The notes under the pieces: model-generated
Databases searched by the model: none
Told to the model about the DNA's origin: nothing
Seen by the model: only the letters and a program-made list of their open reading frames with translations
Translations under genes and position numbers: made by a program
In this document: positions 1 through 64,000 of the stretch, in pieces
Numbering within the stretch: the stretch's first letter is position 1
Layout: each line of letters starts with the position of its first letter
From: Haplosporangium gracile
Lineage: Eukaryota > Mortierellomycota > Mortierellomycetes > Mortierellales > Mortierellaceae
Direction of reading: 5' to 3'
Length of the DNA stretch: 64,000 nucleotides
NCBI GenBank assembly: GCA_015499985.1
Contig: JAAAUF010000033.1
Span: 26,959-90,958, forward strand

Positions 1-1985
1 TTTTTTTTTCTTTTTCTTTCGTACATTCCCTTGCATAAAGGAGATGCTACGGAGTCATCAAGTCGAAGGAGTCTGGAACGAAAATAAAAAAAAAGGTTTT
101 AGATTTCTGCTGCGAAGGAGCCCACTTTTTTCACCCTTCTATTTTTTTCATTCACACAGTTCCGCCCTCTGCCTTTCTTCTCAGCCTTCTTTTCACAGCC
201 TGGCGAAGCAAGACTGCAGCCTGGATAATGCAGCATGCAATGCAACAGGACAAACAATTGATCAAGGGCGTACAAAGCCAGGTGGGTCTAGATTGCATTA
301 AATCTCTTTGCCAGCTAGCGCTTTCATTTTATTCGTCTATTGTCATTTTGACTTCATGCTAGCATGATATCTTGAGCGGTCAGTGCTTCGTCGACTTGAA
401 ATGTAAGCTGCATCACATAAAATGGCGAAAAGCAAGCCTTGTTTAGTCGACGATACGAGGGTAGAGAAAAGGGCTCACCCCATGCTGCGTGTCATGCGAA
501 AATGGCCACTGCACGCTTACAAGTGCTGTATAATAAAAAAAAGGGGAGATTATTTTAGGCTGTGCATTCGCAGGGGCAAATGTCATCTGTTACTGCCAAG
601 AGCAAAAAAAAAAAGGAGAAAAGGGGTTTAGCCAACGACTATGAAGGACGCCGTACGTACGACAGGTCGGAGAAAATGATTTATTTTGCTGATGCTAATG
701 TGCACGATGGAAGTCGGGAGAGTAAACAAAACAAACTAAGAAATGCATGCACGAGAGCAGTGATGAGATGCGCATTGTTCATTTTCGGTCATTCGTATTC
801 GTCTGCGACATTTTTCGACTCTTGATTGCGCTTTTATTGAGAGGTGAAGGCGAGAGGAAGGAAAGGGAGGGGTTTTTTTCGGGATGTTAGTCGGTTACTT
901 TTTTTTTTTCAGATCTCTAGTTTGCCCATGGCGCAGCTCAGGAGCAATACGGCATGAGTTTTCCAGACTATGGGATGTGATCACAGCCCCCTTGGTCATT
1001 TCCCATTTTCCCTCGTTTTCTTGCACCTCTAGGATCACTTCCCGACTTATTTCCTGGAAACAAGCATTCGCCAAGCGGCGAAATCAGGTTTCTCCCAAGT
1101 CCTCATTAGACACGTATGTATGTGCTTCATTCTCGAAACAATGATTACATCTATCTGATTTTATGCCTGTTTTTGAGTTAGACCAGCTGGCTCCTACTCT
1201 CTACTACCACCCATTTGCCCCAGGCGATACCAGGACAAAATCTTCTAAAAGAAAGAGTCCAGACCTTGCAGCCTTACTTTTGGGCACTCGATTGGGCAGC
1301 CAACTTGGTGTTTGATACAGGTAGCGTCGTGGGATGGGGGCAGTGCATGGTCGTCAACCCGCTGGGAGGTACTTTTCACAATGGTCTTAACCTAACGATC
1401 GATGCAGAGCAGTGGGGAGGCTAGGGTAGCTCTTGGTGGCGATGGGACCAAACTTTGGCACAGAGGCAGAGAGTTGGCACAAAGAAACAGGGTCTTGGCA
1501 ATGAAGGAGGGCGTTAGCATAATGAAGAGGACGTTAGCAGTCGGTGCCACACCGACCTCAGCTTTTACTAAATAAAATTCTTAATGCCAATCAAAGAGAC
1601 GAATTGTCAGTTTTAAACTAAGACCGACGTCGTCTGCTGCTAGACTGGTGCCCTGGATGCGGAGATATAAGGTTGGTGGCAACAGGCGGGCGACGGTAAT
1701 GGTATTAGCCGCTAGTCAAATGTGGGTTCTGTCGAAGACGAGGTCGATTTCCTTGGTGATGCCTTCATTTTTGTTGGTGCTGTTGGTGGCGACACCACTC
1801 TTCCTGAAGACCAATCTATTGAGATTAAATGCTGCACATAAGTAGCTCCCTTTTTTATTTTACGAAGAAAAGACCTATGTGACCTTGAATAAAGACCATC
1901 CTTCTTTCTCGTTATTCTTTTGTCCCTACCTTTTGCAAGTCGTTTGACGCTAGTGCTGACAGGAGGCGATACTGAAAGCTGATGG
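1..1985. other. Gene-poor left flank
   Basis: I see no supportable gene here. The longest plausible reading frame is a 69-codon stretch at 1215-1424 on the plus strand. It has mixed composition with Trp, Gly and Pro, matches no family I know, and lacks a convincing start context. A short palindrome with arms tcggtg and caccga sits near 1540-1555. The sequence is T-rich at the very left edge. Confidence 0.5.
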
Positions 1986-1989
1986 TCAA

Positions 1990-2260
1990 ATCTGCAATAT
2001 GTGGTTTGGTGCTAAATATCTGCGAGGGGATGTAGCGTGGGGGAGGTCTTGTCGTACAGGACGGTCGGAAACATGCTGTGGTGCCAGATGGCGACGCCGA
2101 TGTCCTTTCAGATTAGTGAGGATAGAGCGTGGAGCCAGACCTTTTTTGAAGAATAGACTTGCCACCAGGTCTCTGTCATTCAAGTGGATACCGATTATGA
2201 TAACGATTTCCATAGAGAGACAGCAAATGGTGTGGGGGCTTCTATGATCCTGCTGGATAA
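1990..2260 (-). pseudogene. Possible F-box domain remnant
   Basis: Read on the minus strand, this stretch gives a short segment resembling the start of the F-box used by the family elsewhere in the window: hydrophobic Ile/Val residues, then LNDRDLVASLF, then a basic stretch. There is no intact upstream start, and the reading frame changes soon afterwards, with stops in all frames. It is too short to identify a domain firmly. It would fit the many decayed F-box/LRR copies in this region but could be chance similarity. Confidence 0.3.
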
Positions 2261-3519
2261 GTTTTCGAGAGGGTTCGAGGGACTGAAGAGACGACATGGT
2301 CCTGATCCTGACGCCGGGTTTTTGCACACTGGTCTCCAGTCTGCCAATCGCCATTCCTTTCAAGTCCAGTCCGCCGTCGATCTTCTGCCGTTTTAATTGT
2401 TGTTCGCCGATTTCCATTCATCGAAGTCCTTGATTGATAGGTACGTTGGTTCCAAGACAATTTGACCATGAACGGAGGCACGATGAGGATATGAAGTGGG
2501 CCTACTTGCTTCGCAAAAGCAATTGCCAAAATCGACGACTTTTGGCGGTGGCAGGTTCAGGATCGCCTTTTTGCTAATTTCGAATAATAATGTTAGACTA
2601 AGATCTTACTCATCTACCGATACTTTGGCGGAAGACGATAGCGAGCCGATGAAGCGCGTTCGTCCTTGTTTCTGCACGATGTCGTAAAACCTTGAAAAAC
2701 TTGTGTTCCAGGAGCCGTTGAAGGAGATCCAGGATACTGACGCGTGATTACCGACTCCAATACGTTCCATAGTATGGCGATTTTTGATCTATGGTCCTGT
2801 CCGGTACTTTCATTCAACTTCCGGTCGCTGTAGCCTCCAGGATACTTTCACGGAAGCGGGCTGGTCGACTTTTGCAGCTTTGATATTAAGTTGGATCGTC
2901 TTCCTCATGTCCAGGATGCGGCGCGATATGACAATGTCCAAAAGTTCCTGGCTCATGTCAACCTTGATCAAGTTGATTCTTCTGTTGCTAGCACTGAGCA
3001 TTTCGAATTGAGTAATAAAAAAAGTCGCTTTTGCATCGGTGGGGCTGAATGAGCAATACTCCATCTTTTCTTCTTTTTCTTTTAGTGAAGAATGCGATTC
3101 TGCTCACAGTCTCGATCTTGGTGTTTGTGTTTGGCAACTCATCTTATAATCATCGCCCGCTTTGGCTGTCAATCTTACTATTCATTGCAACTGAACCTCT
3201 TTGCTGTTGCCAACCGTGGACTAGATTCTTCCTTAAGTTGCACAGCAACTGTTTCCTGTCTGTGAAATGCCCTTTTGTGACCTGTGGTGTCATTTAGTGT
3301 CCTGAATCACCAATTGTCCCCAAAAAAACCTCTTCACAGCTGAGACACCCAACAACCGCGTCCTTTCCTTTTCTCTCCTCTCCCCTTGTTGTCCTTCTAC
3401 TCAATTGTAGCTCGGTTGTCCAGTCACCAGCAAGCCCTCTTTCGCCAAAATAATCATGAACAGCGATGAGATCTCTTTCCAGTCAACAAAAAAAGTGATA
3501 TAGAGAACTGCGAGTGTAG
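2261..3519. other. Unrecognised sequence with a short orphan frame
   Basis: No recognisable gene. A minus-strand frame at 2810-3064 (84 codons) has protein-like composition, with acidic and basic residues alternating and no low complexity. I cannot assign it to a family and it has no obvious partner exon. It may be another decayed fragment. Confidence 0.35.
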
Positions 3520-3660
3520 GAGATGATTACTTTTCCCAGATGCGCGCTGTGCTGCTCCTTGCTTGCATCAGGCTGTGAGGTTCACCCTCTGTCCTGGAAA
3601 GATTAGATGCAGAATGAATCTTGTCCTTTGTCCTTGATGTCCATACTGATCCTGTCTTGG
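3520..3660 (-). pseudogene. Decayed copy of a short duplicated unit (MDIK unit)
   Basis: The minus strand carries an ATG followed by MDIK and a stretch clearly related in DNA sequence to the plus-strand unit at 9639-9731. The same CT-rich leader and the phrase encoding Ile-Asn-Gln-Pro upstream are also shared. This copy has an in-frame stop about 14 codons in and a second stop further on, so it is not coding as it stands. It lies about 450 bp beyond the 3' end of the reductase pseudogene on the same strand. That mirrors the arrangement on the plus strand and shows that a block of DNA was duplicated in inverted orientation. The parent gene is unknown. Confidence 0.55.
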
Positions 3661-4110
3661 TTGGTTGATGAGGATGCTGAGGGAGTCTAAAGTGCAAGAT
3701 GGGTGATGAGTAAAATAAGAAGAGAGAAGAGAGAGAGGAGGGAGGAGGTGAGGTTGCCCTTTTGTCCTTCTTAGGCGTATGTGGCTTAATTTTCTTTTTA
3801 CCTTTTGCAGACAAAAAGAGTGAGTGTATGTGTTGAGCTCTGATGCACGCTGAATTGTTAAAAACACCACCTGAAGGACACCAGCGCTTGTTTTCCCTTT
3901 GATAACATCAACAATTATAATAACAACAAAATCAACAACAACAACGATTGAAGTTCAGCTGCTGTTATCCTTTCCTAATGTTCACACCTACAAGGGCAAA
4001 AGGGTATTTGCGATCGTTTTGTCACCGTCTCTCATGCCTTTTTTATTAAAATAATGCTAAATTGTTTATTCGACACTATTTACATTATATTGTTACAACT
4101 TTGAAAGAGC

Positions 4111-5062
4111 TCAAACATCGGCGATCTTGACGCTGATTTTGCTCTTATATCCACCCTACAAGAACCGATCATACGTCTCTGCAACAACATCCAGCCCACT
4201 CCCAATCACCGTCTCAGTAAACTTGATTTCACCATTCTTGACCAAGGGTGTGACCTCCTTCTAAAACGCTCCCCATTGGTCATTGTACTCATAGACCGTG
4301 TAACTCTCGCACCACAACTACTTCATAAGGTTATGGATCAAGTTCTTGAGAGCAAGGGGTTCTTGGCCTTGGTGCACCGCCAATGCGCCGATAAGGATGA
4401 TTTTGTCGTCGGGGTTGAGCAGGCCGAGGGCGATCTCAACAGTGTCGTCAAAGACTAGGTCGTAGTAGATGTTGAGTCCTCAGGGTGCCAGTTCCGTTAA
4501 TGCCTGGCGTTTATTCTGGGTCTTGTAGTTGAAGGCGGCGTCAAATCCAAGCTCGTTTTTGAGGTAGGCGCCCTTTTCGTCCGAGCCTACGGACTTAATG
4601 ACACGGAGGCCCTGACGCTTCGCCAGCTATCCAGCTAACTGACCCAATATGCTAGTAACGAATCGGGCATGAAAAAAGCCCGAGTTTAGAATGAGTGCTC
4701 ACTTGGTACGACTAAAAAAAAAAAAGCATGGACAGGATTTCTTACCCAGCAGTACCAAAGATTTAGATGGTCTCACCCTTCTTCAAGTCTGTGCATCTCT
4801 TCAACGAGTCCCAAACAGAACCCAGAGAGACCGAGGACGCCGTTATAGACCGAGAGGGATATCTTTGTCAAGTCCAGCATCTAAATTGACTGACTCGTTT
4901 AGCCCCTGATCCTTGGTGAGGTAACTGTACGACTCCCAGTGGATGGGACCAAAGAAGGTGGAGACGATAGGGAAGGTAGGGTTCTTGGAATCGATGATCT
5001 TGCCAATACCGAATCCTGTGACGGACGATTCATGTGTATGGTTGAAATGATGAGCAAGGACC
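4111..5062 (-). pseudogene. NADP-dependent medium-chain reductase pseudogene
   Basis: The minus strand encodes a broken paralog of the intact reductase at 6934-8171. Matching segments run in order from the region after the first intron (GFGIGKIIDSKNP) through the cofactor-binding half to the C-terminal end (KISVKIADV then stop). Several codons that are Trp, Glu, Gln or Tyr in the intact gene are stops here, for example a TGG to TAG change just before KEVTPLVK. There is also a frameshift in the middle. The second intron is still present, with GTAAGA at its start, so this arose by DNA duplication and not by reverse transcription. I could not find the first exon upstream of about 5062. It is inverted relative to the working copy. 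Confidence 0.85.
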
Positions 5063-6809
5063 TAATTCTTTGTCAACAAATAGTTATGAAAAAGTAGACT
5101 GCTATCCGCCATTTTGCTAAGGAAACTGTCTTACACCGAATCGTCGATCCACAATTTTAATAAAGAATGCCAAACTATTCTTACAGATGCCCTTTTTGAT
5201 GTCAATTGCTCGCGCAGGAAGTCGATAAAGGATGCGATCCACCGTGTTAATCGACAAGCATGGCGACTAAATAAGGTAGACATGCCTGTGTTGATTGTCG
5301 GTAAAGTGGGCTCAGATAAGCTATTGTGTGAGATTGTGTGAGGAAGAGTGCTTCGTGCGTTCATTTCGTTTCTTTTTTTTTTTGTTCGATTTGTCACAGA
5401 AGGGTGAATCGATTATGGAAGGCACAAAAAGAAAATTCGTGTTTGATGCAAGGATAGCGAGGGGCCTGCAATAAACAACTCTTGATCTGGTTTTTTTTAG
5501 CTTAGTGGAGCATTATTGTCAGTCTCCTTTTTCGTCACCTCCATGGCTCGACCTTGACCTTTTCACTCGTAAATGGGTTGAGTTTGCGTTTGTTCGCTGT
5601 TGTAGGGAAACTAGGGGTCATTCCCCATCTTCTGTTTTTCTACCCGCATCCTGTTTCCATATACTTCTCTTTCCCTCCGTCACTATTTTTTTTTCTTACA
5701 ACAAGAAATGCCGTTTGTGCCTTTTACTCTCACCTATGGTATTTTTTTACATAAGTTTAATCTCCTTACACACACCCTAATTGCAACCTGTCTGAACTCC
5801 TCCAGATTATTATTTGACTGTGTCCATTTGTACCATGCAGTCACTCCTTCTATCGAGCGTCACAAATCAACAGCAGGCTGCCTAAGTTCTGCATGCCTAC
5901 TAAGGGATGCGTCCAAGCTCACTCTTACAGATCTGCGAGTACCACTTAAAGTGAAGTAAGATCCCTTTCGCGTCTTTCCCTAGGACGCATAAAGGCTATA
6001 AAAAAAACGCTAGCACCACTGATCTCACTTATGATTGTTCTATTGTAAATAGCGTCTTTGGTTTTTGACGTCAAGGTAGCGTGCCAAGAGCGCTGCTCTG
6101 CAAGGATCCACGCTACCAAATGACCTCACACAATAACACTGAAAATCAACTCGATCGAAATTGTCAGCATCTCATACCAAATGGGCTGAGAGTCCAAAAA
6201 GTCACCGAGTTCCTTCACAACTACCTGTTAAGGTCATTGCTACTTGCAAACAAAGGATGTCAGAGCATCCAAGGCTCGATCGTACACGTTGCAATGGCGA
6301 GTGTTTTCAGGGAGATTATCCAAGTTTTCTTTTTCTGCCTTTGATGTTTGTGTGTGCAAACAATTAGCGTCCAATGATGGACGCCGCATTTTTTTTGTTT
6401 TGGCTATTTGTCATACACAAATGCACGGTTGCCCGTCCTACCTTTGTTCCATCCTTTCCCCGGTAAACTGTCGGGTCTTTTTAGAATAGATTCAACAATC
6501 CTCTGCAAGGTTCGAATCATTGCGCAGACACGTTCTCCTTTCTGTCAAATAGGGCGCTTGGCGTACTTGAAAAACAAACAAGAAACGTACTTGTATGAGA
6601 GGTGGTAATTCCACAGAAAAGTTGCGCGAAAAACGGGCCATATTCTGGATCAATGGTACCATTATGTCTTACTTTTCAGGGCGTCCTCCAACGAGAGCAA
6701 CAATGTAATTTGACCCTTTATCGATGGATTTACTGGAGTTCTTGGAAATGATGAATAATATACCTCATTCTTCTTCGAGAGCAGCATGATTGGCCTGACA
6801 GAAAAGTCG
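5063..6809. other. Spacer between the inverted reductase copies
   Basis: No gene I can support. A minus-strand frame around 5131-5300 has protein-like composition (Arg-, Leu- and Trp-bearing, ending at a stop near 5131), and a similar short piece lies around 6150-6300. Neither is recognisable. The right end contains the promoter region of the reductase. Confidence 0.4.
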
Positions 6810-6817
6810 TATAAAAG
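6810..6817 (+). promoter_or_regulatory. TATA box of the reductase gene
   Basis: TATAAAAG lies 124 bp upstream of the ATG at 6934, a normal distance for a fungal TATA element with a short CA-rich leader. The leader between them is rich in CAAC and CACAC and has no upstream ATG. Confidence 0.6.
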
Positions 6818-6933
6818 CTAAGAAATTCTCTTCTTTTCTCGTCATAACAACTCAACATCCAACAAGTGCAACCCAAATACACTCGCTCTTTCACTCACAC
6901 CGCAACAAAAACCTCCACACACAGCCATTTAAA

Positions 6934-8171
6934 ATGACCAAATCCCAAATCACCAACAGCCGCGTCTACATCGCTCAGATCCCCGAAGGTGTTGCTCCCA
7001 GCAAGAGCCACTTCCGCACCGTCACCACCACCGAGGAAAAGCCTGAACTCCAGGAGGGTTCCATCTTTGTCAAGAACATCCTCTTCTCCTTGGATCCTTG
7101 TAAGAAGTTATTGCGATGTTGTCAATGAGAGAAAAAAGGCACCAAGTGAAAAATTAAATAAACCCTGACAATCTCGTTCTTTTTTTCTCGCATCCACTAC
7201 ATAGACATCCGCCACGATTTCCCTGAGGGTGCAAAGGAGGCCGAGGTTATTGGCTTTGGTTTCTCCAAAGTCCTCGAGTCCAAGAACCCCGACTTCCACG
7301 TAGGCTCGAGCTACTTCTTCGGTACTCTCCCTTGGTCGTCCTACAGTGTCTTGAGATCTCAGGACCTTAGCGAGACCTTCAACATTGACAGCATCGACAA
7401 GGACATTCCCCTTTCTGCCTATAGTGGTATCCTGGGAGCCTCTGGACTTACTGTCTGGGATTCTATTAACCGTGTCGCCGACTTGAAGGAGGGCGAAACC
7501 ATTTATATTTCCAGCGCCGCTGGGTAAGTGAACCTTCTTGTTCTGCTTCCTTGTGTTCGCACTCTTCGTAATCCGATGCGAGGAAGAAAAACTAACTCTG
7601 CTCCATGATGATTATTATGGATAATAGAACATTAGGTCAATTAGCTGGACAGATCGCCAAGCGCAAGGGCCTCCGTGTCATCGGGTCCGCTGGAACTGAC
7701 GATAAGGTTGCCTATCTCAAGAACCAGCTCGGTTTTGATGCCGTCTTCAACTACAAGACCCAGGACAAGCGCGAAGCACTGACTGCTGCCGTCGGACCCC
7801 AAGGCCTCGATGTCTACTACGACTTGGTCTTTGACAACACTGTCGAGATCGCCTTGGACCTTTTTAACCCCCATGGTCGTGTTGTCACCGTCGGTCTGTT
7901 GGCAGGTCACAAGGGTGAGGAACTTGCCTTGCCCAAGAACATCGTCCACCTGCTGCTAAAACAGATCCGCTGGGAGGGTTACGTTGTCTTTGAGCACTTT
8001 GATCAATTTGAGAACTTTTGGAAGGAGGTGACTCCTTTGGTCAAGAGTGGTGAGTTTAAGTACACCCAGACGGTTGTGGATGGAGGTGTCGAGGATATTG
8101 CCGAGACCTACCTTCGTTTCTTGGAGGGAATGTACCAGGGCAAGGTCAGCCTCAAGCTCAGCGACTTCTAA
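6934..8171 (+). CDS. NADP-dependent medium-chain dehydrogenase/reductase (alkenal/2-alkenone reductase type)
   Basis: Three exons, 6934-7099, 7205-7523 and 7628-8171, join in frame to give 342 residues, the usual length for zinc-free medium-chain reductases of the leukotriene B4 dehydrogenase / double-bond reductase group. These enzymes use NADPH to reduce the C=C bond of alpha,beta-unsaturated aldehydes and ketones in the cytosol. The N-terminal GroES-like half runs to about residue 125. The nucleotide-binding loop is the AAGTLGQLAGQ segment at about residues 160-170. The FNYKTQ segment and the C-terminal FWKEVTPLVKSGE region are also typical. Introns begin GTAAGA and GTAAGT. The start gives an N-terminus of normal length and has A-rich context. 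A TATA box lies 124 bp upstream. A dead inverted copy sits at 4111-5062. The exact substrate cannot be told from sequence. Confidence 0.92.
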
Positions 8172-8383
8172 GCGCCTAGGTTACGATACGACTACCCTTT
8201 CTTTGTATTCTTCTCTTTCCCTCTTGTGGATCAATTCTGAATTATAAAAAAAAAAATGAGGTTTGGCCCGACATGTCATCAAAAAAGTGTGTGTGGCGCT
8301 TTGGTCGCGACTTTTGTTTGTTTTCTCTCTCTTTTTTCCCACACAAACCAACACCAGTCGACACTTCGATATTTCACTCAAGG

Positions 8384-9410
8384 ATGGACTTCAATCAACT
8401 GTTAAATATCCCTGAGCTCTTGGACAGGATAACCTCTTACATCGACTAGCGCACATTAACTCCTCCTACAGTACTTGGCATGGCTTGCGGCAGGACGACG
8501 ATAAGACGACCAACAAATTTACGACCATCTGAAGAGTTTTCTGTCTCTTAGCCCTACTGGTCAACAACTCCTTGCTCCACTGGCATTTTCTTTCCACATC
8601 AAGCACATGGACCTTCATGGACTGCTACCTCCGGTGATCAAGAAGAACTATACTTGTCCAATTTATCTTCCAGGGGTTTAGGCCTGCCGAAAGCTCAGGA
8701 CCCTCACATCGGGATCGCCACCCTACAAATGACGTTAGAATTCGTCTACCACCAATGCCAGGGCATTCAAGGATTACATTTGGTTACATTGCGCGAGTTT
8801 GCCCCGAACTTCGTGAGATCGAGCTGGCCAATGGTGGTTATCGGATAGGGGATCCCTATCTCAACATGACACTCTTGAGCGGACTCTATCTTCTTGGTCG
8901 ACTCCAGCACCTGGAAAGGTTCTCGAGCAGCACATGGAAGAAACGAGGGGTCTTGAACGTACGGAATCTGGAATGGATTGTCAAGTCTGAACGGTCGGAG
9001 CAGAAGAAGGCCAAGGAACAAAAGGAACTCAGGTCGGTCTGAAAGGAGCTTGGGCTCTTGGATGTTGTGTTGCGAGTTTGGGCCCACAGAGTATCACGAA
9101 CGTGGACCTCAAGCAACATGCGAGTTTGAACCCAAGGAAACGCGCGAAGCAGGAGCCCAGGGTGCGTATTAAATAGGCTGATGTTGATGTGACATTGCGG
9201 GAAGATTTGCGGTAACTGGGACTACCGGTTGAGGTCAAGACTTTCTTTGACGAGTTGGACGAGCCGGTCAAGGATGGAGGTAGATATCATTGTTTCTCTA
9301 TGCTCAGGTACTTGTCTTTCTGTTCTCCTGGTGGAATTGAGTTATCACCTGAGCGAGAGATCAAGCGTTTGACGGTCAACAAGGCGCGTCGACCATGGAT
9401 CAAGTCGTAG
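8384..9410 (+). pseudogene. F-box/LRR protein pseudogene
   Basis: Opens with an ATG and an F-box-like segment (NIPELLDRITSYID) followed at once by a stop. The rest is spread over several frames. A readable leucine-rich segment lies at about 8755-9040 (VCPELREIELANGG, then a Leu-rich stretch). A C-terminal piece at about 9180-9410 (LPVEVKTFFDELD in one frame) is closely related to the fragment at 10260-10518. Multiple stops and frame changes make it non-functional. F-box proteins are substrate adaptors of SCF ubiquitin ligases; this copy has no intact product. It lies 212 bp downstream of the reductase stop on the same strand, but the inverted reductase copy has no matching F-box, so it was probably added or lost separately. 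Confidence 0.75.
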
Positions 9411-9638
9411 AACAAGACAAACTTTAAACATTTTAGTTTCGACCACAAAACGAAGAAATGGAATTAAGCCACATCAAGAGAAAAGACAAAACCCCATCCC
9501 CTCCGCTCACTCGCCCTTTTTCCTTTTTTTACTTTTTTTTTTTTCTCTACCTGCTTCCTCCTTCACCCTTCACCTTTTCCCATCCTCTCTCCCTTCTCAG
9601 ACTCTTTCAACGTCCTCATCAACCAAAACAGGATCTCC

Positions 9639-9731
9639 ATGGACATCAAGAACATAGAGCAGGATTCATTCTACAACTCGCCTCTTCCGGACAGAGTGCG
9701 GACCTCACAGGTTGATGCAAGCAAGGGATAA
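9639..9731 (+). pseudogene. Short MDIK unit, 30 codons, related to 3520-3660
   Basis: An open frame of 30 codons begins ATG GAC ATC AAG and ends at TAA. It follows a CT-rich leader that resembles a gene leader (9480-9638). The minus-strand sequence at 3520-3660 is a clear DNA-level relative with the same ATG position. With only 30 codons and no recognisable continuation it is probably the 5' end of a truncated gene, although a real micro-peptide cannot be excluded. The parent family is unknown. Confidence 0.45.
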
Positions 9732-10092
9732 CAGCGACACCAGGGAGAAAGTAAACATCTCGCACCCACGCTTTTCATCACCACCTTGTTTTGGACTTGA
9801 AAGAGATCTCATCACTGGTCGAGCTTATTTGGTGAAAGAAGGCTTTCAGGTAACAGGGTAGCCAAGCCACAAGTTGCGTCGAAAAACTGGTAAACAAAAA
9901 GGAGTCGCAGCTGTTGGGCAAGTAAACTGAGAGGTGCTTCTGTTGGGCCATTGACGGTATGGGACAACACAAGACGCTTCACAGATATAAAAAGTGTCTC
10001 CTGCACCCACCAATGCAGTTGTTTCACGATGTGGTTAAGCAAAACGGGTCAAAGGCCTTCACGGGGCCTTGACAGAACGCAGCTTTGAATAG
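9732..10092. other. Spacer without a recognised gene
   Basis: A minus-strand frame covers part of this interval (9812-10042) but its composition looks like a chance open frame. Nothing else is supportable. Confidence 0.4.
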
Positions 10093-10518
10093 TTGAGCGA
10101 AGCCAGGCGGACGCAGGACTTCAAGAAGAAGACAAGGGAATCGTTGAAGGCTACCTGGAGGTATCTCGGAATCACGGACGACTATAATGTCTTCATCGGT
10201 GAGACTGCCAAAGACAAGAACTGGATACTCTTTGACCGGACAAATGTCGAGCTGACGTTGCAGGAAGAACTGCAGGATCTTGGATCGGCAGTGGATGTGA
10301 AGAAATTTTTCGATGAACTGGACACGCCGGGTCTGACGAGGTTGATGAAACGGTTGAGTTTCAGTGTTTTTCTACACAGCGGTATCTGTCGCTTTTGTTT
10401 TACGGGTAGGATCGAGCTGCCTGTTGAGAGGGAGCTCTAGCGGTTGCTTGTTGGTATGAAGACGAAGCCCTGGTATCAGGAGGCGAAGGATCGGCTTGAA
10501 AGATATGACAATCGATGA
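10093..10518 (+). pseudogene. C-terminal fragment of an F-box/LRR family gene
   Basis: The frame starts without an ATG (first codon TTG) and reads through a basic N-terminal part (DFKKKTRESLKATWRYLGI), then ELTLQEELQDLG, DVKKFFDELDTPG and a stop at 10438-10440. The same frame then continues with protein-like sequence to a second stop at 10516-10518. The segment from about 10260 is a clear paralog of the C-terminal end of the pseudogene at 8384-9410. It is therefore the truncated tail of a second copy with one nonsense codon. A full gene would need the missing N-terminal two thirds. Confidence 0.7.
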
Positions 10519-11423
10519 ATAAACTTTAGCGTGATCTAAGGTATACGGCGATGTGCACGTTGAGATGACTATGTTTTAATAAGGACTCTTCTATCGCCCT
10601 TATTTGTACATCAAAGAATTATGTAGAGGATTGAACATCAGACTTTGATTTGACCTTTTGAGTGTTGCAGTGGAATCTGGCAAAAAACGATGACGCTAGA
10701 AATAGAGGTATCTAATATAATATTACAATTGCAGCAATGCGACCTGTTGTTCGTGCTGTTGCTCCTGACTTTGTACTTGCTGGTCACTGCGTCGTCGTCG
10801 TGCTGCTGCTGGTGTCTGACGGTCATAGTGCTCGCTCCTCTTGATCAGTTCCTTTGTCTTTGTCCGGGGTAGGAGAAGAGGAGGAGGAAGCCATTGCTGT
10901 GGATGCGTTTGTGTATGCGAGAGAGGGAGTGTAACTGAATTTGCGTGTGAGTGAGTGAGTGTGTGTGTGAGAGAGAGAAGAAGAGTGAAGAGGGAGAGTG
11001 GAGTGAATTGAGAGGTGAGAGGAAGAGATGGTCTTGGTGATAGAAGGATTACTATATCGTTTGTTGTGAAAGTGTGAGAAACGAATAAGAGCTGCTAGTG
11101 GTTGTAGTATACAATGATATAGAGGTATGAATAGGTTTTGTGAGAGAAGAAGGCTGTGGAGAGTTAGAAGAAAGAAAGGGAGAAGGGGAGGAAGAAAGAA
11201 AGAGGTGAATGGAATGGTGAATGATCAAGGGATGTAAGATGCAAATGAGAAATAAAATAAAGAGTCGAATTGCACAGAAAATATGTGCTCATTTGTGTTT
11301 ACTTTATTAGGCCTCTCTGTCTGTGGTTGGGCACGACTCATTGCCTAATAAGGGTTGTTATTGATACGACTGGCCTTCAAAAAGAGCACTTGATTTCCCA
11401 TGCCAACAAATATCCCGTCAAGT
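10519..11423. other. Gene-free spacer with GT/GA microsatellite
   Basis: No gene seen. A compound microsatellite of GTGA, GT and GA repeats lies at 10943-10980. It is followed by a purine-rich stretch to about 11220 on the plus strand. Confidence 0.6.
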
Positions 11424-11498
11424 ATCCCTTACTTCGTTTTTGCAACAAATTTGTTGCAAACTAACCAACAAATTTGTCGCAAAAACGAAGTAAGGGAT
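11424..11498. repeat. Near-perfect foldback (inverted repeat), 33-bp arms
   Basis: The left arm 11424-11456 and right arm 11466-11498 are reverse complements over 33 bp with one mismatch, separated by a 9-base loop. The inner part of each arm is itself palindromic (caacaaatttgttg). It lies about 55 bp past the stop codon of the PAS gene, so it would form a strong hairpin in that transcript's 3' end. A small foldback transposable element or a structural 3' end are both possible. No target-site duplication is obvious. Confidence 0.85.
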
Positions 11499-11552
11499 AG
11501 CTTGAATCCATTCTGTCTCATATTTTTCATTTTTTTATCCTTGCATAGAGTG

Positions 11553-14448
11553 CTACATATGTTCAGGGGTGGCGGGCACGACGCTAAAGTTCTCAAGCTG
11601 CTCGTAGACTTCCTCATGTTCAACATCTTCATCCTCACCATCATCAAACTGCAGCCGGTCCTCTTCAGCAGCATAATAACCAATACTCTCATCATCATCA
11701 GACTGGCGGAACACACTCTCCTCCTCCTCGCCTTCATCATCCTCATCAGAATCGATCTGAACAATCTCCCGAAGCTGATATCCACGAGGTAAAGCCCCAA
11801 ATGTCGAGTCGCCCAATCGAACGGACGTCAGTGGCCGGAATCGATTCTGATCCCGCTCTAAGCTCTGAATGTTTTCAATACTGCCCATCGGCACCGACCG
11901 CATGCCTAGCCGTGGCAGCCGGAAACCCTTGGTATCATCATCGCGTCTGGATTCAAGGTTGGGCACATGAACAACAGGCGGCGAAGGACTGACCGACGAC
12001 GCTGGAGAAGAACCATACGACCACGAACGCGAAGAGCTACTGCTGGTCGACCCCAAAGAGGACGACAATGGCGACGCTCCTCTCTCTCTAACAAATTCAA
12101 AATGCTCCGTGCTCCCAATCAGCTGCTTCCTGACAAAGGGCCGACTCCGTCTCAAGATCGCAACCATTCCATCCGCACATCCAAACAACATGGCTTCGAT
12201 GGGAATTTCGTGTGGGCAATTGGGCGACTGGAACCAGAACCGCATATGTGTCATCACCGTCGACGACTTTGCAATGTCCGCCTGCTCAACAAACGCCGCC
12301 AGATCGTCGGCTCGAATAAACAACAAGAACGGCTTGCCAACAATCTCCTCGGGATCAACATGCAAGATGAGCTCGCACGAGGGAGACGCATACATCACAC
12401 CGATATTTCTAGAGAACCGATTGAGGATCATGCAAGCTCGCGCCTCTGGAGCCAGTTCGCCAGTGTTCCATGCCCCAGATGAAAAAGCCTCATGGTGTCG
12501 ACGAATTCGTTCGAATTCCTGAGACACAGTCCAAAAAAAGTGGATGCCAAAGTGGATTGTAATTTGAGGGTAGAATGCGCAAGAAGGATAAGAAGCAATA
12601 CAAAAAGAACAAACCACTAGTTAGTTATCTCGATCTCGCAAACTAGTTTTCAAAACTGAGCCACATGGGTGAAGGACAATGTTGGTGGTTGTTGAGAATT
12701 TACGATCATGACAAACAAGTAATATTTTTATAAATACAACGAGGCATGACTTATAGATAGAGAATCAAAGAGTCCTGTATCTTGGCTCTCAGGACAGCAG
12801 ACTCCTTCCCTCAACACTCGTCATACGTAGCAAGTCGAGAGCAAAAGGAAACCATAAACAACAAGACGCAGAAGGAGAAAAGGAGTAGGAAAGCAACAGC
12901 AGCATTTACCTCTTTTCTTGAGCCAGCCAGACGAGTCATTGCGGCGGAGTGGATCTTGATGCTTTGAACTATATACCGAGAGAAGAAAAAGAGCAAGAAG
13001 AAAAGTGTGGATCGGTTTAGAAGAGCGCGTTGGGGGCGCTGATCGAACCATGGGGTATGTTGACGCCCGTTAGCTTGGAGTCTACGTTCTGATCCTGTTT
13101 TTCTCTTTTCCAATGGCTTATTTTGCAAGGGGGTTGTTGTGTGTATTTGTGCCACAGAACTTTCTTTGCCGGCGAAGCTTGCTGAGCGTTCTATAAATTT
13201 CCAGAGCGTTCTCTCACAGTTTCGAGTTGCATACCCGTAGGCACAAAAGACTCCTCCTGTTGTTTTGTTCACAATGCAAGAAAGAGTAAAAAGGTATGGA
13301 TGGGTAAATATGACAATTGATCGTCCTTTAGAGGTGATAAAGGGGAAGGAGAGCAATTATCCGTTATCTGATCGTCTGCACATGTGGTTCGTCTCTCAAA
13401 TGCATTGAAAGACTGGGGTGTGTGTGCAGTGCGAGTCTTATGCGGGAGTTGTTCGTCTGTATTGGAGAAGGAAACAAAAAAAAGTTGGGTTGAGGACCCG
13501 GCTATGATGAGCGCAATCCCGCTCTTATACCTACTCTTAGACAGGATTATACAAAAAGGAGCGACATAGACGTCATCGTGCAGATAGCTCAACTCGGAGC
13601 AGGCCCTTCCTCCTCAATGGTCATTGCCGCCATTGTGCCAGAGCCAGGATTCAAGGAACCTGCCCTAAATTGTCATTCCACAGAAAAATGGATGCAATTG
13701 CAACAACAGGTTTGTGTTGAATTCACAATGGACAGTGCAACAATATTGTATGTGTGAGTGTGAGTGTGTGAGTGCTGTTGTGGAAAGGGAAAGGTCCAAA
13801 TGAATAAGAAAGATGGAAGGTATGTGAAAGCGCTAGTTCAAAAAGAGAAGGAGGCTAATCCATTGGTTGTGATGGAAGTGACAAATAAGACTTGTAAAAC
13901 TGTGAGGATCCAGAGCATAAAAGACAGGCTCTGTAAAATGTTTTCGCGGGAACTTGCTGGCAATGGTGGAGAAATGGGTATCCGAATGGTCGGGCGAGAG
14001 TGTTGTTGGTTGATTGGTGTGGATGTGTGTATGGATAGAAGGACTTTAACGAAGCATGGTTGGAGTAAACCTAAAGTGCAAGAAAAAAAAAATACTTACA
14101 CTCGGAAGATGGATCCACGATGGTGGTGCAGTTGACAATAAAGTCATAGCAGAGGGAAAAGAAAGAGGTGTTAGCCACATAGGACCCGTCTTTGGCTCTG
14201 AATCTCAAAACGATCTGCGTGGCGACCATATCGTTGAGGACATTTTCGCGATGGGTGACGGTGGCGCGCTCGACATCGTCGGGGTGAAGGAGCTCGTAGG
14301 TGGTTGTCCGCATGAACTCCTCGGGGGTGTAGCCGAGACAGTCGGTGATGGAGTCCGAGACCCAGAGGGTGCGTCCTTCCGGGGAGAGATCGTGGATGGA
14401 GATGAAGTTGTTTGCCTGGAATGAGCTGCTGCTTTCTGAGGTTGCCAT
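11553..14448 (-). CDS. Two-PAS-domain protein (putative sensory/regulatory)
   Basis: Three minus-strand exons, 14448-14100, 12968-12910 and 12518-11553, join in frame to give 457 residues. The first PAS domain spans about residues 15-110 (YTPEEFMRTTTYELLHPDD is the typical PAS core). The second spans about 155-255 (VMYASPSCELILHV, then VGKPFLLFIRADD). PAS domains sense light, redox state or ligands, or mediate dimerisation. The flavin-binding cysteine motif of LOV domains is not visible, and there is no GATA zinc finger, so this is not a complete White Collar 1. The C-terminal third is Ser-rich, then strongly acidic (DSDEDDEGEEEE), possibly an activation or interaction region. Intron 1 is 1131 nt, far longer than others here. 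The start at MATSESS was chosen because the upstream in-frame sequence is low complexity. Confidence 0.85.
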
Positions 14449-15673
14449 GGGTGGGTTGAGAGAATGCAAAGGAATGAGTGCGTAACAAGAGTTGAATGAG
14501 TGAATGAATGAGGGGAATAAAGGGTTGGAGGTTGAGGGAGAAGGAAGAACAGAGCTAGAAGTGAACAAAGAGAGGGTGGAGGAAGCAAACTAGCATTTTA
14601 AAGAAGAGGAGCGGAAGGAAAGAATATTAATAATAAATGACGAAAGAGAAAGAAGAAGAAGGACAAAGAAGGAGAACGAATGAACGGATGGACAGGACGA
14701 ACGGACAGAAAATGCGAGAACAAGAGGTGAAGAAGGGGGACAATCCGTCAACTCCAATTCGTTCGTTCATATCTGCCTGTCCTCCACCCACTCCTTTCGT
14801 CCTTCTCTCCCCTTTCTCTCCTCTCACCCCCTCCCCCTCCAAAAAACGAAACATGGAAATTTGTGGTGGATCTTTTCGCCATTGGGCGAAGAAAAATGCA
14901 TGAAGACAATCCTCCCTTGTCCTTTTAATATGTATGTCTGTCTCTATTGGTCTTCTTCTGTTTATTCCATTCGAGACTCCAAGAGATTCAAGGCTTGGAC
15001 TTGATTAAAGTGAAGGAAGAAGGGAGAAGGAAGAAGGGAGAAGGAAGAAGAAGGAAGAGAAAAAATGGTCGATTTACTGCATGCATTTGGGACGAGTATC
15101 TGTAGGTAAAAAAAAAAAAAAAAAAAGGCAATCCATTGGTTCGGGACAGAAGAAGGGTGAGGAGAAAAAGAAACAAAAAAAAGAACAAAAAATCACGCTA
15201 AAATGAGGTTGTGTCTTTGGACCCTGTAAAAGACGAGAACATTAACTTTCTCGGTTACGAGCCGGGAATGGACTCGATGTGTATCTCTGCATAAAAATAA
15301 AAGAGTATACGAACGTCGATATAGTAAATAGCCAGTTTTAAGAGTGATTCCTTTCAAGGACACTGCGTAACGTGGTTGTGATAGTGATAAGAAGGGAACA
15401 AAGGCCTGCTAGCACTTGTGCGTGGTAACGAGGCAGCAAAAAAGTTGATTAAGCCAATGGTGGCTGCGGAAGGCAGGAGAATGGGCGCCTGAAAACAGGG
15501 ATATGGGCGCACAATTACGTCACAGAAGACACATCGCGTGTACCCACTGTACCCGCGATCTGAAGTATCTTGTGTGCTTACTCCACATGAAAAAAAATAT
15601 GCTATAGTAGTAGGCCTTTTAGGATCCGTGGCTTGCTTTCTCCTCTTGGAACCTGCGATATGCTTGCCATTGT
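14449..15673. other. Upstream region of the PAS gene, purine-rich
   Basis: No gene supported. The region holds the presumed promoter and leader of the PAS gene, a GAAGGAA-type tandem repeat at about 15012-15060, and a run of A at about 15108-15126. Open frames here are low-complexity shadows. Confidence 0.55.
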
Positions 15674-18086
15674 TCATCTCCATAGGGTTCGTGTCTGCCT
15701 GGTCTTGGGACCTTGCGATGCGGTGCTTCTAGTCCTGGTCGGCTCTGAACAAGCACTGTCGCCGTCGCTCTCCATCCAGGGATATTTGCTGTCCTTGTCG
15801 ACCGGTTGCAGATACAAAGGACGCCGTTGGTACATGAGATAGTCTTTGACAATGCTACACATGCTATGTGCGGCCAAAACGTCGCGATGTACATATTGTT
15901 GACAGTGTGGGCAGAAGAGTCTCCGTATGTTAACTTGGCAGACAAATTGGTGACATGTCGGGCACTTTTTCGAGGTATAATATTCGTCTACACCGACAAC
16001 AACGTACTCTAGCGAGCGGACCTAATGAAAAGTAAAATGAACGCTGCAAGTTAACAATTTGATCGATGTCAGTATGCGCAAAAAGTACTCAAGCATCAAA
16101 TTGATTATTGAGAATTAAAGGGAAATTTGCCAGTTGAACAAAGAAAGATAAAAAAGGATCCCTGAAGAGAAGATAAACGGTTCTTGGAATCAAATTGGCC
16201 GAGTCCTACTCCGATGACAGTCAGATTGTCCGTATCGCGCTTGGCCCCGATGGTGCCCCCAAAGAGTCCGAAAAGACGATTGGTAATCGTCTTAAACTCC
16301 TCATCCCACGCCCGTGCTGCATCCCAACCCTGTCTTTTGTACGTCATTCGATTGCCATTGTAATAGTTGTCCAGACGCTTCTCGACACCCTCCAAGTACT
16401 CGAGGTATTCGAACACACTTGCATCAGCACCGCGTAACGTCGGCAACACCGATTCAATTTCCGATATCGATGTGTCAAAGCCTTCAGGGATCTGTGCCTT
16501 AGAGCCTTCCAACCATCATTTGTGTTTAAAGGTAGGCTGGTAAACAGCCTTCTGTTTCACAACGAGGTTGTAATATAGAGGCTTTGGATGGGCTAAGGAG
16601 GAGGTCGAGGGAACAGTCCAGGATGCGGGGTCGGTCGAGGAGGCAGCGGACAGCACGGTAGACGACGGCATATTAGAAGTAGAAACGGCCTTCATCTTGC
16701 CTTTCTTGTCTTGATCCGAGACCGTCATCATGCCCTTCTTGTCTAAACTCAGATGTCCAGCAGCAGAGCACATGCTCCGACGACAAACGCCTGACCCAGA
16801 TCCAAGCACAAGACCTTGATTCTTTCTGGTTTGTATTGTGACCAAAGGTGCTCGATATTTTTAATCAAACATTTGACTTGATAATGAAGGCGAATTATTA
16901 AAGCTGAAAAAAGAACTGCACCTCTTTTTCAGCAATCTGGCCTCTTTCTCACTTTTTTCTTGCGCTCCACGTAGCGCATTTTGGCTTCCTCGAACCTAGT
17001 CTTGATATTCTCAAGTGTGAGAGCAGCAGAAGTATCCGACAGAGGAAAATCCAAGTTCCTGGCCAGAGTGGTTGCAGTCGCGTCTGAGCGAAGCGGTGTT
17101 TCTCGTCTGTGTGCAAAGATTCTGATGGAGGCTTCAAATGTTAACTTATCTCTGTTTTTTAAAATGACACGCTCGTCCGACAAGTAAGCATCGGTCATCA
17201 CAGGTATGTCCATGTCTATATAAAAAACGAAAAGTGTGTTAACACAGGAATTACAAACATAAGAAATAAAATAAACAAAAAGGATGATGGCACACTAAAC
17301 ATATCAAGCGGGATGTCTTTAATAATCTTGAAATTCGTTGCACACCCGAGACCGTAGACGTTGCGGTAATAGTCGTTCCATGAGACTATGCTCAGAAAAG
17401 CAAGGTGATTGCGTGTGGTGAAGTCGACACTCCCGAAGACATCGTCCATGACATATTACAGAAACCGCTCTTAGATATCGGCCGCCAGATGGCTGTAGTG
17501 GTGCTGTAGACGGCGTGGTCGCTGTCGCCAGGGATGATGATATCTCCCGGTATGCAATTCTGCGCAATGTGAACGTCTGCTTCCATGTCAGACTCTACAA
17601 CATTCCAATCCCGATCTCTGCAGTACATTGCAAGCGAGTGGCGGCCTGCTGGATCCCATCAAAAAGTGTTGGTGAGCTGCTTATTAGTGTTAACAAAGTG
17701 CTATTTTCGGATGAGGTTGCTGTTGTCAACTCGGTCGGAAAAGTGCTGAACAGCCTTGTCTGCGCTCAGCAATGCCTTTGCCCGTCGCTGTTCCCACTCG
17801 TCGTGGGTCTCCTTCTTCTCCTCTGAGGGTCCGCCGTCGAAATAAAGCACAGAGATGTCTTGACTGCTGAGTTTCTGGATGCGCTTGTAGACTAGTGAAT
17901 GAGCTGCCTCGAGTGGGTTGCTGTGGGTGTATGCATACCGAACGGAGGCGTAGATGCTGCCTTCAACGTCAATGCGGACCTTGTGGCCTCAGGATCCTTC
18001 AAAGCTTCTCGTTGATATCGGCGGTACCATACCGTGGGTTTATAGTTCTTGTCGCGGAAGAACCGCCAAAGATTCTTACAGCTCAT
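15674..18086 (-). pseudogene. Fossil XPG/FEN1-like plus TnpB/Fanzor-like nuclease gene
   Basis: Read from 18086 downward, collinear pieces on the minus strand rebuild an unusual gene. The N-terminus (KNLWRFFRDK) and a following segment with IRIDVEGSIYA-like sequence and YFDGGPSEEKKETH resemble the XPG N domain. Next come EADVHIAQNC, DIIIPGDSD and IWRPISK (XPG-I region), then NDYYRNVYGLGCATNF (helix-hairpin region). After a charged linker come KPLYYNLVVKQKAVYQPTF, VIGVGLGQF, VDEYYTSKKCPTC, FCPHC and HRDVLAAHSM, ending at a stop at 15674-15676. The last group is the TnpB/Fanzor pattern: an E before TS, a four-Cys zinc ribbon, and the final RuvC Asp. The frame is broken near 17980 and by a TGA near 16513, among others. 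The RuvC-I aspartate is not evident. Whether intact relatives are a single protein is inference. Confidence 0.75.
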
Positions 18087-18410
18087 ACCGGTGTTTACAT
18101 TTGGGGAAGAGATGCAGGTGAGAGGGCGATTGTGAAAAAGAAACAAACCAAACTCTGCAAATTTCCTAGACCAAGTCGAAAAGGAAAGCGCTTTATTTGC
18201 AATTGAAATAATTTGTTTATTTCCATGCGTTTTCCATGGCAGAGTCAGTGGCGTTTTTTATTTGTGAGTCCATTGTCCTGGAACCTAGACAAAGTACCAT
18301 ACTTTAATTTTTTTCTGTTTCTTTTGTACTACCAAATTGGTTCGTCCCCTCCCCCTTTTTTTTTAACTGTAACTGACTGGGTTCTAACTCACCTGTTATT
18401 CTACACACAG

Positions 18411-19783
18411 CTCGAGGAGGAAGGAACCCGAGCCCATGTTCCTCCTTGTATGTACATGCCCTATGGAGATGTTCGAAAAGCCCAATATCGATTGGTGATC
18501 CAGGATTCTTGGAAGTCCCAAGATCCTACTGTTAGCGTAAGCCTCTGGCTTGATTCAATCAAGAAGGGGGGCGGCAGAGTTATGTTCATCAATAGGGTCC
18601 CTAAGTCTGAGCATTACTTTGTGTTTGCTTGATGTACCTTTTTATTATTTGATATTTTTAAAACACTTTTTTAGCTCTTAACTGGTCCTAATCAATTCAT
18701 TGACCATTTTAGAGTATGGGCAACAACAAAGGCATTATGTGCCTGGACTCCACATAGAGTAGTCTAGTCGTTGAGACCAGATCCTATAAACGAAAAAGTT
18801 CATGGAACCGCATACTTGTTCACTATTCTTGTCAAGGATCGGGAGGCACACTCCGGGATACCGAATGCGTTCATGATTTGCAACTCTGAATCCATGTAAG
18901 TGAAGTCCTCTTATCTTGCTATATTTCTTTTTTGTCTCTTCCAAATTCGACATGCATACTCATAATATCCGTTTCCATTATATAATAGTCATTTATTGAG
19001 AAACTGGTTGACATGGCTCAAAACAGATTGCGGTCAACAGGCTACCAAGTTCATGGTTGGAGATTCTGCCACGGAGACCGAAACACTAAAGCAGGTTTTT
19101 CCTTCACTGGAACTATACTACCGCTCATTTCATGCCCTTTTTTTTTTGTATGTTTGGGAGAAAGGCACGAAAGAGATGCGAAAGGAGTTGAATGCCATTC
19201 TAAATCCAAATTCTGATGCCGAACTCCAGCAACAATGTACCATCCTTCGATGCACATATGCAACACATACTGCAATGACCGACTATATCAACAGCCAGTG
19301 GATGAAACCAGGGAAAATGGTCAGATGGGCCCTATACCATTGAGAGGTAAAGCATGGTGATGCTAACATTTTTTATCGTTCTTTTTTGTTACAACAAACG
19401 CAACAGACCAATTTAACTAACGTAACCGTATTCTTCTACGTCGGCGGGATTACCAGCATATCAACACGAACAATCTTGTTAAAGGTTGGCATAAGACCTT
19501 GAAGAGGCACTTGAGATATGAACGTGATATATGCGGAGATGATCTGATTCATTTGCTAACAGACGTGGTCGATATTGACTTTAGGACCCACCACTACAAA
19601 GTTGTGCATGAATTGGAACCTATGGTACTCTCGGAATACGACAGGGTTGTAAAAGCAAAGGCATTGGAGCTGCCTTTTGATGTAGCCAAGAATATGGTCA
19701 CAGAGATAAACAATGACAAAAAGGTGACACTAGTATTTTTCATGTCGACGCCTAAGCAGCTGTCACGCATTTCTGAATTTTGA
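18411..19783 (+). pseudogene. MULE-type transposase pseudogene
   Basis: Plus-strand pieces in order resemble the catalytic region of Mutator-like transposases. They are SVSLWLDSIKKGGGR, then GIMCLDST (first Asp), then FTILVKDREAHSGIP, then FMVGDSATETETLKQVFP (second Asp), and a helical region ending INTNNLVKGWHKTLKRH, found in MULE transposases just past the catalytic core. The pieces fall in different frames with stops between them (for example after YFVFA at about 18632 and at 19343), so the gene is dead. It starts about 325 bp from the 5' end of the nuclease fossil and points the other way. I found no terminal inverted repeats by eye. It may be an independent insertion or part of one composite element. 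Confidence 0.75.
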
Positions 19784-20095
19784 GGCGAAGACCAGACTAC
19801 TAATAGACCAAAGAGGTTATCGCCTCTGTGTGCATTTTCTTAATCAATCTCGTCGCGTTCCCGAAAAAGGAACTCCATTTTTCTACGCCACCAAAAAAAC
19901 GCCTGCGTCGACAAGTTATCTTGTTACTTTTGTGATCTCTCCATAAATGCATCTTTATTCGACATGATGTACTTTTATTATTGTTATGCGCGGTGGTGGT
20001 AATGTGCTGTAACTGTGGAAGTGTGCAGGAAAAGGAGAGAGAGGGCGGTTAGCCCTCCTTGTATATGTAAAAGTAGGCAAGGAGAAAGGTTTTGT
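19784..20095. other. Short spacer
   Basis: Contains the end of the transposase fossil and the 3' region of the EF-hand gene that follows on the minus strand. Nothing else seen. Confidence 0.5.
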
Positions 20096-22020
20096 TTAAG
20101 CCTCGATGCGGATCTTGCCTTCGTCGATGAAGGACTGAATGGCAAACTTCCAGACGGTGCCCATGGTCTCATAGAACTCCTGGAACTCGATCGTGCCCGA
20201 CTGATCCTTGTCGTGGTTCTATTACGAATAGAAAAGGATAGAGAAGCATTGGGTAATCAAGGTTAGCAAATTTTGCTTTTTTTTTTTTTGGCAAGAGAAC
20301 ACAACCTATGAGTGGCAGGGTCCAGTTCATGTGTTTGAGCATGCAGAGAAAACAACAAGCAAACAGGGCTCAGAAAACAAAATAAAGGTTTCAATTACCT
20401 TCAAGTATCCGGCCGCCTCGCTGTGAGGAAGACCCCAAGAGGTCAACAGAGTCTCCAACTCGACCAAATCCAAAGATCCAGAACCATCAGCATCCAACGT
20501 ATCAAACACCAGCTTGGCCTGTCCACGAGGGGTGCTTGGCAGCCTGGGGACAGAAACCGAAGAGGAATGGATCCAGCTTTTAGTGAACCATGCACAGAAA
20601 TCATCTGTAGTGACCACTTTTCTGTTTTTAAACAAATCCTCCAACATCAACTTGTCCTCCATCTCAAAGGTCGAAATCCCACAGGCGACCAGGAAATCCT
20701 TGAATTCGTCTACTGACAGCTCGTTGTCGCGGTTGACATCGATGGCTCTGAAGACGGCATGGGCCTTCTCGCGGGGGGAGGTGTTGCGGGCGTTGGCGGT
20801 CATGACGGTGGCGCAGATACGGGAGTAACGATCCTTGGGCTCCTGAACAGAGAGGGAGTCGACAGCATTCGAGACCTCAGCAGCAGTAACAAGGGCTTCA
20901 AGGACAACCTTCTTCTCAGGGTTGGAAGCCAGCTCTCGGGGATGCTCAGTCGTCCAAGCCTTCCAAAACTCATCCGTGCCCGTCGAGCGGAGGATAATGT
21001 CAGAAAAGATGACGAACGAGATCAAGGCAATGTTTCCACGAAGACCCAACACCGAGGGGACGAGCAAAGTGCCACTGGTCAACATGGCTGCCGAGAAACG
21101 ATGTCCCTCAAACAACTTGAATCGGTAGTACAGCGCAAAGAAGACACGAGACCAGGCGTAGATGTGGACGGTGAGGTAGGTTGAAAGGAGGTAGTAGAAG
21201 GAAGTAGGGTTGAGAACCAGATTGATTGCAAAGTATCCATGGAGAGCTGTGACTAGACTGAGGGAAGGGACTAGGAAAGCCTTGATGCCGAGGACGGTGG
21301 GGATTTGGTAGAAGGTTGAGGGGACGTGGGCGATGGCTCCGAACGCTGCGGCTGCGTAGGCGTACTTTGTTGGATCCTCGGCGTAAAATGCACACACACA
21401 TGCGATAACTGTTCGCATAAAGGGGAGTGAAGAAAAGAAGGAGGAAAGTTTGGTTAGTGCATCGGATCGCCAATGTTGTTTTCTTACTTTGCTGTTTGTT
21501 TTGTTAATATTCTCCTTGTTTTGTGGAGTTGTTGTTGTTTATGCAAGTGAGGCTGGTTGTTTCTTTCCTTGTCAAACGGTACGGTGCGATAAACAAATAA
21601 TACGCCAATGTTGCGTTTGTGCTTGAAAGTAAGGAAAAAAAAAAAAAAAAAAAAAAAGGAAGGATCTTACCCATCCCCTGACTGCCTGCCCGATTTTTGT
21701 TACTTACTCTCAAGGCATCCAGAGATGATGTGAAGTTGGAGAATTCGTCTTCTTGCCGTCTTGACATAGAACTACAACAGTCGTGAAAGAAAAATTAGCG
21801 TCGGGTTTTATGAACAAGAGTACTTCACTCATTTGCGAAAATGCTATTGTTTGCGTACCTTGGGGTGGAAAGGGGTGGTGAAGTGATATGTCAGGACGCC
21901 GATGTCGAAGAGGAGGGAGAGGTATCCGACATACATCCGGAAGGTTGTCTCGGATGATTCCCAATCGACATGTTTGCTGTGAGGGAGGAGATCGAACGTC
22001 GTCGTTGTATTCGTCATCAT
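20096..22020 (-). CDS. Multi-pass membrane protein with C-terminal EF-hands (copy A)
   Basis: Four minus-strand exons, 22020-21859, 21771-21708, 21408-20399 and 20218-20096, join in frame to give 452 residues. Residues about 20-215 are hydrophobic and hold several predicted membrane spans. The C-terminal half carries calcium-binding loops: EF loop 1 at 299-310 (DVNRDNELSVDE), a degenerate one near 335-346, a canonical loop at 381-392 (DADGSGSLDLVE) and a last one at 415-426 (DKDQSGTIEFQE) in the final exon. The product is probably a calcium-regulated membrane protein; I do not recognise a named family. Two ATG codons are adjacent at the start (22020 and 22017). Residues about 88-186 are encoded by DNA identical to the tandem paralog at 24697-26302. 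Confidence 0.88.
21078..21373. repeat. 296-bp tract identical to 25469-25764
   Basis: Base-by-base comparison of the two EF-hand paralogs shows no difference over 296 bp, offset exactly 4391 bp. The tract lies wholly inside exon 3 and covers membrane segments. Coding sequence on both sides differs at many positions, including synonymous ones, so the identity boundary is sharp on both ends. Confidence 0.93.
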
Positions 22021-24696
22021 TTGAATGTTCTTGAGAGTTGGTGAAGGGGAGAGGAAGGAGTATAAGAAGTGCAAAAGAAGGGAAGGGAAGGTAAAAGGAG
22101 GAGGAGGGAGCGACAATGCGGTGCCCTTTTAAGCGGATCAAAAGTTTAAAAGGAGGCAGAAAGAAACAAGAAAAAGGAGGCAGAGTATACAACAAATGAA
22201 CGAGAGAGCGATTGACGGTTGGGGGGTGTGGTTTGAATGCGAACAAAGTCAATGGTTGTTTTTGCGCATACTAGCAATGGGCAACAATAAAAAGAATTAA
22301 GAAAATAAAATAAAATAAAATAAAGGAGAACACTGAGGCATAGAATGTACTTTGAAGTAGTAAAGAGAGTGAAAAGAGGTGGTTGATGTGGAGTTTACCT
22401 TTAGTTCTTTCTTCTGTTGTCTTTTTTTTCTGTCTGTCTTTGCTCGCATGTCATTTTTCGCCCTTCACAATCCGAAAAAGATGGTGCTCGATGCTTTTGT
22501 GTCTGTCATAGCCCCCCTCCCCGCATGCATATCGAAAGATGTAAAAAAGATTTCAATTGCCGAATAAGTACTCAACTTCGTTCTCAATGAATACCTTTAC
22601 CCATGCAAAAATGCCGAGGTGAGCAAAGGGATATGCTAATCCCCAACTGCTTATTGTTTATTCTCAACTCCCTGTGCTCTTTACTTTGCTTTACTTGCCC
22701 AACGCCGTCTGTCGGACTCTTTTTTTTTTCGTCATTGATGGCAAAGGGAGTGCACGAACTAACTAACTCACAAAAATGATTTTATCCCACAAACCCATCT
22801 TGCATATTTTTTTTCATTTTTCTTCTTCAATGCGAGTAATCCAGCAAAGCAAGCAAAGTTGCTGCCCATCTACCTTATACGCGCCCCTACTTCTCCAGTT
22901 CGGCTACCTCGCTTTTTTCTTTTCGTGGCGCTGTACTGTGTTGCACTCACCATTTTCGCGTTATGTCACTTGAACACACAGGTGTTTTGTTGGTTGTTGT
23001 TTATGTTATTTGATGTTCCAAAATGTAGTTTGCTATCAATCAAAATTGCCATGCTGTCCTATCTTCCTTATTCCTCCTCACTTACTCCTCGGGTGTTTAT
23101 TTTTCGTTGTTAGAAAGATAGGGAGCATAAGGATGTTTATCCTCATCCTCCTCAACTACTGGCAGTACGTACACGAACAGAGAAGATCAATAAAGGATTG
23201 TGTGCGGATTTTCTTTCTGTTCTTTCGTGGTAGGTTCCCCCGTTTGTCTTAAGAGTCGTAGAGAAATCATTCCCTCTCGTAGCTCAACTTTTTATCTTCC
23301 TTCTATAAAGAGGTGCATGGAAAAGGGAGAGATGAATAGGCGGTAAGTAGTTACTGCTATTTGGTATTATTTCTCACGAGTCTTTTATACTCTGTCACGA
23401 GCGTGGTAGTGATTGTAAAGGACATAGGGAAAAGGGAAGGGCGTGGGAGGATGGAAATGTGGCAGTTACAAAGTGATAGGCGATGGTCTGGACCCCTGTC
23501 TTTCCGTTACTCTCACGCTTTTTTTTCGTCTTTTATCGCATGCAACACAAAAAGTTGCGATTGTTTGCAAAGAAAAGGGAAAGGGGAACAACACCAAAAG
23601 TGTGAGCCAGGAGATAAGCAGGGACAGTCTGCTTACTTTCAGTAGACGGAAGGGTTGAATAAACGCGGCGCTTCGCGATGAATAACCTTTCAAATCTCTT
23701 TTTTATTTCTTTCTGAGTTTGCTGGGTGTATGAAAGAGATGCTTGCAAAAAATGCCGAAATTGTAAAAAAAATCAAATCAAAAGAGGAGAGCACGGTCCT
23801 GGGTGCCAAAAAGAGAAAAAGAAACTATGTAAGAGGGCCCCTTTTTCTCTTTTTGCTTAGTAGAGGAATGAACCATAATCGTGTCAAACTAATCCTCTCT
23901 CGCTTCGATTACAAAACCAAAACAGCGAAACGCGCTATTCTATTCCTCTTCTCGCAGCACAACAACATCAACAAATGACGGCGACCTAAAAAAAGTTGCG
24001 AGTGAGCGGGAGTAAGGGATGCGAGTGAGAGGGAAGGGGAATGGTGGGTGGAGGACGAGCAATTTCTCCTTAGCCTTAAACTTTGTTTGTCGCCCACCTC
24101 CATTATTTGTGGAAAAAAATAAACGGTCCCTAACCTAAGCAATTGAACCCACCTTGTCTCTCTTCGCTTCGCTCTTTTAGCTTTTCCCTTTCCCCCCTTT
24201 TTAGTTTCGAGATTACCACAACACAGATGCGCACCTGCGTAAAAAATCAGACGGAAGAAAAAGATACCATAGTTTTGATCGCGAAAAACGGATGTTGAGC
24301 AATAACCACCAGACATAGGGGAGCAGTTTTAAAGAGTAGGTGCGTGTGAGAGTGATCCAAACGGGTTTGCCGTTTGTTATCCTCGTTGCGTTGTTGTTGA
24401 TGCAAGTACGACAACATGTTCTTGTGATTGTATAAGAAAGGGTGTATGCGAGTAGAAGAAGGAAGGAGGGACGAGGAAGAGCTTGTGCGATGAAGACCTG
24501 ATTGTGCATTTTTTCGAACCGAATGCTATTTTGCTTATGGGCTTAACAAGAGGCTTAATGCTGTGTTAACACTCAAAACACGCGGTCCACCAAAAGTATA
24601 TGCTACACACACATGCGCCCGATTTTAGCAGATACGCTTACGTGATAAACTGTATGTACAATGGTTGTTGCCCTATTTACATCTCCTTCTACGTTT
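22021..24696. other. Gene-free spacer between EF-hand paralogs
   Basis: I see no gene. The left part is the promoter and leader region of copy A, purine-rich on the plus strand. An AAAAT microsatellite lies at about 22302-22324. The rest is AT-rich with many short homopolymers. I searched the minus strand of 24400-24696 for the missing last exon of copy B and found nothing like it. Confidence 0.6.
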
Positions 24697-26302
24697 CTAG
24701 TCGCATGGATGGGGTGGAGACGTACAGAAAAACGATCGCATGTGGCGTGCCCCTCGTCTCTCTGTTCTACACCCAATGTTTAGTTTTACCCTCAGATATC
24801 CAGCAGCCTCACTGCGGGGCAATCCCCAAGAAGCCAACAAAGTTTCTACCTCGGTCAGATCCAATTCTCCCGACCCATCGGCATCCAGCGCATCAAACAC
24901 CAGTTTTGCCTGTCCTCTGGGAGTACTCGGTACCCGCGGCACAGTAATTGACGATGAATGAATCCAACTCTTGGTAAACCATGTGCAGAAATCATCAGCC
25001 ATCACGATTTTCCGATCCTGGAACAAACCCTCCAACAACATCTTTCCCTTACTGTCATAAGGCGACATTCCACAGGCGACCAGGAAATCCTTAAATTCGC
25101 CTACTGATAGCTCGTTGTCCCTGTTAACATCAATGGCACGGAAGACGGCGTGGGCCTTTTCGCGCGGGGAGGTGTTGCGAGCGTTAGCGCTCATCACGGT
25201 TGCACAGACTCGGGAGTAGCGGTCCTTAGGTTCTTCGATGGAGAGAGATTCGACGGCATTGGTGACTTCTGCAGCAGTGACGAGGGCTTCGAGAACCACT
25301 TTTTTGTCAGGGTCGGTAGCCAGTTCCCTAGGGTGTTCTGTTGTCCAGGCAGTCCAGAAATCGGAGGTCGTATAGGATCGGATGAGCCCGTCGCAAGTCA
25401 GCACAAATGTCACCAAGATGATATTACCCTGAAGACCTAGCACTGAGGGGACCAAAAGCGTGCCGCTTGTCAACATGGCTGCCGAGAAACGATGTCCCTC
25501 AAACAACTTGAATCGGTAGTACAGCGCAAAGAAGACACGAGACCAGGCGTAGATGTGGACGGTGAGGTAGGTTGAAAGGAGGTAGTAGAAGGAAGTAGGG
25601 TTGAGAACCAGATTGATTGCAAAGTATCCATGGAGAGCTGTGACTAGACTGAGGGAAGGGACTAGGAAAGCCTTGATGCCGAGGACGGTGGGGATTTGGT
25701 AGAAGGTTGAGGGGACGTGGGCGATGGCTCCGAACGCTGCGGCTGCGTAGGCGTACTTTGTTGGGTCCTGTGCATAAAACGCGCGCACACACGCCATGAC
25801 TTTTGTGAGAAAGGACAAATACATGAGAGTTAACATCGGGAGGGAAACAAAACAAGCATTCTCCATGCAGTCAAAGTACTGTGCAAAGCACTCCCATTTA
25901 GCCAAGCGAGGGACCTAAAGAAAGTGAAGGGGTACGTACTCTCGAGACATCCACTCAAAATGTGGGTTCGAAGGACTCTCCGGCGAGCGGTCTTGACATA
26001 GAACTAATTTCGTCAGCCAATCGAGCGAGATCAAAAGCAAACAAGTTTGTTGATCAGTCTTACTAACAAAGTATGTTTCTTGCAGTGCGCAGAGGAACAA
26101 ACAAACAAACAACGATTTCTATAACCACTAATTGACTGTATACCTTGGGGTGGAAGGGTGTGGAAAAGTGGTAGGCAAGGACATCAATGTCAAAAAGAAG
26201 GGAGAGGTATCCGATATACATGCGGAAGGTCACGTCGGGTTGTTCCCAATTGACATACTTGTAATGAGGGAGCGGGTCTGTTGGTGTCATCGTTCTATTC
26301 AT
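24697..26302 (-). CDS. Multi-pass membrane protein with EF-hands (copy B), last exon lost
   Basis: Paralog of the gene at 20096-22020 in the same orientation. Exons 26302-26144, 26003-25940 and 25799-24790 match copy A exon for exon; exons 2 and 3 have exactly the same lengths (64 and 1010 nt). The membrane half and EF loops DVNRDNELSVGE and DADGSGELDLTE are present. After exon 3 the donor position (GTAAAA) is followed by no recognisable exon 4, so the fourth EF-hand is missing. The frame instead runs 30 codons into former intron, with a basic, Cys-bearing tail, to a stop at 24697. Predicted length is about 441 residues. If an undetected distant exon exists the end would differ. Confidence 0.8.
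25469..25764. repeat. 296-bp tract identical to 21078-21373
   Basis: Partner of the tract in copy A. Its first differing base on the left is 25468 and on the right 25765. Confidence 0.93.
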
Positions 26303-29300
26303 CTTGAAAGTTTGGAGTACAAAAGGAAGTTGAGTGATTGCTTGCTGAAAGGAAAAGAAAAAAAATGGAAATTGGGGAAAGAACATCCTTTTAACGGAAG
26401 ACAGTAGAAAAAAAAAACAAAAAGTAGGTCTCACCACGAAGGGAGAGGGATTCGTCAAGAGATAGGAGCATGAATACGAGAGAGGACTAGTCAAGGGAGC
26501 CCTTTTAGATTGAAGGTGATTCGTCAATGAGAAGAAGAGAGAAGTGAGGAACAGATGGTGCTGTCCACTAAGCAGAAAAAGAGAAAGCGTCAGGAAGTAG
26601 GAAGGGCATTGGTGGATGGGAGAAGTAACGACTCTTCGGATCATGAAAAGGAAGACAAGGCGGTTGGGTCTGTATGCCAACTAATTCCTTGAGGAAAAAA
26701 GATATATCCCCTTACGGTACAGAATGGCCCAGACTGGATTTTTTTTATCCCTTTCCATTTTATCCGTGTAGAGAGTGAAATACGCGCGCGCGCGCTTTGA
26801 GGGAGAAGTGATGTTATCATCCTGCCTACTGCAATTTTTGTTCACTATGCTTCTTAACGCATCCTTTTCCTTCTTTTTGTCCCTTGATACTTTTCCTTCT
26901 AAGCGGTATCTTAGTCTAGTTTTCATATAGCCTTCTCGCAGCATCATGTTGCTTCTTTTGCGTACCCTCAAGCACAACGTCTACTACATCCAAAAGCGAG
27001 TCTTATTTAAACTGCAACAAGGCATAAAAGCTCCGTTTTTCATGCGAAGAAAAAAATACTAAAAGGGGTCAGTGTATGGCTTGGACATGGACGTGAAAGA
27101 GAGGAAGATCGGAGGCCAGTAACACATCATACATACACCCTCACACTTACATGCATCATCAATAGGAAGCAAACGGGGAAAGATTGTTTAAAGATCGCGT
27201 AGTTAACGAACACGGTTCGACACACCGGACTCCTGTTATTTTGGACCGCAATGATAACAATATGAAATGTGGTGTGTGTTGGGGATCATATTCTACATCT
27301 TAGGGGCGACGGGTAGGTTGATAATCTATACCAGGGTGGGCTTGCCCATAACAGAGCTGAAATGAAATGGTAGAGATGAAAGAGCTTGTTTACTGCTGCC
27401 CTCTCTTCTGTTTCCTTTCGTTATCGAAAACGCCAAGGTGGCGTGGTCTGGCCTGCCTGAAGGGATGAGTGTGATGTGCATGACAAAGGGGAGTAGTAGA
27501 TGCGAGGTAGCTAAGATGGCCCTTGTTTTTTCCCTTTTTTTCCATCGCATGGGTCGAGCATAGAGAGAAAAGAAAACAACTATGTCGATACCACATTAAC
27601 GAGCTCCATCTCGAAATGAACGCGTGCCTTTTCGATTTCCATATTTTGTGTTATTGCTGTGCCTAGTTCTTTTTTTTCTCACGAGTGTCCAGCCAATAAG
27701 CTCGACAAAGGAACCTGATTAGACTGGTCAAACAACCCAAACGTCTGCAGAATATAGGAGCGGGCAGGGGTAAGGCGCTTAAAAAGTTATAGAACCCGCA
27801 ACCTCTCGAAAGACGAGACTCAATGGTGACATAAAGAGGGAGCCAGCCGTGCGTTGTGGGAAAAGCGGAAAATAGGTTCGCGGAAAGCCTTGACGACCAC
27901 AGACATCCGTACGTATTTTTTTTTCTGGTTGTGTGGTTGGGTTCCTTTTCTTGTTCGTACGCTCGTCAACAGTGGGTTACCGTAAGCGGGGGCCGCTGGA
28001 AAATTTCATTACAGGGATACGAAAAAAGAGGAGGGTGTCTTTTGGTGTGGTTGCTGAGTTCAATTGGAGCCATGATCGAAAAGTAAACTTTTATTGTCGC
28101 AATTGACATGCCAGAGCAGAGTAACAAAAATAATTAGAAAACGAGCGCGCATGCATAAAGTGGGAGGAAAAATATAAACCACAAAACGCAAAACAGAAAA
28201 AAGGTGAGAAAGAGAGAGCACGGCCGTGAGAGCAGTTCGGCGGGTTGGTGGGTGGGTGAGGAAAGTGTGTCTGTCGGGAATTGAAAATAACCATAGCACA
28301 CTTTTTTTTTTCGAAAATGTCGAAAAGTAAGCGGAGGAATAAGTGAGCTCCAGCAAACAGACCATCTGCGAAGAGTGCGATGGAAGGAAGGAGGACTACT
28401 GACCCATATGTTAACTTTACTTTCTTAGTTCAATTAGACCCTGTCCATTCTGATTTGTTTTTCTGCGAAAACAAACAATGATATTCATACGTAGACGATC
28501 TCTAGCCTTTCTTCCTTCTCTGCCATCCCTTACGAAAAGGCAGCAGTGGTAGTCATCGATTCTCCTGTGTATGCCTTGTGTCGAGCGTGCACCCACAGCA
28601 AAATAACAAAAAACGACTCCTTCTTTTCGCTACTGCAACAGAGTAGTCTGAGGATCATGGTAGCATGAGAAGCGGATAACGAGAGAAAGAAGAACGTTCT
28701 GGGCTGACTAAAAGTCGCGACATCACGATGGGTATGATCTTATCGAATTGGAGTCCACGCATGTAGACGCTAATCCTGCTTCCTCTCATCCTTTCTTAAT
28801 CCTTGATTACCCTTTTGCTTAGCGAAGAAAAGACGATCAAGGTGGTGTTGGTGTAGTTTATTCAATTGCTCTGGTTATTTTTTCATGCGAATGTCCGAAT
28901 CTTTTTGCATGCATGAATCTCCGAGGACTGCTCCCTTCTCTGTGTGCGTGGATGTGGTGGATAGTGCGATTAAAAAACGGCAGACGAAGAGCGACAGAAA
29001 CGATTGAATAAAAAGGAAGAGAAGGAAAAGTAACAGTAAAGTGGTCTTTATCTCCCTATTTTTTACCCCTTTTGTTTGTGTAAAAAATTAAAGAAGAAAA
29101 GAAGGAAAGAAGAAAACGGTTAGAAAAGTGAATAAGAGTGAATCCAGTCGATTGATTTCAATTCAATGCTAATCAATAGCTTTCCTTCTGCCCATGGGTC
29201 CCTCTTTGTAAACACTTCATACTTTACTTTTCTTTGTTGATTCTTTAGTCTTTCCTTCAGCACATTCCCTTCATTAGTCGTTCTTATTTTCTCCTTTATT

Positions 29301-29471
29301 CTCCTCCGTTCAATTATCCTCTCATACACACGAGCACTCTCATTCACCCTGTTTTCCCTTCTTGTTTCTCTTTTTCGTTTCTTTTATTCACCTCACTTCT
29401 TCACTTCTCATTTTTTTCTTTTTCCTCTCCTCAGTCACTCATATACATCAACAAATAACATCAAAAAAGAA
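26303..29471. other. Large gene-free region
   Basis: No gene supported over about 3.2 kb. A short alternating CG tract lies at 26783-26796. The remainder has low-complexity open frames only. The last 130 bp (29340-29471) are CT-rich and lead into the carotenoid oxygenase start, a common fungal core promoter and leader pattern. No tRNA-like cloverleaf was recognised. Confidence 0.55.
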
Positions 29472-31579
29472 ATGACAACGACAACGGACGCACCAGTGAA
29501 CAATGGCCCATGGCCCTACGCTGCCGGTTACGACAACTGCCCCGAGATCATCGATCCCATCCCCCTTTCCGTCAAGGGTACCATCCCCTCTTGGCTCGAG
29601 GGTGCCCTCTACCGCTCCGGACCTGGGTAAGTGTCTCGCTTTTCTTTATGTTTAGGAGAACCAAGTTTATTGTGGGTTCGGGTTTTTGTAACTTTTTACT
29701 CACGGATTTCTTTTTCTTGCTTTTTCTTTCCAAACAACACAGCACGTATGACTTGAAGACAGAATCTGGAAAGAATGTTCATATCCAGCACTGGTTCGAC
29801 GGACTAGCTCAGGGTAAGATACTTCATCATTGACATACGCTGCCATACTTTTGCTGTATTCTCTGCTGTGTTCTTTCAATTAGTGCATAACCCCTTACCA
29901 AATCTCTGTGTTCTCAACCTCGGACAAAAAACAAAAAATAAAAAAGTGCACAGATATGAGATCCAAAAGGGTGGCCAAGTCTCCTACAGATCCCGCAATA
30001 CCTCGAACGACCTGCGCGCAGAATACATCAAGGAAGAAAAAGTAACAGGTGTCACTTTCTGCCAACGCGACCCCTGCAAGACCATCTTCAACAAGTTCTT
30101 CACCACCTTCAAGACCGCCGCTCTGGGAGGGGGACATGCCTTGGGAGGTACTAACACCAACGTCGCCGTTATTCCTACACCCAACTTCCCTGGTTTGATG
30201 GATAAGGATGGGTCCAAGAAATCTGGTAACCCCAACGTTCGCAACTTGATCATGACGACGGACGGTAATGCGATTCAAGAACTGGACCCTGTCACGTTGG
30301 AGCCCAAGGGATTGTTCTCTTATGGAGCAATTGACGACTCGCTCTTAGCCAGCAACTTGGCTCCCGCCCACCCTTGCGTTGACCCTGAGACCGGCGATTA
30401 CTTTACAGTCCTGCTCACCTTCGGCCCGACCGCAGTTTACAAGGTCGTCCGCATCCGTCAATCGGTCAAAGGGCCCGCCCGTGAGCCCGACCTGGATGTC
30501 CTTGCCGAGATCCAATCCCCTCGTCCGACCTACATGCACAGTTTCTGTCTGACCAAGCGATATGTGGTCGTCACCCATTGGCAGTGCGATTTCGCGGCCT
30601 GGGGTGTCAGTGTGCTGTGGACTGGCAATGCATGGGAGTCGTTCAAGAAGCATGATCCGACTCTCAAGTCGCAGTTTTATGTTGTTGACCGCCAGCATGG
30701 ACGACATGTCGCGACGTTTGAATGTGATCCTTACTATGCCTTCCATGCCATCAATGCCTGGGATGAGGGCGATGATGTCGTCCTTGACCTTGCTTCTTAC
30801 AAGGTAACCATTTCTGCCTTTTATTTTCCTGACAGTCGAAAAATTTGAGCAGTGCCACTGATTGAACCATGGGCATAGAGACAAACCCAATGCTTACTTC
30901 ATTTCCTTATGTAATCCTCACTCTCTCTTCCTCACCCATTTCCTGCGACACCATAACCTAAAAAAAACAACCAACAAATCAATAGGACCACACGGTGATT
31001 GGTGACTACTACATCGACAACCTCCGCAACGAGACCTCAGGCACCCCCCCTCAACAAGCGGTTCTCCGCCGCTACCGCCTCTCTTCCATCTCTAAGCACG
31101 CCTCCCTCTCCAACCTTAACCGCAAAAAACCTCCAACCCCAGCACCCGCAACAATCGACTTCCAGCTCGACGAATCCATCAACTTCGAACTCCCCTCCAT
31201 CAACCCCTTCCGGTATCTGCACCCCTACCGCTACGCGTTCGGTGTCAACCGATCCGGACTCAACAAGACCTTGATCTATGACAGGATTATCAAGGTCGAT
31301 TTGGAGAAGGTCAAACAGGGAGATCAGGTCGGAAGTGCGACGTTCTGGGTTCAGGATCAGTGTACGCCCTCCGAGCCGGTGTTTGTGCCGACTCCTAATG
31401 CGACGGATGAGGATGATGGAGTATTGTTGTCGATTGTTTTGGATGGTCGGAGGAGGACGGGCTTCTTGTTGGTATTAGACGCAAAGACGCTGACTGAGAT
31501 TGCGAGGGCTGATATGCCAGAGGGAAAAGTTGCGCCCCATAACTTCCATGGCATGTTCATTCCCAATCTCGTCAACTAA
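29472..31579 (+). CDS. Carotenoid cleavage oxygenase (RPE65/BCO family)
   Basis: Four exons, 29472-29626, 29743-29813, 29947-30803 and 30986-31579, join in frame to give 558 residues, normal for the family. These non-heme iron enzymes cut a double bond in carotenoids or apocarotenoids with O2. The four iron-binding histidines are visible in family context: H217 in LAPAHPC, H273 in YMHSFCLT, H342 in FHAINAWDEGDD and H549 in HNFHGMF. The N-terminal SGPGTYD and WFDGLAQVHRY motifs are also typical. In related Mucoromycota such enzymes make retinal or the apocarotenals that lead to trisporoid mating signals; which applies here is inference. The gene converges on NOL10/ENP2 with a 231-bp gap. There is a Pro/Thr-rich insert at about residues 400-425. 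Confidence 0.93.
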
Positions 31580-31669
31580 AAGCAACTTGAGACTTCTTTG
31601 CTGTCCCAAAAACCAAAACGGTAATATCTCCTTTCTATACATACACGCGCTCTCTCTCACAAAGAAAGC

Positions 31670-31675
31670 AATAAA
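31670..31675 (+). terminator. Polyadenylation signal of the carotenoid oxygenase
   Basis: AATAAA lies 91 bp after the stop codon in AT-rich sequence, before the convergent gene begins. Confidence 0.5.
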
Positions 31676-31810
31676 TATATGAATTTTTTTGTTGAATAAT
31701 GAATGAAGGGGTTTCTAATAGTGGCAATGCGAGAATGAAAGGTGAAAGGATGCTATATGAAAAAAAAATGGTGGTCGCTGACAAGAGTGAAAAAGAAATG
31801 GGATGCAGAA

Positions 31811-34367
31811 TTAAAGGTTGCGGATGGTGTTACGTCCAGCAGAACGTCTCTCTCTCCGTTCTGGTCCACCACTGCCACTGCCGCCAGTCCTTGATGATGA
31901 TGATGAACCACCACGAGAACCACCACGAGAACCACCACGAGCACCTCCGCGTCCACCACGTCCACCACGCCCCCCACCGCCCACATTGAATGTCATCTCC
32001 ATGCCTCCCGAAGACGAACGCGAAATCGTGTTGGCAGTGTTCCGGTCCTTGGCCACACGGTCCGCAAACGATCTTTGAGCCTGTGACTTGAGAACCGGGG
32101 CTGAGCTGTTGCTTTGTTGTTGCTAATCGTACGAATTCCAGGAGAGAATGATTGTTGATAAACAATTAGTCTAATGATCCAATAATAGCAAAAAACGGTC
32201 GGCTAATTGGCCTCCACACATAACAAAAAAAAGAAAAAAAAAAGGAGTACCTTGAGGGCTTCCATCTTGGGAATACGCTTGCGATCCTTGATACCAGAAC
32301 GAATAGATGTGATCTGGTCCGACTTTTTCTTGTTGTTTCCAGACTTGTAGGTGCTGACACGGATAAGATCCTCGTCCGAATCGACATCGCTTCCATCGCT
32401 GTTGCTCGCCTCGCTGGCCTCCTCGATCTCGTCGTCGCCCACAATACGGTAGCTGGGCTTCTTGGTCGACTGCACAGGGTTGAGCAACTTGAACTCGTTC
32501 GTGCCCTCGTCGACCTGGAATTCAGGGTTGGTGAACAAATCTGCAAAACGGTTGTCCTTGAGTGCTCCACCCTCAGTAACAGGCGCGTCCGATCCTCCTG
32601 CCTTGCGACGGGCCTTGGCCTCGTCCAACATCATCTTTGTCGCCAGCTGCTTGTTGACCTTGGGCAACTTCATAGTCGCGCGAATACGAGACCCAGACTC
32701 CTTAGCCAACTTCTCCTTGGCCTCCCGCTCGCGGTAGTCGGTGTAGGCAAAGGGATTGGCAATTGCCTTGGCCTTTTCGTACAAACGCAAGTCGATAAAG
32801 AATCCGTGCATGTATGGCTTGAGAACAGCGCTTCCAACCAAATGATCCAACGCCAACCTATTTGTCATAACGATAAATACATAAATGTCAATACGTCGGG
32901 TCCAAGCTCTAAGGCATCGACAAAAAGCGCCACCAAATTAGATACCAAAAAGTAGGATACGTACGAGGAGAGCTCCTTGCGGGTGACAAACTTGTAGTCG
33001 TCGTAGATATTCTGAACAGGGTTTTCCTCCAACTCTTCGGTGAGGTTGTCGAGGAACGAACACCACTTGGGGGCTGGTCCCAAGGAGGGGATATAATAAC
33101 TTTGCATCTGAATACCCTCGTTGGCAACAAACATGAGTCCCGAGTTATCGACCACACAGACGTCGTTGATGTCGTTTGTGGGCTCGATCGATGTAAAGTT
33201 CTTGCCGTTCTCCCGATCCCAGATCTTAATAATTTTGCAATCTGCCGAGACAATCTTGCTACGTCCGTCCTCGCCCTGGGTACCCTCGTGGAAGGTCAAG
33301 CTCTTGATAGGGAATCCATACTGGTGATCCTTGACATAGATGGGAACGTTGCTTCGAAGATCGTACATGAGAACGTGTCCGGTCGAGGTTCCGACAGCCA
33401 TGCTCAAACCATCCTCTCTGAACTTCAGGGCCGAAATGCTCAAGGAGTTGGAAAGAACCGACTCGGGTAAAGAAGGTGCCAAGATACCAACTCTGCCACG
33501 AACACGCAAATCCCAAAACTCAACCGTTCCTGCATCTGTTCCACATCCATAGAGAAGATGAGCCGGGTTGATCTCTCCGCAGTTGACACCGTTGCCTCCT
33601 GTAGGGTCGACATCTGTGACGAGCGAGTTCAAGAACCGCCCTTGTTCCAGGTTGAGTCTATAAATCTCGTTGGAGGATCCTGTGACAAGGAGGTCGCACG
33701 ATGGGTAGTGGTAGGTGAGCGAGCGACCGAATTTTGGGATCCTGGTTTTGAAGTGCAAGCCGCCCTGTGCCTGGAACTCGATGCTGCGGTCCGATTGCAA
33801 GTGCACTGTCTTTGTCCAGTCGTCCGAGAGGATTTGAAAGTCCACGTTCTCTGCGTCCGTGTGGCGGTCAAACTTCATTGACATTTCCGAGTACTCGTAC
33901 ACCCTCATCTGGGGCTTGTACACACCTATTGTTGATGGTTAAGTGTTGTCAGTAGGGAGCGAAGGAATGGTGGTTGGGACACGTCAAATATCAGTAGAAG
34001 AAAATGTGCCTTTATAGCCTTACCAGTGGCCATAACATATTTTCCGTCGCGAGTTGTCCTGATCTTGAGGGACGCTTCTGGGAATTCAAAGTCCTGGATC
34101 AGTTCAATACGATGTCTCCACTCTATTGTCGTTCAAGAGGGAGCGTACATCAAGAATAGCCGTATGTTAGTGTCAACTTCATAATATACTCTTGCCCAGT
34201 TGCTGCTTGCTGTGTAAAGTGATCATAAAGTGAGTAGTAGTACCGAGGTCGTTCTTCAAGGCCTTCTTGTTGCGTCTGGCAAGCCAGTCGGGTATGGACC
34301 GCGAGCCCTTTGAGCCCGAGACGGTGTAAATCTTGACATTGTTGGCGTTCTGGACCTGCAGTGACAT
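31811..34367 (-). CDS. ENP2: Nucleolar WD40 protein NOL10/ENP2
   Basis: Five minus-strand exons, 34367-34244, 34122-34024, 33925-32965, 32857-32251 and 32122-31811, join in frame to give 700 residues. The N-terminus (VQNANNVKIYTVSG, then IPDWLARR) and the WD40 region to about residue 360 match NOL10/Enp2. It is followed by the NUC153-type segment (NPEFQVDEGTNEFKLLNP) and a basic tail. Enp2 is part of the small-subunit processome needed for early cleavages of pre-18S rRNA in the nucleolus. The last exon encodes an RGG/GGRGG-rich, Ser-rich tail, as often seen in nucleolar RNA-binding proteins. The start was chosen at the conserved MSLQVQN. Its 3' end faces the carotenoid oxygenase. Confidence 0.95.
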
Positions 34368-35003
34368 TGTTGAATGAGGATAAGTTCAGATTTGTTGGTT
34401 GCAGGCGAGGTGGTTGAAGAAGGAAGAATGCAAGAGGAAGGAGGAAGAGGAGGGGGGAAGGATGTGGGTGATGAGAATGGAGTTTAGCAGACTGACTAGA
34501 GGAGAGACACAAAGAACAGCAACAACTAAGAAGCTTCAAAAAAAAAAAAAAAAAGTAACACAACAATGCGTGACTGTGGATTTTAAACACGTGACATTGC
34601 AGCACAAAGGATGTGTTCGCCTCCGCGTGTTTCTTTCAACTCGCAAACATCATCCATTGCTCTCTCAACATGCAGCAAACAGCACCTACAACTTGTAAGC
34701 TTTAGTATATGAGATCAAACCAGGAAGGCAAAGAGAAAGAAAAAGGAAAGAAAACTGAAAAGGAAGAAAAAGGCAAGCACAGGATTGAAATATACAAAAA
34801 AATAAAAAAGACATTATTGTTATTGCGTCAAGAGCTATACTTTAAGCCAACGGCTGTGTTTGGGCTAACATCGCCACTTCGGAGTGCACCCTCGCGATTT
34901 TTATCCGTGTACTCAAATCGGGATAAGACTTCAACTTTGACCAGTTCTCGAACATCTACTGGACTCCAACCATCCCGATCCGATAGGCTAGGTGGGTAAC
35001 ATG
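34368..35003. other. Upstream region of ENP2
   Basis: Purine-rich on the plus strand, with an A run at about 34539-34554. It contains the presumed ENP2 promoter. No gene recognised. Confidence 0.5.
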
Positions 35004-35380
35004 TCACGTCTCCAGTTCCTTCAGTCTCGCTAGCTCGTCCAGTCTGCTCGTAAGAGACAGCTCCAAGTACGTTGTCTGAGCATATCGGTCCACCACCATC
35101 ATGCTTCGAACACCCTCCATCTCAAATCTTATGTGATGAGGATTGTCCCAATCACGACCAGAACTGCTCAGGCAAGGAGCACGAAGATGGGCTAGTTGAC
35201 CCGGTTGTCTCAAGGTGAGGAGGAGGAGGAGCTTGGGCGCCAGGATGCAGAAGGGCAAGGGTTGTGGGATGGAACATGAGGAGAAGGATAAGGTTCGAGC
35301 GGGATATCTTGATGATCTTGCACTCAAAGTCCTCGAGCTGGTTGCAGATCCAGGGGTCTCGAATGTTGTTAGCGTGTCGA
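35004..35380 (-). pseudogene. C-terminal fragment of an F-box/LRR gene
   Basis: On the minus strand, NIRDPWICNQLEDFECKI in one frame and, after a frame change, TYLELSLTSRLDELARLKEL ending at a stop near 35004. Both resemble the last leucine-rich repeats of large fungal F-box/LRR proteins. There is no F-box end and the two parts are in different frames, so this is a truncated, frameshifted relic. Confidence 0.6.
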
Positions 35381-35996
35381 GCCAGTCTCATCATTGGGCC
35401 GAAATCTCTGATAATTCGCCATGGTCTTGAGTGTCTGAGCTCTTAACACGAGCAGAGAGCGGACCGGATTACCTCGCCCTCACCGCCAGAGCCCTGGACA
35501 AAAAGGGCGGCGCTTGAGGAAGGCCGGGATGGTTGTGCGGTCGATAAAGCCGCCATTTACCTCAATTTCAAAAATGACGATCAATTTTAGAGTGTTGCAA
35601 CTGGGCGGCTATTTTCAATCCGCATGCCGCATGGTGCTGAATTACAGAATGCTATTACCCTTGCATAATAATTAAAGCAAGGGGCGATCCCATCCAGCAT
35701 ATACACATCTTCTCCATGGCACCGGTAGCAGTTACAGAGCAGTTTAATTTTAATACGACAACGAAGTCACAAATTCTCAGATCTCGTAAAGGCTTTCGTT
35801 GCGACCGTTGAGTATCGTCATTATCAGGACCGTTGAGGAGCAAGGGCAAAGAGTAAGGATCACAAAAAAGTATTTATTTTGGCGGCAGATTTGTCCTACA
35901 CACAAATCGCCTCCAAAAGAGAAAAAAGAAAGAAAAATGAAAAGAGTGATTCCTGATATCTTCGGCTAGGTGCAAAGCAGTCGAACAACCATGATC
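35381..35996. other. Spacer
   Basis: Between the LRR relic and the bHLH gene's last exon. No gene supported. Confidence 0.45.
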
Positions 35997-37859
35997 TCAG
36001 TAGTCAAACTCGTCCTTGGTGTGACCATCCCTTTCAAAAACCTCGGCGTAGCGTCTCAACTCATCCTCCAGCAAGCAAATGTAATCGACAGCTGATAGTA
36101 AAGAAGGCAGAAAAGCAAAAAGTTAGTACTCAAATAGAGGTATCAATCGAACAAGCCTGAAGGCAAAAAGAGGCAATCATGAAAGCGAGGAATGCGGCAT
36201 ACCTTTGCGAAGGATCGTAGCCTTGGAGTCGGTGTTCTCGGCACACTCTGGGATGACGCTCTTGAGCTCGTCAAAGCCACCGTTGATCTTTTCGCGACGC
36301 TTCTGCTCAGAGAGGATGTGAGCCATGCGACGAGTAGGAGTAGTCACCTCCTTGACCTCGTTCACAATTGGAACCTTGCGCGCCTGACGGCCCAAGTACT
36401 TTCGAGGGGCAGAAGTCTGAGGAGGGCGGGAAGGCATGGTTCGTCGGGGTGGAGGGACAAGGGTGACACTCTTGCTTCTCGAACGACGACCCTCTTCCTG
36501 AGTAGAGTCATTCTCCGTCTGTTGTTGCTGCTGCTGCTCCTGTGCCTGCTCCTGTTGCTTTTGAGCGGACTGGGCCATCTGCTGGTAGTAAGGCTGAAAG
36601 TTGGAATGAGCTGGGAGCGAGGCTGACAAAGTTGGGCCAGAAGTCGGGAAAGCCTGGTATTGGTTCTGCTGCTGTTGCTGATCCTGGAGCTGCTGACCCA
36701 GAGCAGAGGTCAGTCCACTGATGCTGTTGGCTCCAGTGTTATTGTTGTTAAAGTTGAAGTGGTTGTTGGGACCTCGGGAGGACGCAAAGGAGTTGAAGGT
36801 CGCCTGGTTTTGGTAGATGATTGGCAATCCCTGCTGGAAAGGAAACGAGGACGAGCTCGATCCATTGCTGTTGGCGGAGGGTCTCCTGGCAAGTTCAGGC
36901 AATGACGACATGACAGAAAGATCAGCCAATGAGGCCAACGACGACTCGACACCGCCAGCGCCCATGCTACTGTTTCTGCTCAACGAATTGCCCTGGAAAC
37001 CGGATCCACCGTCAAACTGGAGTCCACCGCTGTGGCTGCTCTGTGTCATCATCCCTGGAGAGACCATCGTGGCCGAGAAGCCGTTGCCCTCGGATGTGTA
37101 GGATCCTGTAGGTGGCGATGGTGGAGAATGAGACAACTCGGTAGTGATGGGGGTGAATCCATGGAGGGCGGTGTTGAATCCACGTGAAAAGTCTGGATGA
37201 GACATGCTTCGATGGTGCTGGAAAGCTGAGCCAGAGGACGCCATCTTCATCTTGATATCCATGCCTCCTCTGTCGCCCATGCTGCTGTTGCTGTTGACAT
37301 CGTCATTCTCGGTCCCGCTCATACTACTGTCATCGTTGTCGTTTTGGTCCTCATCGTCATCCTCGTCGGTGTTGCGGATGTTAATGTGCTGGACGTGTCC
37401 GTTACTGCCGAACTGGAGCGAGTGTCGGTAGTGTGGATTATTGCTATTGTTCCTAGCAGCAGCGAGTGCACGGTCGCCCGAACCGAAGCCTTGCCCTTGG
37501 GTGGCGGTGGCGCTGTAGCCAAACATTTCGGCTGAATCGATTGAGGGGCTTATAGGGGACGCGGCGGTCGGGGTGGTGGGAGAGAGGGATGCACCTGCTC
37601 GCTGGTGGTTCTTTGAGTTGGTGGTGCTGCCGTTACTTGATCCTGAGCTGGAGTGGGTGCGACGGATCTTGATAGGTGCCTGGGTGGACCTTTGGAGCTG
37701 GCGGTGGTGCTGGATCTGTTGCTGCAATCTCTGGATCTGTTGTGACTGTGGCAAATGATTCACCGGGTTGGAGAGTCCGAGGGCACTGGCGGGCTTTGAC
37801 CAGCTGGTGGGCGGGTTCAGATCCAATTCGGGGACAAATGTCGAATGGGAAGGGTACAT
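35997..37859 (-). CDS. bHLH transcription factor (class B, E-box type)
   Basis: Two minus-strand exons, 37859-36203 and 36091-35997, join in frame to give 583 residues. The bHLH domain lies at the very C-terminus, about residues 505-563. The basic region MAHILSEQKRREKI has the His-Glu-Arg positions typical of factors that bind CACGTG-like E-boxes. Helix 1 is FDELKSVIP, then a loop with a Lys-Ala-rich helix 2 (KATILRKAVDYICLLEDELRR) in two parts across the intron. The long N-terminal part is rich in Ser, Asn, Gln and Pro, with acidic DEDDDEDQNDNDD at about residue 165, like activation domains. It is a nuclear regulator; target genes cannot be told. The leader region upstream is extremely purine-skewed. 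The 111-bp intron splits the domain between the loop and helix 2. Confidence 0.92.
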
Positions 37860-38394
37860 TGGGCCTTATTATTGTATACAGGGAAGAGAGGGACAGGAAT
37901 TGAACAAAGTTATTCGCTGAGGGACCTATGTTGTAGATACATGATGACAAACAGAAAACGAACAAAAAGAAGAGATGGCCGGAGAAATATCTTAGTTTGG
38001 GATCTGAGGGAGGAATAAACAAAGGGGGACACACAAGCACATGCATTTTTGTATTTTAAGGTATTTTTTGTCAATCGAGGGCGAGGGGGACTGGATGTGG
38101 TGTGACCAGAGTTGCTCTCTTTTTTGTTCCTATCGATTTTTTTGACCTACTACTTACACAAAGTAAATCACAGGGTGGAGTTACTTTCTTTAAGCGAAGA
38201 ATAAGAAGGCCTTGAACAAGAGTTTAAAAAGTGAGGGACGCGCTGAGTATGTGTGAGCGGAGCGACAACAAACAACAATTGCGGAGAAAAAAGAAGAAAC
38301 AAGAAAAAATAGATAATGAAAGGGTACGCGAATGGAAAAAAAAGAAAGATAGTGAAATTTAGAAGTTGAGTTTGATAGATAAGCAAAGGAGGGA
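37860..38394. other. Upstream/leader region of the bHLH gene
   Basis: No gene. AT-rich to purine-rich sequence directly upstream of the bHLH start, likely a long leader or promoter. Confidence 0.5.
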
Positions 38395-39300
38395 GGGTCA
38401 AAAAAGAAAAAAGAAAAAAGAAAAAAAAAAAAAAAAAAAAAAAAAAGGGGGTTGAAAAAGACAAAGAGGTTTCGAGAAAAAGGTAAAAAATCGAGGAGAA
38501 CAGAGAAGGTCGAAAGGGAGGAGGAGGAAAGGGGAGTTAAAGAAACAAAGGAAAGGGAAAAGAAAGGGAAAAGGTGAACAGGGGTATGGTTAGAGAACCA
38601 AGGTAGAGAGCAACGACTCTAGTCAAGTGGGGGGGAGGAAAGAAGGAAGGGTAGGGAGAAGAGCGGAAAGAAGACAAAGTAGAAGGGAAGGGAAGAGAAG
38701 GGAAGGGAAGGGAAGGGTAAACGGAAGGCAAGAAAGAAAAGGCCGAGAGGACAAAGGGAAGGCGTTAATGTGGAGAAGGAAGAAGGGAGAGGAAGGGAGA
38801 GGAAGGGAGAGGAAGGACGAAGGGAGTATGGTGAAGAAGGAAGGGAAGGGAAAAGAATGCGGGAGTGGAGAAAGAAGGATGGGGATGAAAAAGAAGAGGC
38901 CTTATGTTTAAGGCGTGTTTGCAACGGAGAGAGAGAGTGCAAAGCGAGAGTAAGAGAGAAAGAGGGTAAGTTGAGTGTATGAATCCTTGTTGTGTAGCAG
39001 TGAGCTACAGGCGAGGAGTCGTTGTGGGATGGATAGACATGTGTCTTTTGGGGGGATGGGGGGTGGATGGGTTAAAAAAAAAAATGTAGGTGTCTCGGTA
39101 AACAAGAATGAAAACAAAGTATAACAAAAAAAAAGGAAAAAGAAAAGGTGCAAAGGTGTATGATGTTGCCGCTCAAGGGGTGGTCAAAAGTGAAGGGATG
39201 ATATGTGGACGGTGAAAAGGGTGAAGAAGAAAGAAAAAGGAAAGGGAGGAGAAGAAAGAAAAAGGAAAGGGAGGAGAGAAAGAAAGGGAGTGAAGTGAAA
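38395..39300. repeat. Long polypurine tract with A-run and GGGAAG repeats
   Basis: About 0.9 kb in which the plus strand is overwhelmingly A and G. It includes a run of more than 20 A at about 38420-38446, GGGAAG-type repeats at 38681-38718 and GGGAGAGGAA repeats at about 38785-38815. Open frames here are composition artefacts. It sits 0.5-1.4 kb upstream of the bHLH start, so its transcribed strand would be polypyrimidine if the leader extends this far. Confidence 0.85.
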
Positions 39301-40868
39301 GAGACAAGTCCGTCTTTTTATATCAATTCGCATTTTCCTCGTGCTGATCAGGGTCCCCTTTTTTCCGTCTTTTCTTTTCGTGAACTGATGAAACTCCAAA
39401 TCGAATCCAGCCCAGGCTCCACTTGTGACTTTTTTTTTCTTGGTTCCTGGTGACAAAGTAATTTGCAGTTCACCTTTCTCGCCCATAGAACACACCATAT
39501 TCACTACAAAAAATCACCACAGTATTATCATCATCACCATTGCCATTGTCATTCACTACCTCCTCTCCTTCTCTCCAATCTGACAAAAGAACAGCCTGTA
39601 GCTTTTTTATTGTTGTCGACTTGTCATCGCTTACCGTGTGCGTTGTTTTTTTTTCTGTTGATATTTTGTATCCCGATGCCATGCGGATGGATGACTCCCT
39701 CTGACCAATCATCGCCCTTCCCTTTCTTTTCTTTAATCCTTTCCCTCTCTGTCATAAAAAAATAAAGCCCGGTCCGGCACTGCACTTCTATCATCCTTCA
39801 TCATCATTCCTCACTTGATGTTGGGTGTGTCACCTTATCGAGTTTTTTAATTGTTTTCTTCCCTTTTTTTTCCTCACTCTGGTTTTCTTTTCAACTCACG
39901 AATTCCTCTTTTTGCATAGTGTCCTTATTTCCCTTATTCTCATATGCAATGCAAAAGAACAAAAAAGGCGAAGGAAAGTGGAAGGGGAGTGATGAGGAGA
40001 AGGGGTAGAGGCACCACTCAAACAAGGTCGAATGGGAACAACTGTGTGCATCCTTGATTGTCATATGTTAATGCACATAAAAGAAGAAGAAAATCCTCTC
40101 CGCCACAGTACCACAACCAATACTAGGATAACCAACAAACCAACTAACCGACCATCAACAAAAGAAATCTCTCTCACGAAAGATAAGCAAGAGGCGCTTT
40201 GTTTCTCTTTTGTTCGTTTTTTGTCGCTCTTAGTGTTTGTCGATGAATAGTGCTTGTTAAAAGTGGCAAACTGTGGGGTCGAGGTTGCCGCTCCTACTTT
40301 TTTCTTTCTCCCCTTCTCTCTCGCCTCCCTCCCCTCTCTCGGCATATGCTCTTTCTTTCACTTTCTCGTTCTCAGTGTCTACGTATGGTATCGTTCTCCT
40401 CTCCTCTTCTTTTTTTTCGGTTGTAAGTTGTGTAAAAGTGGACCCCGGAGTAAATCCTCACAGGTCCTTCGCCGGTTGTCCTCAATCCAGCCAATCGCGC
40501 GTGTTCTCGTTGGACAAACTTCGATCGCCTGTTCACAACCTTCTCGACTGATATATAGAAAAGGGTTGACGAACAAAAGGCAAAGGCAAAGAAAAGAATG
40601 TAGATTAATGCATTGTCCTTCCCTTCATCCCTATCCTTTTTTTACTCCTCTTTTTTTTCGTACCTACTCTCGTTCATCTGCACGCGCCCTTTTATGGTCC
40701 GAGAAAGAACCACAACCATAGATAAAGAAAAGGAAATGTCAACCGTTTTTTCGAGATTTGGCTGTTTGCTGGTTGTTGCGCTCGGATCAACCGAGCGAGA
40801 AGGACAAGGTGACATGCAGTACAATTGTTTATATTTTAATACATTTCCAAAGAATCACGAATGTGGGT
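39301..40868. other. Gene-free spacer
   Basis: Mainly T- and C-rich plus strand with no recognisable gene. Open frames are low complexity, rich in Phe, Leu and Ser. It contains whatever separates the bHLH promoter from the thioesterase 3' end. Confidence 0.55.
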
Positions 40869-41666
40869 CTAAGGGGTAACTTGGAGGAGCTCGAGTCCAG
40901 CGCGGATCTTGGCAGGGATCGGGACAGGGCGCCGACTGATCTTGTCCACAAAGACATGACAGAAATGTCCCGTCGCCGCCACATCCTCCAACAATTGACT
41001 CGCGGGGAACTCTTCCCTAATTTCCTCGACCGTCGTCAGCACTGGACCCGAAACCGCCGTTGCTGCCCTTGAAAAGACTCCGACCGCAGAGGGGGATGTC
41101 GTTGACATTCTCGTTCTAGCACTAGCCGCACTAGCAGTTACACCATCAGCATCACTTGAAGAAGAGGCTAGCTTTTTAAAGATGCCGACTTGGTAGACGA
41201 CACTAGACCGACCCAACTTGATAACCGCGAGTCGAGCCTCGATCATGTCCGGAAAGGAGACTGAGTTGTAGTATTGACAACCAGACTCGGCGACGACTCC
41301 AATGGCACTCCCTTGGTTTTGGTCGTGTGGGTCGAGACCGGTCTCTTGAATGAGAAAGGTGTTGATAACAGTGTCGAAAAGGGCGTAGTAGTGCGCGTTG
41401 TTCATGTGGCCGTATTGGTCGTTATCGGCCCAGCGCGATTGGATGTCGATTGAGTAGGGGTAGAAGGCTCTGTCTCTATTGGTAACAATTGTCTTCTTAG
41501 GAGATGGAGAAGGGGCAGTGGCAGCCGAGGTTATGTCGGGGTTGAGAAGGGCGGCGGTGGATGCTGCCGCATTCGAGGTGGTGGTAGTGGTTGTGAAATG
41601 TGAGAGAACGGCGGCAGGTGCTCTGAGGGCATTCGTCAGTTGGGCGAGCCTCTGGATGGCCACCAT
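40869..41666 (-). CDS. Hotdog-fold acyl-CoA thioesterase (4HBT type), likely mitochondrial
   Basis: A single minus-strand exon of 265 residues. The core motif RWADNDQYGHMNN at about residues 78-90 is the 4-hydroxybenzoyl-CoA thioesterase signature, with the catalytic Asp; these enzymes release free acids from acyl-CoA. The N-terminal 25 residues contain Arg but no acidic residue and could form an amphipathic helix (MVAIQRLAQLTNALR), as in mitochondrial targeting peptides, followed by a Thr/Ala/Ser-rich linker to about residue 58. A Ser/Ala-rich insert of about 40 residues (near 168-210) interrupts the hotdog fold between strands, which is unusual; the part after it (TGHFCHVFVDKISRRPVPIP) is typical again. 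It is divergent from ALADIN with a 249-bp shared promoter region. Confidence 0.9.
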   Translation of the reverse strand: MVAIQRLAQLTNALRAPAAVLSHFTTTTTTSNAAASTAALLNPDITSAATAPSPSPKKTIVTNRDRAFYPYSIDIQSRWADNDQYGHMNNAHYYALFDTVINTFLIQETGLDPHDQNQGSAIGVVAESGCQYYNSVSFPDMIEARLAVIKLGRSSVVYQVGIFKKLASSSSDADGVTASAASARTRMSTTSPSAVGVFSRAATAVSGPVLTTVEEIREEFPASQLLEDVAATGHFCHVFVDKISRRPVPIPAKIRAGLELLQVTP

Positions 41667-41915
41667 TGCTGTAAGGAGTGTTGATTGGTCGGTCGGTTGA
41701 GCGAATGAATGAGTGAAGGACGACGTTGAAAAAGTCGTGGAGGACTGTCTCTCTGCAACGAATAAAAAACCGCGTCACGGATTTTTAACTCCTGGGCAAA
41801 CATGAAAGAAAAAAAGAGATCGCGCTTCTTTTTTCTTTTTTTTTCTGCTACCAACAGGGTTCAACAAACTCACCACCCACACTGTCATCAGGAATAAAGC
41901 ATAAAGCAGGAAACA

Positions 41916-44400
41916 ATGCATCGCGTTGCCAACTACACCGGTGAGGACATAAGGACAATAAGAAGACTCTGTGTACGTCGAATTCAAAGGACAAAGATCA
42001 AATCAACATCAAAAACGTCAGGGCTCTGACCATACATTGCTACAACTGCTGTCTGTAATCCATCTTTTAGAATCACTGAGGGTACCACCAAAGGGTCATG
42101 TCACTATCGGAGAATCCAATTCTTCCTTAGGTAAGAACTTCTCTGTCTATGAACGCCGATACTCGCGCGTCTACAGCTGCTTGCCAAATACTCACACAAC
42201 GAAACAACGAAACTAACTCCCCTTGCCCTGCGCACAACAATAGTACACGTCTATGGACCTGAGGACCCAAAGCTGAAGCAGTTCATCAAAAAACATGTAT
42301 GCAACTTCTCGGCCTTTCTCACGGACCAACAAGGAGATGTATTCTGGAGATCCTCACGAAAGAACGACAACAACTGATACTTTTTTTTTGCTTTTGTCAA
42401 ATTGACAGGGAGAACTGAAGGCGGCATTGGCGATGCCATCGAGAAATGCACATATCCCTCATTACAACAAGGCTAGCGAGTCGTTGGAGGATTTCCTGGA
42501 AGACACTATGGCTTCGGCTTCAGGGATCATCCCTCAACCTATTCTGGATAAGATCGAGGAGCTTAGCAAGCAGTGGTACGTACAACCCAATATCGTTGTA
42601 AATCTAGATAATTGACTTCCACGCTCGCTGATATTTTCAACTCGCTAACTTTATTTTCTGATGTTGATTGCTTTTGCTGCTTTCATTTTCGTCATAGGGA
42701 TATGGACGAGATTACAAACATGGCAGGAGCAGCGCTGAAGAAGGCTTGGGACGTCTACAACGTAAGGATATGCCGAACAAGCAGGAGGGCAATTTATCGA
42801 CACGCATCTTTGTTTCTTCACGACAAACCAACGTCAATATCACAGCGAGCTAATGACAATCGTCGCGGTATCTCATACTGCATTCATTTTTAGGCTTTGG
42901 CAGAAACATATAACACAATTGTACGACACGACAAGCTCGCCAAACTGTTGATCCGCAAGGTTGCTTGGCACCCACACCAACCCCTACTCGCCATTGCTCT
43001 CTGGAACGACTCTGTCTGGGTTTATGATCTTTCAGTCGAGTCGTGGTACTCTTGTGGACTCTCCCACCCGGCACAATCTAAGATTTCAAGTTTGGAATGG
43101 AAGCCCATGTCTGGTGTTGTGCTGGCGATTGGATGTCAAGATGGTGTGGCTCTTTGGAACGTCTATCGGGATCATTCTCCGAGAACCGATTCTGCATGGA
43201 CGGAACTTAACCCTGCTAAGTATCGGCCCTCAGAGCTGTTGAGTCGGACGTTCAGTTCCTCGACGGCTGCGGATAACCATGGCAGGGATACGGCCTGGGT
43301 TGGAATCAACCACTTTAAGGACTTGCGGGGCGTCGATCAGCTGGCCTGGGATCCTCGCGGAGAACTGCTGGCGATCGGATCAGCGCATTCATCGACTGTG
43401 TATATCCGGGAGACCGCCACCAAGAGGGTCACCGAGTTGAGGCTGAATTTACGGTTTACGCCACCAAAGTTCGTTCGGAGCGTAGAATCGTTCATGGAGA
43501 CCATGTCGAACATCAAGAACGCGTTGAAGACAGTGACCTCGCCTAACCTGCACAAGGCCCCCAAGCCAATACACGAGGAGGGCCATTTCGGACCAACTGT
43601 CTGCTGTATGCGCTGGTCTCCCAGCGGCGAGTACTTGCTCGTAGCACACCAGTCGGAGGTGGTACGGATCTACACTGTGGCGACATGGGACTATATCCAG
43701 ATCAAGGATTTGAAGGGCGCGATTCAGTCTGCCTGCTGGACCCCAGACAGCCACAACGTGCTTTTCGCTCTTCAAGGCGACGATCTCATTCGGGCGATCC
43801 ATCTGGAAAAGCGTGGCGGCGAGTTGAATTGGATCCCACTCAACCACGCTAGATTGTCGTTGAAGTACACCGATATCTCGGCCAAGCAGGACAAAGAAAA
43901 TGCGCTCTTGGATCGGTTTGGCGGACGCTCGTTGTCGGAGATGTCTGAATTTGGTCCGATCGAGGAGCTGGCTTTGGATCCTAATGGGGAGCGTCTGATT
44001 GTTCGGTTCAGAGACACGGACCTGTTAGGTGTTGTGCTTGTCCGGCCTACGGGAGCTATGGTGAGAGATTTGGATATTTTCCTGCTGACCGGATTCATTC
44101 AAGGGCCTGGATGGCACGGTGATGAGGACGAGGAGGATGAAGAGGCGCGTGGACGCGAGCCCAAGGCCAGCACCATGTCCTTCACAAATCACTACCGAGG
44201 AGGATCTCTGCTCACCGTCGTACGTATCCTATTTTTGCGATTGTTTAATACTTTTGTTGCTGGAAGCTCGTGCGTCTTGAGGCTCCGATTGTTAACTGTC
44301 GCTGTTACCTTTCTACTTTTTTTGATAGGCATGGGAATCAGGACGCGTAAATTTCATCCCGTTTTATTACATGTCGCAGAAGGAAGTGGACGCTTTTTAG
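41916..44400 (+). CDS. AAAS: ALADIN (AAAS) nucleoporin, WD40 protein
   Basis: Seven exons, 41916-41940, 42071-42130, 42244-42296, 42409-42575, 42698-42761, 42894-44219 and 44329-44400, join in frame to give 588 residues. The segment PPKGHVTIGE near the N-terminus and VAWHPHQPLLAIALWNDSVWVYD in two parts, then ISSLEWKP and further WD repeats to the end (TVAWESGRVNFIPFYY) match ALADIN. It is a nuclear-pore protein on the cytoplasmic side that in animals works with the membrane nucleoporin NDC1. The first 25-nt exon is my best choice because the second exon has no ATG in frame; its donor GTGAGG and a branch-like CTGAC support it, but it is the least certain part. The gene converges on ATG14 with a 118-bp gap. 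Confidence 0.88.
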
Positions 44401-44518
44401 AAGCAGAAGCAATCAATTCCATAATCACAAGAAATGCAACAAATAATAATACCAACGAGAACAAATGCCATGAAGGTTTTTTAATTATTTTATTGATGTG
44501 GTAACTGCGCTTGTTTGG

Positions 44519-47030
44519 TCAAGATGGCGCAGAGCTGGATATAGTCGGGTAATTGGATCCGCTGTCCGTGGACATGAACCGCCGCCGCGCATTCTGGCTG
44601 ACTGCAGGGCTCATAGATGCCGCACCATTGACTAACCCCACCGCCGCACCGCCCACAGCACTCCCGACCCGCTTGAGAACAGACATGTCGGGCCATCCGC
44701 GTCCCGACAGCAGACTCGATCCTCGATTGACAGAAGTGGGGACCCGAAAGATATCGACATCCAGAAACGTCCAGTTTTCGGGCTCTCCTTGGTCGCCACT
44801 ACCACCGCCGCCATTATTGTTGCTGCTGTTTCTGCTTCCTGTTCCCCCGTTCCCACTTGTCGGGTAATTTCCATGTTCAGATTTCTGAGTATAGGACCGA
44901 CTCCGGTCTCGTGAAGGGTGCGGTGAGCGTCGCTGGTATCGAGAAGACTCTGGCGAGAACACGGCATCAGCAGATGTCGTGCGGGGCACAATCGATGCGC
45001 CATTGTTGAGACTGTTTGCAGTACTAGAGTCAGAACTGTATTTTGATCCCCCATGTGCTTCGTTAAAATTGCCGCCTCCGCCGCCATCATTGTCCGTGAA
45101 TGTGTACATGCCGTCCTCTTCCTCCTGATCGTCATGCATAATAATCTCGTCAATGTATTCTGGCAGTGGTTTGAGATGACTGGCAACGTTGGTCTGAATA
45201 TGGACTCCACCGAAGGCGGCCGATTCCTCGTCCTGCCGACCCTGCATAATCGCTACCAGTTCCTCGACCTTCAAATCAAACTGATCGTGACCGGGCGATG
45301 ATGACGACTGCTGCTGCTCAACTTGACTCAACCGACGCCTGGATCTTGATTTGTAAGCCAAATGAATGTTATCATAGTCGCTTTCATCGCTGGAGGGTGA
45401 CACAGGAGAAGTCACCTCGTCCGCGGTGGACCCTGGTTCTGACACTCCGTCCCGTCGTCGAGTCATCATGGTGGCATAGTTGGTGTACCGTCCCAAGTTT
45501 GGAGAGTTACAGCAGGCGAGTAGGTTTTCCAGAGTATTGGGCCCCTTGGCAAGTGAGATATAAACGCCTTGGGAATGACATAGATAGGCGATGTTGTAGT
45601 TGAGATGCGCCAGTCCGACGGTGAACGGCATTAAGTTGCCCTCGGTGAGGTAGAGTGGCGCCCTCTTTGCTCCGGCAGTCATCGCGGCGTGGATGTAGTA
45701 CTGTGACTTTTTCAGGAATGTTTCAAAGGGCAGCTTGACTCCAAGGTAACATGCCACTAGTCGGGTCATATGAATGACATTCTCAATCGTCGTGTTTATC
45801 TCGTCCCTGTCGTAATCTATGAAAGTTAGAAAAGAAGATGAGATGGTACAAGATGGGTAGGGAAAAGGGCGAGATAAATAAATACTCAATTTTAATCCAG
45901 ACAAGGTTTGATCTGGGACAAACAAAAGCAACATTCCAGCTCAACAGGTCCAGATCGATATGAGGCTCATTCCTTACTTTCAAAATATCCTGTGGGCAGC
46001 GGTCGACCGACAATCAAAAACTCGTTCCAAGAATCCTCCTCAAGATAATCTCGAACCCGCAGCTTTGTCAATTTCTTGGCACTATGTCGCGTCGAAGTCG
46101 AGGTAGTTCCTCCTGTCAAAGTAGTGGTGTTGGAAAGAATGCTCTGATTCAGATCCAAGGTTCCTCCTGTTGACGTCGTAGTTGTTAATGTGGATGTTGC
46201 TGTCGCCCGCCTCCGTTCTGGCTCATTCTTGAGATCGAACAGCGTAACAACTTCCGCCACCAGGACACGGCGTGAATGGCCCAACTTTTGATGAACAGAC
46301 GCCCAGTGTTCTGTGATGCGGTTGACAGAGTTGGTAATTGCTGGCGGTCCGTTCATTTTGGCGACCTGGAAACGAGCCATTGACAGCTTCAGTGTCTCCT
46401 TCCGCTGGTTCAAACTACTCCGCAACCGCATAAGTTTTTGGCGATCTAATTTCAATCATTTTTACAAGCGTAAACCAAATATGCATTGATAGTAAGTACT
46501 TGATAATGAGCCTTGGAGAACGGATCTAGAAAGAACAATAAAATGAATCGCCAGCCCCTGAGATATCTCCAACCCATGATTCGCTACCTTGCTCCAACTC
46601 AGTCAATAGTGTCTTCCGCTCCTCCGCAATGGCAGAGGCGTGCTCGGCAGCCATCGCTCGTTCAGCGAGACACATCTGATGCCGTTTGATCTTGGGACTG
46701 AGGACTTGGTTGACGTGTGCTGCCAGTTGGTCCCGCTCCTCTGTGCTAGTCCGCATTTCTTCCCAGTGTTGGATAAGCCTAAGTATTCGAAAAACAGTAA
46801 AGATTGTAAATGAATGCTGAGATTAGTTGCAAAGACAGAGAGAGACAAACAACAAGGCGAAGAATGAGAAGAGACAAGAAGGGTGCATGCTTTGTTGTCA
46901 GAGGTAAAGACAGGGAGTGGTGGGAGACATACGCTGAATGCACGCAGTTCACACAGGTGTAGGAGCGTGAGGCTTGTAGGTGGCAGATGCCACATTCCAC
47001 TATGCCAAAAGTTTTCCGGCGTTCGTCCAT
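44519..47030 (-). CDS. ATG14: Autophagy protein ATG14 (Vps34 complex I subunit)
   Basis: Four minus-strand exons, 47030-46933, 46778-46588, 46445-45978 and 45816-44519, join in frame to give 684 residues. The N-terminus has a four-Cys motif, C13-x2-C16-x9-C26-x2-C29, as in ATG14/Barkor. Next is a long coiled-coil region, about residues 35-160. Then comes the membrane- and PI3-kinase-associated C-terminal domain (HLNYNIAYLCHSQGV, NTLENLLACC). ATG14 directs the Vps34-Vps15-Atg6 lipid kinase to autophagosome formation sites. Absence of a UVRAG-like C2 domain and presence of the Cys motif favour ATG14 over UVRAG/Vps38. The last 250 residues are Ser-, Asn- and Gly-rich, poorly conserved. It is divergent from TOE1. 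Confidence 0.88.
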
Positions 47031-47691
47031 GGTGTGTTCAGGAGGCGGAGGTGAAGGTTTATTGACTGTTCGCTGAGCGTTGATGTGTTCGACAAGTGTA
47101 GTGTGTGCGTGTATTGAATGCGGATGCCGTGGGGGAGAGAGTGAGTGAATGAGTGAGTGAATGGGTATGAAGGAAGAAGGAGGAGTGAGTGTTAGTCAGG
47201 GTAATTAAGTGCGTATGCGTGGGAGTTAAGACAACGTGTGTGAAGTGGAGTAGGCAAGTGAGAGTATAAGAAAAGGGGGCAGAAGCAAAGCCAAGAACAA
47301 ATGTGCAAATCGAAAAAGGTAGCTCTCACGTCCTCCAAGGATTGAGTCTCGTGATATTTTTTTTTCAAGGCAAGATAATGTACAAAGTGTTCACCACTCT
47401 GCACCATAGACACTAATTGCAGCACCGCAGCTAACCATTACCCATACCGACCATCTATGCGCCTCATCGCAACGCAATTTTTGCCTCCACCTCCTCCACT
47501 AAACATGTCTCGACCGTGCTCCGCCAGTTCATACTTTTTCAGACACAAAAACGAGTCTCAGCCCAACCCAAAGAGCAAACAGTCACTCCGCCACCAAGCG
47601 TTAATAACATGAACTCACTGAAGGCGGAACTTTTTTCTTTCCCGTCTACCCAACCAACAACCGACCCACGCTTCTCGCCACCGCCAACGCC
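47031..47691. promoter_or_regulatory. Divergent promoter region of ATG14 and TOE1
   Basis: 661 bp between the two start codons. The ATG14 side holds GAGT/GAAT repeats (about 47140-47162) in purine-rich sequence. The TOE1 side is rich in C and CCAAC-like words. No TATA box is evident on either side. An open frame at 47516-47749 is out of phase with TOE1 and is taken as leader sequence. Confidence 0.45.
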
Positions 47692-49686
47692 ATGCATACC
47701 GCCCCAGGACCGTTGCCGACCTACAACCAGGTCACAAAACACAACCTAGCGCAGATGCAGCCCATGATCGTCCACTTGCTCAAGGAGGCCGCATTCATCG
47801 CTCTCGATGCCGAATTTACAGGACTGGGCTCATCCTCACAGATCACTCGGGCAAAGGATATTCAGGAGCGGTATCAGCATCTTTGTGCGCTCGCCAAGGG
47901 TCATGCCCTCGTGGCCTTTGGTCTTTCCTTGTTCATCAAGACTGAGCCTTTGCCTAAGACTGACCAAGAAAAGGGCGGTAATGATGTGGATATGGATGAT
48001 GCTGGACAACAACAACAGGGCAAAGGCAGGAGGAGGCGGCGCGATGGGTTCGAGCGGACCTACAAGGTCCATAACTTTAACTTTTCTATGCTCGTCGAGG
48101 TAAGTATTTGAGGCTTAATTTATTTTATATGTCGACTAGCTACACATTATAAAAGTTTTACTAAGCCCTACTCTCCTTAATGAAATACGCACATAGAGAG
48201 ATTACATGGTCAGCCCGAACAGCATGCTCTTTCTCGCCGAGAACGGACTGGACCTGAACCAATGGATCATGGAGGGCGTTCCTTACTCAGGAGGCGATCG
48301 TCTAGTATGCGGACAAAACTCTTCGTTGATCATTCGCTGTAGTCGTTTAATGTCATTGCTGAAGTACTAACAATACTTCATCTGCACCCTATGCTAACAC
48401 ATAGACGAACGAAGGAGGCAGAGGCAATCCTAATGGCATTATGCGATCAATCTTCAAGCGGATCATGACGAGGCAGGTCCCCGTCGTGGTCCACAATGGC
48501 TTCCTGGATCTCATCTTTCTTTATCATAGGTAACCAATCTTATGCCGCCTGTGATTGATTTGTTATTTGAATTTTTTAATGGTTCACCTGATCTAATGAT
48601 ACCTGTGTTGCAACTTGTCTAGCTTTTACGCGGATCTGCCACCCAAATTGTCGACGTTTCTAGCCGACTTGTCTGACATGTTTCCAGGAGGACTTTTCGA
48701 CACGAAATACATCTCGGACTACATGACGAGGGAGCGGTCAAGTTTTTTGGCCTACCTGTTCCGAAAGTATGATAGAGAGGATACACGGATGCGGAACGCG
48801 GAAACACCCACACGAAACTACTCAACCTTTGACATTCAGCCTCGACTCCCCTTGCCGCCACTACAGGATACCACTATGCCAGAACCTGTAAAGTCTGGAT
48901 CACAAGTACTATACTGCGAGGACTATGCCGTAAGTTCTTTGCACTTATTTTTTGGCAGATGTGTGTCCAGGGTGTTAAGTTATTGACGCGACAGCTAACC
49001 AAATGTCAATATTACAACTTTTCGTTGGTTTCACATAGTTCCACGGTGTGTGCAAGAAGAAGATGCGGTGCGGGAAATCACACGATCTGGACTTGATTCT
49101 GGATGCAGAAGAAAAGGAGCGGGATTCCAAAAAGAGAAGGAAACAAAAGCATGAGCCATCGAATGTAGAAGCGCAGACTCCATCGCAGCCAGAAACGGCA
49201 GTAATCCCGGGAACGATCGTGGAATCCTCGGAGGGCGCAGGGTTGTTGACGTCGGCAAAGGCCACGGTTTCTACTGACGCTGGCCATCTCGCCAACAGCA
49301 CTTCCAGCTCTACTACTACACCTACAGCTCTTGTCACCCCGGTAGTAACAGAAGCTGCTGCTACATCAACGCAACTGCAGTCAACAACAGCGCCTCAGCA
49401 GCCAACGGCAGGATCACCAGCCTTAGCACCAACATCAGCGAGCGCTCCTGTTATTAAAGAGAACGAGAATATGGCTCAATCAAGTGAAAAGTTCCATTCG
49501 GCCTACTACGACGCTTTTATGACAGGGACGATCTTTCTGCACCAACTGCACCACCACGAGATTGAAACTGTCGAGTCCCAGGCCAAGAACAAGATCTATC
49601 TCATTGGAAAGTCGTTTCCCCTGACCGTGGAGAAGAGCACCTTTACAAAGTACAGCCCCTCACACGAACGGCAACGGGCACAATAG
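47692..49686 (+). CDS. TOE1: TOE1-like DEDD deadenylase with CCCH zinc finger
   Basis: Five exons, 47692-48099, 48197-48304, 48405-48529, 48623-48929 and 49039-49686, join in frame to give 531 residues. Family: CAF1/PARN-type 3'-5' exoribonucleases. The catalytic residues are visible: D39 and E41 in ALDAEFTGLG, D207 in VVHNGFLDLIFLYH, and D474 in HSAYYDAFMTG. A CCCH zinc finger (CEDYAFHGVCKKKMRCGKSH, residues 312-331) lies between, which is the hallmark of TOE1. TOE1 trims the 3' tails of small nuclear RNAs in Cajal bodies in animals. A 130-residue low-complexity insert rich in Thr, Ala, Ser and Pro (about 345-460) separates the finger from the last catalytic motif. It lies 157 bp upstream of PET117. 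Confidence 0.93.
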
Positions 49687-49759
49687 CGAAGTTCGATTTT
49701 TTCTTTTTTTTTCAGTTCAGGAACAGAGCAGTCACTGTATCGAGAGACGTATCGAGACA

Positions 49760-49765
49760 AATAAA
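49760..49765 (+). terminator. Polyadenylation signal of TOE1
   Basis: AATAAA, 74 bp after the TOE1 stop and 79 bp before the PET117 start. Confidence 0.5.
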
Positions 49766-49843
49766 AAGCCTGATCTCTATTGCATCTCTTTTACGACCAC
49801 CTCCATTCACACTCTCTCATTTACAGAAACACATACAACAAAC

Positions 49844-50245
49844 ATGTCGACAAAGGCCAAAATGACCCTGGGTGTCACCACTCTCCTCACTGTCGCTACC
49901 GTCTACGGAGTCCACTATCAGCAAATGTCCGAGAAAGAGGTGCGTCTCACCGCCTCACACACACTCACCACCTCTCGCCCTTCTCTCTCCCTACCTTTCG
50001 CTTTATTTTTCCCGGCACCTGTCATACCTGTTCGACTTAACCTTGTTTCGCTCGTAACGAATTCTTATGTTGACACTGATTTGCCACTTTTTCGGACATA
50101 ATAGACGATGCGCCTGGGAATCATTAAGGACGAGGAACGTGTAGCAAAGAAAAAGAGACAGGACGATAACGTGTTCGAGCTCGCCGTGCAGCAGGAGTTG
50201 CAGCGCAAGATGTTGGAAGAACAGACCGTGCGGAAACAAGAATAA
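49844..50245 (+). CDS. PET117: PET117-like cytochrome c oxidase assembly protein
   Basis: Two exons, 49844-49939 and 50105-50245, join in frame to give 78 residues, typical of PET117. A single hydrophobic segment covers about residues 8-23 (MTLGVTTLLTVATVYGVH), followed by HYQQMSEKE and a charged helix (RLGIIKDEERVAKKKRQ). That is the order in this mitochondrial inner-membrane factor, which couples heme A synthesis to cytochrome oxidase assembly. The gene is too small for most ORF searches, and its intron (165 bp) hides the second half. It converges on UBR7 with a 225-bp gap. Confidence 0.85.
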
Positions 50246-50470
50246 GTTATTTCCGTATCTCGCTTTTTGATATAAACATAAATGATTCACAAGAAAAATT
50301 GAACCTGTGAAAAAATAACTGCCAGAAAAGGGGACAAGGTTGAGTGTTGTGTTTTTTCATTTTATTACAGGTGTATTTTCATATATCGTGCAGGCTGGGC
50401 GTCAAGCAACTGGGCGGCGCTAGAAGGAGCCTTGAGAAAACGTGGATCGATGCGTACCCTCTCACGCGCT

Positions 50471-52443
50471 TCAAGCGTTGTTTTTCCGCTGCTCCATCTT
50501 TGCCTACAAATGCCATTCAAAGAAGAGAAAAGACCGGTCAGTACCGTCGCAGGAAGCAATACGATAATATTTGGTCTCCAAAACAAGCATGCTCACTTAC
50601 TGCAAAAAATGCATGAATATCACTTTCGGTAACAACTTTGCCCTGCTGCGAGTATGGCTCAAGGAAGGCCCGAACCTCGTCCCGCATACGGTTGTAGGCC
50701 ATCATACCGTCCATCATTTGAACACGATCCATTTCTCCCAGCTTTTTCATACCACTTTCGAGAGTCGAAGACTCGGCCTCGTCATCGTCCTCAGCCTCAT
50801 AGACAGACTCTTCTCCCAAGATGAACGAGATGCCCTCCTTTGTGTACATAGTCAAGCAAGATGTACATTGGCAGAGTAGGTCGCGCCAGCCCTCGGTCGC
50901 AAAGAGGTTCATCTCCTGATCCGGATAAGGATCTATGGGTTGTTGGTCCAGTTTGCAAATGTCGCCATCAGACTTGACATCGGTATCCAGTTTGGCCCGC
51001 TTGTTCGAATCCTTTGTTTCATCGCCGTTGCTGTTTGTTATGGACTCAAGTGGGCGCTTCCCTTGAGCAACCTTTTCTTCCTGACTTTCCGCAACTGTGT
51101 CCGTGGTTGCAATAACTGTCGTAATGCTGCTCTCTGTGGTCGTGGTGGAAGTCGTGACAGACGTAGATGTAGTCGTGATGGTCGTTACGGCGGTTGCCTT
51201 GTCCTCCTCTGTCGAAACAATATCTACCAGTGAATCAGAGGATTCAGTCTTGGCATCTTCCTTGATCAAGGCATCCTTAGCGTTTTCAGGCGCCTTGGAG
51301 CTGTCCACCATGACAACCGATTTTGGTCCGCGGCCCTTCTCCGAGAGACCAATCATGAACGAAGGATGATGTGCATATCTCCTGAGGAATGGATGATCCC
51401 TTGTACACGTCCTGCAAATAAAGTCGTCAAAGTCGTCTCCATGTGGGCTCTAGTTGTTTAACAAAAGTAAGGTCAAAGTCGCCGTCAGCGCAGAGTTCAC
51501 ACATACTTCCCTCTGATTTGGCATCCTCGTGTCGACTTAAGCCATCCTGTGTACACTTACAATGCCGATACAGGTGTCATGGAACCAGTCCTCGCAGATG
51601 ACGCACTGCAACATTGTGTTCTCTTCCTTGTGTGGATCGTATTGGACATCGCACCTATACCATCATAGGGTCAAAAAGTATCAGTCAGCGAGCTTGTCCA
51701 TGACATATACTCAGCATCTCCTATCTGGCTCTCGTAAGCAAATTACCCGAACCAAATGACAAACTCGCGACAAAACAAAAACAAGAGCACTCTCTGCCTA
51801 CCAACAAAAACGGCCAAGAAAGTTGTGATTGTACTGATTCAGCTCGTTGATAGCTCCAGCGGGCTTGGTGTCGAGTGTACACTTAACGTTCTTGAACCTT
51901 GCCGTGCCGCAGTCGCATCGAAACGCCCGCTTAGTGAAGAGCTCGACAAGGTTGTGGTCGCCGTGACAGGAGATGCTACAAGAGTAGCAGAATCCTGCTT
52001 CTTCGGATGGGTTGGGGTTGCAGGTCAGGCAAGAGTAGACAGGCTGTCGAACGTATCCTGCGCTGTTTGAGCACTATGCAATAAATGACGACGTTGAGAA
52101 TGAGGAAGAGAACGAATGAGTCAGGGACAAAGGGTGTTGATTCTGGCCTTGCATGCAAAAAGACGAAGGTTGAGGAGTGATGTCCGCAAGTGGATGTCAT
52201 TATTGGTTCAAGTCAGGAAGATCAGGCCCCCTTTACCATGTCAAACTTCTTGGGGAACAATTCGCGCGCCTCCTAAAGACAGGGTCCACCAAAATAGGGT
52301 GCGTGTGAGTGGTTGTCAATGGAAAAGTCAGCAAAAGAGCAGAAGGGATTCAAGGAAGCGAATGAATGAGTAAGGTATACCTGCTCGAGACGCTCCTGCT
52401 CGGCGATGTACTCTGAAACGGTGATGGTGTCCTGCTCGGCCAT
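50471..52443 (-). CDS. UBR7: UBR7-like E3 ubiquitin ligase (UBR box and PHD finger)
   Basis: Five minus-strand exons, 52443-52381, 52073-51802, 51654-51561, 51449-50601 and 50503-50471, join in frame to give 436 residues. The UBR box (residues about 22-95) is rich in Cys and His: CSNSAGYVRQPVYSCLTC, CYSCSISCHGDH, RAFRCDCG. The PHD-type finger follows (CWCDV, LQCVICEDWFHDTCIG, FICRTCTRDHPFLRRY). UBR7 proteins are ubiquitin ligases linked in animals to histone H2B ubiquitination. A Thr/Ser-rich insert (about 185-265) separates the fingers from the conserved C-terminal domain (EGWRDLLCQCTSCLTMY). The very short last exon ends AKMEQRKNNA, as in relatives. Intron 51450-51560 is bridged directly. 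Confidence 0.88.
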
Positions 52444-52766
52444 GGTTGAATTCGATTGGGAGAAGTGAAAAGTGAGGAGAGGAGAGGAGAGTAGAGAAGG
52501 GAAAACGAAGTGGAGTCAACCTCCAGTGACGAAACAAAACGAGACGCGTTTTGTGTGTTTTTTGCCGCCAAAATGGCGATGTGACTTGCACCCAACGGAC
52601 TTGAATCTGGATAATAAAATCAGTCAATGCCGCGTTTTCTCCTTTTTTTTCACTCGTCCTTTTGCAATGGAATCATCACGGACAGCGCAAACGACGATCT
52701 TTCATCCACTGTAACAAACGACAGGGCAGCAACTACAGCAACAACTGAAAAAGGCAGCAACGAGAC

Positions 52767-54442
52767 ATGGATGTTCAATCAGCAACCATGAACGAGCGGG
52801 ATCATCCATCGTCAACCAGCCCTCTCGCCATCCCCGAGAGCTTGACTCGTATAGGATACTTTCTCCCCTTAGGGGTATCAGACGGCAACGGGAACTATGA
52901 CGAAGAACCTCACACGATCGTGGACTGTATGTTGGTCTCAAAGCACTGGTACACCGTCATGGTCCCCATCCTCTGGCATACTTGTCTCTCGGCTCGGATT
53001 ACAGCAACGCCCCCACACATTCTTGGACGCTTCCTTCCCACATCAGGATCTTGCAGACAAACATGTTCTTTCCTCTCGTCGCCTTCCAGTGTGACCGACT
53101 CATTGAACTTTCGATTCTGATGCGGAGGCTCCAGTGGGATATTGATGACGACGGGAACGAGCCTCACAGCCGTTCTCTGCATTGTTACAAGAGGCTTGCT
53201 CGATCCAACCCAAGACTGGAGGATCTCTTGTGGAACGGGAAGTTTTCGGGTAAGAAGACTATCCTTGACTTGGAAGATTTTGCAGGATTAGTTCAACTGG
53301 AATTTTTGATGCTCATCAATTGGGACGGATCTGGAGGACGATTGACGGGTATTTTGAGGGCTATTGCGAGCACACTCACAAAACTCACTCTCAAGCATGT
53401 TGTCGGATACAAGGACGGTGTTTTCATCTCCACGGGCCACGATGGATCAAGTGAGGATACCGAAGGCAACAAGAATGCTGGCAATGCAAACAGGGGTCGC
53501 GGTTCTGGACAAGAAGCAGTAGTAACAACTACTTTGTGCATGCCTGTTCTCAGAGACCTCGTGTTAGGCAACACTGAATCGGTAGAGTGGTTGGTGAGTT
53601 GCTGTCCTAGTCTGGAACTTCTCGACGTTAAAAAACATGACGAGGAACATGAGAAGGAACTGGATTTTGTTCGTATTGCTCGGGGTATCCAGGAGATATC
53701 CAGATGTCGCACTTTGCGAAACTTGTATGTATCGTACATTCTGGCCTCGCGCGATGTCCTCCGCTTGATCGAGAGTTGCCCGCCATCGAAACCAGGTCTG
53801 CAACACCTTTCGCTCAATCTACAAGGACTGGAAGTTGATGTCGTGTCCGGGATTTTGCTGCATTCGCCTGCGTCCAAGATTCTGAATCTCTCAATTCAAC
53901 GTTGCCGCACATCGTGTTCGCTTCGTGTCCTACAGTTGCTGAGTGGGTGCTTACAGCACCTTGAGACGCTTTCATTGACGATCTATGTGAACTATGGCAA
54001 TGATTTGGTAGCTGCATAGGGAAGTCAACCATGAGGATGTCGTAGGCTCAAGGAAATGTATCTCGATTTGGCATTGAGGCGAGGCGATACATGGGAGTCA
54101 GTTGGACAAGGAACTGGAGGCGACGATGCAGGATCACAGGTACTGGAGGAGAAAGAGGAGGATAAGGAGGAAGAGGAGCGTGATATTGAGGCTCTCAGAG
54201 TCATGACCAGTACACGACCTGCGATGGGATGGCGACCGGATACTGATCGTCAGTCTGACAGGCTCCCTTCTGGTTGGCGACAGTTGCGAAGGGTCTTCAA
54301 GATGTTTGACAGATTGGGGCTGGATGAGCTTCATACCGTGGATTGGGATCGAGTCCAGACGAGCGACTTAGCCTTGACGTTGTCCTTGAAAAAAAACTTA
54401 TGCTTCGTGCTTGCTTCCATCCCTGAAAGGCTCTTCTTGTAA
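52767..54442 (+). pseudogene. F-box/LRR pseudogene, cluster copy 1
   Basis: The start shows the family F-box (LAIPESLTRIGYFLPL, then CMLVSKHWYTVMVPILWHTCL). A one-base loss near 53036 breaks the frame; the sequence continues in another frame with over 300 leucine-rich codons (52982-54019). Then two in-frame stops, near 54017 and 54032, precede a C-terminal tail that is recognisable in the third paralog too (MTSTRPAMGW). With only one frameshift and two stops over 1.6 kb, it is the best preserved of the four and may have died recently. A sequencing error at the frameshift would leave the stops. It lies 323 bp from the UBR7 start, divergent. Confidence 0.8.
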
Positions 54443-54741
54443 ATACAAAGCACACCAAGATCCAAATATACTTACATGATCCAAGTTCGTCTGTGCCATT
54501 CATGACCCCTCCGCTTCTGAGAACTTTTTGCCGGCCTACTGGTGCAATAATTTCGTGCTTTTTTTTTATAGCTCTCTTTTCTTTTCTCATTTTTTGTCAT
54601 TTTGCCCACGACCACCATTGCGCCTTCAAACACGAACATCGACACACTCTCCTTCAGCAATTGCGAGTAAACAGACAAACAGCGACGACTGCCGACAGCT
54701 CAACAATAAACAACAACAAACAACAAATAACACGACATTTA

Positions 54742-56235
54742 ATGTCAGCGGATCCACTCGCGATTCCAGAGATCTTAACTCGAGTCGGCTACTTTTTGCC
54801 AGTATGCGTGCCTCACTCGAAGCACATTCCCCGTCTTCATGCCCTTTCTCGACAAACCTCGGACCTTCCTCAATTATATGCTTATCTCAAGGCTGTGGTA
54901 CCAGGTCATGATCCCCACCCTATGGCACACTTGTCTCTGTCCTCGACTCACGACAGTCCCTGCGGCGACCCTCGAGCGCCTCCTTCCCCATATCCGATTC
55001 TTGGAGGCGTACGCCAGCACCTCTTTGGTTATCCAATGCAACCAACTACTTGAACTCACTTTTGCCATGCGCTCACTTTCTGGATTGTCAGTTGCCCCGT
55101 CTGTGGATCTCTACAGAGGATTCGTGCGTGCCAACCCTGGTTTGAGGGCGCTCTCGTAGGACGGGATGGTTGACAAATCATAATCGACGCCCGACCCTGA
55201 GGATTTCGTAAAGCTGAGTAGGCTGGAATCACTGACGCTTCTCAGGTAGACTGGGTCAGCAGAAGACCTGGCGCATATTCTGAGGTCTATTGATGGATCG
55301 CTTACAACCCTGAAACTTCATCACCTGACGGGGGTCAACGAGGCGGATCTTATTGCTGTGGACCAGTATGGCTCAAGTGAAGATATTGACAGAAACAGCA
55401 ATAGCAACGGCAAATTGGGAGTTGGTCCCCATGAATTGAACCTTCTCAGGACTTCCTTTTGCTTCCCCGTTCTAAAGAGCCTTTCGTTCGAGTGGCGTAC
55501 GGCTGGACTTGCTGATCCGATGTTGTCCCAATTTGGAATCTGTTGACTTCTACAAACTGTGGAAACCGACATCGATCTTATTGCCCAAATGATCCGGTCC
55601 TCCTGCCCCAAGCTGCGATCCTTGAGTGCCCGGTTAGAGATGTCGCCGGTTCGTGGGCTGTCACTGATGCGAAACTATCCGTCGACACCGGGCTTGCAAC
55701 ACCTCAAGCACTCTTTGGGGGGTCGATCCGAGCGCGAGATTGGGTTGGAGATTCTCTCTCTCTCTAACACGCTAACGTCCCTGGATCTTTTGATTTGTTA
55801 TTGCGAGGGATCGACTTCTGATCTTGTTCCACAATTGTTGAAGAGCTGTGAGTCATTGGAAGTGGCGATTCAGACGTACAAGGGGCGCGACCTCTTGCCA
55901 GATCTCGCGAGACAACCATGGGTATGCCGTCGTCGTCGGCAATAACAAGGCTGTTGACGGCGAGAGCAGTAGGAGGAGCAGGATGTTTAAAGGCTTTTGA
56001 TGTGAATAAAGTACGTCTTCAAAAAGAAAAAGAAGAGCGTCGAGATATCAAGTCCTTGGAGATGATGTCGAGCACCACGCCAGTGATGGGTTGGTTGCGG
56101 GATCCGGGTTCTTTTCCAGATAACGAACCAGACCGCTTATGGGCGCTCTTCAAGATGAGTGAAAGGTTCGGAGTGGATGAAACTATAATGTCTACAAGCG
56201 CGTGCCTTGACAGGCTTAAGACCAAGCGAGCGTAG
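54742..56235 (+). pseudogene. F-box/LRR pseudogene, cluster copy 2
   Basis: The F-box start (LAIPEILTRVGYFLPV) is followed by a frame change near 54835, then YMLISRLWYQVMIPTLWHTCL and a Leu-rich part. At least three stops follow (near 55160, 55190 and 55250), and later pieces such as RSSCPKLRSLSARLEM and STPGLQHLKH match copy 3. It is more decayed than copy 1. The tail matches the family (PVMGWLRDPGS). Confidence 0.8.
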
Positions 56236-56458
56236 TTTTCTCTGAGCCAAGAAATACAAAAATGTTGATTTCGAGACTTGTTTCAACGCGTGTCACAAAG
56301 ATTAGAGAGGGAGAGCGTGTGAACTTCATCTCTTGAGTAAAATATCCCCCTCGCTTCTGTTTTCTCCTTCTTTTCTTTCTCCTCCTCCCTCAACAAGTAG
56401 GAAACTATCAACCGGTAAATGGACATTCGACATACTACCAGAAACACAACAAAACCTG

Positions 56459-57886
56459 ATGCCAAGCAACGCTCTAACAATCCTCGAGATTTTGACGCGG
56501 GTTGGATCCTTCCTTCCTTCTTGGGTGATGAACCCACGCCCTAATCATTGGCAGACCGCGCGCGGTCCTGAACTGTATGTTGGCCTCGAAACAGTGGTAT
56601 CAGGTCATGACACCTATTCTCTAGTACACTTGTCCGGCTCCTCGTATCAGAGTAGCGCCTGCTGCGACCTTCGAACGTTTCCACCACCATGTCAAAATCC
56701 TCGAACTCAAGGACTCTAACAAGTTCTTTCCTTGGATCACCTTTCGGTGCAGATAGCTTCTCGACCTCACAATCATGATACGATCAAACTTAGGCCTCTA
56801 TAAGGAGCTTGTTCGAGTTAACCCTAACTTGAAGTCACCCTAGTCGAACGGGATGATCGGCTGGACAGAGTCCCCTCTCGACCCCGAGCTTTTTTCAGGT
56901 TTGAGGCGACTGGAATCGCTGACGCTTATCCACTGGGATGGATCTGGCGGGCTCTTAGTGCATACTATGAGGGTTGCTGCTAGGACACTTGCAAGTCTGG
57001 ACCTCAGACCCATAACTGGCGTCAAGATTCGAGACATCAATGCGACGAACAAAGGAGTCTCATTTGAGGACATCGTCGACAGCAGCGGCAAGGGTGACAG
57101 CAGAGTGGGAAAAGGCTGTCATGAACAGAGGGACAAGCTACTCAAGGATGCACTTCGCTTGTCTCTCATGAGGGATCTTTCCCTCTCGATCAGCAAAGGT
57201 GACTGTCTCGAGCCTCTGGCCAGCTGTTGCCCAGGTCTGGAGACTCTCGTCCTTTCAGCGCATGGCCGGGCCGATCTTGACCGTGTTGCACAAGGAATTC
57301 GATCTCCGTGCCCCAAGCTGCGAAGTCTTCGTGTTCGATCCTATATGACCACAACTCGCATTCTGCCGTTGCTTCAGAGATGTCCGTCGACACCTGGCTT
57401 GCAGGTCTTATCGTTATACTTGCCCCATTTGGAGGCTGACGTTGCTTCGGTGATCCTGACCCACGCGTCAACTCTCACCAACTTGAACCTGACCATTTCA
57501 TTCTCGTACGGTCCCTTCTTGCCACCTGTCGTGCGATTGTTGGAGGCTACCAACAACTGGAAACACTTTCTCTGGAGGTGCACGAGGGCTGTGGCAACGA
57601 CTTGCTGGCTGCATTTGGCAGTCGGCCATGGGGGTGCCATCGACTTAAGATTCTTTGTCTGAATTTGGCATTCAAGTTGAGCGAATCATGGCCTCCAGGT
57701 GAAGGAACAAGAAGAGAGACAAGACCGGAGGCATTGGAGGAAGCGCGTCGCGACGACCAGGCTTTGTATCATATCTCCAGTGCAAGGCCGGCCACGGGCT
57801 GGCTGCCGGCTGCGGGTCGTCGGGATGACCGCTCAGGCCACATGAACAAACTTCGCAATATTGCTCAAGACAATTTAGAGGTTTGA
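56459..57886 (+). pseudogene. F-box/LRR pseudogene, cluster copy 3
   Basis: The N-terminal F-box (LTILEILTRVGSFLPS) shifts frame by 56580. The middle has stops near 56630, 56750 and 56845. From 56853 a 269-codon open stretch carries the LRR part (ESLTLIHWDGSGG, RSPCPKLRSLRVRS). A frameshift near 57570 separates it from a clear C-terminal part (GCGNDLLAAFGSRPWGCHRLK, split across two runs here, then ARPATGWLPAAG). It ends at 57886. Confidence 0.8.
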
Positions 57887-58221
57887 GCTGAAGGATCTTC
57901 GGTTCGTGAAGTGGAACTATCGAACCTACATGCGGGTTAGCTCCTTGCAATCGCAAATCACTCCTTTGCAATAAAGTGCTGTTTTGCGTTCAGACCCTTC
58001 CTTGTCATTGACAATTGATGGGTGAGTTGTTCAGTGGCCATACGTGGACACTCACGTATTAGTTCCTCTTCACTTTTTTTTTTAAGCTTTTCTTCCAACC
58101 CATCCCTTTCTTCGGTCTTGTCACCAGAAAAGGCAAAGGCGCCAGACAGGCAGCAATCTCAAAATCAACCGACATTCCACTTCTTCCTCACTCCTCACTC
58201 CTCACCCAAAGAAAGAAGCAG

Positions 58222-59525
58222 ATGCCGATCAATCCTCTTACCCCCACCGAGATCCTCTCAAAGGTTTACTCTGGAATGACATTAACCGTTATACTTTGGC
58301 TTTATTTCAACGCCACCAACATTCAAGATCCTTCTTTGCATACAAATCAACCATCAATATAAAAAACTCTAGAACCATTCACTATTTCTCGAATGTTGGT
58401 GGCGTTGAAATAAAGCCAAAGTATAACGGCTAATGTCATTCCAGAGTAAACCTCTGACAGATGCTAGCTCGCGTAGGATACTTCCCCCCAGTCCTGATAC
58501 CAAACTCTAATCAAAACAATCTCTATCTACCATCTCTCGACAAACCGCAAATCATTTTGAACTGTATGCTAGTTTCGGGACAATGGTACCAAGTCATGCT
58601 GCCCCATCTTTGGCATACCTGACTCGCTGCGCGCATCACAGTCGTGCCGTGTCTGCAGCAGCGCTCGAGCGGTTTCTGTTCCATATCCGAACCTTGAAAG
58701 TCTGACAGGAGTTCTTACGCGTTAGATTTGCGTGTACTCGGCTCGTCGACTTCTCGACTTCGGTGCGGGGGCGCTCCTACACTTGCTTCTCACGAATTGT
58801 TAGGATGTCTATAAGGCTTCGAGAAATATTTACCGAGACTTCGTGCGGGTTAACCGTGAAGTCCTGAAGGTCCTCTCATGGGAAAGGGCCTGCAACATAC
58901 TACGCTCCACTTACTCGATTTGGGTTTTTACAACTGGTTGAAATCCATGTTCCATGCTGCCACACTCAAGTTCTTGGAGCTATCGAAACCGGGGGGGAAT
59001 TATTTCAGCTTTGTTACGCTTGTGAGTCGGCTCATGATGGCCTGCCAGAGACTTGAGTCGTTCTCGTTAAATGTTAATGATAGCGGTGGGTATGACCTGT
59101 TGGCTGGACTCGGGTATCACCCTTGGGCATGTCGACGACTGCAGTCTCTTTCTAAGAATTTTCCCGTTCAAGATAGATGATACTTGACAGGAGCTGCGTT
59201 CTAAAGAAACAGCAGTCGACGCAGATACAACGAAGGAGCAGGAGACAAGAAGAGGAGGGCATGGAGGCACTGGCAACACTGACTGAGGAAAAGCGTAATG
59301 AAGTGCGGGCGCTATCTCGTGTTTTTAAGACAAGACCTGCGATGAGGTGGTTACTGGCATCCAGAGCTCGGGAGGATGATGACTATTATACCATCAAAAC
59401 TCTGGATACTCTTTGACATGATTGTGAGGTTTGGGTTGAATGACTTGCGGATTGCGGAGTGGAATGAACGAGTTTATAAGCGGGCGCCTCCAGAGCTGCA
59501 AATCTTGACATCGTTCTTAGGTTGA
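58222..59525 (+). pseudogene. F-box/LRR pseudogene, cluster copy 4, split by a MITE
   Basis: Starts MPINPLTPTE and is cut inside the F-box by the inverted-repeat element 58259-58456. On the far side the same F-box resumes (LARVGYFPPV, then CMLVSGQWYQVMLPHLWHT) until a TGA replaces the expected Cys codon near 58620. Later pieces are in several frames. The tail (TRPAMRWLLAS, then a stop near 59415) matches the others. It was clearly a gene of this family; the insertion is one of several breaks. Confidence 0.8.
58259..58456. mobile_element. MITE-like element with 70-bp terminal inverted repeats
   Basis: The arms 58259-58328 and 58387-58456 are reverse complements with three mismatches in 70 bp, around a 58-bp spacer. 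No coding capacity. The surrounding F-box reading frame is broken by it. AGAT occurs just outside both ends (58250-58253 and 58459-58462) and may be the target duplication, though the spacing to the arms is a few bases off. Confidence 0.88.
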
Positions 59526-59652
59526 AAATACAAATATAATCGCTTGTCGCGGACTTGCTTTATATGCCATTTTTGGCAGGAGTTTCAATGTATGTCTAGC
59601 ACGTTGTGTTGAATAATTTGCTCCGCGTGTATGCAATTGCATGTATGCTTTT

Positions 59653-61260
59653 TTATTCAAGAGATCGAGAGTAAGCTTGGAATGCCCATACCAAATGATG
59701 CAACATTTGCAAATCCTGTACCGACTCGAACAGTGCGCTCAACAACCCCTTCTGCAACCGGTTAGGCTGGTCGCCATAACAACACCACCCCATAAAAGTC
59801 AAGTTACTCGAGATGAAGAACATTCCCTCTTCCCCCTCTGTCTCCTCCACGGCGCCATTAAGTCCTGCTCCTCCTCCTCCTGAATGCAAAGAGGAAGAAG
59901 TCTTCGTGAAGACAATGTCGAGTTCAAGACGCTCCAATCCCGCAAAATCCTTTCGCGACAGACATCTCAAGATTCTAAAAAGTTCCTTCGGAGACGTATC
60001 CATCCGCCCACAGAGATATAACTCGCGAAGCGTCCTGCACCCAACCAGGACCTGGCGTAAGCTCACAGGAGACAAATACACCCTGCCGTTCACGCTGATC
60101 GACAGTTCTTCCAGCGTCGTCGCGTGGGTTAGTATCGATGTCGCTAACTCATTACTCAACTCGTAGATTGTCGAAATGCTGAGGTAGACCAGTCCAGAAG
60201 CGGAGCATGTTCGAATGAACGGAGCTAACTGGACGCGATTTGGAGTGTCTATGGTATTGTCGGCTGTATTCCGGAGGTAGAACGTCAGTGACCGGAAATG
60301 CGGGCAAGCGGTTGACAGACCGTCGGCAAGTGCGACTAAGTCAAAGGGCTTTACTATGGTCACGATGAGCGTCCTGAGATTGGGGCAACTGACGACCAGA
60401 TCCAAGATCTCGGCGTCCTCTAGCAGGTAGTCTGCAGAGACGGTTTCAATCAGCGGGAAGAGTAGCCGGCATGTCAGACCCGGGAAATGTCGAATTGCGA
60501 TCGCAGTGTTGGACTTGTTACGACTCGACTTTCCTCGACGTTCTTTCTTGGGCCCTGCAGAGGGGGGTGTTGAAAGCTGGTGGGTTTTTTGTGGTGTGTC
60601 GATGGTAACGTCAGCCTGGTCAACGCTGCTCGGCGGCACTGGTTCCAGAACTGTCACGACCTTCCTGACCATGTTGGCAAGGGTGCCTTGCGAACGCGTC
60701 CAGCGAGTATTTCGGAGATCCTGTGTGCTACTGTTGGTAGTCTTGAGTAAGACAAAATGGTCCGGATTGAGAGCATTGTCCTTTTTCCTCTTCTGCCAGA
60801 CCAGGCCCATACTGCGCCTCACACAAACCAATTGCCTCTGCATGTCCAGTCTCTGTTCTGCATTACCATCACCGTCATCCTCAACCAACGTCAAACCCAC
60901 CTGGCTCACACTGCCGTTGTTGTTACTGCGGCCGCCGAGAACTGACGCCGAAAAATCACAACCATGCGCATCAAAGATGCGGAAAAGCGGACTATATCGC
61001 GCAATAATCGCCGAGGGAATATTATCCATCGCGGGACTACTGTACCGATTCCAGAGGACAGGGAGTAAAGTCTTGTACCAGTACTTGCAGACTAAGAGAC
61101 AGGTTTGCAAGTCCTTGGGGCAGAATACGGTCCGTGTCTGTTTGGTGTTAGAGACACCGCCGTAACTAGAGGTAGAGAGGGATTGTTCTGTGATGAACAA
61201 GGGGAAGGAATGCCCTATTTGGGATAAGATTTCTGGTACTTCCAGGGCGTGTGTGCACAT
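59653..61260 (-). CDS. F-box/LRR-like protein, intact
   Basis: A single minus-strand exon of 535 residues with a clear F-box-like start (EVPEILSQIGHSFPLF, then CLLVCKYWYKTLLPVLW). Its C-terminal half holds Leu-rich segments such as CPNLRTLIVTIV, CPHFRSLTFYLR and CRTLRELYLCG. F-box proteins bind SKP1 and select substrates for an SCF ubiquitin ligase; the target is unknown. It is the only intact member of the cluster and is in the opposite orientation to the four pseudogenes. A basic, Ser-rich insert (about 205-255) lies between the F-box and LRR parts. It is divergent from none; its 3' end faces pseudogene copy 4. Confidence 0.82.
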   Translation of the reverse strand: MCTHALEVPEILSQIGHSFPLFITEQSLSTSSYGGVSNTKQTRTVFCPKDLQTCLLVCKYWYKTLLPVLWNRYSSPAMDNIPSAIIARYSPLFRIFDAHGCDFSASVLGGRSNNNGSVSQVGLTLVEDDGDGNAEQRLDMQRQLVCVRRSMGLVWQKRKKDNALNPDHFVLLKTTNSSTQDLRNTRWTRSQGTLANMVRKVVTVLEPVPPSSVDQADVTIDTPQKTHQLSTPPSAGPKKERRGKSSRNKSNTAIAIRHFPGLTCRLLFPLIETVSADYLLEDAEILDLVVSCPNLRTLIVTIVKPFDLVALADGLSTACPHFRSLTFYLRNTADNTIDTPNRVQLAPFIRTCSASGLVYLSISTIYELSNELATSILTHATTLEELSISVNGRVYLSPVSLRQVLVGCRTLRELYLCGRMDTSPKELFRILRCLSRKDFAGLERLELDIVFTKTSSSLHSGGGGAGLNGAVEETEGEEGMFFISSNLTFMGWCCYGDQPNRLQKGLLSALFESVQDLQMLHHLVWAFQAYSRSLE

Positions 61261-61332
61261 TTTTGTAAAAGGATTATTGACAAGGAAGGAATGACAGTAG
61301 AGGTTGTCGAGGAATGAATGAAAAAAGTAGAT

Positions 61333-62010
61333 TCAGGAACCTGATGATGGAGTCGGCATGCGAACAAAAAAACAGAAGAGAGCCCTTCCCGCCGCAGCAC
61401 CGTTAAGGGGCGACTTTCTGGTTCTTTTGACTCCCGCGGGAAATAGACTTTTAATTTGTACAAGGTTTAGGCCAGGGGAATCGATCGCCCTTTTGAAGAT
61501 GAACCCACTCCACTGGATCATCCTGAGATATTCCTTGTCGGCCACGAGACGAAAGGGTTCTCGCAGCACCTTCCTGTTGCGGGGCAATCTCCATAAGCCC
61601 CGCCATATCCCTCGCAAGCTCCATCCTGTCGACGCTCTCGTCGTCCCACTGGTCCAGTTTCCGTCCAGGTACAACGTAACTACCTTCCACAGCCTGAAGG
61701 CTTTAGCCTCCAAGATCTCCAGACTTCTGCCACGACGGCAAGCTCGAATAAGAGCTTCGATCGCCTTCGAATGGCGATGGACTGATTCTCCAATGTTCAA
61801 TTTCCTGAGGTTGAGAGAGTAGTATTGGATGTTGAAGATGAGGCGAGAGATGTCGTCAGCACTGCAGTTGACGCCCAGTTCTGTGAGTTTGGGACAGCAG
61901 CGGAGCAGATCGATCAGGCCCACAATCCGGTTGCTCGCGGCGTTGAACGTGAACATTTCGACTTGGATCAAATACCCGACCATCGTCGTGTTTCTCTCCT
62001 GTGGACCCAC
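61333..62010 (-). pseudogene. LRR-protein fragment
   Basis: The minus strand reads LLRCCPKLTELGVNCSADD, a leucine-rich segment typical of the C-terminal half of the F-box/LRR family. It then continues (RRGRSLEILEAKAF) until an apparent frame change near 61690. The remainder to 61333 is weakly protein-like. There is no F-box, and the first Met lies in what would be mid-protein. Best read as a truncated C-terminal relic, upstream of the intact F-box gene on the same strand. Confidence 0.6.
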
Positions 62011-62829
62011 TTTATATGGTGGATTTTTTTTATCGTCTTTGACCAGTCAGTAGATTCCCCCTATTCGCTAATTATCATCCACACCTGAATTTAAAGCAAA
62101 TATGTTTACTTTCCCTTTACTCTCTCTTGTCTCTCGTCTTTCACAATGGTCGTCTCCTTGAAGTTCAACATCATCCATCGTTCTCTACCAAACAATAACA
62201 GTAAAGTATCTTTCATCTCACACAAAAACAAGGACAGGAATTAGCACTGTAGTTGGTCCCTGCTTCCTTCTCATCGCATGAATATGTCTGGTATTGGTTT
62301 TTCTCTTTGTTTTTCTTGCTTGTAAAGATGAATATCAAGGATGCGGACATGGTGATGTAGGACACGCTAACAACCCCTGATTCTGCAGTAGAGTACGAAC
62401 CACCTTCGGCTCTCGGAGCATTATAACACTCATGAAGATCAAGGAGACCAAAAAGAAGAGAGAAAAAACTGCTCAAACTGAAGGAGAGGATGTTTAGCGC
62501 GCTTGATTCTTGCATTAAGAACGTGTCCTCATGTCCCTCTCTTTCCTACTTTTGTCTTATTTTCTCTCAATCTCTTCAGGTGGACAACTCCCTTGCCGTG
62601 TACGAAAAGAGACTTGGATTGTGAAGATGGGAGGGGATGGGAATAAGTGTCCCTCTCTCCCCCTGCCATCTCTTTTTTTTTTGGCTTTCAAGGGGAACCG
62701 GACAATGATCTGCAAGAAAAATGTAAGGGAGAGAGGGAAGAGTGCACACCGAAAAGGGAAGTGAGGGTGGTGGGGGAGTGGAATCACTCATGCACCTTGT
62801 TTTCGAATAAATAGAAAGGCAAACGCACA
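62011..62829. other. Gene-free spacer
   Basis: No gene recognised. Several low-complexity frames only. Confidence 0.5.
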
Positions 62830-62946
62830 CTTCTGGATATTATCTTCACACTCATACTTTCACACTCACACTTTCACACTCTCACTTGTTCTCACTCTCA
62901 CTTGTTCTCACTCTCACACTCTCACACTCTCACTCTCGCTCTCACT
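62830..62946. repeat. TCACACTC / TCACTCTC microsatellite
   Basis: About 115 bp of imperfect CT- and CAC-rich tandem repeats on the plus strand, directly upstream of the secreted-protein pseudogene. It is in the place of a fungal CT-rich leader or promoter. Confidence 0.85.
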
Positions 62947-63026
62947 TGCCTCCAAGTTTCCTTAAGCAAGACTCACACCCTCGACCTCCAAGTGCCCAAG
63001 CTCCTCCCCCCTTCCTCCTTCTCAAG

Positions 63027-63405
63027 GTGACTGTTACCAAGACCCACCGCTTCTTCACCCTGGCCGCTGCTGCTTTCCTCGCCATGATGGTCTTAAGTGC
63101 CACCTCTACTACGTAGGCCGCACCCGTTCCAGACCCTATAGTGAACGGTATCCTTGAGACCATCGGCACGATTGGAGGCAGCGCCGTTGGTAGCGCTGAA
63201 CCCAAGCCGCTGATTGAGGGTGGATTGAATGGCTACGACGCCGCCTCGTGGAGAGGGTCCCTCCTACAACGAGGCATCTTCATCCGCCCTCGCTAATGGC
63301 TTGGCTACTGCTGGGTATGTCGTTGACTATGCTGGCACCAGGGTCGCACCAGAATCCCTTACAGATGCAGGTGCTGCAGTCGCCAAGGAGGTAATCGATG
63401 TGTAA
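63027..63405 (+). pseudogene. Small secreted-type protein pseudogene
   Basis: The reading frame from 63027 (GTG where an ATG would be expected) encodes TKTHRFFTLAAAAFLAMMVL, a good signal-peptide-like start, and SATSTT. A TAG at 63114-63116 then interrupts before AAPVPDPIVNGILETIG. After a frame change near 63250 a Gly/Ala-rich C-terminal part follows (ALANGLATAGYVVDY, then AAVAKEVIDV and TAA). Total would be about 125 residues. It is probably a decayed small secreted protein; function unknown. Alternatively an intron could be involved near 63024-63030, but the TAG remains. Confidence 0.55.
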
Positions 63406-64000
63406 TACCTTGCGCATTTTATTCCTTCCATCTTTAATCTTTCTTGAAAGCCATGAGATACATTTGGTGTGAACTGCGCCTGAATTTCGACTCTTGCTCA
63501 ACGCGTACAGGACACAACTTGTCATGAATTCCGCATTCAAGCCAATTACAAAGTATTGCAAACAGGTCTATAAGAATAAAAACATTCCCCTTAATACTCT
63601 CCTACGTTGTCGCAAAAACAAAAACGTGCTTTTCTGGTGTATCTACGGAAGGATTTGACCATCGTGAAAAAACCCAAAGAAATCATGGCGTTATGTCTTG
63701 GAGCTATCGGCGCATTTTTCCGCGAATAACTCAAGGAAGAGAGCCTCAAGAGTATCTGGAAGAGAAATTATTCGGCGAACTTTGACTTGTTTGCATGAAG
63801 AATGCATACTTTGAGATCCCTGCTTTCTTCTTTCCTTCCGATGTATGTTGTCACAGAGGAATGCCTCCTTTCATCATTGGCAGTTGAGGGGAACCAGGAC
63901 AGAATATTGTTGTTGAGATGGAAGGAGTAAATGCATCGGCCGATTTTATTTTATTGTATTTTGTATGAGATAAAATAGATGAGAACATGTACAGCGGCGT
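63406..64000. other. Right edge, no gene seen
   Basis: No supportable gene. One 93-codon minus-strand frame overlaps the pseudogene and is its shadow. Confidence 0.5.

Follow-up and report, generated by a model that had tools for sequence, protein, structure and literature searches.

Does the decayed locus in this stretch of the genome of Haplosporangium gracile, a member of the Mortierellaceae, in which pieces of an XPG/FEN1-like nuclease lie beside pieces of a TnpB/Fanzor-like nuclease, descend from one two-nuclease protein, and what carries such a gene? A sequence-only reading had proposed both a fusion and a mobile carrier. The peptides that it quoted were found on the minus strand where it had placed them, at 15.67–18.09 kb of the window, by which we mean the whole 64,000-nt stretch of DNA that was analysed. 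In tblastn comparisons with a relative from Mortierella sp. AD010 (P0048), the XPG-like and Fanzor-like pieces were collinear (Table 1). The alignment contained at least three in-frame stops plus frame changes and leapt from residue 310 of P0048 to residue 904, about 590 middle residues having been deleted. The window copy is therefore a pseudogene, as had been supposed, decayed and with its centre deleted, and the architecture of the protein had to be read from its relatives.

According to Pfam profile searches, the C-terminal piece of the window copy matched PF07282 (Cas12f1-like_TNB) above its cut-off. The piece at 17701–17988 matched XPG_N below its cut-off, and the XPG_I profile had no match on the window's own piece at 17392–17658. 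Similarity to other copies continued into the 3′ non-coding end and into the upstream transposase, so the element exceeds 15674–18086 and runs from about 15490 to at least 19740. We ruled out 19.74 kb of the window as the left end of the element since other copies continue beyond it; the window copy is without a true left end.

Table 1. Features of the locus in the window. The XPG acids carry human FEN1 residue numbers.
Feature	Position	Strand	Evidence or remark
XPG/FEN1-like nuclease half	17067..18086	-	tblastn blocks 18086-18021, 17979-17461, 17467-17312 and 17216-17067 (E 1.2e-49); XPG_N 18.3 bits (cut-off 22); family profile matching Rad2/FEN1/XPG/EXO1
D34-like; D86-like	17970-17968; 17838-17836	-	XPG acids, by alignment
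E158-like; D160-like	17583-17581; 17577-17575	-	XPG acids, by alignment
D179-like; D181-like; D233-like	17526-17524; 17520-17518; 17374-17372	-	XPG acids, by alignment
RuvC-I segment KPERIKVLCLDLGQAFVVGACALL	16761..16880	-	tblastn block 16880-16761, E 2.3e-5; Asp codon 16802-16800
Fanzor-like middle, NLVVKQKAVYQPTF ... VIGVGLGQF	16126..16587	-	tblastn blocks 16587-16126 and (next row) 16021-15716, E 1.2e-69; in-frame stop at about 16518-16516
Alternative RuvC-II Glu (15985-15983), C4 zinc ribbon, RuvC-III Asp (15883-15881), C-terminal tail	15674..16021	-	PF07282 41.2 bits (cut-off 26.3)
3′ non-coding region, putatively a decayed counterpart of the structured (omega-RNA-like) right end	15490..15673	-	
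Conserved right-end core	15527-15490	-	element right terminus at about 15490
Divergent MULE/SWIM-like transposase fragments	18432-18629, 18722-18894, 18969-19325, 19448-19735	+	same element
End of similarity to other copies	19736..19751	.	others continue about 650 bp to left end GTCCAATGAAATTATTCC...

One relative in the H. gracile genome, the C718 paralogue (L053), comprised a single open frame of 1,351 aa in five exons with four GT-AG introns, its first codons being broken by a stop. This reading scored 44.9 bits with PF07282 and 24.7 bits with XPG_I (cut-off 24.9). Two further members scored 25.1 bits (L052) and 23.5 bits (P0002) with XPG_I. XPG_I was detected at an E value of 0.01 in 6 of 16 members of one alignment (A3); PF07282 was detected in 13 of the 16. 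In the 37.5-Mb genome, there were 48 PF07282 matches at E ≤ 1, of which 32 exceeded the cut-off, and the window's C-terminal piece had 58 matches; weak XPG_I matches shared contig and strand with three of the PF07282 matches. The Pfam check that had been suggested was thus positive for PF07282, and for the XPG profiles it stayed below the cut-off (XPG_N) or near it in relatives (XPG_I).

Protein searches, each of which scored only the approximately 8,000 candidates with the most shared words, were run with three queries. The C718 reading returned 47 proteins, all 47 with a named organism, and the full-length alignment returned 42, of which 41 were named. The C-terminal half returned 157 proteins, and many of the 120 listed were unnamed metagenomic sequences. 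All genera named among the matches listed belong to the Mortierellaceae, in agreement with the proposed origin in Mortierella-like fungi. We also sought relatives among viral contigs and found none; a viral origin was ruled out on this ground. In 11 of the 181 retrieved proteins, the XPG and RuvC motifs all occurred in order, in a pattern that did not demand the first XPG Asp. These 11 members, two of them labelled partial, are 1,180–1,358 aa long and come from nine named Mortierellaceae organisms, three of which are undescribed Mortierella strains. Looser patterns recognised both halves in 15 proteins, the XPG motifs alone in 24 and the Fanzor motifs alone in 33, counts drawn from a 181-protein set that holds many partial models and to which the third search contributed with the C-terminal half alone. 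Between copies, the third codon position was the most changed in both halves in nine of nine pairwise comparisons, with dS undefined in four and saturated in some of the rest.

The active-site residues of both halves were located by alignment. The sequence-only reading had looked for the RuvC-I Asp at VIGVGLGQF and found it not obvious there. That position is ruled out for RuvC-I: the Asp is present in the window copy and sits in CLDLGQAF (KVLCLDLGQAFVVGA). VIGVGLGQF is the strand that bears the canonical RuvC-II Glu in TnpB; in the window copy this strand is without Glu, as is the family strand VLIGVGLG. Conservation was counted in 45 aligned proteins, with the rows having a residue at the position as denominators. 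The Asp of RuvC-I was retained in 41 of 43 rows and that of RuvC-III in 30 of 30, and the Glu preceding the zinc ribbon in 27 of 32. A D-E-D RuvC triad with its Glu approximately six residues ahead of the zinc ribbon is thus present. On the XPG side, D86-like (22/23), E158-like (29/30), D160-like (30/30), D179-like (29/33), D181-like (29/32) and D233-like (29/32) acids were kept, and a D34-like Asp was visible in the alignment, outside the residue count. The EAD of the fusion family is an EXO1-type motif.

An ‘alternative’ position of the RuvC-II Glu has been described for Fanzors in PMC10711439 (Nucleic Acids Res. 2023). Judged by its place in the alignment, the Glu preceding the zinc ribbon of the fusion family is this Fanzor-type alternative Glu. 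The same source gives the RuvC-I motif of described Fanzors as near-exclusively DPG. Among the 121 proteins of our set with motif context, RuvC-I read DLG in 77, DGG in 18, DAG in 16, DPG in 8, and DFG and DMG in one each. Since RuvC-I is mostly non-DPG, and DPG is a characteristic rather than a strict definition, the predicted C-terminal half is called a Fanzor-like branch and is assigned neither to Fanzor1 nor to Fanzor2.

We then examined the predicted structure of one member. The AlphaFold model of P0022 (1,180 aa; 45 sequences), a protein without the first XPG strand, had a pLDDT of 76.3 and a pTM of 0.60. According to Foldseek, the best seven matches of the model were Fanzors, with target TM-scores of 0.40–0.54, including SpuFz (E 3.6e-9 over 782 columns), GtFz (5.4e-8) and PpFz (1.3e-6). 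FEN1 (3q8k; E 1.4e-5) was followed by EXO1, Rad2 and XPG. In profile searches against PDB sequences, the full-length alignment matched Rad2 (E 1.1e-7) and FEN1 (3.7e-5), and the C-terminal half matched the TnpB-like L79 (4.3e-5) and LaTranC (2.9e-5). A predicted Fanzor fold and a predicted FEN1 fold are both present in this one model; the proposed structural check thus gave Fanzor matches for the C-terminal half, and FEN1-type matches as well.

Could the fusion have arisen in the databases, through annotation or assembly that joined two neighbouring genes, or be a chance resemblance? We consider this very improbable. Some annotated members are indeed chimeric with neighbours: P0006 starts with transposase residues, and P0037 is annotated as a prefoldin subunit. 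In Mortierella sp. AD094, moreover, one gene model (P0068) covers the XPG half and the next one (P0080) the Fanzor half. However, an unbroken frame runs through the linker joining the two halves in L053, this linker is conserved across genera, nine named organisms have the same order, the TNB profile is matched above its cut-off and Foldseek matches both families. Since the halves form one chain in the same order elsewhere, with a conserved linker, we read the AD094 pair as a split gene or a broken copy. Two separate genes are ruled out at the level of the family by the 1,351-aa frame, the full-length homologues, the linker and the 11 of 181 proteins with ordered motifs. Both outcomes named beforehand as contrary to the fusion, two separate genes and a C-terminal half with no TnpB/Fanzor match, thus failed to appear for the family, and the claim that intact relatives are one two-nuclease protein is supported, with AD094 as the one exception seen. 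Overall, the order of motifs in nine organisms, the single frame, the catalytic residues of both halves and the folds indicate that the family is one predicted protein in which an N-terminal XPG/FEN1/EXO1-type 5′ nuclease is fused to a C-terminal Fanzor.

The predicted fusion gene is carried by a multicopy mobile element, in divergent orientation to a MULE-like transposase, as judged from comparison of copies. Two copies, on C1081 and C169, matched the window in blocks that included plus-strand transposase pieces at 18.4–19.7 kb. These blocks skip internal parts, as in internal deletion derivatives. The transposase, assembled from pieces on C129, scored 18.4 bits with the SWIM profile, just under the cut-off of 19.6. 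Five MULE-profile matches were obtained in all: three below the cut-off (C46, C678 and C1118) share contigs with the transposase, and the sole match above it (C61) lies on a contig without this transposase. The window's own transposase pieces matched no transposase family. Divergent pairs of the gene and the transposase within 5 kb of each other were found on C441, C343, C1081, C169, C652, C618, C678 and C247; by their coordinates, these make up 8 of the 19 contigs on which the transposase was matched, and the remaining eleven have no such pair by this measure.

The right end of the element is sharp. A left end, GTCCAATGAAATTATTCC..., which bears a short palindrome, was seen on C169, C1136, C1081 and C343. 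A search of the window and of the loci compared with it for the right-end core in reverse complement yielded no matching left end. Comparison of the left end, GTCCAATG..., with the right end, ...CCAGCC, gave no clear inverted match; degenerate repeats may exist. No target-site duplication of 8–11 bp was seen by eye in the copies examined, each of which lacked at least one intact end. Since terminal inverted repeats (TIRs) and target-site duplications (TSDs) are not established, we term the element ‘MULE-like’. The claim of a mobile element is borne out by the multicopy blocks with transposase and by the repeated right end described below; the flank alignment that had been suggested gave a sharp right end, a left end and a covarying candidate hairpin 3′ of the gene, and neither TIR nor TSD.

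The right-end core, TTCGGTGACGTAATTNNNNCGCCCATTNTCC, occurred at 53 places in the genome at three or fewer mismatches, and its reversed control at none. It was present in 22 of the 34 contigs examined locally and absent from 12. In the 21 of these 22 contigs that also have a coding match, the core lay on the same strand, 105–451 nt downstream of that match; the remaining contig, C1136, had the core and no coding match. The right end is thus conserved among copies whose coding sequence has diverged. Twenty right ends with three or fewer mismatches were fetched, many of them picked for their nearness to contig ends. Eighteen of these fell into groups of 8, 7 and 3 that were near-identical within the group and had different flanks, and for 15 of the 18 the nearest contig end was no more than 60 nt away. 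We infer that the grouped right ends are recent insertions whose bodies were collapsed in assembly, the identity extending over only approximately 50 nt.

A nested hairpin, supported by compensatory base changes, can form from the last ~70 nt of the right end. Pairing of the last 12 nt with the segment 8–60 nt upstream of the core was compared between each copy's own segment and those of other copies. With 41 rows, treated as unrelated, 3 of 20,000 permutations reached the observed excess of own over cross pairing. The evidence was weaker when the test was confined to the 22 rows that include coding sequence (199 of 20,000), and an earlier set (22 of 23 rows, one being too short) gave 104 of 20,000. 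The controls were null: a shifted window gave 5,009 of 20,000, and the flank outside the element (38 rows) gave 5,807 of 20,000. Helices of a copy with its own segment include GGTTATAGG/CCTGTAACC (C275), GGATCTAGGA/TCCTGGATCC (C678), GGCTTGGGA/TCCCAAAGCC (C94) and GGTAGGGGG/CCCCCAGCC (C554); other rows, such as C630, C652 and C812, have no good helix of their own.

RNAalifold found no common structure in 38 mixed rows, and two groups were therefore tested apart. Both were chosen by eye after folding, and one row of each supplied the structure. In the first (10 rows), pairing was 80.7%, as against 39–46% in slid controls, and the covariation was reached by 0 of 500 shuffles. In the second (A6, 8 rows), pairing was 75.5%, as against 35–57%, and covariation was reached by 3 of 500 shuffles; two of five covariation measures in A6 did not rise above the shuffled level, with 4 double-sided changes (5.0 in shuffles) and 15 further pair types (16.5 in shuffles). 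As the groups were picked by eye, their covariation supports the hairpin and does not prove it, and the permutation test is the cleaner of the two. G-U pairs are frequent in the hairpin. Together, these data support, without proving, a covarying hairpin that ends at the right end, at the position where Fanzor omega-RNAs lie. The guide RNA of IS607 TnpB, according to PMC10711439, reaches past the right boundary of the transposon.

The explanation that we favour, with moderate confidence, is a Mortierellaceae transposon that encodes a MULE-like transposase and a divergent XPG–Fanzor fusion, the latter of which would make an RNA-guided cut and process its ends with the XPG half. By analogy with IS607 TnpB, the right-end hairpin would be the scaffold of a putative omega-RNA, with the flanking DNA as the guide; on this analogy we infer RNA guiding. 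TnpB has been proposed to cut sites vacated by excision of its element. The Fanzor half may likewise cut the site vacated after excision, once re-joined, or the allelic empty site. The tethered XPG half, the role of which is probably the processing of break ends, would trim or resect the 5′ ends of the Fanzor break, and repair of the resected break by copying an element-bearing template would cause the element to be retained or spread. A bolder form of this proposal, a natural RNA-guided nuclease with a built-in FEN1/EXO1-type end processor and its own omega-RNA, with which the element would cut a chosen site, itself ready the ends for recombination and so home or be retained by gene conversion, is put forward tentatively, as somewhat short of an even chance.

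The data also bear on two other explanations. The same fusion and RNA might operate with the XPG half trimming the omega-RNA precursor, or the displaced strand or flaps of the R-loop, instead of break ends. The retention of the XPG active-site acids fits action on a nucleic-acid complex, FEN1-type enzymes cut 5′ flaps, RNA-containing ones included, and the position of the right end is such that a putative RNA precursor would overlap the 3′ end of the gene. Against this, we know of no other Fanzor that needs such a flap-type nuclease, and we regard RNA or R-loop trimming as unlikely. Alternatively, the protein may not be RNA-guided at all: the Fanzor half would be a structure- or sequence-specific nuclease that helps transposition and the hairpin a DNA end for the transposase or for the fusion protein. 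The departure of RuvC-I from DPG favours such a helper, transposon ends often bear hairpins and palindromes, the left end has its own short palindrome and, there being no clear TIR, the end must be recognised otherwise. Covariation would, moreover, also be expected of a terminal DNA hairpin that the transposase recognises, the frequency of G-U pairs notwithstanding. Those many G-U pairs and the location of the hairpin where Fanzor-type guide RNAs lie nevertheless argue for RNA, and the RuvC catalytic residues and surrounding fold are kept over approximately 780 aligned columns. We give the helper a minor share of the probability.

The family shares features with several known systems. Like SpuFz, GtFz and PpFz, it has the overall Fanzor fold in its C-terminal half, with approximately 780 columns aligned with SpuFz and GtFz, a D-E-D triad with its Glu six residues before the ribbon, a C4 zinc ribbon, a eukaryotic DNA transposon as its carrier and, 3′ of the gene, an element end that is conserved and probably structured. 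Unlike these Fanzors, it has an N-terminal XPG/FEN1-like nuclease, a RuvC-I that is mostly DLG, DGG or DAG, not DPG, and a length of 1,180–1,358 aa (11 members), and it is confined to Mortierellaceae as far as found. With FEN1, XPG (Rad2) and EXO1 it shares XPG_N- and XPG_I-like regions and all seven active-site acid positions, and its SxNDYxxNIxSLGPATN segment aligns with Rad2; it differs from them in profile scores near or below the Pfam cut-offs and in being Fanzor-fused and transposon-encoded. The zinc ribbon and RuvC-III region resemble those of L79 and LaTranC, and L79 also has an NEY-type Glu, in a sequence match limited to approximately 65 residues. L79 is of viral origin, and to our knowledge neither L79 nor LaTranC has a flap-nuclease domain.

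Fanzors in MULE/MuDr-type fungal elements are already known; the novelty lies in the fusion of a second nuclease to a Fanzor-like protein. We know of no Fanzor or TnpB with a second nuclease in the same chain. The account of ROr-4, PBl-3 and MCi-4 in Bao and Jurka (2013; PMC3627910) places Fanzor1 in MuDr-like elements of Mucoromycota. These elements, as that account has them, have TIRs and 9-bp TSDs and encode no transposase; the Mortierellaceae element is likewise a MULE-like fungal carrier of a Fanzor, but encodes a transposase, has no clear TIR or TSD that we found and has its Fanzor fused to XPG. A term search of PMC3627910, PMC10432273 and PMC11423790 returned no flap-nuclease fusion and no mention of Mortierella. 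In open-licence literature, we found no account of the fusion, with no pairing of Fanzor with XPG, of Fanzor or TnpB with Mortierella, or of a Mortierella transposase with XPG.

If active, the family would make directly testable how transposon-borne RNA-guided nucleases aid the survival of their elements through break repair by copying. It would also be a source of programmable nucleases from eukaryotes with a possible bias of repair in favour of recombination. With the family comes a lineage whose RuvC-I motif is unusual and whose candidate guide-RNA scaffold is compact. An exonuclease–Cas9 fusion is reported to enhance homologous recombination in Pichia pastoris (PMC9450370). As in that engineered protein, a putatively programmable nuclease is tethered to a predicted end-processing nuclease in the Mortierellaceae fusion, which is known by sequence and model. 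Should the end-processing reading be true, the latter would be the natural counterpart of such man-made fusions.

A second right-end core, the conserved motif that closes the element 3' of the fusion gene, lies immediately beyond the right end of the window copy. In the flanks of right ends, an additional CCATTNTCC core was found within 50 nt in 3 of 41 cases, as compared with 0.08 expected from shuffling. Such paired cores may reflect either a preference of the element for inserting in the neighbourhood of existing ends or local duplication. Elsewhere in the Haplosporangium gracile genome, locus L072 carries ends of two element copies arranged head to tail, the right end of one being separated from the left end of the other by ∼28 nt.

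Coordinates of features within and around the element copies
Feature	Sequence	Coordinates	Strand or orientation
Second right-end core	window	15489-15472	
Head-to-tail junction of two copies	L072 (contig C1136)	766-832	
Repeated stretch, first	window	20395-21413	same as second
Repeated stretch, second	window	24786-25804	same as first
PAS-like open frame	window	14071-14589	minus

In Mortierella sp. AD094, the XPG half (P0068) and the Fanzor half (P0080) are annotated as two distinct models, which have consecutive locus tags on a contig of 5,903 bases. Two other annotated family members look like chimeras: P0006 (contig C129) starts with residues from the C-terminus of the divergent transposase, and P0037 (contig C578), annotated as a prefoldin subunit, combines a prefoldin domain with the Fanzor zinc ribbon. 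According to public predictions, P0044 of Linnemannia hyalina joins a family member to PF20147, possibly through insertion beside another multicopy gene or as an annotation chimera.

Outside the element, the two repeated stretches of the window share 81% identity. The open frame a short way downstream of the element (FISIHDLSPEGRTLWVSDSITDCLGYTPEEFM...) resembles, as judged by eye, a PAS-domain protein. The second core of the window copy reads GGCGCCCATTCTCCTG.
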